NCBI GenBank assembly: GCA_024693225.1
Contig: JAILLI010000057.1
Coordinates: 1-40,172 of the forward strand
Direction of reading: 5' to 3'
DNA from: Lachnospiraceae bacterium
Lineage (GTDB): Bacteria; Bacillota; Clostridia; Lachnospirales; Lachnospiraceae
Length of the DNA stretch: 40,172 bases
In this document: positions 1 to 40,172 of the stretch, in pieces
How positions within the stretch are numbered: the first letter of the stretch is position 1
Layout: every line of letters starts with the position of its first letter
Notes under the pieces: model-generated
The model's database searches: none
What the model saw: only the letters and a program-made list of their open reading frames with translations
What the model was told of the DNA's origin: nothing
Program-made: the position numbers and the translations under genes

Positions 1-20
1 GACTGAGGAGTAAAGATATT

Positions 21-2705
21 ATGAGTACCACGCTTTCCAAAACATACGACCCTTCGGGAATGGAGGGAAGATTATACGAAAAATGGGAGAAGAGCGGTTA
101 TTTCCATGCCGAGGTGGACAGGTCGCGCAAACCTTTTACGATCGTTATGCCGCCCCCCAACATAACCGGACAGCTCCATATGGGGCATGCCCTTGATAAT
201 ACCATGCAGGACATCCTGATACGTTTCAAGCGTATGCAGGGTTATAATGCCCTATGGCAGCCGGGTACGGATCATGCGAGTATCGCGACCGAGGTCCGTG
301 TCATGTCCGAGCTTAAGAAGGAAGGGATCGACAAGCATGATATTGGACGTGAGAAGTTCCTTGAAAGAGTATGGGACTGGAGACGGGAGTACGGCGGCAG
401 GATAACAAGACAGCTGCGGAGGCTGGGATCTTCCTGCGACTGGGACAGGGAGCGGTTCACCATGGATGAGGGCTGCAACAGGGCAGTCACCGAAGTCTTT
501 GTCAACCTCTATAACAAAGGACTGATATACAAGGGGGCCAGGATCATAAACTGGTGTCCCGTCTGCAATACATCCATATCCGATGCAGAGGTGGAATATG
601 TTGAGATGCCCTCGCATCTGTGGCATATCAAATACCCCCTCATGGGTGATGACGGCAAGCCTTCAAAAACGGAATTCCTGACTTTTGCCACAACACGTCC
701 CGAGACCATGCTGGGTGATACGGCCGTTGCTGTGCATCCCGATGATGAGCGCTATAAGAAACTGCACGGCAGGACCGTCTGGCTTCCGATCGTGAACAAG
801 GAGATCCCCGTTGTTGAGGATACATATGTCGACATGGAGTTCGGGACCGGTGTCGTCAAGATCACACCTGGTCATGACCCCAACGACTTTGAAGTAGGTA
901 ACCGTCATAACCTTCCCATAGTAAATGTCATGAATGATGACGGTACCATAAATGAGAATGGCGGAAGATTTGAAGGTATGACGGATCTGGCTGCCAGGGA
1001 GGCCATAGTCGAACAGCTTCGCGAAGAGGGCCTTCTGGTAAAGATCGAGGATTATTCCCACAATGTCGGGACACACGACAGGTGCGGGACCACCATACAG
1101 CCTCTTGTCAAGCAGCAGTGGTTCGTAAAGATGGACGAGCTGATCAAACCGGCCAGGCGGGCCGTAGAGACAGGGGATATCAGGCTTGTGCCCGACAGGA
1201 TGGACAGGACATATTACAACTGGACCGACAATATCCGTGACTGGTGCGTAAGCCGTCAGCTCTGGTGGGGACACAGGATCCCGGCGTACTACTGTGCTGA
1301 CTGCGGGCAGATGACCGTATCCAAAGAGAAGGTAACCAAATGCCCCAAGTGCGGCGGTACCCATATAAGTCAGGATGAGGATACACTTGACACATGGTTC
1401 TCATCGGCCCTTTGGCCTTTTTCCACCCTGGGCTGGCCGGATAAGACCCCGGAACTTGACTATTTCTATCCGACGGATGTTCTTGTGACCGGATATGACA
1501 TCATATTCTTCTGGGTCATCAGGATGATCTTTTCCGGCTTTGAGCATATGGGACAAAAGCCTTTCTCGACCGTTCTTTTCCACGGCCTTATCAGGGACGG
1601 CCAGGGACGGAAGATGAGCAAGTCGCTCGGAAACGGCATCGACCCTCTTGAGGTCATAGAAAAGTACGGGGCCGACGCCCTGCGGTTTACGCTCGTTACA
1701 GGCAATGCGCCCGGTAATGACATGCGCTTTACCGATGAAAGGGTTGAAGCCTCCAGGAATTTTGCCAACAAGGTCTGGAACGCATCAAGGTTCATCATGA
1801 TGAACATGGAGGGCAAGAAGATCACTAAGCCTTCCGAGGAAGATCTGTGGCCTGTTGACCGCTGGGTGCTCTCGAGGCTCAATAACGTTATACATGAAGT
1901 CACCGACAATATGGAAAAGTTTGAGCTCGGAATAGGGGCCGCCAAGGTCTATGATTTCATCTATGATGTCCTCTGTGACTGGTATATAGAGATGATCAAG
2001 CCCAGGTTCTACAACACGGATGATGAGAAGAGTGCAAATGCGGCATTATATACCGTAAGGTCTGTCCTTATAGACAGCCTGAAGCTCCTGCATCCTTACA
2101 TGCCTTTCATAACCGAGGAGATATACTGTACCCTTACCGAAGGTGATCCCGACCGCGAGGCACCCTCCATCATGATCTCATCATGGCCCGTGTACCGGAA
2201 GGAGCGCGAGTACAGGGAGGATGAGGAGCAGATAGAGCTCATCAAGGAAGCCGTACGCGGCATCAGAAACGTAAGGAGCGAGATGAACGTTGCTCCGTCC
2301 AAAAAAGCGGAAGTCATACTTGTTACGGAGGATGAGACCGTAAAGAGTGCATTTGAGAATGGAAGACTTTTCTTTGAGAGCCTTGCCGGAGCCTCGGGTC
2401 TTACCATACAGAGCGGAAAAAACGGAATAGAAGATGATGCCGTATCCGTTATGATCAGGAATGGCGCCCTTTTCATCCCCTTTGCCTCACTTGTTGATAT
2501 TTCGGCCGAGATAGCCCGTCTTGAAAAAGAGATGAAGCGGCTGGAGGGAGAGATAAAGAGGTGCGAAGGCATGCTTGGGAACGAGAAGTTCATAAGCAAG
2601 GCTCCGCAGGAGAAGATAGACGAAGAAAAAGACAAACTTGAGAAATATACCCTGCTGGCATCACAGGTAAGGGACAGACTGGAGATACTCACGAAAAAGG
2701 GCTAG
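21..2705 (+). CDS. valS: Valyl-tRNA synthetase
   Basis: 894 aa; class I aaRS signatures PPPNITGQLHMGHALDNT and KMSKSLGNGIDP, plus C-terminal coiled coil typical of ValRS. Confidence 0.98.
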   Translation: MSTTLSKTYDPSGMEGRLYEKWEKSGYFHAEVDRSRKPFTIVMPPPNITGQLHMGHALDNTMQDILIRFKRMQGYNALWQPGTDHASIATEVRVMSELKKEGIDKHDIGREKFLERVWDWRREYGGRITRQLRRLGSSCDWDRERFTMDEGCNRAVTEVFVNLYNKGLIYKGARIINWCPVCNTSISDAEVEYVEMPSHLWHIKYPLMGDDGKPSKTEFLTFATTRPETMLGDTAVAVHPDDERYKKLHGRTVWLPIVNKEIPVVEDTYVDMEFGTGVVKITPGHDPNDFEVGNRHNLPIVNVMNDDGTINENGGRFEGMTDLAAREAIVEQLREEGLLVKIEDYSHNVGTHDRCGTTIQPLVKQQWFVKMDELIKPARRAVETGDIRLVPDRMDRTYYNWTDNIRDWCVSRQLWWGHRIPAYYCADCGQMTVSKEKVTKCPKCGGTHISQDEDTLDTWFSSALWPFSTLGWPDKTPELDYFYPTDVLVTGYDIIFFWVIRMIFSGFEHMGQKPFSTVLFHGLIRDGQGRKMSKSLGNGIDPLEVIEKYGADALRFTLVTGNAPGNDMRFTDERVEASRNFANKVWNASRFIMMNMEGKKITKPSEEDLWPVDRWVLSRLNNVIHEVTDNMEKFELGIGAAKVYDFIYDVLCDWYIEMIKPRFYNTDDEKSANAALYTVRSVLIDSLKLLHPYMPFITEEIYCTLTEGDPDREAPSIMISSWPVYRKEREYREDEEQIELIKEAVRGIRNVRSEMNVAPSKKAEVILVTEDETVKSAFENGRLFFESLAGASGLTIQSGKNGIEDDAVSVMIRNGALFIPFASLVDISAEIARLEKEMKRLEGEIKRCEGMLGNEKFISKAPQEKIDEEKDKLEKYTLLASQVRDRLEILTKKG

Positions 2706-2729
2706 TCCTTATCGGGGAAGGCGTATCAC

Positions 2730-4115
2730 ATGGCAGTAACGACCGACGGTTGGAGATGCAACATATCGGATGATTCGATGTCGGCAACGATATTCGTCAC
2801 AGCTCCCGCGCAAGGGGAGACCATCACTGTGGAGGATATCGCTCATTTCCTGCGCACAAACGGGGTCATGACAGGTCTTGTATATTCAGAGATAGAGAAA
2901 CTGATCAATGAAAAGATATACTTAAAGGACATTGTCGTGGCGACCGGCAAGAAGATGATCGAGAGCCAGAGCGGGTATTACGAGTTCATGTTCTCGTCGG
3001 GCGAGATAAAGCATCCGGCCATACGTTCGGACGGATCTGTTGATTATCAGAGCATGAGCGTTATCCAGTCCGTAAGTCCCGGCGATGTGCTGGCTGTGTA
3101 TCATCCCGCCGTTCCGGGAAGCTCGGGGCTTGATGTCAGAAACCGTGAGATCAGGTGTAAAGCGGCCAAAGAGCTGCCTGCCATCAAGGGGACGGGCTTT
3201 GAGGTGTCCTTTGACGGCAACACATATACAGCTACCATGGAAGGCCGCGTTGAGTATGACAATTTCAAGATGCACATAAGGGATCTGTATGAACTGCGCA
3301 AGGACCTTGATCTGGTCATCGGCCGTATCGATTTTCGCGGGGATGTGGTAGTTCACGGAAATGTCCGGTCGGGGACCTTCATCAGGGCGACCAAGTCCGT
3401 TACAGTGGATGGTGCGGTGGAAGGTGCCACCATCATCGCGGAAGGGGACATAGTCCTGAAGAAAGGGATGCAGGGCGGCGGAAAAGCCAGGCTCGTATCC
3501 GGTGCCAACATATATGCCAATTTTATCGAATTTACCGAGGTCAAGGCCAAGGGAAACGTTGAGGCAAACATAATACTCAATTCTGTCATATCGGCCGGCA
3601 AGTCAGTTGTTGTCAAGGGAAAGCGGGGAGCGATCATAGGCGGAAAGAATTACAGCGTCGGCGCCATGAGCGCGGCCTGCATAGGCAACAAGGCGGAGCT
3701 CAAGACGGTGGCCGCCTCGGGCATAAGCGAGGATTACGACAAGCGCCGCCATCTGCTCAACCAGAAAGCGCAGAGTGCCCGCGACAGTATGGCAAGACTG
3801 AAGAGTGAGATAGAACAGATCAGGGACGTGAGGCTTACGAGCGATCCCCTGGATGTAAAGGAAGCCAAGATCAGCCAGCTCACAAGAAGGATGAAACGAG
3901 ATGAGAGGCTGCTTGAGCATGTGGAAAAAGAGCTGACCGAGATCGAAGAGACCATGAACGTGGGCATTTCGGCTGCGGTCATGGTAGAGGATACGGTATT
4001 CCCGGGCGTTACCGTGCGCATAGACGATAAGGAGATGAAGGTTTCCAATTATATGCAGCACGTAAAGTTCTACAGACCCGAGGGAAGCAGCGATATAGAG
4101 GTAAGGACATTATGA
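2730..4115 (+). CDS. FapA/DUF342-family protein
   Basis: 461 aa; beta-helix-like segment (VVHGNVRSGTFIRATKSVTVDGAVEGATIIAEGDIVLKKGMQGGG) followed by a coiled coil, as in the DUF342/FapA family. Confidence 0.85.
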   Translation: MAVTTDGWRCNISDDSMSATIFVTAPAQGETITVEDIAHFLRTNGVMTGLVYSEIEKLINEKIYLKDIVVATGKKMIESQSGYYEFMFSSGEIKHPAIRSDGSVDYQSMSVIQSVSPGDVLAVYHPAVPGSSGLDVRNREIRCKAAKELPAIKGTGFEVSFDGNTYTATMEGRVEYDNFKMHIRDLYELRKDLDLVIGRIDFRGDVVVHGNVRSGTFIRATKSVTVDGAVEGATIIAEGDIVLKKGMQGGGKARLVSGANIYANFIEFTEVKAKGNVEANIILNSVISAGKSVVVKGKRGAIIGGKNYSVGAMSAACIGNKAELKTVAASGISEDYDKRRHLLNQKAQSARDSMARLKSEIEQIRDVRLTSDPLDVKEAKISQLTRRMKRDERLLEHVEKELTEIEETMNVGISAAVMVEDTVFPGVTVRIDDKEMKVSNYMQHVKFYRPEGSSDIEVRTL

Positions 4116-4261
4116 TCAATTTTGAAGAAGAACTTAAGAGATTTCATCCGAGCATGGAGATAGAAGAAGTGGAAAACGCCGTACGTGAACACGAACTTAC
4201 GGACATGACGGATATCATGGTCGAGATGCTCAGAAGAGAAAAAGAAAATAAAGAATTATGA
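4112..4261 (+). CDS. Small acidic protein, 49 aa (not in the supplied ORF track)
   Basis: Read directly: MINFEEELKRFHPSMEIEEVENAVREHELTDMTDIMVEMLRREKENKEL*. ATGA overlaps with both the upstream DUF342 stop and the downstream TPR start. Confidence 0.7.
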   Translation: MINFEEELKRFHPSMEIEEVENAVREHELTDMTDIMVEMLRREKENKEL

Positions 4262-5670
4262 AATGTTTTGTATGCGGGGGACGTATCGGCCGGGAGGACT
4301 TCTGTGCTAACTGCGGGACTGACATAAGGATATACAGGCACATAATGTGCATGTCCAATATGCTTTACAATGACGGTCTTGCAAAGGCAAATGTCCGTGA
4401 TATATCAGGGGCCATAACGTCCTTAAGTGCGAGTCTTAAATACAATAAAAAGAATACCGATGCCAGGAATCTGCTGGGACTTTGTTATTTTGAAAGGGGC
4501 GAGGTGGTAAATGCCCTTTCCGAATGGATAATAAGCCGGAACTACGAGAGCAAGAAAAATCTCGCCGACGAATATATCGAATACCTGCAGAGCAATCCGT
4601 CACGCCTTGAAACGATCAATCAGACCATCAAAAAATACAACCAGGCCCTGGGCTTCTGTTATCAGAACAGCCGGGATCTTGCCATTGTCCAGCTCAAGAA
4701 GGTCCTTTCCATAAACGAAAATCTCGTAAACGGGTACCAGCTTCTGGCCCTTTTGTATATAGAGACAGGTGACTACGATAAGGCCAGGAGGACCCTGCTC
4801 CGTGTGCTCAAGATCGACAGGAACGATACCACTACCCAGAGATATCTCAAAGAGATCAACAGCCTGATCACGCAGATGCAGAATAAGGGTGACGGCAAAG
4901 GCGAAAACGCCGCCCTTGTCCCCCAGGAGATCATCACCTACCAGAACGGGAACGATACGATCATCCAGCCGGTCGCGACCAGGGAAAAGAGAGGCTTTTC
5001 CAGCATCATAAACATAGCCATAGGACTGGTACTGGGTATAGCGATAACCTGGTATCTCATACTTCCGCAGAAGATCAAGCAGGCGACTGTAGAGACGGAG
5101 GCCGATTTTATAGCGGTAAGCGAGGAGCTTGCGACCGAAAAGGCCTCACACCAGGAATCGGTAAAGCAGGCAGAGACACTTGAGGCAAGAAATGAGGAAC
5201 TGACCCGGCAGATAGAAGAGCTTACCGGGGAAAACGGTGCGACTACGGAGAATGACAGGCTCCTTCTGGCGGCAAAAAGGTACATAGAGGATCCGTCGGC
5301 TTCGGCTGATGTGATGGAGGAGCTGGCCGAGATAGGGCCGGAGTATCTGGAGGGGACTTCGGAGGCATTTAAGGATCTCTACGCCAGCCTCCAGGAAAAT
5401 GCAGCGGGCTCGGCTCTTGAGGAGTATGTCAAAGTTGCTAAGGAAGCTCTCAAGACCAAGGATTATAAAACAGCCATAGAATATTATCTCAAGGCATGCG
5501 AGCTTGATAAGGAGAATTCCGATTATCTTATGGATCTTGCCTATGCCTACAGGGAATCGGATGATACGGCCGGGGCGGACGAGATATACAGACGGGTCAT
5601 GGAAGAGTTCCCCGGAACACAGAATGCGGATGATGCCTCACAGATGTTATCCCAGACGGAGGAAGAATGA
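4258..5670 (+). CDS. Zinc-ribbon / TPR-repeat membrane protein
   Basis: 470 aa; N-terminal CFVCGGRIGREDFCANCG zinc ribbon, TPR-like repeats, one TM segment (FSSIINIAIGLVLGIAITWYLIL), coiled coil, C-terminal TPR. Confidence 0.8.
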   Translation: MKCFVCGGRIGREDFCANCGTDIRIYRHIMCMSNMLYNDGLAKANVRDISGAITSLSASLKYNKKNTDARNLLGLCYFERGEVVNALSEWIISRNYESKKNLADEYIEYLQSNPSRLETINQTIKKYNQALGFCYQNSRDLAIVQLKKVLSINENLVNGYQLLALLYIETGDYDKARRTLLRVLKIDRNDTTTQRYLKEINSLITQMQNKGDGKGENAALVPQEIITYQNGNDTIIQPVATREKRGFSSIINIAIGLVLGIAITWYLILPQKIKQATVETEADFIAVSEELATEKASHQESVKQAETLEARNEELTRQIEELTGENGATTENDRLLLAAKRYIEDPSASADVMEELAEIGPEYLEGTSEAFKDLYASLQENAAGSALEEYVKVAKEALKTKDYKTAIEYYLKACELDKENSDYLMDLAYAYRESDDTAGADEIYRRVMEEFPGTQNADDASQMLSQTEEE

Positions 5671-7145
5671 GATCAGGATATAGCTTCAGGCCTGTCATAT
5701 TACTCTTTTGTGCGATGCTTTTCCTGGCTTTTTGTTTTGATATTTCTGCAGGAAGCATTAAGACCGCATCCTTTGCTTTTCTTCTCATATGCATCGTCAT
5801 CGGGGTCTGTGCATATAAAAGCAGCATCCCCGCTTTTGCCGTATTCATAACATATCTAACCGGCGTCTTTCTGAAACTGTCATATATGATCTACACACCG
5901 GTCTGGTGCCGTCAGCACGATGTCATTGATTTCGGCGCCGGCGAAGGACATGCCGCCTATATCGAGTACATACTCGCACACAAGGCCCTGCCTGATTTTG
6001 ACCCGCGTACCGTGTGGGCTTTTTTTCAGCCGCCCCTGCATCATCTTGTGGCAGCGGTATGGATGTGGCTGGGGATCCGGTGCGGCATCACCCCACCGAG
6101 ACTTTACAAGAATGTTCAGATACTTCCCTTTATCTATATGTGCATGACCATGTACATCATATATATGATATGCCGCGAGCTTGATATGAAAAAGCAGTCC
6201 GTGCTTATTACAATGCTTATCGTATCATTTCATCCCATATACATACTGATGTCTGCAAGCCTCAACAATGATGCCCTGTCGGTCATGCTTTCCGTGGCGG
6301 CTCTTTATACAGCCATACGCTGGTACAAAAAGCCGGGTCCGCTTCTCATATCAGCCCTGGCTCTTGTCATCGGATTGTCCATGTCGGCCAAGCTTTCATC
6401 GGTGCTTACGGCCATAGGCATAGGCCCTATTATGATATATAAGATCGTAAAGGATACCGGGGCTTTTCGGGATAAGGGCAGGCTGCTTAAGCATATAAGG
6501 GATCTTTTCATATTTGCACTCATAGTCTTCCCGCTGGGACTGTGGTGGACGGTAAGGAACAGCATTCTCTTTAACATGCCGCCCACCTATATACCTGAGG
6601 TCGGGGAACAGGTGGAAAAGTTCGGGATTGTGCCCACATTCCTGGACCTAAGGACCGCCTCCCCCTTTCTGTACATGAAGGCTAACGGGTACGGATATGA
6701 TGAATATAACCTTATACTTGCGACCGTCAAGTCCTCCCTGTTCGGTGAAGGGGATTTTGTAAGTGTATCGCCATATCTTACAATGGCCGGATGGATACTT
6801 CTTGCCGCTGCGGCCATAAGCCTTACAGTCAGGCTGGCATCCTTTATTAGGATGTGCGCTCCCGTTGAGGGGGAGGAGGATAAGGGGATAAGACTGATGC
6901 TGGTATCGGTTTTTGCCGTATCCCTTATTGGATATCTGGCCTTTGCCCTTTCGGGGAAGAACCTTTCCGCAATGAATTTCAGATACTGCGCAGCTGCGGC
7001 AGCTGTATTGCCCGTCTGTACGGGCCTCTGGTATGATATGCTTTATGAAAAAGGGAAAAAGGGGGCCTGTGCCCTTATCATGATATCGTCGGCAGCATTT
7101 GCGCTGTCATCACTTGCTTTTTATATCTTGCTTGGACTTTTGTAG
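5667..7145 (+). CDS. Polytopic membrane protein, GT-C/ArnT-PMT-like glycosyltransferase
   Basis: 492 aa, many TM helices; QHDVIDFGAGEGHAAYIEYIL and FFQPPLHHLVAAVW resemble GT-C loop motifs. ATGA overlap with upstream gene. Confidence 0.6.
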   Translation: MRSGYSFRPVILLFCAMLFLAFCFDISAGSIKTASFAFLLICIVIGVCAYKSSIPAFAVFITYLTGVFLKLSYMIYTPVWCRQHDVIDFGAGEGHAAYIEYILAHKALPDFDPRTVWAFFQPPLHHLVAAVWMWLGIRCGITPPRLYKNVQILPFIYMCMTMYIIYMICRELDMKKQSVLITMLIVSFHPIYILMSASLNNDALSVMLSVAALYTAIRWYKKPGPLLISALALVIGLSMSAKLSSVLTAIGIGPIMIYKIVKDTGAFRDKGRLLKHIRDLFIFALIVFPLGLWWTVRNSILFNMPPTYIPEVGEQVEKFGIVPTFLDLRTASPFLYMKANGYGYDEYNLILATVKSSLFGEGDFVSVSPYLTMAGWILLAAAAISLTVRLASFIRMCAPVEGEEDKGIRLMLVSVFAVSLIGYLAFALSGKNLSAMNFRYCAAAAAVLPVCTGLWYDMLYEKGKKGACALIMISSAAFALSSLAFYILLGLL

Positions 7146-7157
7146 AGGAGAACGACA

Positions 7158-8594
7158 ATGGGTGGATTCTTTGGTGTTGCATCAAAAAAAGACTGTGTGT
7201 GGGATCTGTTCTTCGGGACGGATTATCATTCACATCTGGGCACAAGGCGTGCGGGAATGACTGTTTATGGCAAAAACGGCTTTGACCGTGCGATCCATAA
7301 CATTACCAATTCCCCTTTCAGGACAAAGTTCGACAGGGATGTAAACGAACTGAAGGGAAACCTTGGCATAGGCTGCATATCCGATTATGAGCCCCAGCCC
7401 CTTCTTATCAGATCGCATCTGGGAACCTTTGCCATCACTACCGTAGGGCGCATCGACAATCTGGATGAGCTGGTGGAGGCGGTATCGGCAGGAGGAAGGA
7501 CACAGTTCCTTGCAATGAGCGGATCCAATATCAATCCGACGGAGCTGGTGGCGGCCATCATCAACCAGAAGGATAATTTTGTGGATGGGATAAAATACGC
7601 CCAGGAACTGATCGAAGGATCAATGACCCTCATGATCATGACAGAGGAAGGCATATATGCGGCAAGGGACCTCTATGGCCGTACTCCGGTCATGATAGGA
7701 AAGAAGGAGGACTGTTACTGCGTTTCGTTTGAGAGCTTTGCATATATCAATCTGGGATATATGGACGAAAAGGAACTGGGGCCCGGGGAAATAGTTTACA
7801 TAACTCCGGAGGGCTATGAGACCTTAAGTCCCGCGAAAGAGACCATGAAGATATGCACCTTCCTGTGGATATATTACGGTTATCCCAATTCAAACTATGA
7901 GGGCGTAAATGTCGAGACCATGCGTTACAACTGCGGAGCCATGCTGGCATCCCGTGATGACGTAAGTCCCGATATAGTTGCCGGTGTTCCCGATTCCGGC
8001 ATAGCCCATGCCATAGGTTATGCCAACAGGTCGGGCATTCCCTTTGCAAGACCCTTCATCAAATATACGCCTACCTGGCCCAGATCCTTCATGCCAACGG
8101 ACCAGTCCATGAGGAACCTTATCGCCCATATGAAGCTGATACCGGTGGATGCACTCATACGCGGGAAATCTCTCCTGCTTATCGATGATTCCATAGTACG
8201 GGGGACCCAGCTTCGGGAGACCACGGAATTCCTTTATAACTCCGGGGCAAAGGAAGTCCATGTCCGTCCGGCCTGCCCGCCCCTTCTCTACGGGTGCAAA
8301 TTCCTGAACTTTTCCAGATCCAATTCGGAATATGACCTGATCACCAGGCGTATCATCCGCAAGCGTGAAGGAGAGGATGTCGATGAGGCGGTCCTTGCCG
8401 ATTATGCGGATCCCGACAGCACGAATTATAAGGAAATGCTTGAGGAGATCCGGTCACAGCTGGGCTTTACATCCCTTCGTTTCCACCGCCTTGATGACAT
8501 GGTCAAGTCGGTCGGGATCGACAAATCCAAGCTCTGTACTTACTGCTGGGATAAACAGGGAGACTGTGCATCATGCAAGGGGTGCAGGGGCTGA
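7158..8594 (+). CDS. PurF-like amidophosphoribosyltransferase homologue with degenerate glutaminase domain
   Basis: 478 aa; class II amidotransferase fold (HSHLGTRRAGM), PRPP-loop LLLIDDSIVRGTQ, C-terminal Cys-rich CTYCWDKQGDCASCKGC. Starts MGGFFGV where PurF has (M)CG. Confidence 0.85.
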   Translation: MGGFFGVASKKDCVWDLFFGTDYHSHLGTRRAGMTVYGKNGFDRAIHNITNSPFRTKFDRDVNELKGNLGIGCISDYEPQPLLIRSHLGTFAITTVGRIDNLDELVEAVSAGGRTQFLAMSGSNINPTELVAAIINQKDNFVDGIKYAQELIEGSMTLMIMTEEGIYAARDLYGRTPVMIGKKEDCYCVSFESFAYINLGYMDEKELGPGEIVYITPEGYETLSPAKETMKICTFLWIYYGYPNSNYEGVNVETMRYNCGAMLASRDDVSPDIVAGVPDSGIAHAIGYANRSGIPFARPFIKYTPTWPRSFMPTDQSMRNLIAHMKLIPVDALIRGKSLLLIDDSIVRGTQLRETTEFLYNSGAKEVHVRPACPPLLYGCKFLNFSRSNSEYDLITRRIIRKREGEDVDEAVLADYADPDSTNYKEMLEEIRSQLGFTSLRFHRLDDMVKSVGIDKSKLCTYCWDKQGDCASCKGCRG

Positions 8595-8631
8595 TGCGAT
8601 TATATTTGTAATTCGACGGACCTTATCATAT

Positions 8632-8714
8632 AATATGATGACAGGGTCCCAAGTCCATAAAGCGATTCATGCAAGCATGATCGCTTCATGACCTTTTGAC
8701 CCTGTCATCATATT
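8632..8714. repeat. 83-nt near-complete palindrome / hairpin
   Basis: Perfect 17-bp outer arms aatatgatgacagggtc (8632-8648) / gaccctgtcatcatatt (8698-8714); inner arms aagcgat (8660-8666) / atcgctt (8680-8686) in the same register, with catgc/gcatg inside. Confidence 0.85.
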
Positions 8715-8748
8715 AAGATAGTTCAAAAATCAACACGGGGGTCGGCTT

Positions 8749-10119
8749 ATGCCTGATTTTTCCAATTCATGCATGAACATATTAAGCTATGCGCAGCTGT
8801 CGGAAGCAGACAGGAACAAGGTGCTCCAGAAGATAGGGCAGTTTGCTTCAATGTCCGATCAGGGCGCATCCGATGACGGTGCAAGACGTCTTCGCAAGGA
8901 GTTGACGTCCTACTATTATGATCTGTACAAGCTCTGCTTCTTCAGATCGCTTGAAGATACCAACATCCCCGATGAAGTACTTATGTTCCTTTACTTCGGT
9001 TATATAGATGAAAGACTTGCGGGAGCCGAGAACACACGGATACTCTATGAGGCATCACGTGCCATAGGTCTTGATGACAATATGCGCGTATTCCCGCTCT
9101 ACCAGTGGCTGCGTCTTATCTATACCTGTAAAAAGGATCCGTCCGTCAACGATTTTTCCACGGATTACATTTCCGAACTGCGCAAGCAGAGAAAGGACGG
9201 GGCCATCACGGCCGTGCAGGAGCAGGAGGCCCTCCGTGACGGGAAGAGGCGTGTCATATTTGAGATCGACAATATGTTCCGGTCCGCAAACCGGATGATG
9301 ACATCCAGGGTGACTACATTTGTCCCTTTCTTTTCGGAGCAGAACCTTACGAGACCTCTTGAAAAATCCCTGCTGAATTTTGATATCATCCATAAGACTT
9401 TTAATCTTGTAAAGGCTATAGATTATTCACTTTTTTACAGGCAGACCGTATTTACCGCTCCCGAAGAGGGACTTGACAAGGCCTTCATTCAGGTCGAGGT
9501 CCTTCCTGATATCATCCTGATGCCTGTGGTCGGTACGCGTGCCGCCATGTGGCAGGAGATAACGGGAGCCAAGCGCACCACGCCGGGCCGTTTCATGCTT
9601 CCCATAATCGAGGAGGAGGACCTGTCGGGCGTTATCATCAAGATGTGCGGGGAATTCCGCTGGGAACTGTGCAAGAGGATACAGGGGGCCAGGTGGAATG
9701 ACCTTACCGAGAGAAGCCTTACCAGTGATTATGTTGATTATATAGACACCTACAGGAAGAACCGTGATCTGTCCCAGGAGGCCAAGGAAAGGATCAAATC
9801 GGCAATGTCCAAACACCGCAACTCCTACAAGGAGATGTTTGTTGCCGATTACAGCACCTATATCCAGTTCGAAAGCTCAGGCGCCCTGAGGCATAACAAG
9901 GTGGTCAGGTTCATCCTTTTTAATTACTGCCCTTTTTCCAAGGTCATACGCGAAGGCCCCATAGCCACCAATCCGCAGTATACACAGCTGATCGACAGAT
10001 ATAACCAGAAGATGGCTCATGAGATCCATCTCTTTGATATCGCCACGGGCAGGATAGAAAAGGCGGGACATCCGATCCCCAGGGAGCTTCTAAACCACAG
10101 GGTTTATCTGACATCATAA
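8749..10119 (+). CDS. Uncharacterised protein, 456 aa
   Basis: Long ORF in phase with + strand gene order; no family recognised from sequence. Confidence 0.75.
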
Positions 10120-10150
10120 AGAAAGTATCCAGAGACAGGAAGGAAAACAG

Positions 10151-11815
10151 ATGAGCGAGGAAACAAAAAACTTTATAGAAGACATAATAGACAAGGATCT
10201 TGCGGAGGGGACATATTCGACCGTCCATACACGTTTTCCTCCCGAACCCAACGGCTATCTTCACATAGGACACGCCAAGGCAATACTTATCAACTACGGC
10301 CTTGCAAAGGAATACGGCGGAAAGTTCAACCTCCGTTTTGACGATACCAATCCGACCAAGGAGAAGACGGAATTCGTAGAATCGATAAAGGAAGATGTGG
10401 CATGGCTGGGAGCCGACTGGGAGGACAGGCTTTTCTTTGCTTCGGACTATTTTGACCGGATGTACGAGGCGGCTGTCCGTCTCATCAAAAAAGGAAAGGC
10501 CTATGTGTGCGATCTTACGGCCGACCAGATAAGGGAGTACAGGGGTACCTTTGAGGTGCCCGGAAAGAACAGCCCTTACAGGGACAGGAGTGTGGAAGAA
10601 AACCTCGAGCTGTTCGAGAATATGAAGAATGGTCTCTATGCCGACGGGGAAAAGGTTCTGCGCGCCAAGATAGACATGGCAAGCCCCAACATAAACATGC
10701 GCGATCCCGTTATCTACAGGGTGGCACATATGAGTCATCACAATACGGGGGACAAGTGGTGCATCTATCCCATGTACGATTTTGCCCACCCCATAGAGGA
10801 TGCCATAGAGAATGTCACACATTCCTGCTGTACACTCGAATTCGAGGATCACAGGCCATTGTATGACTGGGTGGTCAGGGAGCTCGAGTATCCCGAACCT
10901 CCCAAGCAGATCGAGTTTGCCAAGATGTATCTGACAAACGTCGTGACCGGAAAAAGATATATCAAGAAGCTCGTCGAAGAGGGTATAGTGGACGGCTGGG
11001 ACGATCCGAGGCTTGTCAGCATAGCGGCTCTTAGAAGACGGGGCTTTACACCCGAATCCATTCAGAATTTCGTAAAGCTGTGCGGTGTGTCAAAGAGCCA
11101 GTCTTCGGTCGATTATGCCATGCTTGAATACTGCATCAGAGAGGACCTTAAGCTTAAAAAGCCCAGGGTGATGGCAGTGCTCGATCCCATAAAGCTTGTG
11201 ATAGACAATTATCCCGAAGATAAGACGGAATATTTTACAATTCCCAACAATCTTGAAAATGAGAGCCTTGGAGACCGCCAGGTGCCTTTTTCGAGGGAAC
11301 TGTATATAGAAAGGGAAGACTTTATGATAGAGCCGCCCAAGAAGTATTTCAGGCTCTTTGTCGGAAATGAGGTCCGCCTCATGAACGCATATTTTGTAAA
11401 ATGTACTTCTTATGAGACCGATGCGGAAGGTAATGTAACCACTGTCCATGCCGAGTATGATCCTGATACCCGTCAGGACGGAAGAGAGGTTACCCGCAAG
11501 GTCAAGGGCACCATACACTGGGTCAACGCACCGACGGCATTTCGCGCGACCGCAAGGCTTTATGAGAATCTCATAGATGAGGAAAAGGGTGTGTATAATG
11601 AAGACGGAAGTCTCAATCTCAACCCCAACTCCATCACTGTGTGTGAAAACTGCATGCTGGAGCCGTCACTGGCAAAAGCCACGGCCTATGAAGCCTTCCA
11701 GTTTGTAAGAAACGGGTTCTTTAATGTGGACTGCAGGGATTCTTCGGAAGGTGCACCCGTGTTCAACAGGGTGGTATCGTTAAAGAGCAGCTTCAGGCTG
11801 CCCGATAATAAATAG
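10151..11815 (+). CDS. glnS: Glutaminyl-tRNA synthetase
   Basis: 554 aa; [25 protein letters not shown], GlnRS-type C-terminal beta-barrel domain. Confidence 0.96.
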
Positions 11816-11842
11816 TATCCGGGATGGGTTTGGAGGTTACCA

Positions 11843-12700
11843 ATGGGTTTGTTATCAGGATTATCAAATTTGGGTCTTGAAAAGCTGGAAGACGCCGATA
11901 TCTTCAAGGAGGAGAAAAAAGCCGCACCGACAAGGCCGGCTCCGCCTCCGGCGCCCAAGGAGAAAGCTCCCTTTGATGAGAAGGACGTGCTTTTTGACAA
12001 GTCGGCCGAGTGCCCTGTATGTGCCAAGAAGTTTACTTTCCGTGCGGTCAAGACAGGAAAAGCAAGGGCTATAGGACAGGATCCGGATCTTCGGCCCAAG
12101 TATGCCAAGTTCGAGCCGGCAAAGTATGATGTTGTCATATGTCCCTATTGCGGCTACGGCTGCCTGCTCAGATATTTTGCCCCCCTTCCCCAGGCCCAGG
12201 TAAAGCTTCTTCGTGAGGGAATAGGAGGCAAGGTGCGCGGTGTTGCCAATAATCCCGTCCTCTCATATGATGATGCCATCCAGAGATACCAGGTGGCTCT
12301 GGCGTCATCCATCGTAAAGAGGGCGAAGGACAGTGAGAAGGCCCTGGTATGCCTCAAGATGGCATGGGTCATACGCGGGAAAAAAGAAAATGTTTCGGAT
12401 GATGATCCCGATTATGACAATGTCATGGCGCAGCTTCGAAATGATGAGAACGAGGCTCTCAAAGCAGCCTATGAAGGCTTTATGAATGCCCGCCAGAAGG
12501 AGACATATCCCATGGCAGGTATGGATGAGATAACCCTCGATTATCTGCTTGGTGTTCTTGCGGCAAGGTTTGCGGATTACAGTGTTGCCCAGAAGATGAT
12601 AGCAACCATCCTGACAAGTAAGACTGCGAACAGCCGTATAAAAGACAGAGCAAGGGAACTCAAGGATCAGGTTCTTATGGAGATGAAAGGAGAAATATGA
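11843..12700 (+). CDS. DUF2225-family protein
   Basis: 285 aa; CPVCAKKF...RPKYAKFEPAKYDVVICPYCGYG. Confidence 0.8.
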   Translation: MGLLSGLSNLGLEKLEDADIFKEEKKAAPTRPAPPPAPKEKAPFDEKDVLFDKSAECPVCAKKFTFRAVKTGKARAIGQDPDLRPKYAKFEPAKYDVVICPYCGYGCLLRYFAPLPQAQVKLLREGIGGKVRGVANNPVLSYDDAIQRYQVALASSIVKRAKDSEKALVCLKMAWVIRGKKENVSDDDPDYDNVMAQLRNDENEALKAAYEGFMNARQKETYPMAGMDEITLDYLLGVLAARFADYSVAQKMIATILTSKTANSRIKDRARELKDQVLMEMKGEI

Positions 12701-13158
12701 TGAAAGGTTTTGGTAAGTTTGTAACATTTGTAGGTATTACTGGAGCAGCCCTCGCGGGTCTGTGGTATTTCTGCGAGACCAGTAAAGACAGGACCGTTGC
12801 CGATACTGCTGGTGACGACAACGAAGGCGCAGGTGACGGCAAAGAGCGCTCCTATGTGTCTTTAGATCCCGAGTTCAAGGATGAGGCCAAAAAGGTGGCT
12901 GATGATGTCAAGGAAGCTGCAGAGGATATAGCAAAGGCAGCCGAGACCGGCAGAAAATCCCTGAAGAAGGCCATCAAATCGGTTGCAAACGATATGATGA
13001 CAAAGGCGGAAGACGCCAAGAGCGGTGTCGGACTTGTTAAGGAAGACAAGAAGACAAGCGATTTTGAATTCGAGGATTTTGGCCATGCTGCAGAAGAAGC
13101 CGGAGAGAAGGCAGAAGAAGCCGCAAAGAGCACTGCAAGCCACATTGACATTATGTAA
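12697..13158 (+). CDS. Small membrane-anchored protein with Lys/Glu/Ala-rich amphipathic helices
   Basis: 153 aa; N-terminal TM segment then repetitive A/K/E/D helices; ATGA overlap with upstream gene. Confidence 0.7.
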   Translation: MMKGFGKFVTFVGITGAALAGLWYFCETSKDRTVADTAGDDNEGAGDGKERSYVSLDPEFKDEAKKVADDVKEAAEDIAKAAETGRKSLKKAIKSVANDMMTKAEDAKSGVGLVKEDKKTSDFEFEDFGHAAEEAGEKAEEAAKSTASHIDIM

Positions 13159-14206
13159 AAGATCACTTGCCCTTATATCTGCATGCTGTATCTTCCTGAC
13201 GGGGTGCGGAGGTGACACGCTTCCCACCGAGGTGGTCCTTACATCCGATTTTCTCGAGAATGAGGTCTTCCGGCTTGAAGGACACCCCTGCATGAAAAAT
13301 GAGATCATGGTCTATCTTGCCAACTCGGAGAACCGGTACAGTGAGGTCTTCGGTGACAGGATATGGTCCGTACCCGTCGGGGAAGGGACTTTAGAGGACA
13401 GTTACAAGGACAACATACTTGCAAGGATAGCCCAGATAAAGACCATGTACCTTTTGGCCGACCAGTATAATGTCAAGCTTGACGAGGATGAAGAGGCCAA
13501 GGTCAAGGCGGCTGCACGGGAATACTTTGACAGCCTGACCCCTGAAGAGATCACGTATCTTGACATCGATGCCGAAGTCATAACGGGTCTATACCGTGAA
13601 TTTGCGACTGCCAACAAGCTCTACGAAGCCATAACGGAAGAGATCAATCCCGAGATCAGTGATGACGAAGCAAGGACCATCACAGTCAGGACCATACTGA
13701 TCAAGACATATTCCGTGGATGAGAACGGGATCAGGCATGAGTACAGTCCCGAAGAGAAGAAGAACGCACTGACAAGGATCGCGCAGATAAAGCAGAAGAT
13801 CAATGACGGTGAGGCCTTTGAGGTGCTGGCCGCGGATTATAATGAAGATACGAGCAGCGAGTACAGCTTCGGACGCGGGGTCATGCCTCCGGAGTTTGAA
13901 GAGGCGGCATTCAATCTTGGTGAAGGTGAAGTCTCCGACATAGTGGAGACCGAGTTCGGCTACCACCTCATATACTGCATAACGACCTTCAATCCGGAGG
14001 AGACTGATGCCAACAAGGTCAAGATCGTTGAGAAGAGGAAGCAGGAGGCTTTCAACGAGATCTATGACAATTTCGTGGGGACCGTGACCTCCAATCTCAA
14101 CAAGCCATTGTGGGACAGCATCCATTATGACTCCGGGGGAGCAGTGAAGACTACAGGCTTTTTCGATATATATGATAAATACTTTACGATTATTAGCACT
14201 CAATGA
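13145..14206 (+). CDS. PrsA/SurA-like peptidyl-prolyl isomerase lipoprotein
   Basis: Parvulin core (TVRTILIKTYS... EAFEVLAADYNEDTSSEYSFGRGVMPPEFEEAAFNLGEGEVSDIVETEFGYHLI). TTG start at 13145 gives a lipoprotein signal peptide MTLCKRSLALISACCIFLTGC; the ATG at 13025 in the track would prepend a frame overlapping the upstream gene. Confidence 0.85.
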   Translation: MTLCKRSLALISACCIFLTGCGGDTLPTEVVLTSDFLENEVFRLEGHPCMKNEIMVYLANSENRYSEVFGDRIWSVPVGEGTLEDSYKDNILARIAQIKTMYLLADQYNVKLDEDEEAKVKAAAREYFDSLTPEEITYLDIDAEVITGLYREFATANKLYEAITEEINPEISDDEARTITVRTILIKTYSVDENGIRHEYSPEEKKNALTRIAQIKQKINDGEAFEVLAADYNEDTSSEYSFGRGVMPPEFEEAAFNLGEGEVSDIVETEFGYHLIYCITTFNPEETDANKVKIVEKRKQEAFNEIYDNFVGTVTSNLNKPLWDSIHYDSGGAVKTTGFFDIYDKYFTIISTQ

Positions 14207-14228
14207 AGTTGAGTGCTAATTTTTTCTT
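14192..14228 (+). terminator. Possible intrinsic terminator formed by the CIRCE dyad
   Basis: attagcactcaa-tgaag-ttgagtgctaat stem (12 bp) followed directly by a T tract (tttttctt). Confidence 0.55.
14193..14219. promoter_or_regulatory. CIRCE operator (HrcA binding site)
   Basis: ttagcactc-aatgaagtt-gagtgctaa: exact match to the CIRCE consensus TTAGCACTC-N9-GAGTGCTAA. Confidence 0.96.
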
Positions 14229-14255
14229 GACTTTCATTTCATGTGGCGTTATCAT
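14227..14255 (+). promoter_or_regulatory. Sigma-A-type promoter for htpG
   Basis: TTGACT - 17 nt - TATCAT, 7 bp downstream of CIRCE. Confidence 0.7.
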
Positions 14256-14285
14256 CATTTTCGGACAGAACTCTCAAGATGTTAT

Positions 14286-14508
14286 GGCTCAGTGGAAGCA
14301 ATATGTATTTGCGACCTTGGAGCGAACCTAGAGCATCTTATGTTGTTGGATAAAGCAGCAAATCCGCGACCGGATGGAGCGGATAGGCCGCCACAAAAAG
14401 GCATGGATGCCGGTTGGCGGCCGGTTGCGGACATAGCGAGGTGTATAACAACATTAGATGCTCTTGGTAAGCGGAAACGGAGCAAATATATGCTGCTTCC
14501 AACGAGCC
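14286..14508 (+). ncRNA. Long structured 5' leader RNA of htpG (class unknown)
   Basis: Arms in one register: 14286-14312/14482-14508, 14326-14347/14447-14468 (agagcatcttatgttgtt/aacaacattagatgctct, 17/18), 14363-14373/14421-14431 (tccgcgaccgg/ccggttgcgga, one G-U). Several differences between arms are G-U wobbles. Confidence 0.65.
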
Positions 14509-14542
14509 TTGAATACAGTATTTAAGAAAAGAGGTAGTAAAA

Positions 14543-16678
14543 ATGGCTAAAAAAGGCAGTTTAACGATCAACAGCGAGAATATTTTCCCCATAATCAAGA
14601 AGTGGATGTATTCCGATCATGATATCTTTGCCCGTGAGCTTGTAAGTAACGGCTGTGATGCCATAACCAAGCTCAGGAAGCTGGATGTCATTGGTCAGTA
14701 TTCCATCCCGGACGGAAAGGACATGGAGATCAGGATCACGGTCGATCCCGAGAACAAGAAGGTGATGTTCTCTGATACGGGTCTTGGAATGGATGCCGAT
14801 GAGGTCGAGGAATACATCACCCAGATAGCTTTCTCGGGAGCTACGGCCTTCCTTGAAAAGTACAAGGACAAGACCAATGACGACCAGATCATAGGTCATT
14901 TCGGCCTGGGCTTTTATTCGTCGTTCATGGTAGCGGATGAAGTTCACATCGATACGCTTTCATACAAGGAAGGCGCCAAGGCGGTTCACTGGGAGTGTGA
15001 CGGCGGCACTGAATACAGCATGGAAGACGGAGACCGTACCGAGGTCGGAACAACGATCACGCTTTTCCTTAATGAGGATTCACTTGAGTTCTGCAATGAG
15101 TACAGGATGAGGGAAGTCCTGAAGAAATACTGCTCCTTCATGCCTACTCCCATCTTCCTTGTAAAGAGCGGAGCCGAAACCCAGTATGACAACATACCTG
15201 CAGACCAGGTGACCGATAAGGATACGGTCATCGAGAAGTATACCGAGGAAGCAAAGTACGAGGAGCAGGAGAAGGACGGCAAGAAGGAAAAGGTTGAGAT
15301 CAGCCCCGCAAGAGAGATGGCCAAGATAGTCCGCCGCGAGGTTCCAATCAATGATACCCATCCCCTGTGGGCAAAGCATCCCAGCGACTGCACCAAAGAA
15401 GAGTACCTTGACTTTTACCGCAAGGTATTCATGGATTACAAGGAGCCCCTCTTCTGGATCCATCTGAACATGGATTATCCCTTCAACCTGAAGGGAATAC
15501 TCTACTTCCCCAAGATAAACATGGAGTACGAATCCATAGAGGGCGTGATCAAGCTTTACAATAACCAGGTCTTCATAGCCGATAATATCAAAGAGGTGAT
15601 CCCCGAGTTCCTGATGCTCCTTAAGGGCGTTATCGACTGCCCGGATCTTCCTCTTAACGTATCAAGATCCGCTCTTCAGAACGACGGCTTTGTCAACAAG
15701 ATCAGCGACTATATCTCCAAGAAGGTTGCCGACAAGCTGGCCGGTATGTGTAAGACCGAGAAGGAAGATTACGAGAAATACTGGGACGATATCAGTCCCT
15801 TCATCAAGTACGGTTGCCTCAAGGACGATAAGTTCTGCGAGAAGATGACCGATTACATCCTCTTCAAGGATATAGACGGCAAGTACATGACATTGCCCGA
15901 GTGCCTCGAACTTCCTGAAAAGAAGAAGGAAGAGGCCACAGATGAGAACGGAGAGACTGTCGAGGCTGAGGTCGTTGATGAAGGAGCTGCGGCAGAAGCT
16001 GAAGCCGCTGATACCGTAAAGGATGAGGCGGCGGAAGATGGTGAAGAAAAGGATAAGGTCAGGAAGACCGTATACTATGTCACCGATGTCCAGCAGCAGA
16101 GCCAGTACATCAACATGTTCCGTGAAGAGGGACTTGATGCGGTGGTCCTTACCCACAACATTGACCAGCCCTTCATCAACCAGCTCGAGTCCAAGATGGA
16201 AGATGTCAGGTTCATGAGGATAGATGCCGACATCACCGATTCCTCAAAGGAAGAGGCGAGTGAGGATGACAAGAAGAAGACGGAGAAGGATGAGAAGACC
16301 CTTACCAAGCTCTTCCATAAGGCTCTGTCAAACGATAAGCTCACGGTCAAACTTGAAGCCCTGAAGAACGAGAGCATTTCTTCGGTGCTCACTGTTTCCG
16401 AACAGACGCGCCGCATGCAGGATATGATGAAGATGTATTCCATGGGCGGCGGCATGGATATGGGCATGTTCGGCTCCGAAGGAGAAACGCTGGTCCTCAA
16501 CAGCAGGAACGAACTGGTAAAGTATCTCCTTGAGGCCAAGAAGGGTGCCGATGCCGAGATGTTCGCCTGCCAGCTCTACGATCTTGCGGTCCTTTCAAAC
16601 CGGCCGCTGTCGGCAGATGCCATGACAAAGTTCGTATCCCGCAGCAACGAGATAATGCTGAAGCTTTCAGGGAAATAA
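14543..16678 (+). CDS. htpG: Hsp90-family chaperone HtpG
   Basis: 711 aa; IFARELVSNGCDAITKLR, DTGLGMDADEV, GHFGLGFYSSFMV, and other Hsp90 motifs. Confidence 0.97.
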   Translation: MAKKGSLTINSENIFPIIKKWMYSDHDIFARELVSNGCDAITKLRKLDVIGQYSIPDGKDMEIRITVDPENKKVMFSDTGLGMDADEVEEYITQIAFSGATAFLEKYKDKTNDDQIIGHFGLGFYSSFMVADEVHIDTLSYKEGAKAVHWECDGGTEYSMEDGDRTEVGTTITLFLNEDSLEFCNEYRMREVLKKYCSFMPTPIFLVKSGAETQYDNIPADQVTDKDTVIEKYTEEAKYEEQEKDGKKEKVEISPAREMAKIVRREVPINDTHPLWAKHPSDCTKEEYLDFYRKVFMDYKEPLFWIHLNMDYPFNLKGILYFPKINMEYESIEGVIKLYNNQVFIADNIKEVIPEFLMLLKGVIDCPDLPLNVSRSALQNDGFVNKISDYISKKVADKLAGMCKTEKEDYEKYWDDISPFIKYGCLKDDKFCEKMTDYILFKDIDGKYMTLPECLELPEKKKEEATDENGETVEAEVVDEGAAAEAEAADTVKDEAAEDGEEKDKVRKTVYYVTDVQQQSQYINMFREEGLDAVVLTHNIDQPFINQLESKMEDVRFMRIDADITDSSKEEASEDDKKKTEKDEKTLTKLFHKALSNDKLTVKLEALKNESISSVLTVSEQTRRMQDMMKMYSMGGGMDMGMFGSEGETLVLNSRNELVKYLLEAKKGADAEMFACQLYDLAVLSNRPLSADAMTKFVSRSNEIMLKLSGK

Positions 16679-16746
16679 ACAGCTCTGTCACAAAAGTGGT
16701 TGTAAAATGGCAAATTCAAGCATAAGTTTAAAGGAGCCAATCAAGT

Positions 16747-16790
16747 CGATCAGGGGACGGGTCAGAACCTTCCCCTGATCGTTTTTTGTT
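16747..16790 (+). terminator. Intrinsic terminator after htpG
   Basis: cgatcagggga ... tcccctgatcg 11-bp stem followed by ttttttgtt. Confidence 0.9.
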
Positions 16791-16844
16791 GTTAACATGC
16801 CGGGAGATAGTTTATAATATTACCATATGGTTTCAGGGATAGAT

Positions 16845-17969
16845 ATGACATCTGTATATATTGCGGATTACGTCGGTGTCCTTCTGCTGACGCTGATCTT
16901 GTGCGCCCGCGGATGGGAGCTTCCGGGCCGCAGGGACGAAAGCCGTATACTGCTGATCCTCGTGATCGCAACACTGATCAACTGCCTGTTCGATCCGGTC
17001 ATATTTGCCGTCGACGGGAGGCCCGGTCCCTTTGCCCGCTTTGTGGTCATATTCGGGAATTCCCTCCTTTTCATCTATAACCTGGTGGTGGGGACCGGTA
17101 TGCTGGTCCTGATCATCAAGCATATCAGGAGTCATATATCAAGATTGCAGTATGCCATCGTGTGGGGGCTCTCTGCCCTTGAAGTCATCCTCATCATAGC
17201 CAATCTTTTTACCCCCATAGTCTTTTCGGTAGACGAAAACAATGTCTACAGCAGAGGACCTCTTTATTTTGTATATCTGTTTGTGGCCTTTTATCTCATG
17301 CTGTACAGCATGTTCTTATATGTAACGGCAGGAAAGAGACACGGATCGCTGAGGTATTTTCCCGTGTGGGAGTTTGTGCTGAGCATAGTGCTCGGTGTCG
17401 TTATACAGACGGCCTTTTACGGAGTCTCACTTCAGCCCGTGAGTTTTGCGGTGGCCTTTTGCAGCATAGTCATCTGTCTGCAGAAGGAATATCTCTATAT
17501 AGACAAGCTGACCGGTGTGTATAACAGATACGAGTTTGACAAGATCATCCGCTATTACGTGAAACGGAAAAAGAGCAGATTTGCCGCCATCATGATCGAC
17601 ATGAACAATTTCAAGGCCATAAATGACGAACATTCCCATGAGGAGGGCGATGAGGCCTTAAGAGAAATGGCCCGGATACTGACCGCCGTTGCTGGTGATG
17701 ACGGAAACGTCATAAGGTTTGCCGGTGACGAGTTCGTTCTGATAATAGATGACGAGGGCGAGGATGTCATAAGCAGGAGCTGTGCAAAGGTAAATGCTGC
17801 CATCGAAGCTTATAATGAGTCATCCGGAAAGCCTTATAAACTTTCCGCTTCCATGGGCGGCGATGTGTTTGACATAGAGGATGCCGCCGATGTCACAGGC
17901 CGTATCGACAGGCAGATGTATGAGGATAAAGTGGAATATTACAGGACCCATGACAGAAGAAGCAGATAG
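16845..17969 (+). CDS. Membrane diguanylate cyclase (GGDEF-family, AGDEF variant)
   Basis: Multiple TM helices; DKLTGVYNRYEFDKI ... VIRFAGDEFVLII. TATAAT at 16813-16818 lies too close to the ATG at 16827, so ATG 16845 (preceded by aggga) is preferred. Confidence 0.85.
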   Translation: MTSVYIADYVGVLLLTLILCARGWELPGRRDESRILLILVIATLINCLFDPVIFAVDGRPGPFARFVVIFGNSLLFIYNLVVGTGMLVLIIKHIRSHISRLQYAIVWGLSALEVILIIANLFTPIVFSVDENNVYSRGPLYFVYLFVAFYLMLYSMFLYVTAGKRHGSLRYFPVWEFVLSIVLGVVIQTAFYGVSLQPVSFAVAFCSIVICLQKEYLYIDKLTGVYNRYEFDKIIRYYVKRKKSRFAAIMIDMNNFKAINDEHSHEEGDEALREMARILTAVAGDDGNVIRFAGDEFVLIIDDEGEDVISRSCAKVNAAIEAYNESSGKPYKLSASMGGDVFDIEDAADVTGRIDRQMYEDKVEYYRTHDRRSR

Positions 17970-18117
17970 TTGCATTAATAGCGTGTAAAATACAATATAT
18001 AGTGTTTTCGTATAAGAAAATGTGATAAAATAACAATGTATGTGCATTTTACCGCATTTTTTATCTGGAACGGCGTAAACAGGGTATTTCATATCATATT
18101 CGACCGTGAGGTGTCCG

Positions 18118-19110
18118 ATGGAGACAAGTATCTTATATCTGCAGACAAATGATAGGATCGCCGAGAACCTTAAGGGGAGGTTCAATGACGAAGGGATAGA
18201 GTTCATACATGCAAGCTCTGCCGCCCAGGCCTTTGAACTTTTGGGAGAGCGGGAATTCTATCTGGTCCTTACCGACGGCTTTATACCGGACATGAAGGTC
18301 CACGAATTCGCAAGGAAATGCTCTGTCGAATATCCGGATGTGGTGCTCGATGTGTGCACGGATCTTACGGATGAAAAGTATATACCCAAGATAGTCAATG
18401 AGTACAGTGTGCGGAAGGTATTCCTGCCTCCGTGGAACATAGAGGATATAGTCGAGGGGGTCAAGGATTCCATTGACGAGGCCCATATCCATCGTGACAT
18501 CTTAAGGAGGATCAGCGATCTTAAAAATGACGAGAAGGTTTTCGAGGATACACTGGACCGGCTGAAGAAGGCCCTGATAAAGCAGCAGTACAGCTACAAC
18601 AAGATCGCACCTTTTTTCAACCGGGTCCTTGATGCCTTTTTGCGCCGCAGGGACATGGGTGAGAACTACAACAGTTTCGTGAGAAGGTCCTGTGACAAGA
18701 TGCTCCGCCTGCAGACGACAGCTTATTTCAAGGTCTCGGACCTTAAGAAGATAATAACCGACAATATGAATGAAGCCCTTAAGAAAAATGAAGGGGTGAG
18801 TGTCGGGGAGGTAAAGAGCTGTCTGTACGGTGAGGTCCCCAGGTCCTCAATGGCGGATCTGACATTTTCTTTGTGGATACTTGCGGCAATAGAAGGGGTA
18901 AAATGCGACAGGGCGACACTGAACGTGGACAGCAGGTATGTGACTTCCAAGAAGTGCGAGTATAAGCTTTCAGTCGCCGGGACCAAAAGATCGGAAGTTC
19001 CGGTCGAAATACAGGTCTATATAGCCAACATCCTTGGCAACATTGTGGACGAGTATCAGAAGTATGACACGTCGGAAGGCTGGACATACGAGCTTCGGGT
19101 CACTTTATAG
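18118..19110 (+). CDS. Receiver-like protein with C-terminal helical/ATPase-like region
   Basis: N-terminal response-regulator-like fold (FYLVLTDGFIPDM...VFLPPWNIEDIVEGV); ATG 18118 preceded by gagg SD. Confidence 0.6.
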   Translation: METSILYLQTNDRIAENLKGRFNDEGIEFIHASSAAQAFELLGEREFYLVLTDGFIPDMKVHEFARKCSVEYPDVVLDVCTDLTDEKYIPKIVNEYSVRKVFLPPWNIEDIVEGVKDSIDEAHIHRDILRRISDLKNDEKVFEDTLDRLKKALIKQQYSYNKIAPFFNRVLDAFLRRRDMGENYNSFVRRSCDKMLRLQTTAYFKVSDLKKIITDNMNEALKKNEGVSVGEVKSCLYGEVPRSSMADLTFSLWILAAIEGVKCDRATLNVDSRYVTSKKCEYKLSVAGTKRSEVPVEIQVYIANILGNIVDEYQKYDTSEGWTYELRVTL

Positions 19111-19136
19111 GAAAAGGCCGGACAAAAGAGATGGAT

Positions 19137-19165
19137 TTGTAGTTTTTCCGGATATCTGATATGAT
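19137..19165 (+). promoter_or_regulatory. Sigma-A-type promoter for PBP1A gene
   Basis: TTGTAG - 17 nt - TATGAT. Confidence 0.55.
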
Positions 19166-19238
19166 AACAGGATGAGCTTTTATAAGGAATGCGCCAGAAA
19201 GGGATAAGAGCGCAGCCGGATAAGTCTGAGGAAATACC

Positions 19239-21965
19239 ATGAACTATGGAAGAAGAGGAATAAGAAAAAGACAGAAAGCGATAGGGTCGCCGACTACAAA
19301 GGTAGGAAAGTTCTGTGCGGTCAGCCTGTTCATCGTTGCGGCTTTTGCAGTCGTCCTTGTGGGAGTGGCGGGACTGTGTGCGGGGATCGGCCTCTTTATG
19401 GGTGTCGTGGACACGGCTCCGGACATCTCCAATGTGGATGTTGCTCCGGCCGGTTACTCGACCAACGTATACGACAATGAGGGCAATCAGCTGACCAAGC
19501 TCATAGCGGAAAATTCCAACCGTGTGTATGTCAAGCTCGACAAGATACCCCTTGATATGCAGCATGCTTTTGTTGCCATAGAGGATGAGAGATTTTACAC
19601 ACATAACGGTATCGATATAAAAGGTATCATGCGTGCGGGTGTCAAAGCCCTTAAGGGTAACCTCCATCAGGGTGCATCCACTATCACCCAGCAGCTCCTT
19701 AAGAATAACGTTTTCACCTCCTGGACCGAAGAGAGCAGTCTGGTAGACAAGTTCAAGAGAAAGTTCCAGGAACAGTACTGTGCCGTCCAGCTCGAAAAGG
19801 TCATGACCAAGGATCAGATACTGGAGAATTATCTGAACACCATTAACCTGGGCCAGGGGACACTGGGAGTACAGGCTGCCTCACAGAGGTATTTCGGTAA
19901 GAACGTTTCGGATCTGAACATTTCCGAGAGTGCCGTCATCGCCTGCATCACCCAGAATCCGTCAAAATGGAATCCCATCTCACATCCGGATAACAATGCG
20001 ATCCGCAGGGAAGAGGTACTGACCAAGATGCGGGACCAGGGATACATCACCGATGCCCAGTTCACAGAGGCTATGGCGGATGACGTATATTCGCGCATAC
20101 AGGTCGTTAACGAGAAGGTGGAAAAGAAGACCATCTATTCATACTTTGTAGATGAGCTGACCGAGCAGGTACTAAATGACCTTCAGGAGGAACTGGGATA
20201 TTCTTCCACCCAGGCATACAATGCTCTTTACAGCGGAGGCCTGTCCATCTTTACGACCCAGGACCCCGAGATTCAGAAGATATGTGACGAGGAGTTCGCC
20301 AATGAGGAGAACTATCCTCCCAATACCAGGTATTATCTGAAATACGAAGCTTCATATACCGATTCGGAAAATGACGCCGTGAATTTCTCAACCCAGTACT
20401 TTGAGAGACACTTCAAGGAGAAGAGAGGAAACAGTTTTAACTGCATATTCAATACGGAAGAAGAAGCCTACGAAGCCATAGAGGAGTTCAAGCAGGATGT
20501 CCAGAAGCCGGGGTATACCTTTATCACAGAATCCATATCCCTTACTCCCCAGCCACAGGCAAGCGTCACGATCATCGACCAGTCCACGGGACAGGTCAAG
20601 GCCCTTGTCGGCGGAAGAGGAGCCAAGAGGGCATCGCTGACCCTTAACCGTGCCACCGACACCAAACGTCAGCCGGGTTCGTGCTTCAAAGTCCTTGCGG
20701 CATATGCCCCCGCTCTTGATGCGGCCGGCAAATCACTGGCCTCCACCCAGGTTGATGAACCCTTCAATTATGCCAACGGACGTCCGGTCAAGAACTGGTA
20801 TAACGGTTATAAGGGGATATGTACATACCGTTACGGTATAGAACAGTCACTGAATATAGTTGCGGTCAAGACCCTGACCGAGATCACTCCCCAGCTCGGT
20901 TTTGATTATCTTATCAATTTCGGTTTCTCGACACTGGTCGACAGGAGGACCGAAAGGGACGGATCCATATCATCGGACATAACACAGGCACTGGCTCTGG
21001 GCGGACTTACAGATGGTGTCACCAACGTGGAGCTGTGTTCGGCTTATGCAACGATAGCCAACGGGGGGATGTACATCAAGCCCATGTACTATACCAAGAT
21101 ACTGGATCATGACGGTAACGTGCTCATTGATAACACGACCACGGCAAGAACGAGGCGTGTTCTTAAGGATACAACGGCCTATCTTCTTACGAACGCCATG
21201 GAGGATGTTGTAACAAAAGGTACCGGAGCAAAAGTCAACTTCGGCAACATGGCAATAGCCGGAAAGACAGGTACGACCACCAGCAATGTCGACGTATGGT
21301 TTTCGGGCTTTACACCCTATTATACCTGCTGCACATGGAGCGGTTATGACAATAACGTCCACATGAACGGGAGCGGTGAGACCAATACCGCCAAGATCCT
21401 GTGGAAGGCCATCATGGGACGTATCCATGAGAACAAGGAATACAAGTCATTTACCATGCCCGAAGGTATAACGACGGCAACGGTATGTAAGCGTACCGGA
21501 GGATTGGCTACAGCCATATGCCGTGCGGACGGGTCGGCGATAACCGAATATTTTGCCGAAGGTACCGTGCCCGAGCTTCCCTGCAACAATCATTACGGCA
21601 GTGTCTTTGATACGGGCCTTGTGTGCGCGATGACGGGCCAGAAGGCAACGGCCACCTGCCCTTATGCATATCAGGGAGTGCCGACGGCTGACGGCTTCTG
21701 TCCTCACAGTACCATTAACGGAGTATCCGCCCAGGATTATTATAATCTGATACAGATGCAGGCAGCGGGCCTTGTACCGGTTGAAGGGCTCCCGGCGGTA
21801 GATCCCAATGCCCCGGCGGTGGATCCCAATGCGATCCCTGCCGTACCTTCGGCAGACCCCAATGCAGTCCCGGTCGACCCCAATGCAGTCCCGGCCGTAC
21901 CTGCGGCTCCGGCTGTCGACCCTGCCCAGCAGGCTCTGCTCGACCAGCTTCAGCAGGCACAGTAA
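19239..21965 (+). CDS. Class A penicillin-binding protein (PBP1A-type)
   Basis: 908 aa; GT51 motifs EDERFYTHNGID, GASTITQQLLKN; transpeptidase RQPGSCFKVLAAYAPAL, KTGTT; C-terminal VDPNA-rich tail. Confidence 0.95.
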   Translation: MNYGRRGIRKRQKAIGSPTTKVGKFCAVSLFIVAAFAVVLVGVAGLCAGIGLFMGVVDTAPDISNVDVAPAGYSTNVYDNEGNQLTKLIAENSNRVYVKLDKIPLDMQHAFVAIEDERFYTHNGIDIKGIMRAGVKALKGNLHQGASTITQQLLKNNVFTSWTEESSLVDKFKRKFQEQYCAVQLEKVMTKDQILENYLNTINLGQGTLGVQAASQRYFGKNVSDLNISESAVIACITQNPSKWNPISHPDNNAIRREEVLTKMRDQGYITDAQFTEAMADDVYSRIQVVNEKVEKKTIYSYFVDELTEQVLNDLQEELGYSSTQAYNALYSGGLSIFTTQDPEIQKICDEEFANEENYPPNTRYYLKYEASYTDSENDAVNFSTQYFERHFKEKRGNSFNCIFNTEEEAYEAIEEFKQDVQKPGYTFITESISLTPQPQASVTIIDQSTGQVKALVGGRGAKRASLTLNRATDTKRQPGSCFKVLAAYAPALDAAGKSLASTQVDEPFNYANGRPVKNWYNGYKGICTYRYGIEQSLNIVAVKTLTEITPQLGFDYLINFGFSTLVDRRTERDGSISSDITQALALGGLTDGVTNVELCSAYATIANGGMYIKPMYYTKILDHDGNVLIDNTTTARTRRVLKDTTAYLLTNAMEDVVTKGTGAKVNFGNMAIAGKTGTTTSNVDVWFSGFTPYYTCCTWSGYDNNVHMNGSGETNTAKILWKAIMGRIHENKEYKSFTMPEGITTATVCKRTGGLATAICRADGSAITEYFAEGTVPELPCNNHYGSVFDTGLVCAMTGQKATATCPYAYQGVPTADGFCPHSTINGVSAQDYYNLIQMQAAGLVPVEGLPAVDPNAPAVDPNAIPAVPSADPNAVPVDPNAVPAVPAAPAVDPAQQALLDQLQQAQ

Positions 21966-21969
21966 GACA

Positions 21970-22614
21970 ATGGAATGGTTATCGCTTTATTCCGGCGGGA
22001 CAGGACAGATCGAAGAGAAGAAATCCCGTTTCATAGCAACGATAGAACCGGTCTCTTCGGAAGAAGAGGCCTGTGATCTTATTGCGTCCGTAAAGAAAAG
22101 ATACTGGGACGCAAGGCATAACTGCAGCGCCTTTATCATAGGAGACAGGGGGCAGATGAGCCGGTGCTCGGATGACGGGGAGCCGTCAGGCACAGCGGGA
22201 CGCCCTATGCTCGACACCCTGATAAATGAGCATATAACAAATGTCTGCGTTGTCGTGACCAGGTATTTCGGAGGTACCCTCCTTGGTACCGGAGGTCTGG
22301 TCCGCGCGTACAGCGGGGCCGTAAAGGAAGGCCTTGCAAAGTGTACCGTCATAAAAAAGACGGCGGGAAGCCGGGTAAGCTTTAAGTGCGACTACAATGA
22401 TATAGGGAAGATACAGTATACGGCCGCACAGAAGGGCTATCACATCATGGACTGCGATTACGGCAGCGAGGTCACTGTTTCCATGATATCCGATGCGGGT
22501 ACAAAGCTTGTGGAGGATATAAGGGATATAACTTCGGGCAGGGCATCCATAGGTGAGCCGGAAAGTGTAACGTATGCGATCATAGACGGTAAACCGGTCC
22601 TCTTTGAGGACTGA
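21970..22614 (+). CDS. YigZ/IMPACT (UPF0029) family protein
   Basis: MEWLSLYSGGTGQIEEKKSRFIATIEPVSSEEEA...DDGEPSGTAGRPML...VVTRYFGGTLLGTGGLVRAY. Track start 21808 lies inside PBP1A; ATG 21970 is the likely start. Confidence 0.9.
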   Translation: MEWLSLYSGGTGQIEEKKSRFIATIEPVSSEEEACDLIASVKKRYWDARHNCSAFIIGDRGQMSRCSDDGEPSGTAGRPMLDTLINEHITNVCVVVTRYFGGTLLGTGGLVRAYSGAVKEGLAKCTVIKKTAGSRVSFKCDYNDIGKIQYTAAQKGYHIMDCDYGSEVTVSMISDAGTKLVEDIRDITSGRASIGEPESVTYAIIDGKPVLFED

Positions 22615-22668
22615 GGGATCCGGGGAGATCTTTGATGCGCATGGTCTTAGAGGAAAGGAGGATGGGAT

Positions 22669-24018
22669 ATGGATGATCGTATAACAATGGAAGAAATATT
22701 AAAGCTTGTGGAAGATAAGCAGTATACCCGCCTCCGACAGGAGCTTACCGGTTGGAACGAGGCCGATATAGCAGCCTTCCTCGAGGAAGTTCCTCATGAG
22801 GAACAGGTCAAGATATTCAGGATACTCCCCAAGGGACTTGCCGCCGACGTGTTCGCCTTCCTTCCGGTAGAGATAGAGCAGGAGATAATCACCACCCTTA
22901 CCGACCGGGAAGCGGCCAACATCATAAATAATCTGATGGCCGATGATGCCGCGGACCTTATGGAAGAGATGCCCGCGGGACTGGTCAAAAAGCTCCTGGC
23001 CAATGCGGATCCTGAAGCCAGACGTGATATAAACCACCTGCTCCGTTACCCCGAGGATTCGGCAGGAAGCCTCATGACCGTGGAGTTCGTTGACCTCAAG
23101 GAGAACCTTACGGTCACCGAGTGCATAGACAGGATCCGGAGGATCGGAGTTGACAAGGAAACAATAGATACGTGCTATGTACTGGATCAGGGCAGGCATC
23201 TTCTGGGAACGGTCTCCTTAAGGGACCTGCTCCTTAACCAGCCGGATGTGCATGTGTCCGAGTTCATGAACGATAACGTGATCTCGACCAATACAATGAC
23301 CGACCAGGAAGAGGTCGCAAGGATGTTCCAGAAATACGACCTTACGACCATGCCGGTTGTAGATAATGAAGGCCGTCTCGTCGGTATCATCACCATCGAT
23401 GACGTAGTCGATATCCTGCAGGAAGAAGTTACGGAGGATATCGAAAAGATGGCAGCCATCCTGCCTACCGACAAGCCATATATGAAGACCAACACATTGG
23501 AAACCTGGAAAAAGAGGATCCCCTGGCTGCTGCTCCTTATGATCAGTGCCACCGTTACCGGCAAGATCATAACCCATTACGAGCAGGCCCTGGGGGCTTA
23601 TGTCGTACTTACCAGCTTTATCCCCATGCTGATGGATACGGGTGGTAATGCGGGCGGACAGGCCAGCGTTACCATAATCCGTGGACTGTCGCTCGATGAG
23701 ATAGAGTGGTCGGATCTTTTTAAGGTCGTATGGAAGGAGATCAGGGTATCGTTTGCATGCGGGGCGACACTGGCTGTTGCGGGCTTTGCCAAGATCATGT
23801 TCTTTGACAATGTTCCCGTGGTAGTAGCGGTCGTGGTCTGCCTGACCCTTATCGTCACGGTCTTTTTTGCCAAGATAGTTGGATGTACACTGCCAATGAT
23901 CGCCCAGAAGATCGGATTCGATCCGGCGGTCATGGCCTCGCCTTTTATCACAACGATAGTTGATGCCCTGTCGCTTCTTATATACTTCCAGTTCGCGACC
24001 AGGATACTGGGGATCTGA
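22669..24018 (+). CDS. mgtE: Magnesium transporter MgtE
   Basis: 449 aa; MgtE N domain, CBS pair, TM domain with PMLMDTGGNAGGQASVTIIRGL. Confidence 0.96.
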   Translation: MDDRITMEEILKLVEDKQYTRLRQELTGWNEADIAAFLEEVPHEEQVKIFRILPKGLAADVFAFLPVEIEQEIITTLTDREAANIINNLMADDAADLMEEMPAGLVKKLLANADPEARRDINHLLRYPEDSAGSLMTVEFVDLKENLTVTECIDRIRRIGVDKETIDTCYVLDQGRHLLGTVSLRDLLLNQPDVHVSEFMNDNVISTNTMTDQEEVARMFQKYDLTTMPVVDNEGRLVGIITIDDVVDILQEEVTEDIEKMAAILPTDKPYMKTNTLETWKKRIPWLLLLMISATVTGKIITHYEQALGAYVVLTSFIPMLMDTGGNAGGQASVTIIRGLSLDEIEWSDLFKVVWKEIRVSFACGATLAVAGFAKIMFFDNVPVVVAVVVCLTLIVTVFFAKIVGCTLPMIAQKIGFDPAVMASPFITTIVDALSLLIYFQFATRILGI

Positions 24019-24074
24019 TGCCGGAAGAGGGAGCGCCTTTACGGACAAATATACAGAGGAGTTAGGAAAGATAC

Positions 24075-25922
24075 ATGGAAAAGAAGAGAGAAGACATAAG
24101 GAATATCGCGATCATTGCCCACGTTGATCACGGCAAGACCACGCTCGTTGATGAGCTTTTAAAGCAGTCCGGTGTGTTCCGTGAAAACCAGGAGGTCGCG
24201 GAGCGCGTCATGGATTCAAACGATATCGAGCGTGAGCGCGGGATAACCATACTGTCGAAGAACACGGCCGTATCCTACAAGAATGTCAAGATCAATATCG
24301 TAGACACTCCGGGACACGCGGATTTCGGCGGAGAGGTCGAGCGTGTGCTCAAGATGGTCGACGGGGCCGTTCTTGTCGTCGACGCTTTTGAGGGGGTCAT
24401 GCCCCAGACCAAATTCGTGCTCAAGAAGGCAATGAGCCTCAGGCTCCCCGTCCTCGTGTGTGTGAACAAGGTTGACAGACCGGAGGCCAGGTGTGAGGAG
24501 GTCGTTGACGAGGTACTCGAACTCTTTATGGATCTTGACGCAAGTGATGAACAGCTCGACTGCCCCTTCATCTACGCATCTGCCAAGCTGGGTATGAGCG
24601 GAACTGCACCCGATGCCCTCGAGAAGTCCATGGTCCCCTTGTTTGATGCCATAGTAAACTACATACCTGCTCCCAAAGGCGATTTTGAAGCTCCCACCCA
24701 GGTCCTTATCAGTACCATAGATTACAATGAATATGTTGGCCGTATAGGAGTCGGCAAGGTCAGCAACGGCCGGATCAGGATCAACCAGGATGTGGTCATA
24801 GTCAATCATCATGACAGGGACAAGCAGAAAAAGGTAAGGGTATCTGCCCTTTATGAATATGACGGGCTGAACAAGGTCAATGTCAAGGAAGCTTCGGTAG
24901 GTTCGATAGTCGCCGTATCGGGTATCGCCGATATCCATATAGGGGATACCATCTGCGATCCGGAGAACATAGACCCCATACCCTTCCAGAAGATATCCGA
25001 GCCGACCATATCCATGAATTTCATGGTAAACGATTCGCCGCTAGCAGGCCAGGAGGGCAAATACGTAACATCCCGCCACATCAGGGAGAGACTGATGAGG
25101 GAACTGAACACGGACGTGTCCTTAAGGGTTGAGGAAACAGAATCCACTGATTGTTTCAAGGTCTCGGGGCGGGGAGAACTCCATCTGTCGGTCCTTATCG
25201 AGAACATGCGCCGCGAGGGTTACGAATTCGCGGTCAGCAAGGCAGAGGTCCTGTACAGGACGGACAGCAAGGGCCGCAGGACGGAACCCATGGAGATAGC
25301 ATATATCGATGTGCCCGAGGCTTTTACCGGGGGTGTCATAGAAAAGCTGGGCACCAGACGGGGTGAACTCATGAACATGATGCCGATCACAGGCGGGTAT
25401 CAGAGACTGGAGTTTTCCATACCGGCCAGAGGCCTTATAGGATACAGGGGCGAGTTCATGACCGACACCAAGGGTGAAGGCATCATCAATACCGTTTTTG
25501 ATGAATATGCCCCCTATAAAGGAGACATCCAGTTCAGAAAACAGGGCAGCATCATAGCGTTTGAAACGGGTGAATCGGTCACTTACGGCCTTTTCCAGGC
25601 CCAGGAGCGGGGCACGCTCTTTATAGGACCCGGGGAAAAGGTCTATGCCGGCATGGTCATAGGACAGACGGGCCGGACGGAAGATGTGGAGATAAATGTA
25701 TGCAAGAGCAAGCATCTTACAAATACCAGGGCTTCCGGTGCGGATGACGCGCTCAGGCTGTCGCCGCCTAAGATACTGTCTCTTGAGCAGGCCCTGGAAT
25801 TCATAGATACGGACGAACTGCTGGAGATAACTCCCGACAAGCTTCGGATCAGAAAAAAGATACTTGATCCCACACTTCGGAAAAGGGCATCTTTTGCCGC
25901 CAAGAATAATCAAGAAAAATAA
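24075..25922 (+). CDS. typA: Ribosome-associated GTPase TypA/BipA
   Basis: 615 aa; [54 protein letters not shown]. Confidence 0.97.
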
Positions 25923-25992
25923 AGACAACTCGTAATGTTTTTTGTATAATGGATAAAGATGGTCCGGCATCCGAAAGGAGATATGGATAATT

Positions 25993-26868
25993 ATGTTTGC
26001 TAACATTTTCGGTAATTATCTTGTTAAGAAGAATATCATCACAGAGGATGAGTTTGTTACGATCAAGATGCAGCTTGACAGGACAAGGGTCAAGCTTGGC
26101 CTCATTGCCGTTTCCGAGAAGCTGATGACAGAGGAACAGGCCGAAGAGGTCAATCAGAAGCAGATGCAGCAGGACCGTAAGTTCGGTGATATAGCCGTCT
26201 CCATGGGTTATCTTTCCCAGGTCCAGGTGGAGCGGCTTCTGGCTCTTCAGGGCAATCATTATATCCGTTTCTGCCAGAGTGCCATAGACAAGGGGATACT
26301 TACCCTGGAACAGATAGAGGGTGCCCTTGACTATTACAAGAAAGAGAACGGGTTTACGTTTGCGGATATGGAGGCCATCAAGTCAGGCGATGTAGACAGG
26401 ATACTGCCCCTCTTCCTGCCTGAACTTCCGGATGGCCCCCTGATGGATCTTATGTCCGTGACCTTCAGGTGTATCAACCGTCTGGCGTCCGATGATATAT
26501 CCTTAAAGCGGGGATATACGACCTCCAATTACAAGACCGGTGCCGTTGCCATGCAGGAGGTCATAGGTGACTATAAGGTAGTCAATGCCTTTTCAGGCGA
26601 CGATAAGGGGATACTGGCAATAGCGGAGGCCTTTGCCAAGCAGTTCTTTGATGCGGTAAACGTAAGTGCCCTTGACTCTGTCGGAGAGTTCATTAATATC
26701 TGCGACGGTCTCTTTGCAACGACCATGTCGGACAGGGGCATGGATCTTAATCTGATGCCGCCCATGCTTTCCAAGGATCCTGTAGAGATAAACGGGTCAA
26801 CGGTGATCGTCATACCCATCAGCATCAACCAGCAGGCCCTTGACTGGGTCATATGTCTTAACAAATAA
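25993..26868 (+). CDS. MshEN/GspE_N-like repeats fused to a CheX-like domain
   Basis: N-term repeats FGNYLVKKNIITEDEF..., KLGLIAVSEKLMTEEQAEEVNQKQ, KFGDIAVSMGYLSQVQVERLLALQ; C-term resembles CheX/CheC-like fold. Confidence 0.6.
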   Translation: MFANIFGNYLVKKNIITEDEFVTIKMQLDRTRVKLGLIAVSEKLMTEEQAEEVNQKQMQQDRKFGDIAVSMGYLSQVQVERLLALQGNHYIRFCQSAIDKGILTLEQIEGALDYYKKENGFTFADMEAIKSGDVDRILPLFLPELPDGPLMDLMSVTFRCINRLASDDISLKRGYTTSNYKTGAVAMQEVIGDYKVVNAFSGDDKGILAIAEAFAKQFFDAVNVSALDSVGEFINICDGLFATTMSDRGMDLNLMPPMLSKDPVEINGSTVIVIPISINQQALDWVICLNK

Positions 26869-26901
26869 GCAAAGGATGAGAATATAAATCAAACGGAGGA
26901 T

Positions 26902-27792
26902 ATGAAAATGTCGGTATTTAAAGGAGCAGCTGTAGCGATCTGTACACCTTTTTTTGAAAACGGGGAAGTCGATTACGATAAGTTCCGCGAGCAGATCGAA
27001 TACCAGATCGAGAACGGTACGGACGCGATAGTGGTCTGCGGTACGACGGGTGAGGCGTCATGCCTGTCCCATGAGGAGCATCTGGAATGCATAAAGTTCT
27101 GCGCCGAGGTTACGGATCACAGGATCCCGGTCATAGCAGGAACAGGCTCCAACTGCACGGAGACGGCTATCTACCTGTCAACTGAAGCTGAAAAATACGG
27201 AGTGGATGCACTCCTTGTCGTTACCCCCTACTACAACAAGTCTACCCAGAAGGGCCTTATAGAGCACTTCACGATGGTGGCCGAAAGCGTGAAGCTTCCC
27301 ATCATCCTCTATAACATACCCGGAAGAACGGGCTGCAACCTTCAGCCCCAGACCATAGCAAGCCTTGTTACCAACGTGCCCAACATCGTGGGCGTCAAGG
27401 AAGCCAGCGGCAACTTCTCACAGATCGCCAAGCTCATGAGCCTTTGCGGCGACAAGATAGAGCTGTACTCGGGAAATGACGATCAGATCGTTCCCATACT
27501 TTCCCTTGGCGGTCTCGGGGTCATCTCGGTACTTTCGAATGTGGCACCGGCCAAGACCCATGACATATGTCAGGCATTTTTTGACAATGATCCGAAGCTT
27601 GCGGCCAGGAGGCAGCTTGATGCCATACCTCTTTGCAACGCCCTCTTCTGTGAAGTGAATCCCATTCCGGTCAAGAAGGCACTCGAACTCCAGAGAAGAG
27701 ACAGGGGAGTGTTACGCCGCCCTCTGTGCGAGATGGAGCCCGATAATGCCGAAACACTCAAGAAGGCAATGGAAGATTACGGGGTATTGTGA
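26902..27792 (+). CDS. dapA: 4-hydroxy-tetrahydrodipicolinate synthase
   Basis: CGTTGEASCLSHEEHLECI, VTPYYNKSTQKGLIEHF, ILYNIPGRTGCNL. Confidence 0.97.
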   Translation: MKMSVFKGAAVAICTPFFENGEVDYDKFREQIEYQIENGTDAIVVCGTTGEASCLSHEEHLECIKFCAEVTDHRIPVIAGTGSNCTETAIYLSTEAEKYGVDALLVVTPYYNKSTQKGLIEHFTMVAESVKLPIILYNIPGRTGCNLQPQTIASLVTNVPNIVGVKEASGNFSQIAKLMSLCGDKIELYSGNDDQIVPILSLGGLGVISVLSNVAPAKTHDICQAFFDNDPKLAARRQLDAIPLCNALFCEVNPIPVKKALELQRRDRGVLRRPLCEMEPDNAETLKKAMEDYGVL

Positions 27793-28547
27793 TGGTAAAG
27801 ATCATTATGCATGGCTGTAACGGCCGTATGGGAAAGATGATAGCCGGGATAGTTGCCGAAGATCCGGATATTGAGATAGTCTGCGGTGTTGATATAAATA
27901 CGGCACCGGCCGAAGGCTTCCCCGTGGTTTCATCCATAAGCGAAGCGGATAAAGGGGCCGATGCGGTAGTTGATTTTGGTAATGCGGCAGCTGTAGACAA
28001 TGTCATCGACTGGTGTGTATCAAACGGCATCCCTCTGGTGGAGTGCACCACGGGCCTTGGTGAGGAGACACTTGCAAAGCTTAACGGGGCAGCAGGGGCT
28101 GTCGCAGTCTTAAGGTCAGCGAACATGTCCCTTGGCATCAACATCATACAGAAGATCCTCCGTGAGAATGCTGCCAAGCTTACGGCAGCGGGCTTTGATG
28201 TCGAGATAGTGGAAAAGCATCACAGGACCAAGCTGGACGCTCCTTCGGGAACCGCACTGGCTCTGGCGGATTCCGTCAACGAGGGACTTACCGACAAAAA
28301 GGATTATGTATTTGACAGGTCAGAGCGCAGGATGGTACGTCCCGACACCGAGATAGGCATATCCGCTGTAAGGGGAGGCACCATAGTGGGAGACCATGAT
28401 GTGATATTTGCGGGCAGGGATGAAGTGATAACCCTGTCACATACGGCATATTCGAGAGCTGTGTTTGCAAAGGGGGCAGTCGAGGCGGCAAAGTATATAG
28501 CCGATAAGAAGGCCGGTATGTACACTATGGCTGATGTACTGGGCTGA
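27792..28547 (+). CDS. dapB: 4-hydroxy-tetrahydrodipicolinate reductase
   Basis: MVKIIMHGCNGRMGKMI, EKHHRTKLDAPSGTAL. TGATG junction with dapA, so ATG 27792 rather than GTG 27789. Confidence 0.96.
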   Translation: MVKIIMHGCNGRMGKMIAGIVAEDPDIEIVCGVDINTAPAEGFPVVSSISEADKGADAVVDFGNAAAVDNVIDWCVSNGIPLVECTTGLGEETLAKLNGAAGAVAVLRSANMSLGINIIQKILRENAAKLTAAGFDVEIVEKHHRTKLDAPSGTALALADSVNEGLTDKKDYVFDRSERRMVRPDTEIGISAVRGGTIVGDHDVIFAGRDEVITLSHTAYSRAVFAKGAVEAAKYIADKKAGMYTMADVLG

Positions 28548-28570
28548 CCGGAAGAGGGATACAGACGAGT

Positions 28571-29341
28571 ATGATCTTCCGGCCCTGCATAGACATCCAT
28601 AACGGAAAGGTAAAACAGATAGTGGGATCGTCCCTTCGCGATGAGGGGGACTTTGCAAAAGAGAACTTCGTATCCGATAAGAGTGCGGCCAGCTATGCCG
28701 GGCTCTACAAGAGATACGGCCTTACCGGCGGACATGTCATAATGCTTAACGGCCGGGACAGCGAATACCGTAAGGCTACGGAAGATATGGCTTACGAAGC
28801 ACTTGGGGCTTATCCCGGAGGCCTTATGGCCGGCGGAGGCATAGGAGATGATAATGCCGCATCCTTTCTGGACGCAGGTGCCAGCCACGTGATAGTTACC
28901 AGCTATGTCTTTTCGGGCGGCGTCATCAATATGGACAATCTTTCCGCTTTGGTACGGGCGGTGGGCTCGGGCCGGATAGTTCTGGATCTGAGCTGTAAAA
29001 GAACGGATGAGGGCTACATGGTCACGACCGACAGGTGGCAGAAGATGACCCGGGTAAAAGTGGACGCTAATCTGTTTGACAGACTGGGAAAGTACTGTGA
29101 CGGTTTTCTGGTGCATGCTGTTGACGCGGAAGGCAAAGCTTCCGGCATCGATGAGGAACTGACAGGTATCCTTGCCGGGGCGGACCGGCCCGTATGTTAT
29201 GCAGGAGGCATATCATCCCTTGACGATATTGCAAGGATAAAAAAAGCGGGAAAAGGCAGGGTAGATTTTACCGTTGGCTCAAAGCTTGATATATTCGGAG
29301 GCAATCTTTCCATAGAGGAGATCATTGAATGTACACGGTGA
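28571..29341 (+). CDS. hisA: HisA (ProFAR isomerase), eukaryotic HIS6-like subtype
   Basis: FRPCIDIHNGKVKQIVG, NFVSDKSAASYAGLYK, VIVTSYVF, RIVLDLSCKR, VDFTVGSKLDIFGGNL: the pattern of yeast-type HIS6. Confidence 0.88.
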   Translation: MIFRPCIDIHNGKVKQIVGSSLRDEGDFAKENFVSDKSAASYAGLYKRYGLTGGHVIMLNGRDSEYRKATEDMAYEALGAYPGGLMAGGGIGDDNAASFLDAGASHVIVTSYVFSGGVINMDNLSALVRAVGSGRIVLDLSCKRTDEGYMVTTDRWQKMTRVKVDANLFDRLGKYCDGFLVHAVDAEGKASGIDEELTGILAGADRPVCYAGGISSLDDIARIKKAGKGRVDFTVGSKLDIFGGNLSIEEIIECTR

Positions 29342-30459
29342 TGATCATTGACGACAATGCTACGGAGCTCCTTGTAGCCAAGAAAGCATTGGAGAGACAA
29401 TACCGTATAATTGACATCGACAATCCCAAGGCCGCTCTGCAGCGTCTGGCCAAGGCGACCATCATGCCGGATTTCATCCTGCTCGATGTTGCCATGCCCG
29501 GCATAAACGGCTTTGATTTCATAATGCGTCTCAAGTCCAGCGAGAAGACAAAGAACATCCCGGTCCTCTTCCTGTCGGGTGACAAGGAGAACACAACGGA
29601 GATGGAAGCCTACAGGCTCGGAGCGGTTGATTTTATCCGTAAGCCCGTGATCCCCGATCTTTTAAGAAAGCGTATGGAGCTTCAGTCCGGTATACTGGAA
29701 TACAAGAACCAGATGAACCAGTATAACAGCCAGCTCCAGCAGACGGCCAATTACCAGGCCAGGACCGCAATGAACCTGGAATATTTTATCATCGGTATCA
29801 TAACCGATCTGATAGCCCAGAAGGATCCTTATACCGGCAAGCACTGCATATGCGTATCCAAGTATATGGAGATACTCTTAAAGGAGATGCTGTTGTCGGG
29901 CATCAATTACGGGATCGATCCCGGAGATTTTGAACTTATCCTCCTAAGTTCCAGACTTCATGACATGGGTAAGATAGGTGTCCCGGACTATGTCCTTTCC
30001 AAGGTCGGCAAGTACACCGACGAAGAATTCGCCCTTATGAAATCGCATACGACCATGGCTGCAAATGCCATACAGAAGTATGCCTACCTTCTGCCCAACA
30101 ACAAGTTCCTCTATTATACCTTCCAGATGGCCAAATATCACCATGAGAGAGTGGACGGCAACGGGTATCCCGACAGACTGGCAGGGGCCAACATCCCCAT
30201 CCTCGCAAGGATACTGGCTGTGGCGGATGTTTATGACGGCCTGGTGGCCGAGAGAAGCTATAAGAAGGCAAAGACCCATGAGGAGGCCTACAACATAATC
30301 ACCCAGGGAGCGGGTATACAGTTCGATCCCCAGGTGGTGGCGGCTTTCCAGCGTGTGCATATGGATATGAGGGATGCGGCAATGTCGGTAGATGCCCAGA
30401 TCCAGCAGAACATGGCCATGTCACAGAGGGTAATGGACAGTCAGAACATAAGAAGATGA
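29329..30459 (+). CDS. Response regulator with HD-GYP domain (candidate c-di-GMP phosphodiesterase)
   Basis: REC (MIIDDN, ILLDVAMPG, FIRKPV) plus HDMGKIGVPD ... HHERVDGNGYPDRL. 13-bp overlap with hisA. Confidence 0.92.
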   Translation: MYTVMIIDDNATELLVAKKALERQYRIIDIDNPKAALQRLAKATIMPDFILLDVAMPGINGFDFIMRLKSSEKTKNIPVLFLSGDKENTTEMEAYRLGAVDFIRKPVIPDLLRKRMELQSGILEYKNQMNQYNSQLQQTANYQARTAMNLEYFIIGIITDLIAQKDPYTGKHCICVSKYMEILLKEMLLSGINYGIDPGDFELILLSSRLHDMGKIGVPDYVLSKVGKYTDEEFALMKSHTTMAANAIQKYAYLLPNNKFLYYTFQMAKYHHERVDGNGYPDRLAGANIPILARILAVADVYDGLVAERSYKKAKTHEEAYNIITQGAGIQFDPQVVAAFQRVHMDMRDAAMSVDAQIQQNMAMSQRVMDSQNIRR

Positions 30460-30468
30460 GAAATATAA

Positions 30469-30498
30469 AAAAGGAACCTGATACAAGGTTCCTTTTTT
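30469..30498 (+). terminator. Intrinsic terminator
   Basis: aaaaggaacc-tgatacaa-ggttcctttttt. Confidence 0.9.
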
Positions 30499-30589
30499 AT
30501 AATCTCTGGATCCTGGCCGGATCCGGTACCGGTGCGTGTTTCCCTTAATATTATACCTAATATATACGAAAAGGCACAAGTTGCGGAGA

Positions 30590-30787
30590 TTATAACTTGG
30601 TCACGTTGGTTGCCTGAGGGCCTTTCTCTCCGTTTACCACATCAAACTCAACAGAAGCGCCTTCGTCAAGTGACTTGAAGCCTTCCATGTTAAGTCCCGA
30701 GTAATGTACGAATACGTCATTGCCCTGCTCGTCACAGATGAATCCGTAACCCTTCTGGTTGTTGAACCATTTAACCGTACCTTTCAT
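30590..30787 (-). CDS. Cold-shock protein (CspA/CspB family)
   Basis: [32 protein letters not shown]...; ggaggt SD on the - strand. Confidence 0.96.
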
Positions 30788-30854
30788 TGCAGTACCTCCG
30801 AAAAATAAAATACACTAAATACAAAGAACACCATTGTTCTTCGCACTACAAGCA

Positions 30855-30883
30855 ATACTAGCACATAGATAAAAAAATGTAAA
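30855..30883 (-). promoter_or_regulatory. Promoter for csp gene
   Basis: Minus strand TTTACA - 17 nt - TAGTAT. Confidence 0.55.
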
Positions 30884-31001
30884 TAAAAAAAATTGAAAAA
30901 TCGTACACATGATAGTAAACTTGTTCTGTATGGTTTTTTGGAGAAGACGGGCCTTTGGGGACCTTTATGAAAAGAGGCCGCAAAGGCAGTCAGGAGATAT
31001 T

Positions 31002-32057
31002 ATGAAAAAAATACTCAACTACATTTTCATTGACGGACTGGGCGGAATGGCGCTCGGCCTCTTTGCAACCCTTATCATAGGGACGATAATAAAACAGATA
31101 GGGTCATACGTGCCGGGTATTGTCGGGACCTATCTGACCCTTATAGGCCAGGTGGCCAGCTCCATCACGGGAGCCGGCATAGGCTGCGGGGTCGCCGTCA
31201 AGTTCAAGGAAAAACCCCTGGTCATCTTTTCTGCGGCTGTATGCGGTATGATCGGAGCATTTGCGGGAAGTATCATAGCGGGCAGTCTCTTTGTTGACGG
31301 AGTGATCGCATACAAGGGCCCCGGAGAACCTCTGGGTGCTTATATAGCAGCCCTAACCGGCATCACGGTCGGAAGGCTGGTTGCCGGCAGGACCAAGCTG
31401 GATATACTGGTAACACCGTCTGTCACCATACTTTCCGGATCTTTTGCGGGTATCCTTCTCGGACCTCCCATCTCGGGTTTTATGACCTGGCTGGGGGCAC
31501 TTGTCAACTGGTCCACGGAAAGACAGCCTTTCCTTATGGGTATACTTGTATCGGTCATCATGGGTATGGTGCTGACCCTTCCCATAAGCTCGGCCGCCCT
31601 GGGACTGATACTCAACCTGTCCGGTCTTGCGGCGGGTGCCGCCACGGTCGGATGCTGTGCCAACATGATAGGCTTTGCGGTTGCTTCATTCCGTGAGAAC
31701 GGATGGGGAGGCCTGTTTGCACAGGGGATAGGGACCAGCATGCTCCAGGTCCCCAACATCATGAAGAAGCCGGTCATATGGCTGCCGGCCATCATATCCT
31801 CGGCCATACTCGGGCCGATAGGGACGCTTGTCTTTGATATGACCAGCAACGCTACGGGATCGGGAATGGGCACCAGCGGCCTTGTCGGACAGCTTATGAC
31901 CTATCAGGTGATGTCGCAGTCCGAGAGCCCGGTACTTGTCATCTGCAAGATATTACTGCTCCATTTCATATTCCCGGCCCTCATATCACTTGCCGTCTCC
32001 GAGCTCATGAGAAAGAGGGGAATCATCAAAGAAGGAGACATGAAGCTTGAGATATGA
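31002..32057 (+). CDS. PTS EIIC-like membrane protein, PfoR-type
   Basis: Start at ATG 31002 with aggaga SD; multi-TM Gly-rich protein (DGLGGMALGLFATLIIGTIIKQIG..., GTSMLQVPNIMKKPVIWLPAIISSAILGPI). Confidence 0.78.
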   Translation: MKKILNYIFIDGLGGMALGLFATLIIGTIIKQIGSYVPGIVGTYLTLIGQVASSITGAGIGCGVAVKFKEKPLVIFSAAVCGMIGAFAGSIIAGSLFVDGVIAYKGPGEPLGAYIAALTGITVGRLVAGRTKLDILVTPSVTILSGSFAGILLGPPISGFMTWLGALVNWSTERQPFLMGILVSVIMGMVLTLPISSAALGLILNLSGLAAGAATVGCCANMIGFAVASFRENGWGGLFAQGIGTSMLQVPNIMKKPVIWLPAIISSAILGPIGTLVFDMTSNATGSGMGTSGLVGQLMTYQVMSQSESPVLVICKILLLHFIFPALISLAVSELMRKRGIIKEGDMKLEI

Positions 32058-33685
32058 AAAAGACTGACAGGGATCAACAGCAGAACGAGGAGCTTCTTAA
32101 GAAGATAGAGGAGCTTACCGAGGCCAACAGGTCCAAGAACGCATTCATCGCCAATATCTCCCACGAGATACGTACGCCCATGAATGCCATAATCGGTTTT
32201 GCGGAACTCCTCCTCCAGCTTGACAGTTCGGATACCGTGAACGAGTATGCCGGTGAGATCAAGAGTGCGAGCAACAACCTGCTGGCCATAATAAACGATC
32301 TTCTGGATATCTCCAAGATAGAGGCGGGACATATGGAGCTTGTTCCTGTCCCCTATTATCTCCATTACCTTTTTACGGACATCGAATCGGTTATCTCCAT
32401 ACCTGCAAGGAAAAAAGGGATAGAATTCCGCATCAATGCCAGTCCCGAGCTTCCCAGCCAGGTTTACGGCGACATAGTCAGGATCAGGCAGATACTGACC
32501 AATATATGCAACAATGCCGTGAAGTTTACAAATAAAGGATATGTCGAGCTCGGTGCGGCCTATGAGGACTGTGAAGATCCGGATACGGTCATGCTGAAGT
32601 TTACCATAAAGGATACCGGGATAGGGATCAGAAAGGATGACCTTAACCTCATCTTTGACAAGTTCCGTCAGGTCGACATGAGGCTTAACAGGAACGTCGA
32701 AGGGAGCGGGCTGGGCCTGTCCATATGCAGGCAGCTGACGGCTCTTATGGACGGGACCATAGAGGTATCGAGTACCTACGGAAAGGGGACGACTTTTGAG
32801 GTCAGGATACCCCAGAAGGTGCTTGACCGTAAGAAGCTTTCAAATTATCTTGTCTACCACAAACAGGAGGAGAAAAAAAGATCGGTCATCTACGCCCCGT
32901 CGGCAAGGGTTCTGGTCGTTGATGACAATCCTGTGAACATAAAGATACTGCGGGGGCTTTTACTCCACTATGAGATCGATGCCGATACGGCCGAGAGCGG
33001 GCAGGAGAGCCTTGAAAAAGCTTCGGCCAACACATACGATCTGATCCTCATGGACCATATGATGCCCGGGATGAACGGGGAGGAGGCACTAAAGAAGATA
33101 CGTGCTCTTTCAGACAGTGAGAAGGCCGGGGTGCCCGTTATAGCCGTTACGGCAAATGCCATTACGGGAATGCGTGATGAGTTCTTACGCAGGGGATTTA
33201 CCGACTATCTGAGCAAGCCTGTGGAGACCGGCAAGCTCGAACAGATATTAAAAGACCACCTGGCCCCCAACCTCATCGTTGCCGTGGAGGAAGAAGAGGC
33301 TGACAGTCAGGCTGAACTTGACATGGAGATAGAAGGCGTGGATGTTGATGCCGGTCTTGCCAAGGTCGACGGGAATGCGGGTGATTACCTGGATATCCTG
33401 GAGATATTTGCCGAGTACGGACCCGAAAAGGCCGACCAGCTCGAAAAGTGTGCATTAGACCATGACTATGCAGGCTATGCCATCAATGTCCATTCACTCA
33501 AGAGCGTTGCGGCCAACATAGGGGCACATCAGCTTTTTACCATGGCCAAGATACATGAATTCGCAGCCAAGGGCGGAAAAGAAGGATTTGTTGACGCCAA
33601 CTACGACAAGCTGCTCGTACTCTATCGTGATATCATCAGGAACATAAGCAGGGCCCTAAAGGAACACTCTGAAAAGGAACAGTGA
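32054..33685 (+). CDS. Soluble hybrid histidine kinase (HisKA-HATPase-REC-HPt)
   Basis: FIANISHEIRTPMNAIIGFAELL; GSGLGLSICRQLTALM; VLVVDDNPVN...LMDHMMPGMNG; HPt VHSLKSVAANIG. ATGA overlap with EIIC gene. Confidence 0.93.
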   Translation: MKKTDRDQQQNEELLKKIEELTEANRSKNAFIANISHEIRTPMNAIIGFAELLLQLDSSDTVNEYAGEIKSASNNLLAIINDLLDISKIEAGHMELVPVPYYLHYLFTDIESVISIPARKKGIEFRINASPELPSQVYGDIVRIRQILTNICNNAVKFTNKGYVELGAAYEDCEDPDTVMLKFTIKDTGIGIRKDDLNLIFDKFRQVDMRLNRNVEGSGLGLSICRQLTALMDGTIEVSSTYGKGTTFEVRIPQKVLDRKKLSNYLVYHKQEEKKRSVIYAPSARVLVVDDNPVNIKILRGLLLHYEIDADTAESGQESLEKASANTYDLILMDHMMPGMNGEEALKKIRALSDSEKAGVPVIAVTANAITGMRDEFLRRGFTDYLSKPVETGKLEQILKDHLAPNLIVAVEEEEADSQAELDMEIEGVDVDAGLAKVDGNAGDYLDILEIFAEYGPEKADQLEKCALDHDYAGYAINVHSLKSVAANIGAHQLFTMAKIHEFAAKGGKEGFVDANYDKLLVLYRDIIRNISRALKEHSEKEQ

Positions 33686-33686
33686 G

Positions 33687-34931
33687 ATGACCGATCTAAG
33701 AGCGATCATAATTGATGATGACCGCAGCAGGCGGGAGAAGATCCGGGAGATACTTCCGGACTATATTGAGGGTATTACCCTTGGCACCGATGAAGGGGCT
33801 ATCGATTTCATAAAGCCTGATGCTGATGACAGGGTCCCTGATATAGTCATACTTGACGGTGATGACAAAAGGAGCTTCGGCCTCTATGTATTTGACTGGA
33901 TGCTCAACAAGTCAGATGATCCGAGGACCGGGCTGATCCCTGTCATAGTACTCACGGCTGACAGATTTTCCGAAAGAAGCCTTGAATTCCTCGAACTGGG
34001 GGATGTTGAGTTCTATGAAGGCCGGATAGATGAGAATGAGCTCTTCTCGATGATAAACGACCGGCTCGAGGAAGCGGAGTTTATGTCAGAACCGGTTGAA
34101 CCTGTCTACGAGGAGATAAGGAACATTGACAGACTGATGGGACAATCCGTCAAGGCGCCCGGAAGCATTGGGGAACAGAGGGCCCTTGTGCTTGATATGG
34201 ATGACCGCCTTTCGAATCTTGAGGCTGCCCTGGAGCGCGGCAAAAAGAGAGTGTCCGAGATCAGAGCCCTTATAGATGCGGCACAGGCAGTTAAGGAAGA
34301 TGACTTTGGATTTGATGTAAAAGCGAAAAAACAGGGGGCCGGCAGGAGTAACCCTGCGTCCGCAAAACCCGCGACATCATTTCTTGACAAGGCACGCTGG
34401 AAGGTGGAAGAAGCGGCCGTCAAAAGCGTAATAAGTGAGGCGGATCATATAAACGCCTTAAAGCAAAAAGCCATGAGCAATCCTTACGGGGCCTTTAATG
34501 CCCAGGGGACCATCAGGGTCGAGGATCGTCCCAAAAGGCCGGAGAGTTTCGAGACCTACGGGAAGAGGACCGTCGTCATCGCCGATGATGATATCAAGTC
34601 AAGGAAGCTGTGTTCTCTTTTCCTGACGCAGAACTACAGCGTCATCACCTTTGATTCGGGGATGAAGACCATAGACTATTTTGTTAAGAACGGGGCCGAT
34701 CTTCTGATCATAAATCCCGTGATGAAGGGTGTGAGCGGATTGAGCACCGTGTCATCCATACATATGCAGCCGGGCTGTGCAAAGATCCCGGTCATGTATC
34801 TTGTCGGGGATGATTTTGAAGGTGACAGGACCACCCTTTTGGGAAACGGTGTTGTCGGGATCCTGAACAAGCCGGTAAAGCGTGAGGTGCTTGCCCAGGC
34901 TGTGGAGGGCTACTTTGCCGGCAGGAAATGA
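33687..34931 (+). CDS. Double-receiver protein (REC - coiled coil - REC)
   Basis: AIIIDDDRSRREK...IVILDGDD and TVVIADDDIKSRK...LLIINPVMKG...ILNKPVK. Confidence 0.8.
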   Translation: MTDLRAIIIDDDRSRREKIREILPDYIEGITLGTDEGAIDFIKPDADDRVPDIVILDGDDKRSFGLYVFDWMLNKSDDPRTGLIPVIVLTADRFSERSLEFLELGDVEFYEGRIDENELFSMINDRLEEAEFMSEPVEPVYEEIRNIDRLMGQSVKAPGSIGEQRALVLDMDDRLSNLEAALERGKKRVSEIRALIDAAQAVKEDDFGFDVKAKKQGAGRSNPASAKPATSFLDKARWKVEEAAVKSVISEADHINALKQKAMSNPYGAFNAQGTIRVEDRPKRPESFETYGKRTVVIADDDIKSRKLCSLFLTQNYSVITFDSGMKTIDYFVKNGADLLIINPVMKGVSGLSTVSSIHMQPGCAKIPVMYLVGDDFEGDRTTLLGNGVVGILNKPVKREVLAQAVEGYFAGRK

Positions 34932-34978
34932 TAAGGAGCCTGCGCTCATCCCTGCCCCGGCCGGAGGAATAAGAGGAT

Positions 34979-35659
34979 ATGAAGAAAAGGATACTTATAG
35001 TAGATGACGATATAATGACACTCAAGATCCTCAAGAAGTATCTTGAGGATACCTATGATGTGGTCACCGAGAATGCGGGGTACCGTTTTGTTGAAAAGAT
35101 GGCAACATATGAAGCAGACCTGATACTTCTTGATATCGAGATGCCTGTCGTCAACGGTCTTCAGGCATTTGACGAACTGCTCAAAAATCCCGAGTTAAAA
35201 GATACTCCGGTCGTATTTTTGTCCGGCGTATCCAATCCCAACCTGGTAAGGGAACTCATGAACAAGGGGGCAGTGGGTTATCTTGTCAAGACGATCCCCA
35301 GGAATGAACTCCTGACACGGATCGAGAAGATATTTAATGATGATGCCGCCAGGGAAGTTGTACGGGAGATCCTTATCCTTGATAATGATATAGAGCTTCT
35401 TAAAGAGATGCGCAGCACTCTTCTTGCCGCCGATTTCAAGGTCAAGGTAGTTCGTTCCTGCGTGGAGGCTGTGGATCATATCAGGGGACACCATCCCAGC
35501 CTTTTCATCATAGGACACGATTCATCGGGAGCCGGGCCCAGGGAAGTATATCAGTCGATCGCCGATGTGATAAGGAATGAGAGAGTGATACCTCTGGTGA
35601 TGGAGGAGAACTTCTTTTCGACCGAGCTTATCGACAGGGTGAATGAAGCACTTGCCTGA
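34979..35659 (+). CDS. Double-receiver protein (REC-REC)
   Basis: ILIVDDDIMTLK...ILLDIEMPVVNG...YLVKTIP; second ILILDNDIELLKEM...SLFIIGHDSSG. Confidence 0.82.
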   Translation: MKKRILIVDDDIMTLKILKKYLEDTYDVVTENAGYRFVEKMATYEADLILLDIEMPVVNGLQAFDELLKNPELKDTPVVFLSGVSNPNLVRELMNKGAVGYLVKTIPRNELLTRIEKIFNDDAAREVVREILILDNDIELLKEMRSTLLAADFKVKVVRSCVEAVDHIRGHHPSLFIIGHDSSGAGPREVYQSIADVIRNERVIPLVMEENFFSTELIDRVNEALA

Positions 35660-35746
35660 CCGTTGCGCCACCCCGAGGGCAAGCTCTGATGCGAGGGTGG
35701 TTTAAGGCAGTAAATACGGGGATATGGATAAAGAAGGGGAAAATAA

Positions 35747-36889
35747 GTGGGAGCACAGGGGCAGATACCGAATCAGCAGAATATGACACCGCCTAAACGC
35801 AGGAAGAAGGACCCGGGCGCGAGCACGACACTCCTTGTCATACTGACGAGTTTTGTCATGGGCCTGGTGGTCGGAATGGTGATCATACATAACAAAAGCT
35901 CAAGGGAGATCGCGCAGGTAAGGAGCGAACTTGCCTCCGTTATCGAAGAGCAGAGCCACGTCAAAGTTACAAACGTATATGTGCCCGAGCGAAAGATAGA
36001 GGCCGGGCAGATAGCGAGAAATTCCTATAATACGGACAATTTCAGGATCGATAAGGGCTTCATGGCATATTTTGACGAGGACGGCAACAAGATAAGCCAC
36101 CTCGGCTGTGACCTTTCGTATCATAACAGGGATGTGAATTTTGATGAGCTGGCGGCCTCCGGCTGCGAATTTGTAATGCTGCGGTGCGGATACAGGGGGT
36201 ATTCCGAAGGGGGCCTCGTCAAGGACGAGAAATTCGATGAGTATGCCGCGGAGGCCGAGAGGGTCGGTATAAAGGTAGGAGTGTATTTTTTTACCCAGGC
36301 GATCAATGCCGAGGAAGCCGAGGAAGAGGCCGAATACGTTCTTGATCTTATAAAGGATCATGTCATATCCTATCCCGTTGCCTTTGATACAGAGTATATA
36401 GATGATGACGGGGCCAGGACAAATGAGACCGAGATAAGTGATGAACAAAGGAGCGAAATATGCATAGCCTTTTGCGAGAGGATCAGGCAGGAGGGGTATT
36501 ATCCCATGATATACGCCTCGGAGAACTGGTTTAGGCGTTCGCTGGAGGTAAAGAAGCTGCAGGGATATGACTTCTGGGCGCCCCAGTATCTGGAAGAGAA
36601 CGATTTCCTCTATGATTTTACCATATGGCAGTACACTGACCAAGGGAACATACCCGGGGTCAGGGGAGAGGTGGATCTTGATATCTCCATGGTTGATTAC
36701 GCTTCTTTTGTTCCGGCCCTGAGGGAGTCTTACCTGACCGGAGGCAAGATAGTTACCACCAGAAGGAACAATGATATAAAGATCACCACCGAAGGCGAAG
36801 ATGATGGTGAAGATGATGGTGAAGATGATGGTAAAGATGGCGCAGAAGAGGACGATGACGGCGCCGCGGAAGATGAAGAAACGCCTTGA
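35747..36889 (+). CDS. Membrane-anchored GH25-family lysozyme-like protein
   Basis: GTG start; TM segment; HLGCDLSYHNRDVNFDELAASGCEFVMLRCGYRGYSEG..., VAFDTEYIDD, IWQYTDQGNIPGVRGEVDLDISM; acidic C-terminal tail. Confidence 0.9.
   Translation: MGAQGQIPNQQNMTPPKRRKKDPGASTTLLVILTSFVMGLVVGMVIIHNKSSREIAQVRSELASVIEEQSHVKVTNVYVPERKIEAGQIARNSYNTDNFRIDKGFMAYFDEDGNKISHLGCDLSYHNRDVNFDELAASGCEFVMLRCGYRGYSEGGLVKDEKFDEYAAEAERVGIKVGVYFFTQAINAEEAEEEAEYVLDLIKDHVISYPVAFDTEYIDDDGARTNETEISDEQRSEICIAFCERIRQEGYYPMIYASENWFRRSLEVKKLQGYDFWAPQYLEENDFLYDFTIWQYTDQGNIPGVRGEVDLDISMVDYASFVPALRESYLTGGKIVTTRRNNDIKITTEGEDDGEDDGEDDGKDGAEEDDDGAAEDEETP
36797..36832 (+). repeat. 12-bp tandem repeat x3 (gaagatgatggt) in the GH25 acidic tail
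   Basis: Three exact consecutive copies encoding EDDG. Confidence 0.9.
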
Positions 36890-36941
36890 TAACTTATGTA
36901 AACAAAAGTATAATATCTAAAGGCTATTTTCTGCTTCGTGG

Positions 36942-36970
36942 TTGACAAAAGAACATTTGTTCGATATAAT
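36942..36970 (+). promoter_or_regulatory. Perfect-consensus sigma-A promoter
   Basis: TTGACA (36942-36947) - 17 nt - TATAAT (36965-36970). Confidence 0.88.
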
Positions 36971-36985
36971 TATTCATATCGAACA
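36951..36985. promoter_or_regulatory. Overlapping operator-like dyads (LexA-like GAACATTTGTTC, and TGTTCGATAT-N8-ATATCGAACA)
   Basis: GAAC-N4-GTTC at 36951-36962 inside the promoter spacer; perfect 10-bp inverted repeat 36958-36967/36976-36985 spanning the -10 and start site. Confidence 0.6.
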
Positions 36986-37330
36986 TTGATAATTAAAGAT
37001 ATTGGGTTGCTTTCTAAATATAACCTTGAATAGCGTAAAATCTTGAAGGTATTAGGCTGAAACAAAACAAAGGCCTTAGTTCGATATTCAAAGCATATAT
37101 GTATCCTGAATTAGATCAGGAAGAGGCATCAGGCTAGTGCCATTAAAAGATCGGGGTAGAAAAACCTCGGGAATTTAAAAATATCAACCATGAGTTGGTA
37201 AATAGCCATATCTAAAAGAATGCCCGGCCGTTTGGATCCTGCTTAGCAGGATGGGGCCTCGCAGCGCAGTAAGGTTCCTCACGCTTCGTGGGCCCCTCCT
37301 TGCTGCATATACCCGGATCCGTGCGATCAA
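36976..37330 (+). ncRNA. Candidate structured leader or standalone ncRNA upstream of pilB
   Basis: 9-bp closing stem 36976-36984/37079-37087; hairpins tcctga/tcagga (37104-37121), ggca/tgcc (37125-37141), cggggt/acctcg (37152-37169), atcaac/gttggt (37183-37199), atcctgc/gcaggat (37236-37252), gcagtaagg/ccttgctgc (37266-37306). Confidence 0.5.
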
Positions 37331-37384
37331 GGGAAATAAAGTGAACGGATTTATTTCGTTTGCTGTAAATAACAGGGGAAGACC

Positions 37385-39094
37385 ATGGCAATAATCCGCA
37401 AGAAAATAAGAATCGGTGATCTGATGATCAGTGAGGGGCTCATAACTCCGGCACAGCTGGAAACGGCCCTTAAGGAGCAGAAGATCAGAGGTGCCAAGCT
37501 GGGCGAGACGCTGATAGCCCTTGGCTATGTTTCACAGGAGGACTTTTCAAACATATTGTCCACGCAGTTGGGCATAGATACAGTGGATCTTCGAAAGGTC
37601 GGGATAGATGACAATGCCGTCAAGCTTGTCTCCGAAGACCTGATGAAGAAAAACCAGCTGATGCCCTTCGGCTTTGACGAGAAGAATCCCAACATACTGA
37701 AGGTCGCAATGGCTGATCCCATGAACATCATGGCCATCGATGACGTTACCATCATGACCAACATGGAGGTCATGCCTTTTTTCTGTCCCAGCGCCCAGAT
37801 ATCGCTCCAGCTTGACAGACGTTACGGCAAGGAGCAGGCCAGGGCAGCCGCTGCCCAGTTCCAGGAAGAACATGCGGCAGAGATCGCTTTTGATACATCG
37901 GCATCCGATATCGAATACGAGAACATAGAAGATGCACCCATAGTCAAGCTGGTCAAGACCATGCTCGAGACGGCGGTACGCCAGGGGGCATCCGATATCC
38001 ATATAGAAGCCCTTGACCGTGAGGTGCGGGTCAGGTTCCGTATCGACGGCGTTCTCGTTGAGAACATGGACTATGACAAGTCCCTTCTCCCCGCTCTTGT
38101 AGCCCGTATCAAGATCATCTCAAACCTTGATATATCCGAGAAGAGAAAGCCGCAGGACGGCAGGCTTACGGTCGTTGTCGACAGCAAGGAGTATGATGTC
38201 CGTGTATCCATACTCCCCACCGTGTTCGGAGAGAAGGTCGTTATGAGACTTACCTCCAAGGACGGACTGACCAGAGACAAGAAATATCTGGGACTTAATG
38301 AGAGAGAGCTGCCCAGGTTTGATGCTATAATGTCCAATCCCCACGGTATCATCCTTGTTACGGGACCTACCGGTTCGGGAAAATCGACCACCTGTTATAC
38401 GGTCCTGTCAGAACTTAACTCCGATGAGGTTAACATAATTACGGTAGAGGATCCCGTCGAGGCAAATGTCAACGGTATCAACCAGGTCCAGGTAAACGTC
38501 AAGGCTGATCTGACCTTTGCGACGGCGCTGCGTTCCATACTGCGTCAGGATCCCGATATCATCATGATCGGTGAGATAAGAGATACCGAGACTGCGGAGA
38601 TAGCCGTAAAAGCATCGATAACGGGACATCTGGTCATATCAACACTTCATACCAATTCAACGGCAAGTTCCATCACCAGACTTCTTGACATGGGAATAGA
38701 GCCCTATCTGATCGGTGATTCGGTAGTCGGTATAATAGCCCAGAGACTTGTCAGGCGCCTGTGTCCCAAGTGCAGGAGGCAGAAGATGGCGACTGCCGAA
38801 GAAAAGAGGGCCCTTAGGGTGCCGGAGAATGAGGAATGTCTCATCTATGAACCCGTGGGCTGCCGGGAGTGTTCAAAGGGCTATAAGGGACGTATCGGTG
38901 TATATGAGATAATGCCGATCTCTCACAGGATAGCCGCCATGATATCAAAGGGCAGCAATGCCGATGAGATAGAGGCCCAGGCTGTTGCGGAGGGAATGAC
39001 CACTCTTCGCCGCGGGGCTGCGGAGTACGTACTGCAGGGCATCACCACTATCAGCGAGATGAGAAAAGTCGCTTACGACGAGGAAGGCATATAA
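37385..39094 (+). CDS. pilB: Type IV pilus / type II secretion assembly ATPase (PilB/GspE), with MshEN domain
   Basis: MshEN-like RIGDLMISEGLITPAQLETALKEQKIRGAKLGETLIALGYV; Walker A GPTGSGKSTT; CPKC...CREC zinc motif. Confidence 0.93.
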   Translation: MAIIRKKIRIGDLMISEGLITPAQLETALKEQKIRGAKLGETLIALGYVSQEDFSNILSTQLGIDTVDLRKVGIDDNAVKLVSEDLMKKNQLMPFGFDEKNPNILKVAMADPMNIMAIDDVTIMTNMEVMPFFCPSAQISLQLDRRYGKEQARAAAAQFQEEHAAEIAFDTSASDIEYENIEDAPIVKLVKTMLETAVRQGASDIHIEALDREVRVRFRIDGVLVENMDYDKSLLPALVARIKIISNLDISEKRKPQDGRLTVVVDSKEYDVRVSILPTVFGEKVVMRLTSKDGLTRDKKYLGLNERELPRFDAIMSNPHGIILVTGPTGSGKSTTCYTVLSELNSDEVNIITVEDPVEANVNGINQVQVNVKADLTFATALRSILRQDPDIIMIGEIRDTETAEIAVKASITGHLVISTLHTNSTASSITRLLDMGIEPYLIGDSVVGIIAQRLVRRLCPKCRRQKMATAEEKRALRVPENEECLIYEPVGCRECSKGYKGRIGVYEIMPISHRIAAMISKGSNADEIEAQAVAEGMTTLRRGAAEYVLQGITTISEMRKVAYDEEGI

Positions 39095-39097
39095 GTT

Positions 39098-40171
39098 ATG
39101 GACATACAAAGTGCAGCATCAACAGTGACCATAGAGCAGATACTGACCGTGGCAAACAGATCGGGTGCCAGCGATGTGCATATAACTGTAGGTATCCCGC
39201 CCAAAATGCGTGTATCCGGCCATCTTCAGGAAATGAACTTTCCCCGTCTTATGCCGGATGATACCCACAGGCTCCTTTACGGGATCATGAACGAGAAGCA
39301 GACCAGGGCTTTTGATGAGAAGGGAGAATGGGATTTTTCCTATTCCATATCCCAGCTGGGACGGTACCGTGTCAACGCTTTCCGTCAGCGCGGGACCTGT
39401 GCCATGGTATTCCGTCTTGTAGGCAACAAGATCCCCCTGCCCGAGGAATTGTCAGTGCCCGAATCAGTCGTAAAACTGTATGATAAGAAAAGAGGGCTGG
39501 TACTTGTAACAGGGCCTACGGGTTCCGGTAAGTCAACGACCCTTGCATCAATAATAGGCAAGATCAACAGGGAACTCGATGCCCACATAATCACTCTTGA
39601 GGATCCGATAGAGTACCTTCACCGCCATGACAGATCGATCGTAAACCAGAGGGAAGTCGGGATCGACACGGATGATTATTCGATCGCACTCAGGTCGGCT
39701 CTCCGTGAGGATCCGGATGTTATCCTTGTCGGTGAGATGCGTGACCTTGAAACGATAAGTACGGCCATAACAGCCGCAGAGACGGGCCATCTTGTCTTCT
39801 CGACCCTCCATACAATAGGAGCGGCGTCCACGGTGGACCGTATCATAGATGTTTTCCCGCCTCACCAGCAACAGCAGATCAGGACCCAGCTGGCCAATGT
39901 ACTTGAAGCTGTCGTGTCCCAGCAGCTCATCCCCAGGGTGGGCGGAGGAAGATGCGCCGCATTTGAGGTCATGCATGCAAATTCCGCCATCAGGAACCTG
40001 ATCCGCGAGAATAAGAGCCACCAGATCGCATCGACGATACAGACCAACAGAAAGATGGGCATGATCACTATGGATGATGCGATCATGGAACTCTATATGA
40101 GGGGTGAGATAGACAGGGAGGATGCCCTTCTCTTTGCCCAGGACAAGACAACCATGAGCAACAGGATCTGA
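39098..40171 (+). CDS. pilT: Type IV pilus retraction ATPase PilT
   Basis: SGASDVHITVGIPPKMRVSG, GPTGSGKSTTLASIIG, STLHTIGAASTVDRIIDVFP; stop codon lies at the window end. Confidence 0.94.
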   Translation: MDIQSAASTVTIEQILTVANRSGASDVHITVGIPPKMRVSGHLQEMNFPRLMPDDTHRLLYGIMNEKQTRAFDEKGEWDFSYSISQLGRYRVNAFRQRGTCAMVFRLVGNKIPLPEELSVPESVVKLYDKKRGLVLVTGPTGSGKSTTLASIIGKINRELDAHIITLEDPIEYLHRHDRSIVNQREVGIDTDDYSIALRSALREDPDVILVGEMRDLETISTAITAAETGHLVFSTLHTIGAASTVDRIIDVFPPHQQQQIRTQLANVLEAVVSQQLIPRVGGGRCAAFEVMHANSAIRNLIRENKSHQIASTIQTNRKMGMITMDDAIMELYMRGEIDREDALLFAQDKTTMSNRI

Positions 40172-40172
40172 C

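Follow-up and report, generated by a model that had tools for sequence, protein, structure and literature searches.

The TwoAYGGAY RNA (Rfam RF01731) was brought to light in 2010 by a screen that Weinberg et al. carried out (PMC2864571). Gardner and Eldai noticed that its motif matches the CsrA site and proposed on this basis that the RNA is bound by CsrA (PMC4333381). The helix of the family was lengthened earlier by covariation analysis. Among the palindromic repeats of bacteria, RNase III cleavage has been proposed for NEMIS RNA contained in adjacent mRNAs, and the insertion targets of the Yersinia YPAL elements are regions of dyad symmetry (both reviewed in PMC2229807).

These two bodies of work meet in the window analysed here, a stretch of 40,172 nt from a Lachnospiraceae bacterium in which a rod-like hairpin of 223 nt precedes htpG. 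This rod is probably a copy of a mobile palindrome, dispersed and non-autonomous, with the TwoAYGGAY RNA as its apex, which sits in the htpG 5' UTR as a passenger and carries CsrA-type sites.

The rod of the htpG leader

An earlier note, made from the sequence of the window, had described the rod as a candidate for a new class of regulatory RNA. Its arm pairs were found where they had been placed, around a single common centre, and the inverted-repeat search recovered them as one 62-nt repeat (14286-14347 / 14447-14508, 76% complementary). The rod was also borne out by RNAfold on positions 14256-14545: the minimum free energy (MFE) is -113.8 kcal/mol, whereas 200 shuffles averaged -75.3 kcal/mol (sd 4.7, z = -8.2) and none of them was as stable as the native sequence. 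The class is not new. A cmscan of the window against Rfam returned RF01731 over the full length of the model (1-168/168) with 59.4 bits, the gathering cut-off of this family being 43 bits, and such a hit to a described family, which the note itself had named as an outcome speaking against novelty, rules out a new RNA class. No other Rfam class, 6S RNA and raiA included, matched the window even at E <= 1. The third arm pair reported in the note (14363-14373/14421-14431) is present, but it belongs to one of two nearly isoenergetic folds, this pairing and apical hairpin 1 being mutually exclusive. Imposing the two-apical-hairpin fold of the Rfam model on the window copy costs only 0.7 kcal/mol relative to the MFE (-106.8 vs -107.5 kcal/mol). 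The sequence-conserved unit corresponds to the core, and the outer arms are peculiar to the window copy (Table 1).

Table 1. Features of the htpG leader and of the rod, with positions in the window
Feature	Position	Strand	Basis or remark
CIRCE operator (HrcA site), TTAGCACTC-N9-GAGTGCTAA	14193-14219	+	perfect; inverted repeat
sigma-A-type htpG promoter, TTGACT-17-TATCAT	14227-14255	+	kept in relatives
left basal arm of rod	14286-14310	+	inverted repeat; sequence copy-specific
conserved TwoAYGGAY core	14311-14483	+	cmscan RF01731; second copy of the genome 90% identical
Rfam-matching part of core	14316-14478		cmscan RF01731
tandem G.A motif flanking core	GCGA 14311-14314 / GAGC 14480-14483		
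apical hairpin 1, variant loop with GGAUGGA	14362-14384	+	cmscan alignment, constrained fold
apical hairpin 2	14386-14422	+	cmscan alignment, fold
inner stem-loop of hairpin 2, GGC-AUGGAU-GCC	14400-14411		exact AYGGAY loop, CsrA-site type
right basal arm of rod	14484-14508	+	inverted repeat; sequence copy-specific
htpG (Hsp90) coding sequence	14543-16678	+	PF00183, E 3.1e-59

The transcriptional setting had been read correctly. A good promoter precedes htpG, no terminator-like site was found in the interval between the two, and the rod begins about 30 nt 3' of the -10 box. A structured element within the likely htpG 5' UTR is real. A perfect CIRCE, absent from the earlier note, lies upstream of this promoter as part of the context, outside the rod element. 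CIRCE is the operator of HrcA, and its presence places htpG under HrcA. On the 3' side, htpG is followed by a diguanylate cyclase with a GGDEF domain and by a weak match to a response regulator (16827-17969 and 18106-19110). Among named relatives, those with the closest htpG are metagenome assemblies of Lachnospiraceae.

A dedicated cis-regulator of htpG, either a thermosensor or a protein-binding leader, had been proposed for the rod. Its place between the promoter and the start codon, on the htpG strand, and its very high stability agree with this proposal. However, the ribosome-binding site, in the stretch ahead of the start codon, is unpaired in the MFE structure and lies beyond the rod. 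An RNA thermometer hiding this site was rejected on these grounds and, because the site is outside the rod, direct control of htpG translation by the rod would not be expected.

Distribution of the rod and of TwoAYGGAY copies

HtpG was found in 36 of the 37 genomes of the genus, from which 30 loci were retrieved for leader comparison. In nearly all of these loci CIRCE and the promoter are kept and the leader is shorter. The search for homologues upstream of htpG in related genomes, suggested by the earlier note, located the rod in the window genome only, and RF01731 was without a match at the htpG loci of named relatives that were added to the comparison, 11 in number. Since the operator and the promoter are kept in relatives and the rod stands in the window genome alone among the loci compared, the rod at htpG is a lineage-specific insertion and no conserved regulator of this gene. 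The rod-free leaders of relatives rule out a conserved htpG thermosensor; taken with the occurrence of TwoAYGGAY copies at unrelated genes and in both orientations, they make a dedicated cis-regulator of any kind very improbable. In the nearest relative (G052, HtpG 91% identical), the htpG leader contains a short hairpin, which was considered as an empty site and discarded, its likeness to the window arms not being significant (z = 1.0).

Within the genus, RF01731 occurs in 9 of 37 genomes with 1-5 copies each, and the sampled genomes of the order and of the class contain it in 22/295 and 28/291 cases. Single related genomes harbor 53, 49, 39, 18 and 18 copies. The copies are intergenic, non-coding and dispersed, and they occur in either orientation relative to genes; between co-directional neighbours, the ratio of same to opposite strand is 6:5 for the genus, 4:8 for G241, a genome of a related genus, and 3:1 for G216. 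The type assigned by Rfam to this family is Cis-reg, a leader of the gene on the same strand. The window copy does lie on the strand of its gene but, with family copies in either orientation, this label is not supported by their placement. In G044 (copy d, L023) and G017 (copy c, L013), one and the same gap, as judged from the terminal protein sequences of the flanking genes, holds the element in opposite orientations, which either independent insertion or an inversion through the arms would explain. An antisense copy of G022 (L006) is located upstream of a gene with an hrcA-like start, with a CIRCE in between, apparently by coincidence. A phage or plasmid origin was rejected, as blastn with the window copy gave no match in either the phage or the plasmid collection; viral contigs gave many matches to a permissive DNA pattern, but these are probably mostly due to chance.

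The window genome (G000) possesses a second RF01731 copy, with a prmC-like gene on one side and prfA on the other; in most relatives this gap measures 0-78 nt. The cores of its two copies are about 89% identical and the arms are unrelated. The same gap is occupied by an RF01731 copy in G018 too, and by a core-like sequence, apparently a right-half remnant, in G006. Filled and empty sites are seen among relatives in the prmC-prfA gap and, although no exact empty site was recognised there, at the htpG leaders. Beside the prfA copy of the window genome (L005 ~1380-1500, G000:C38) lies a truncated tandem duplicate consisting of left and right parts, the apex being absent. Other large hairpins are found in the prmC-prfA gaps of G041, G022 and G052 (L294, L298, L300), and no Rfam family was detected in these three. 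The gap appears to be a hotspot at which palindromes insert.

Copy-specific arms and signs of mobility

The earlier note had held that a lack of covariation in homologues would count against its regulatory RNA. In the genus, the arms do pair copy by copy: the ~30 nt beside the core are complementary within each copy, the own partner is the best one in 17/17 cases, and the mean pairing energy is -39.7 kcal/mol for own arms versus -15.6 for swapped arms. Between copies, the left arms are only 29% identical, which is about chance level. The same pairing would be produced by a process correcting DNA palindromes or by insertion into hairpins. Gradual compensatory change does not readily account for cores that are ~89% identical and yet bordered by arms that are unrelated between copies and complementary within each. 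The arms would come either from the insertion site, as reported for YPAL, or from a rapid rewriting of the palindrome by template switching. Part of the base-pair covariation recorded for RF01731 may thus reflect the upkeep of a DNA palindrome and not an RNA function.

Signs of mobility come from G241, in which the palindrome measures ~610 bp and extends ~225 nt per side beyond the core. Both ends of the terminal inverted repeat (TIR), GTTACCATTCACAG, could be placed for 19 copies, and an 8-bp target-site duplication (TSD) with at least 7 of 8 positions matching borders 5 of these 19 copies, versus 1 of 342 swapped pairs. Multi-copy dispersed matches with target-site duplications, by which the earlier note would have recognized a MITE, therefore exist in relatives. 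No TIR or TSD was recognised at the window copy or at the other copies of its genus; in G216, the automatic search gave no exact TSD and two copies are suggestive by eye. The MITE anatomy is shown in G241 and would apply to the window copy by analogy. Of the three guesses first offered for the rod, one had been an inverted-repeat element.

An autonomous element bearing the G241 TIR was also looked for; among the TIR loci seen in seven genomes of one genus, there were short relatives only and no transposase partner. Elements of ~190 bp with the ends GTTACTATTCACAGT, whose stems vary but remain complementary and whose fold is branched, were observed in G154, G254 and G194 (L271, L272, L273, L284, L285). 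In sibling species, ~190-bp elements have the G241 terminal repeat. Their likeness to Rfam Clostridiales-1 (RF01699) is weak, with 29 bits for a cut-off of 48; this family may be mobile too.

The alternative of a static structured RNA gene, inherited vertically and repeatedly lost, has to be weighed at this point. Its outer stem would be under compensatory selection, and the TIR/TSD elements of G241 would have captured a copy of it. The orthologous prfA copies of G000 and G018, the core-like remnant of G006 and the window genus without recognised TIR or TSD are all in line with such a gene. It is nevertheless quite improbable: arms that differ wholly beside nearly identical cores in one genome, and several genera with tens of copies per genome, are not expected from it, and the htpG site would require a loss in all relatives. 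Weighing against the mobile palindrome, the conserved loops and the prfA copy shared with G018 suggest some maintenance by selection as well.

The possible link with CsrA and the comparison with known systems

The GGA triplet is present in at least one apical loop of 73/73 copies and in two loops of 42/73. The MFE structure of the window copy displays one GGA loop. The GGAU of hairpin 2 is invariant in the 15 aligned genus copies, and in G241 the GGA has gone from the second loop in many copies. Genomes with RF01731 carry csrA far more often than those without: 23/28 vs 71/263 in the class sample (p = 1.5e-8), 21/22 vs 155/273 in the order sample (p = 1e-4) and, counted by genus, 19/20 vs 44/161 (p = 4e-9). 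The association is corrected for phylogeny only through the genus counts, which lower the influence of shared ancestry without eliminating it, and csrA itself tends to accompany flagella and larger genomes. No csrA was detected in the 85%-complete window genome; sister species have it in a flagellar operon, beside fliW. The conserved GGA loops and the co-occurrence with csrA fit the published proposal, and point to a putative binding of CsrA. No paper joining MITEs and CsrA for TwoAYGGAY was found in the literature.

A different emphasis would make TwoAYGGAY primarily a CsrA-sequestering sRNA, the Clostridia analogue of CsrB/RsmZ, present in several copies by gene duplication and having htpG as a mere neighbour. 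The published match to the CsrA site (PMC4333381), the GGA loops that are kept while stems vary and the co-occurrence with csrA argue for it. With its 39-53 copies in single genomes, its TIRs and TSDs, its occurrence in either orientation and arms that are unrelated between copies, the family is nonetheless unlike a duplicated sRNA gene, and this explanation is considered unlikely, even if a mobile palindrome and a CsrA-sequestering sRNA can be compatible ideas.

According to the preferred reading of a mobile palindrome, an element with the TwoAYGGAY apex would have entered, in this lineage, the 5' UTR of the CIRCE/HrcA-controlled htpG. Upon htpG transcription, the leader would fold into the rod, a likely substrate for an RNase III-type enzyme, and would present one or two GGA hairpin loops as candidate CsrA sites. 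Any effect on htpG would then be a by-product of the insertion, through mRNA processing or CsrA titration. More tentatively, TwoAYGGAY could be the RNA face of widespread mobile palindromes with CsrA-type sites that persist in csrA-bearing Clostridia, as transposon-borne CsrA decoys or CsrA-dependent transposons; wherever such an element lies, its arms would have been exchanged or remade into perfect inverted repeats. For an RNA that has been an orphan since 2010, a mobile and orientation-free palindrome alters the annotation of its matches. The csrA co-occurrence makes the CsrA-binding proposal directly testable, with the possibility of a transposon plugging into a global regulatory network.

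Compared with the TwoAYGGAY RNA as described, the window copy has the full-length match and, in a fold 0.7 kcal/mol above the MFE, the apical two-hairpin layout. The loop of hairpin 2 is an exact AUGGAU; the loop of hairpin 1 differs, being a variant with GGAU, and the rod exceeds the model by ~25 bp. The family resembles the sRNAs of the CsrB/RsmY type by its GGA hairpin loops, two of them in many copies, its multiple copies and its association with csrA. It differs from them by having only 1-2 putative sites per molecule, by its dispersal as inverted repeats and by the lack of a demonstrated promoter of its own. The likeness to NEMIS/Correia, ERIC and YPAL is one of anatomy, without demonstrated sequence relationship: all are non-coding, intergenic and multi-copy, with long stem-loop transcripts and, for the present family in G241, target duplications (PMC2229807). 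The element described here is nevertheless larger (223 nt in the window, ~610 bp in G241), is bordered in G241 by an 8-bp TSD instead of TA ends, and combines copy-specific arms with a conserved apical RNA presenting GGA loops.
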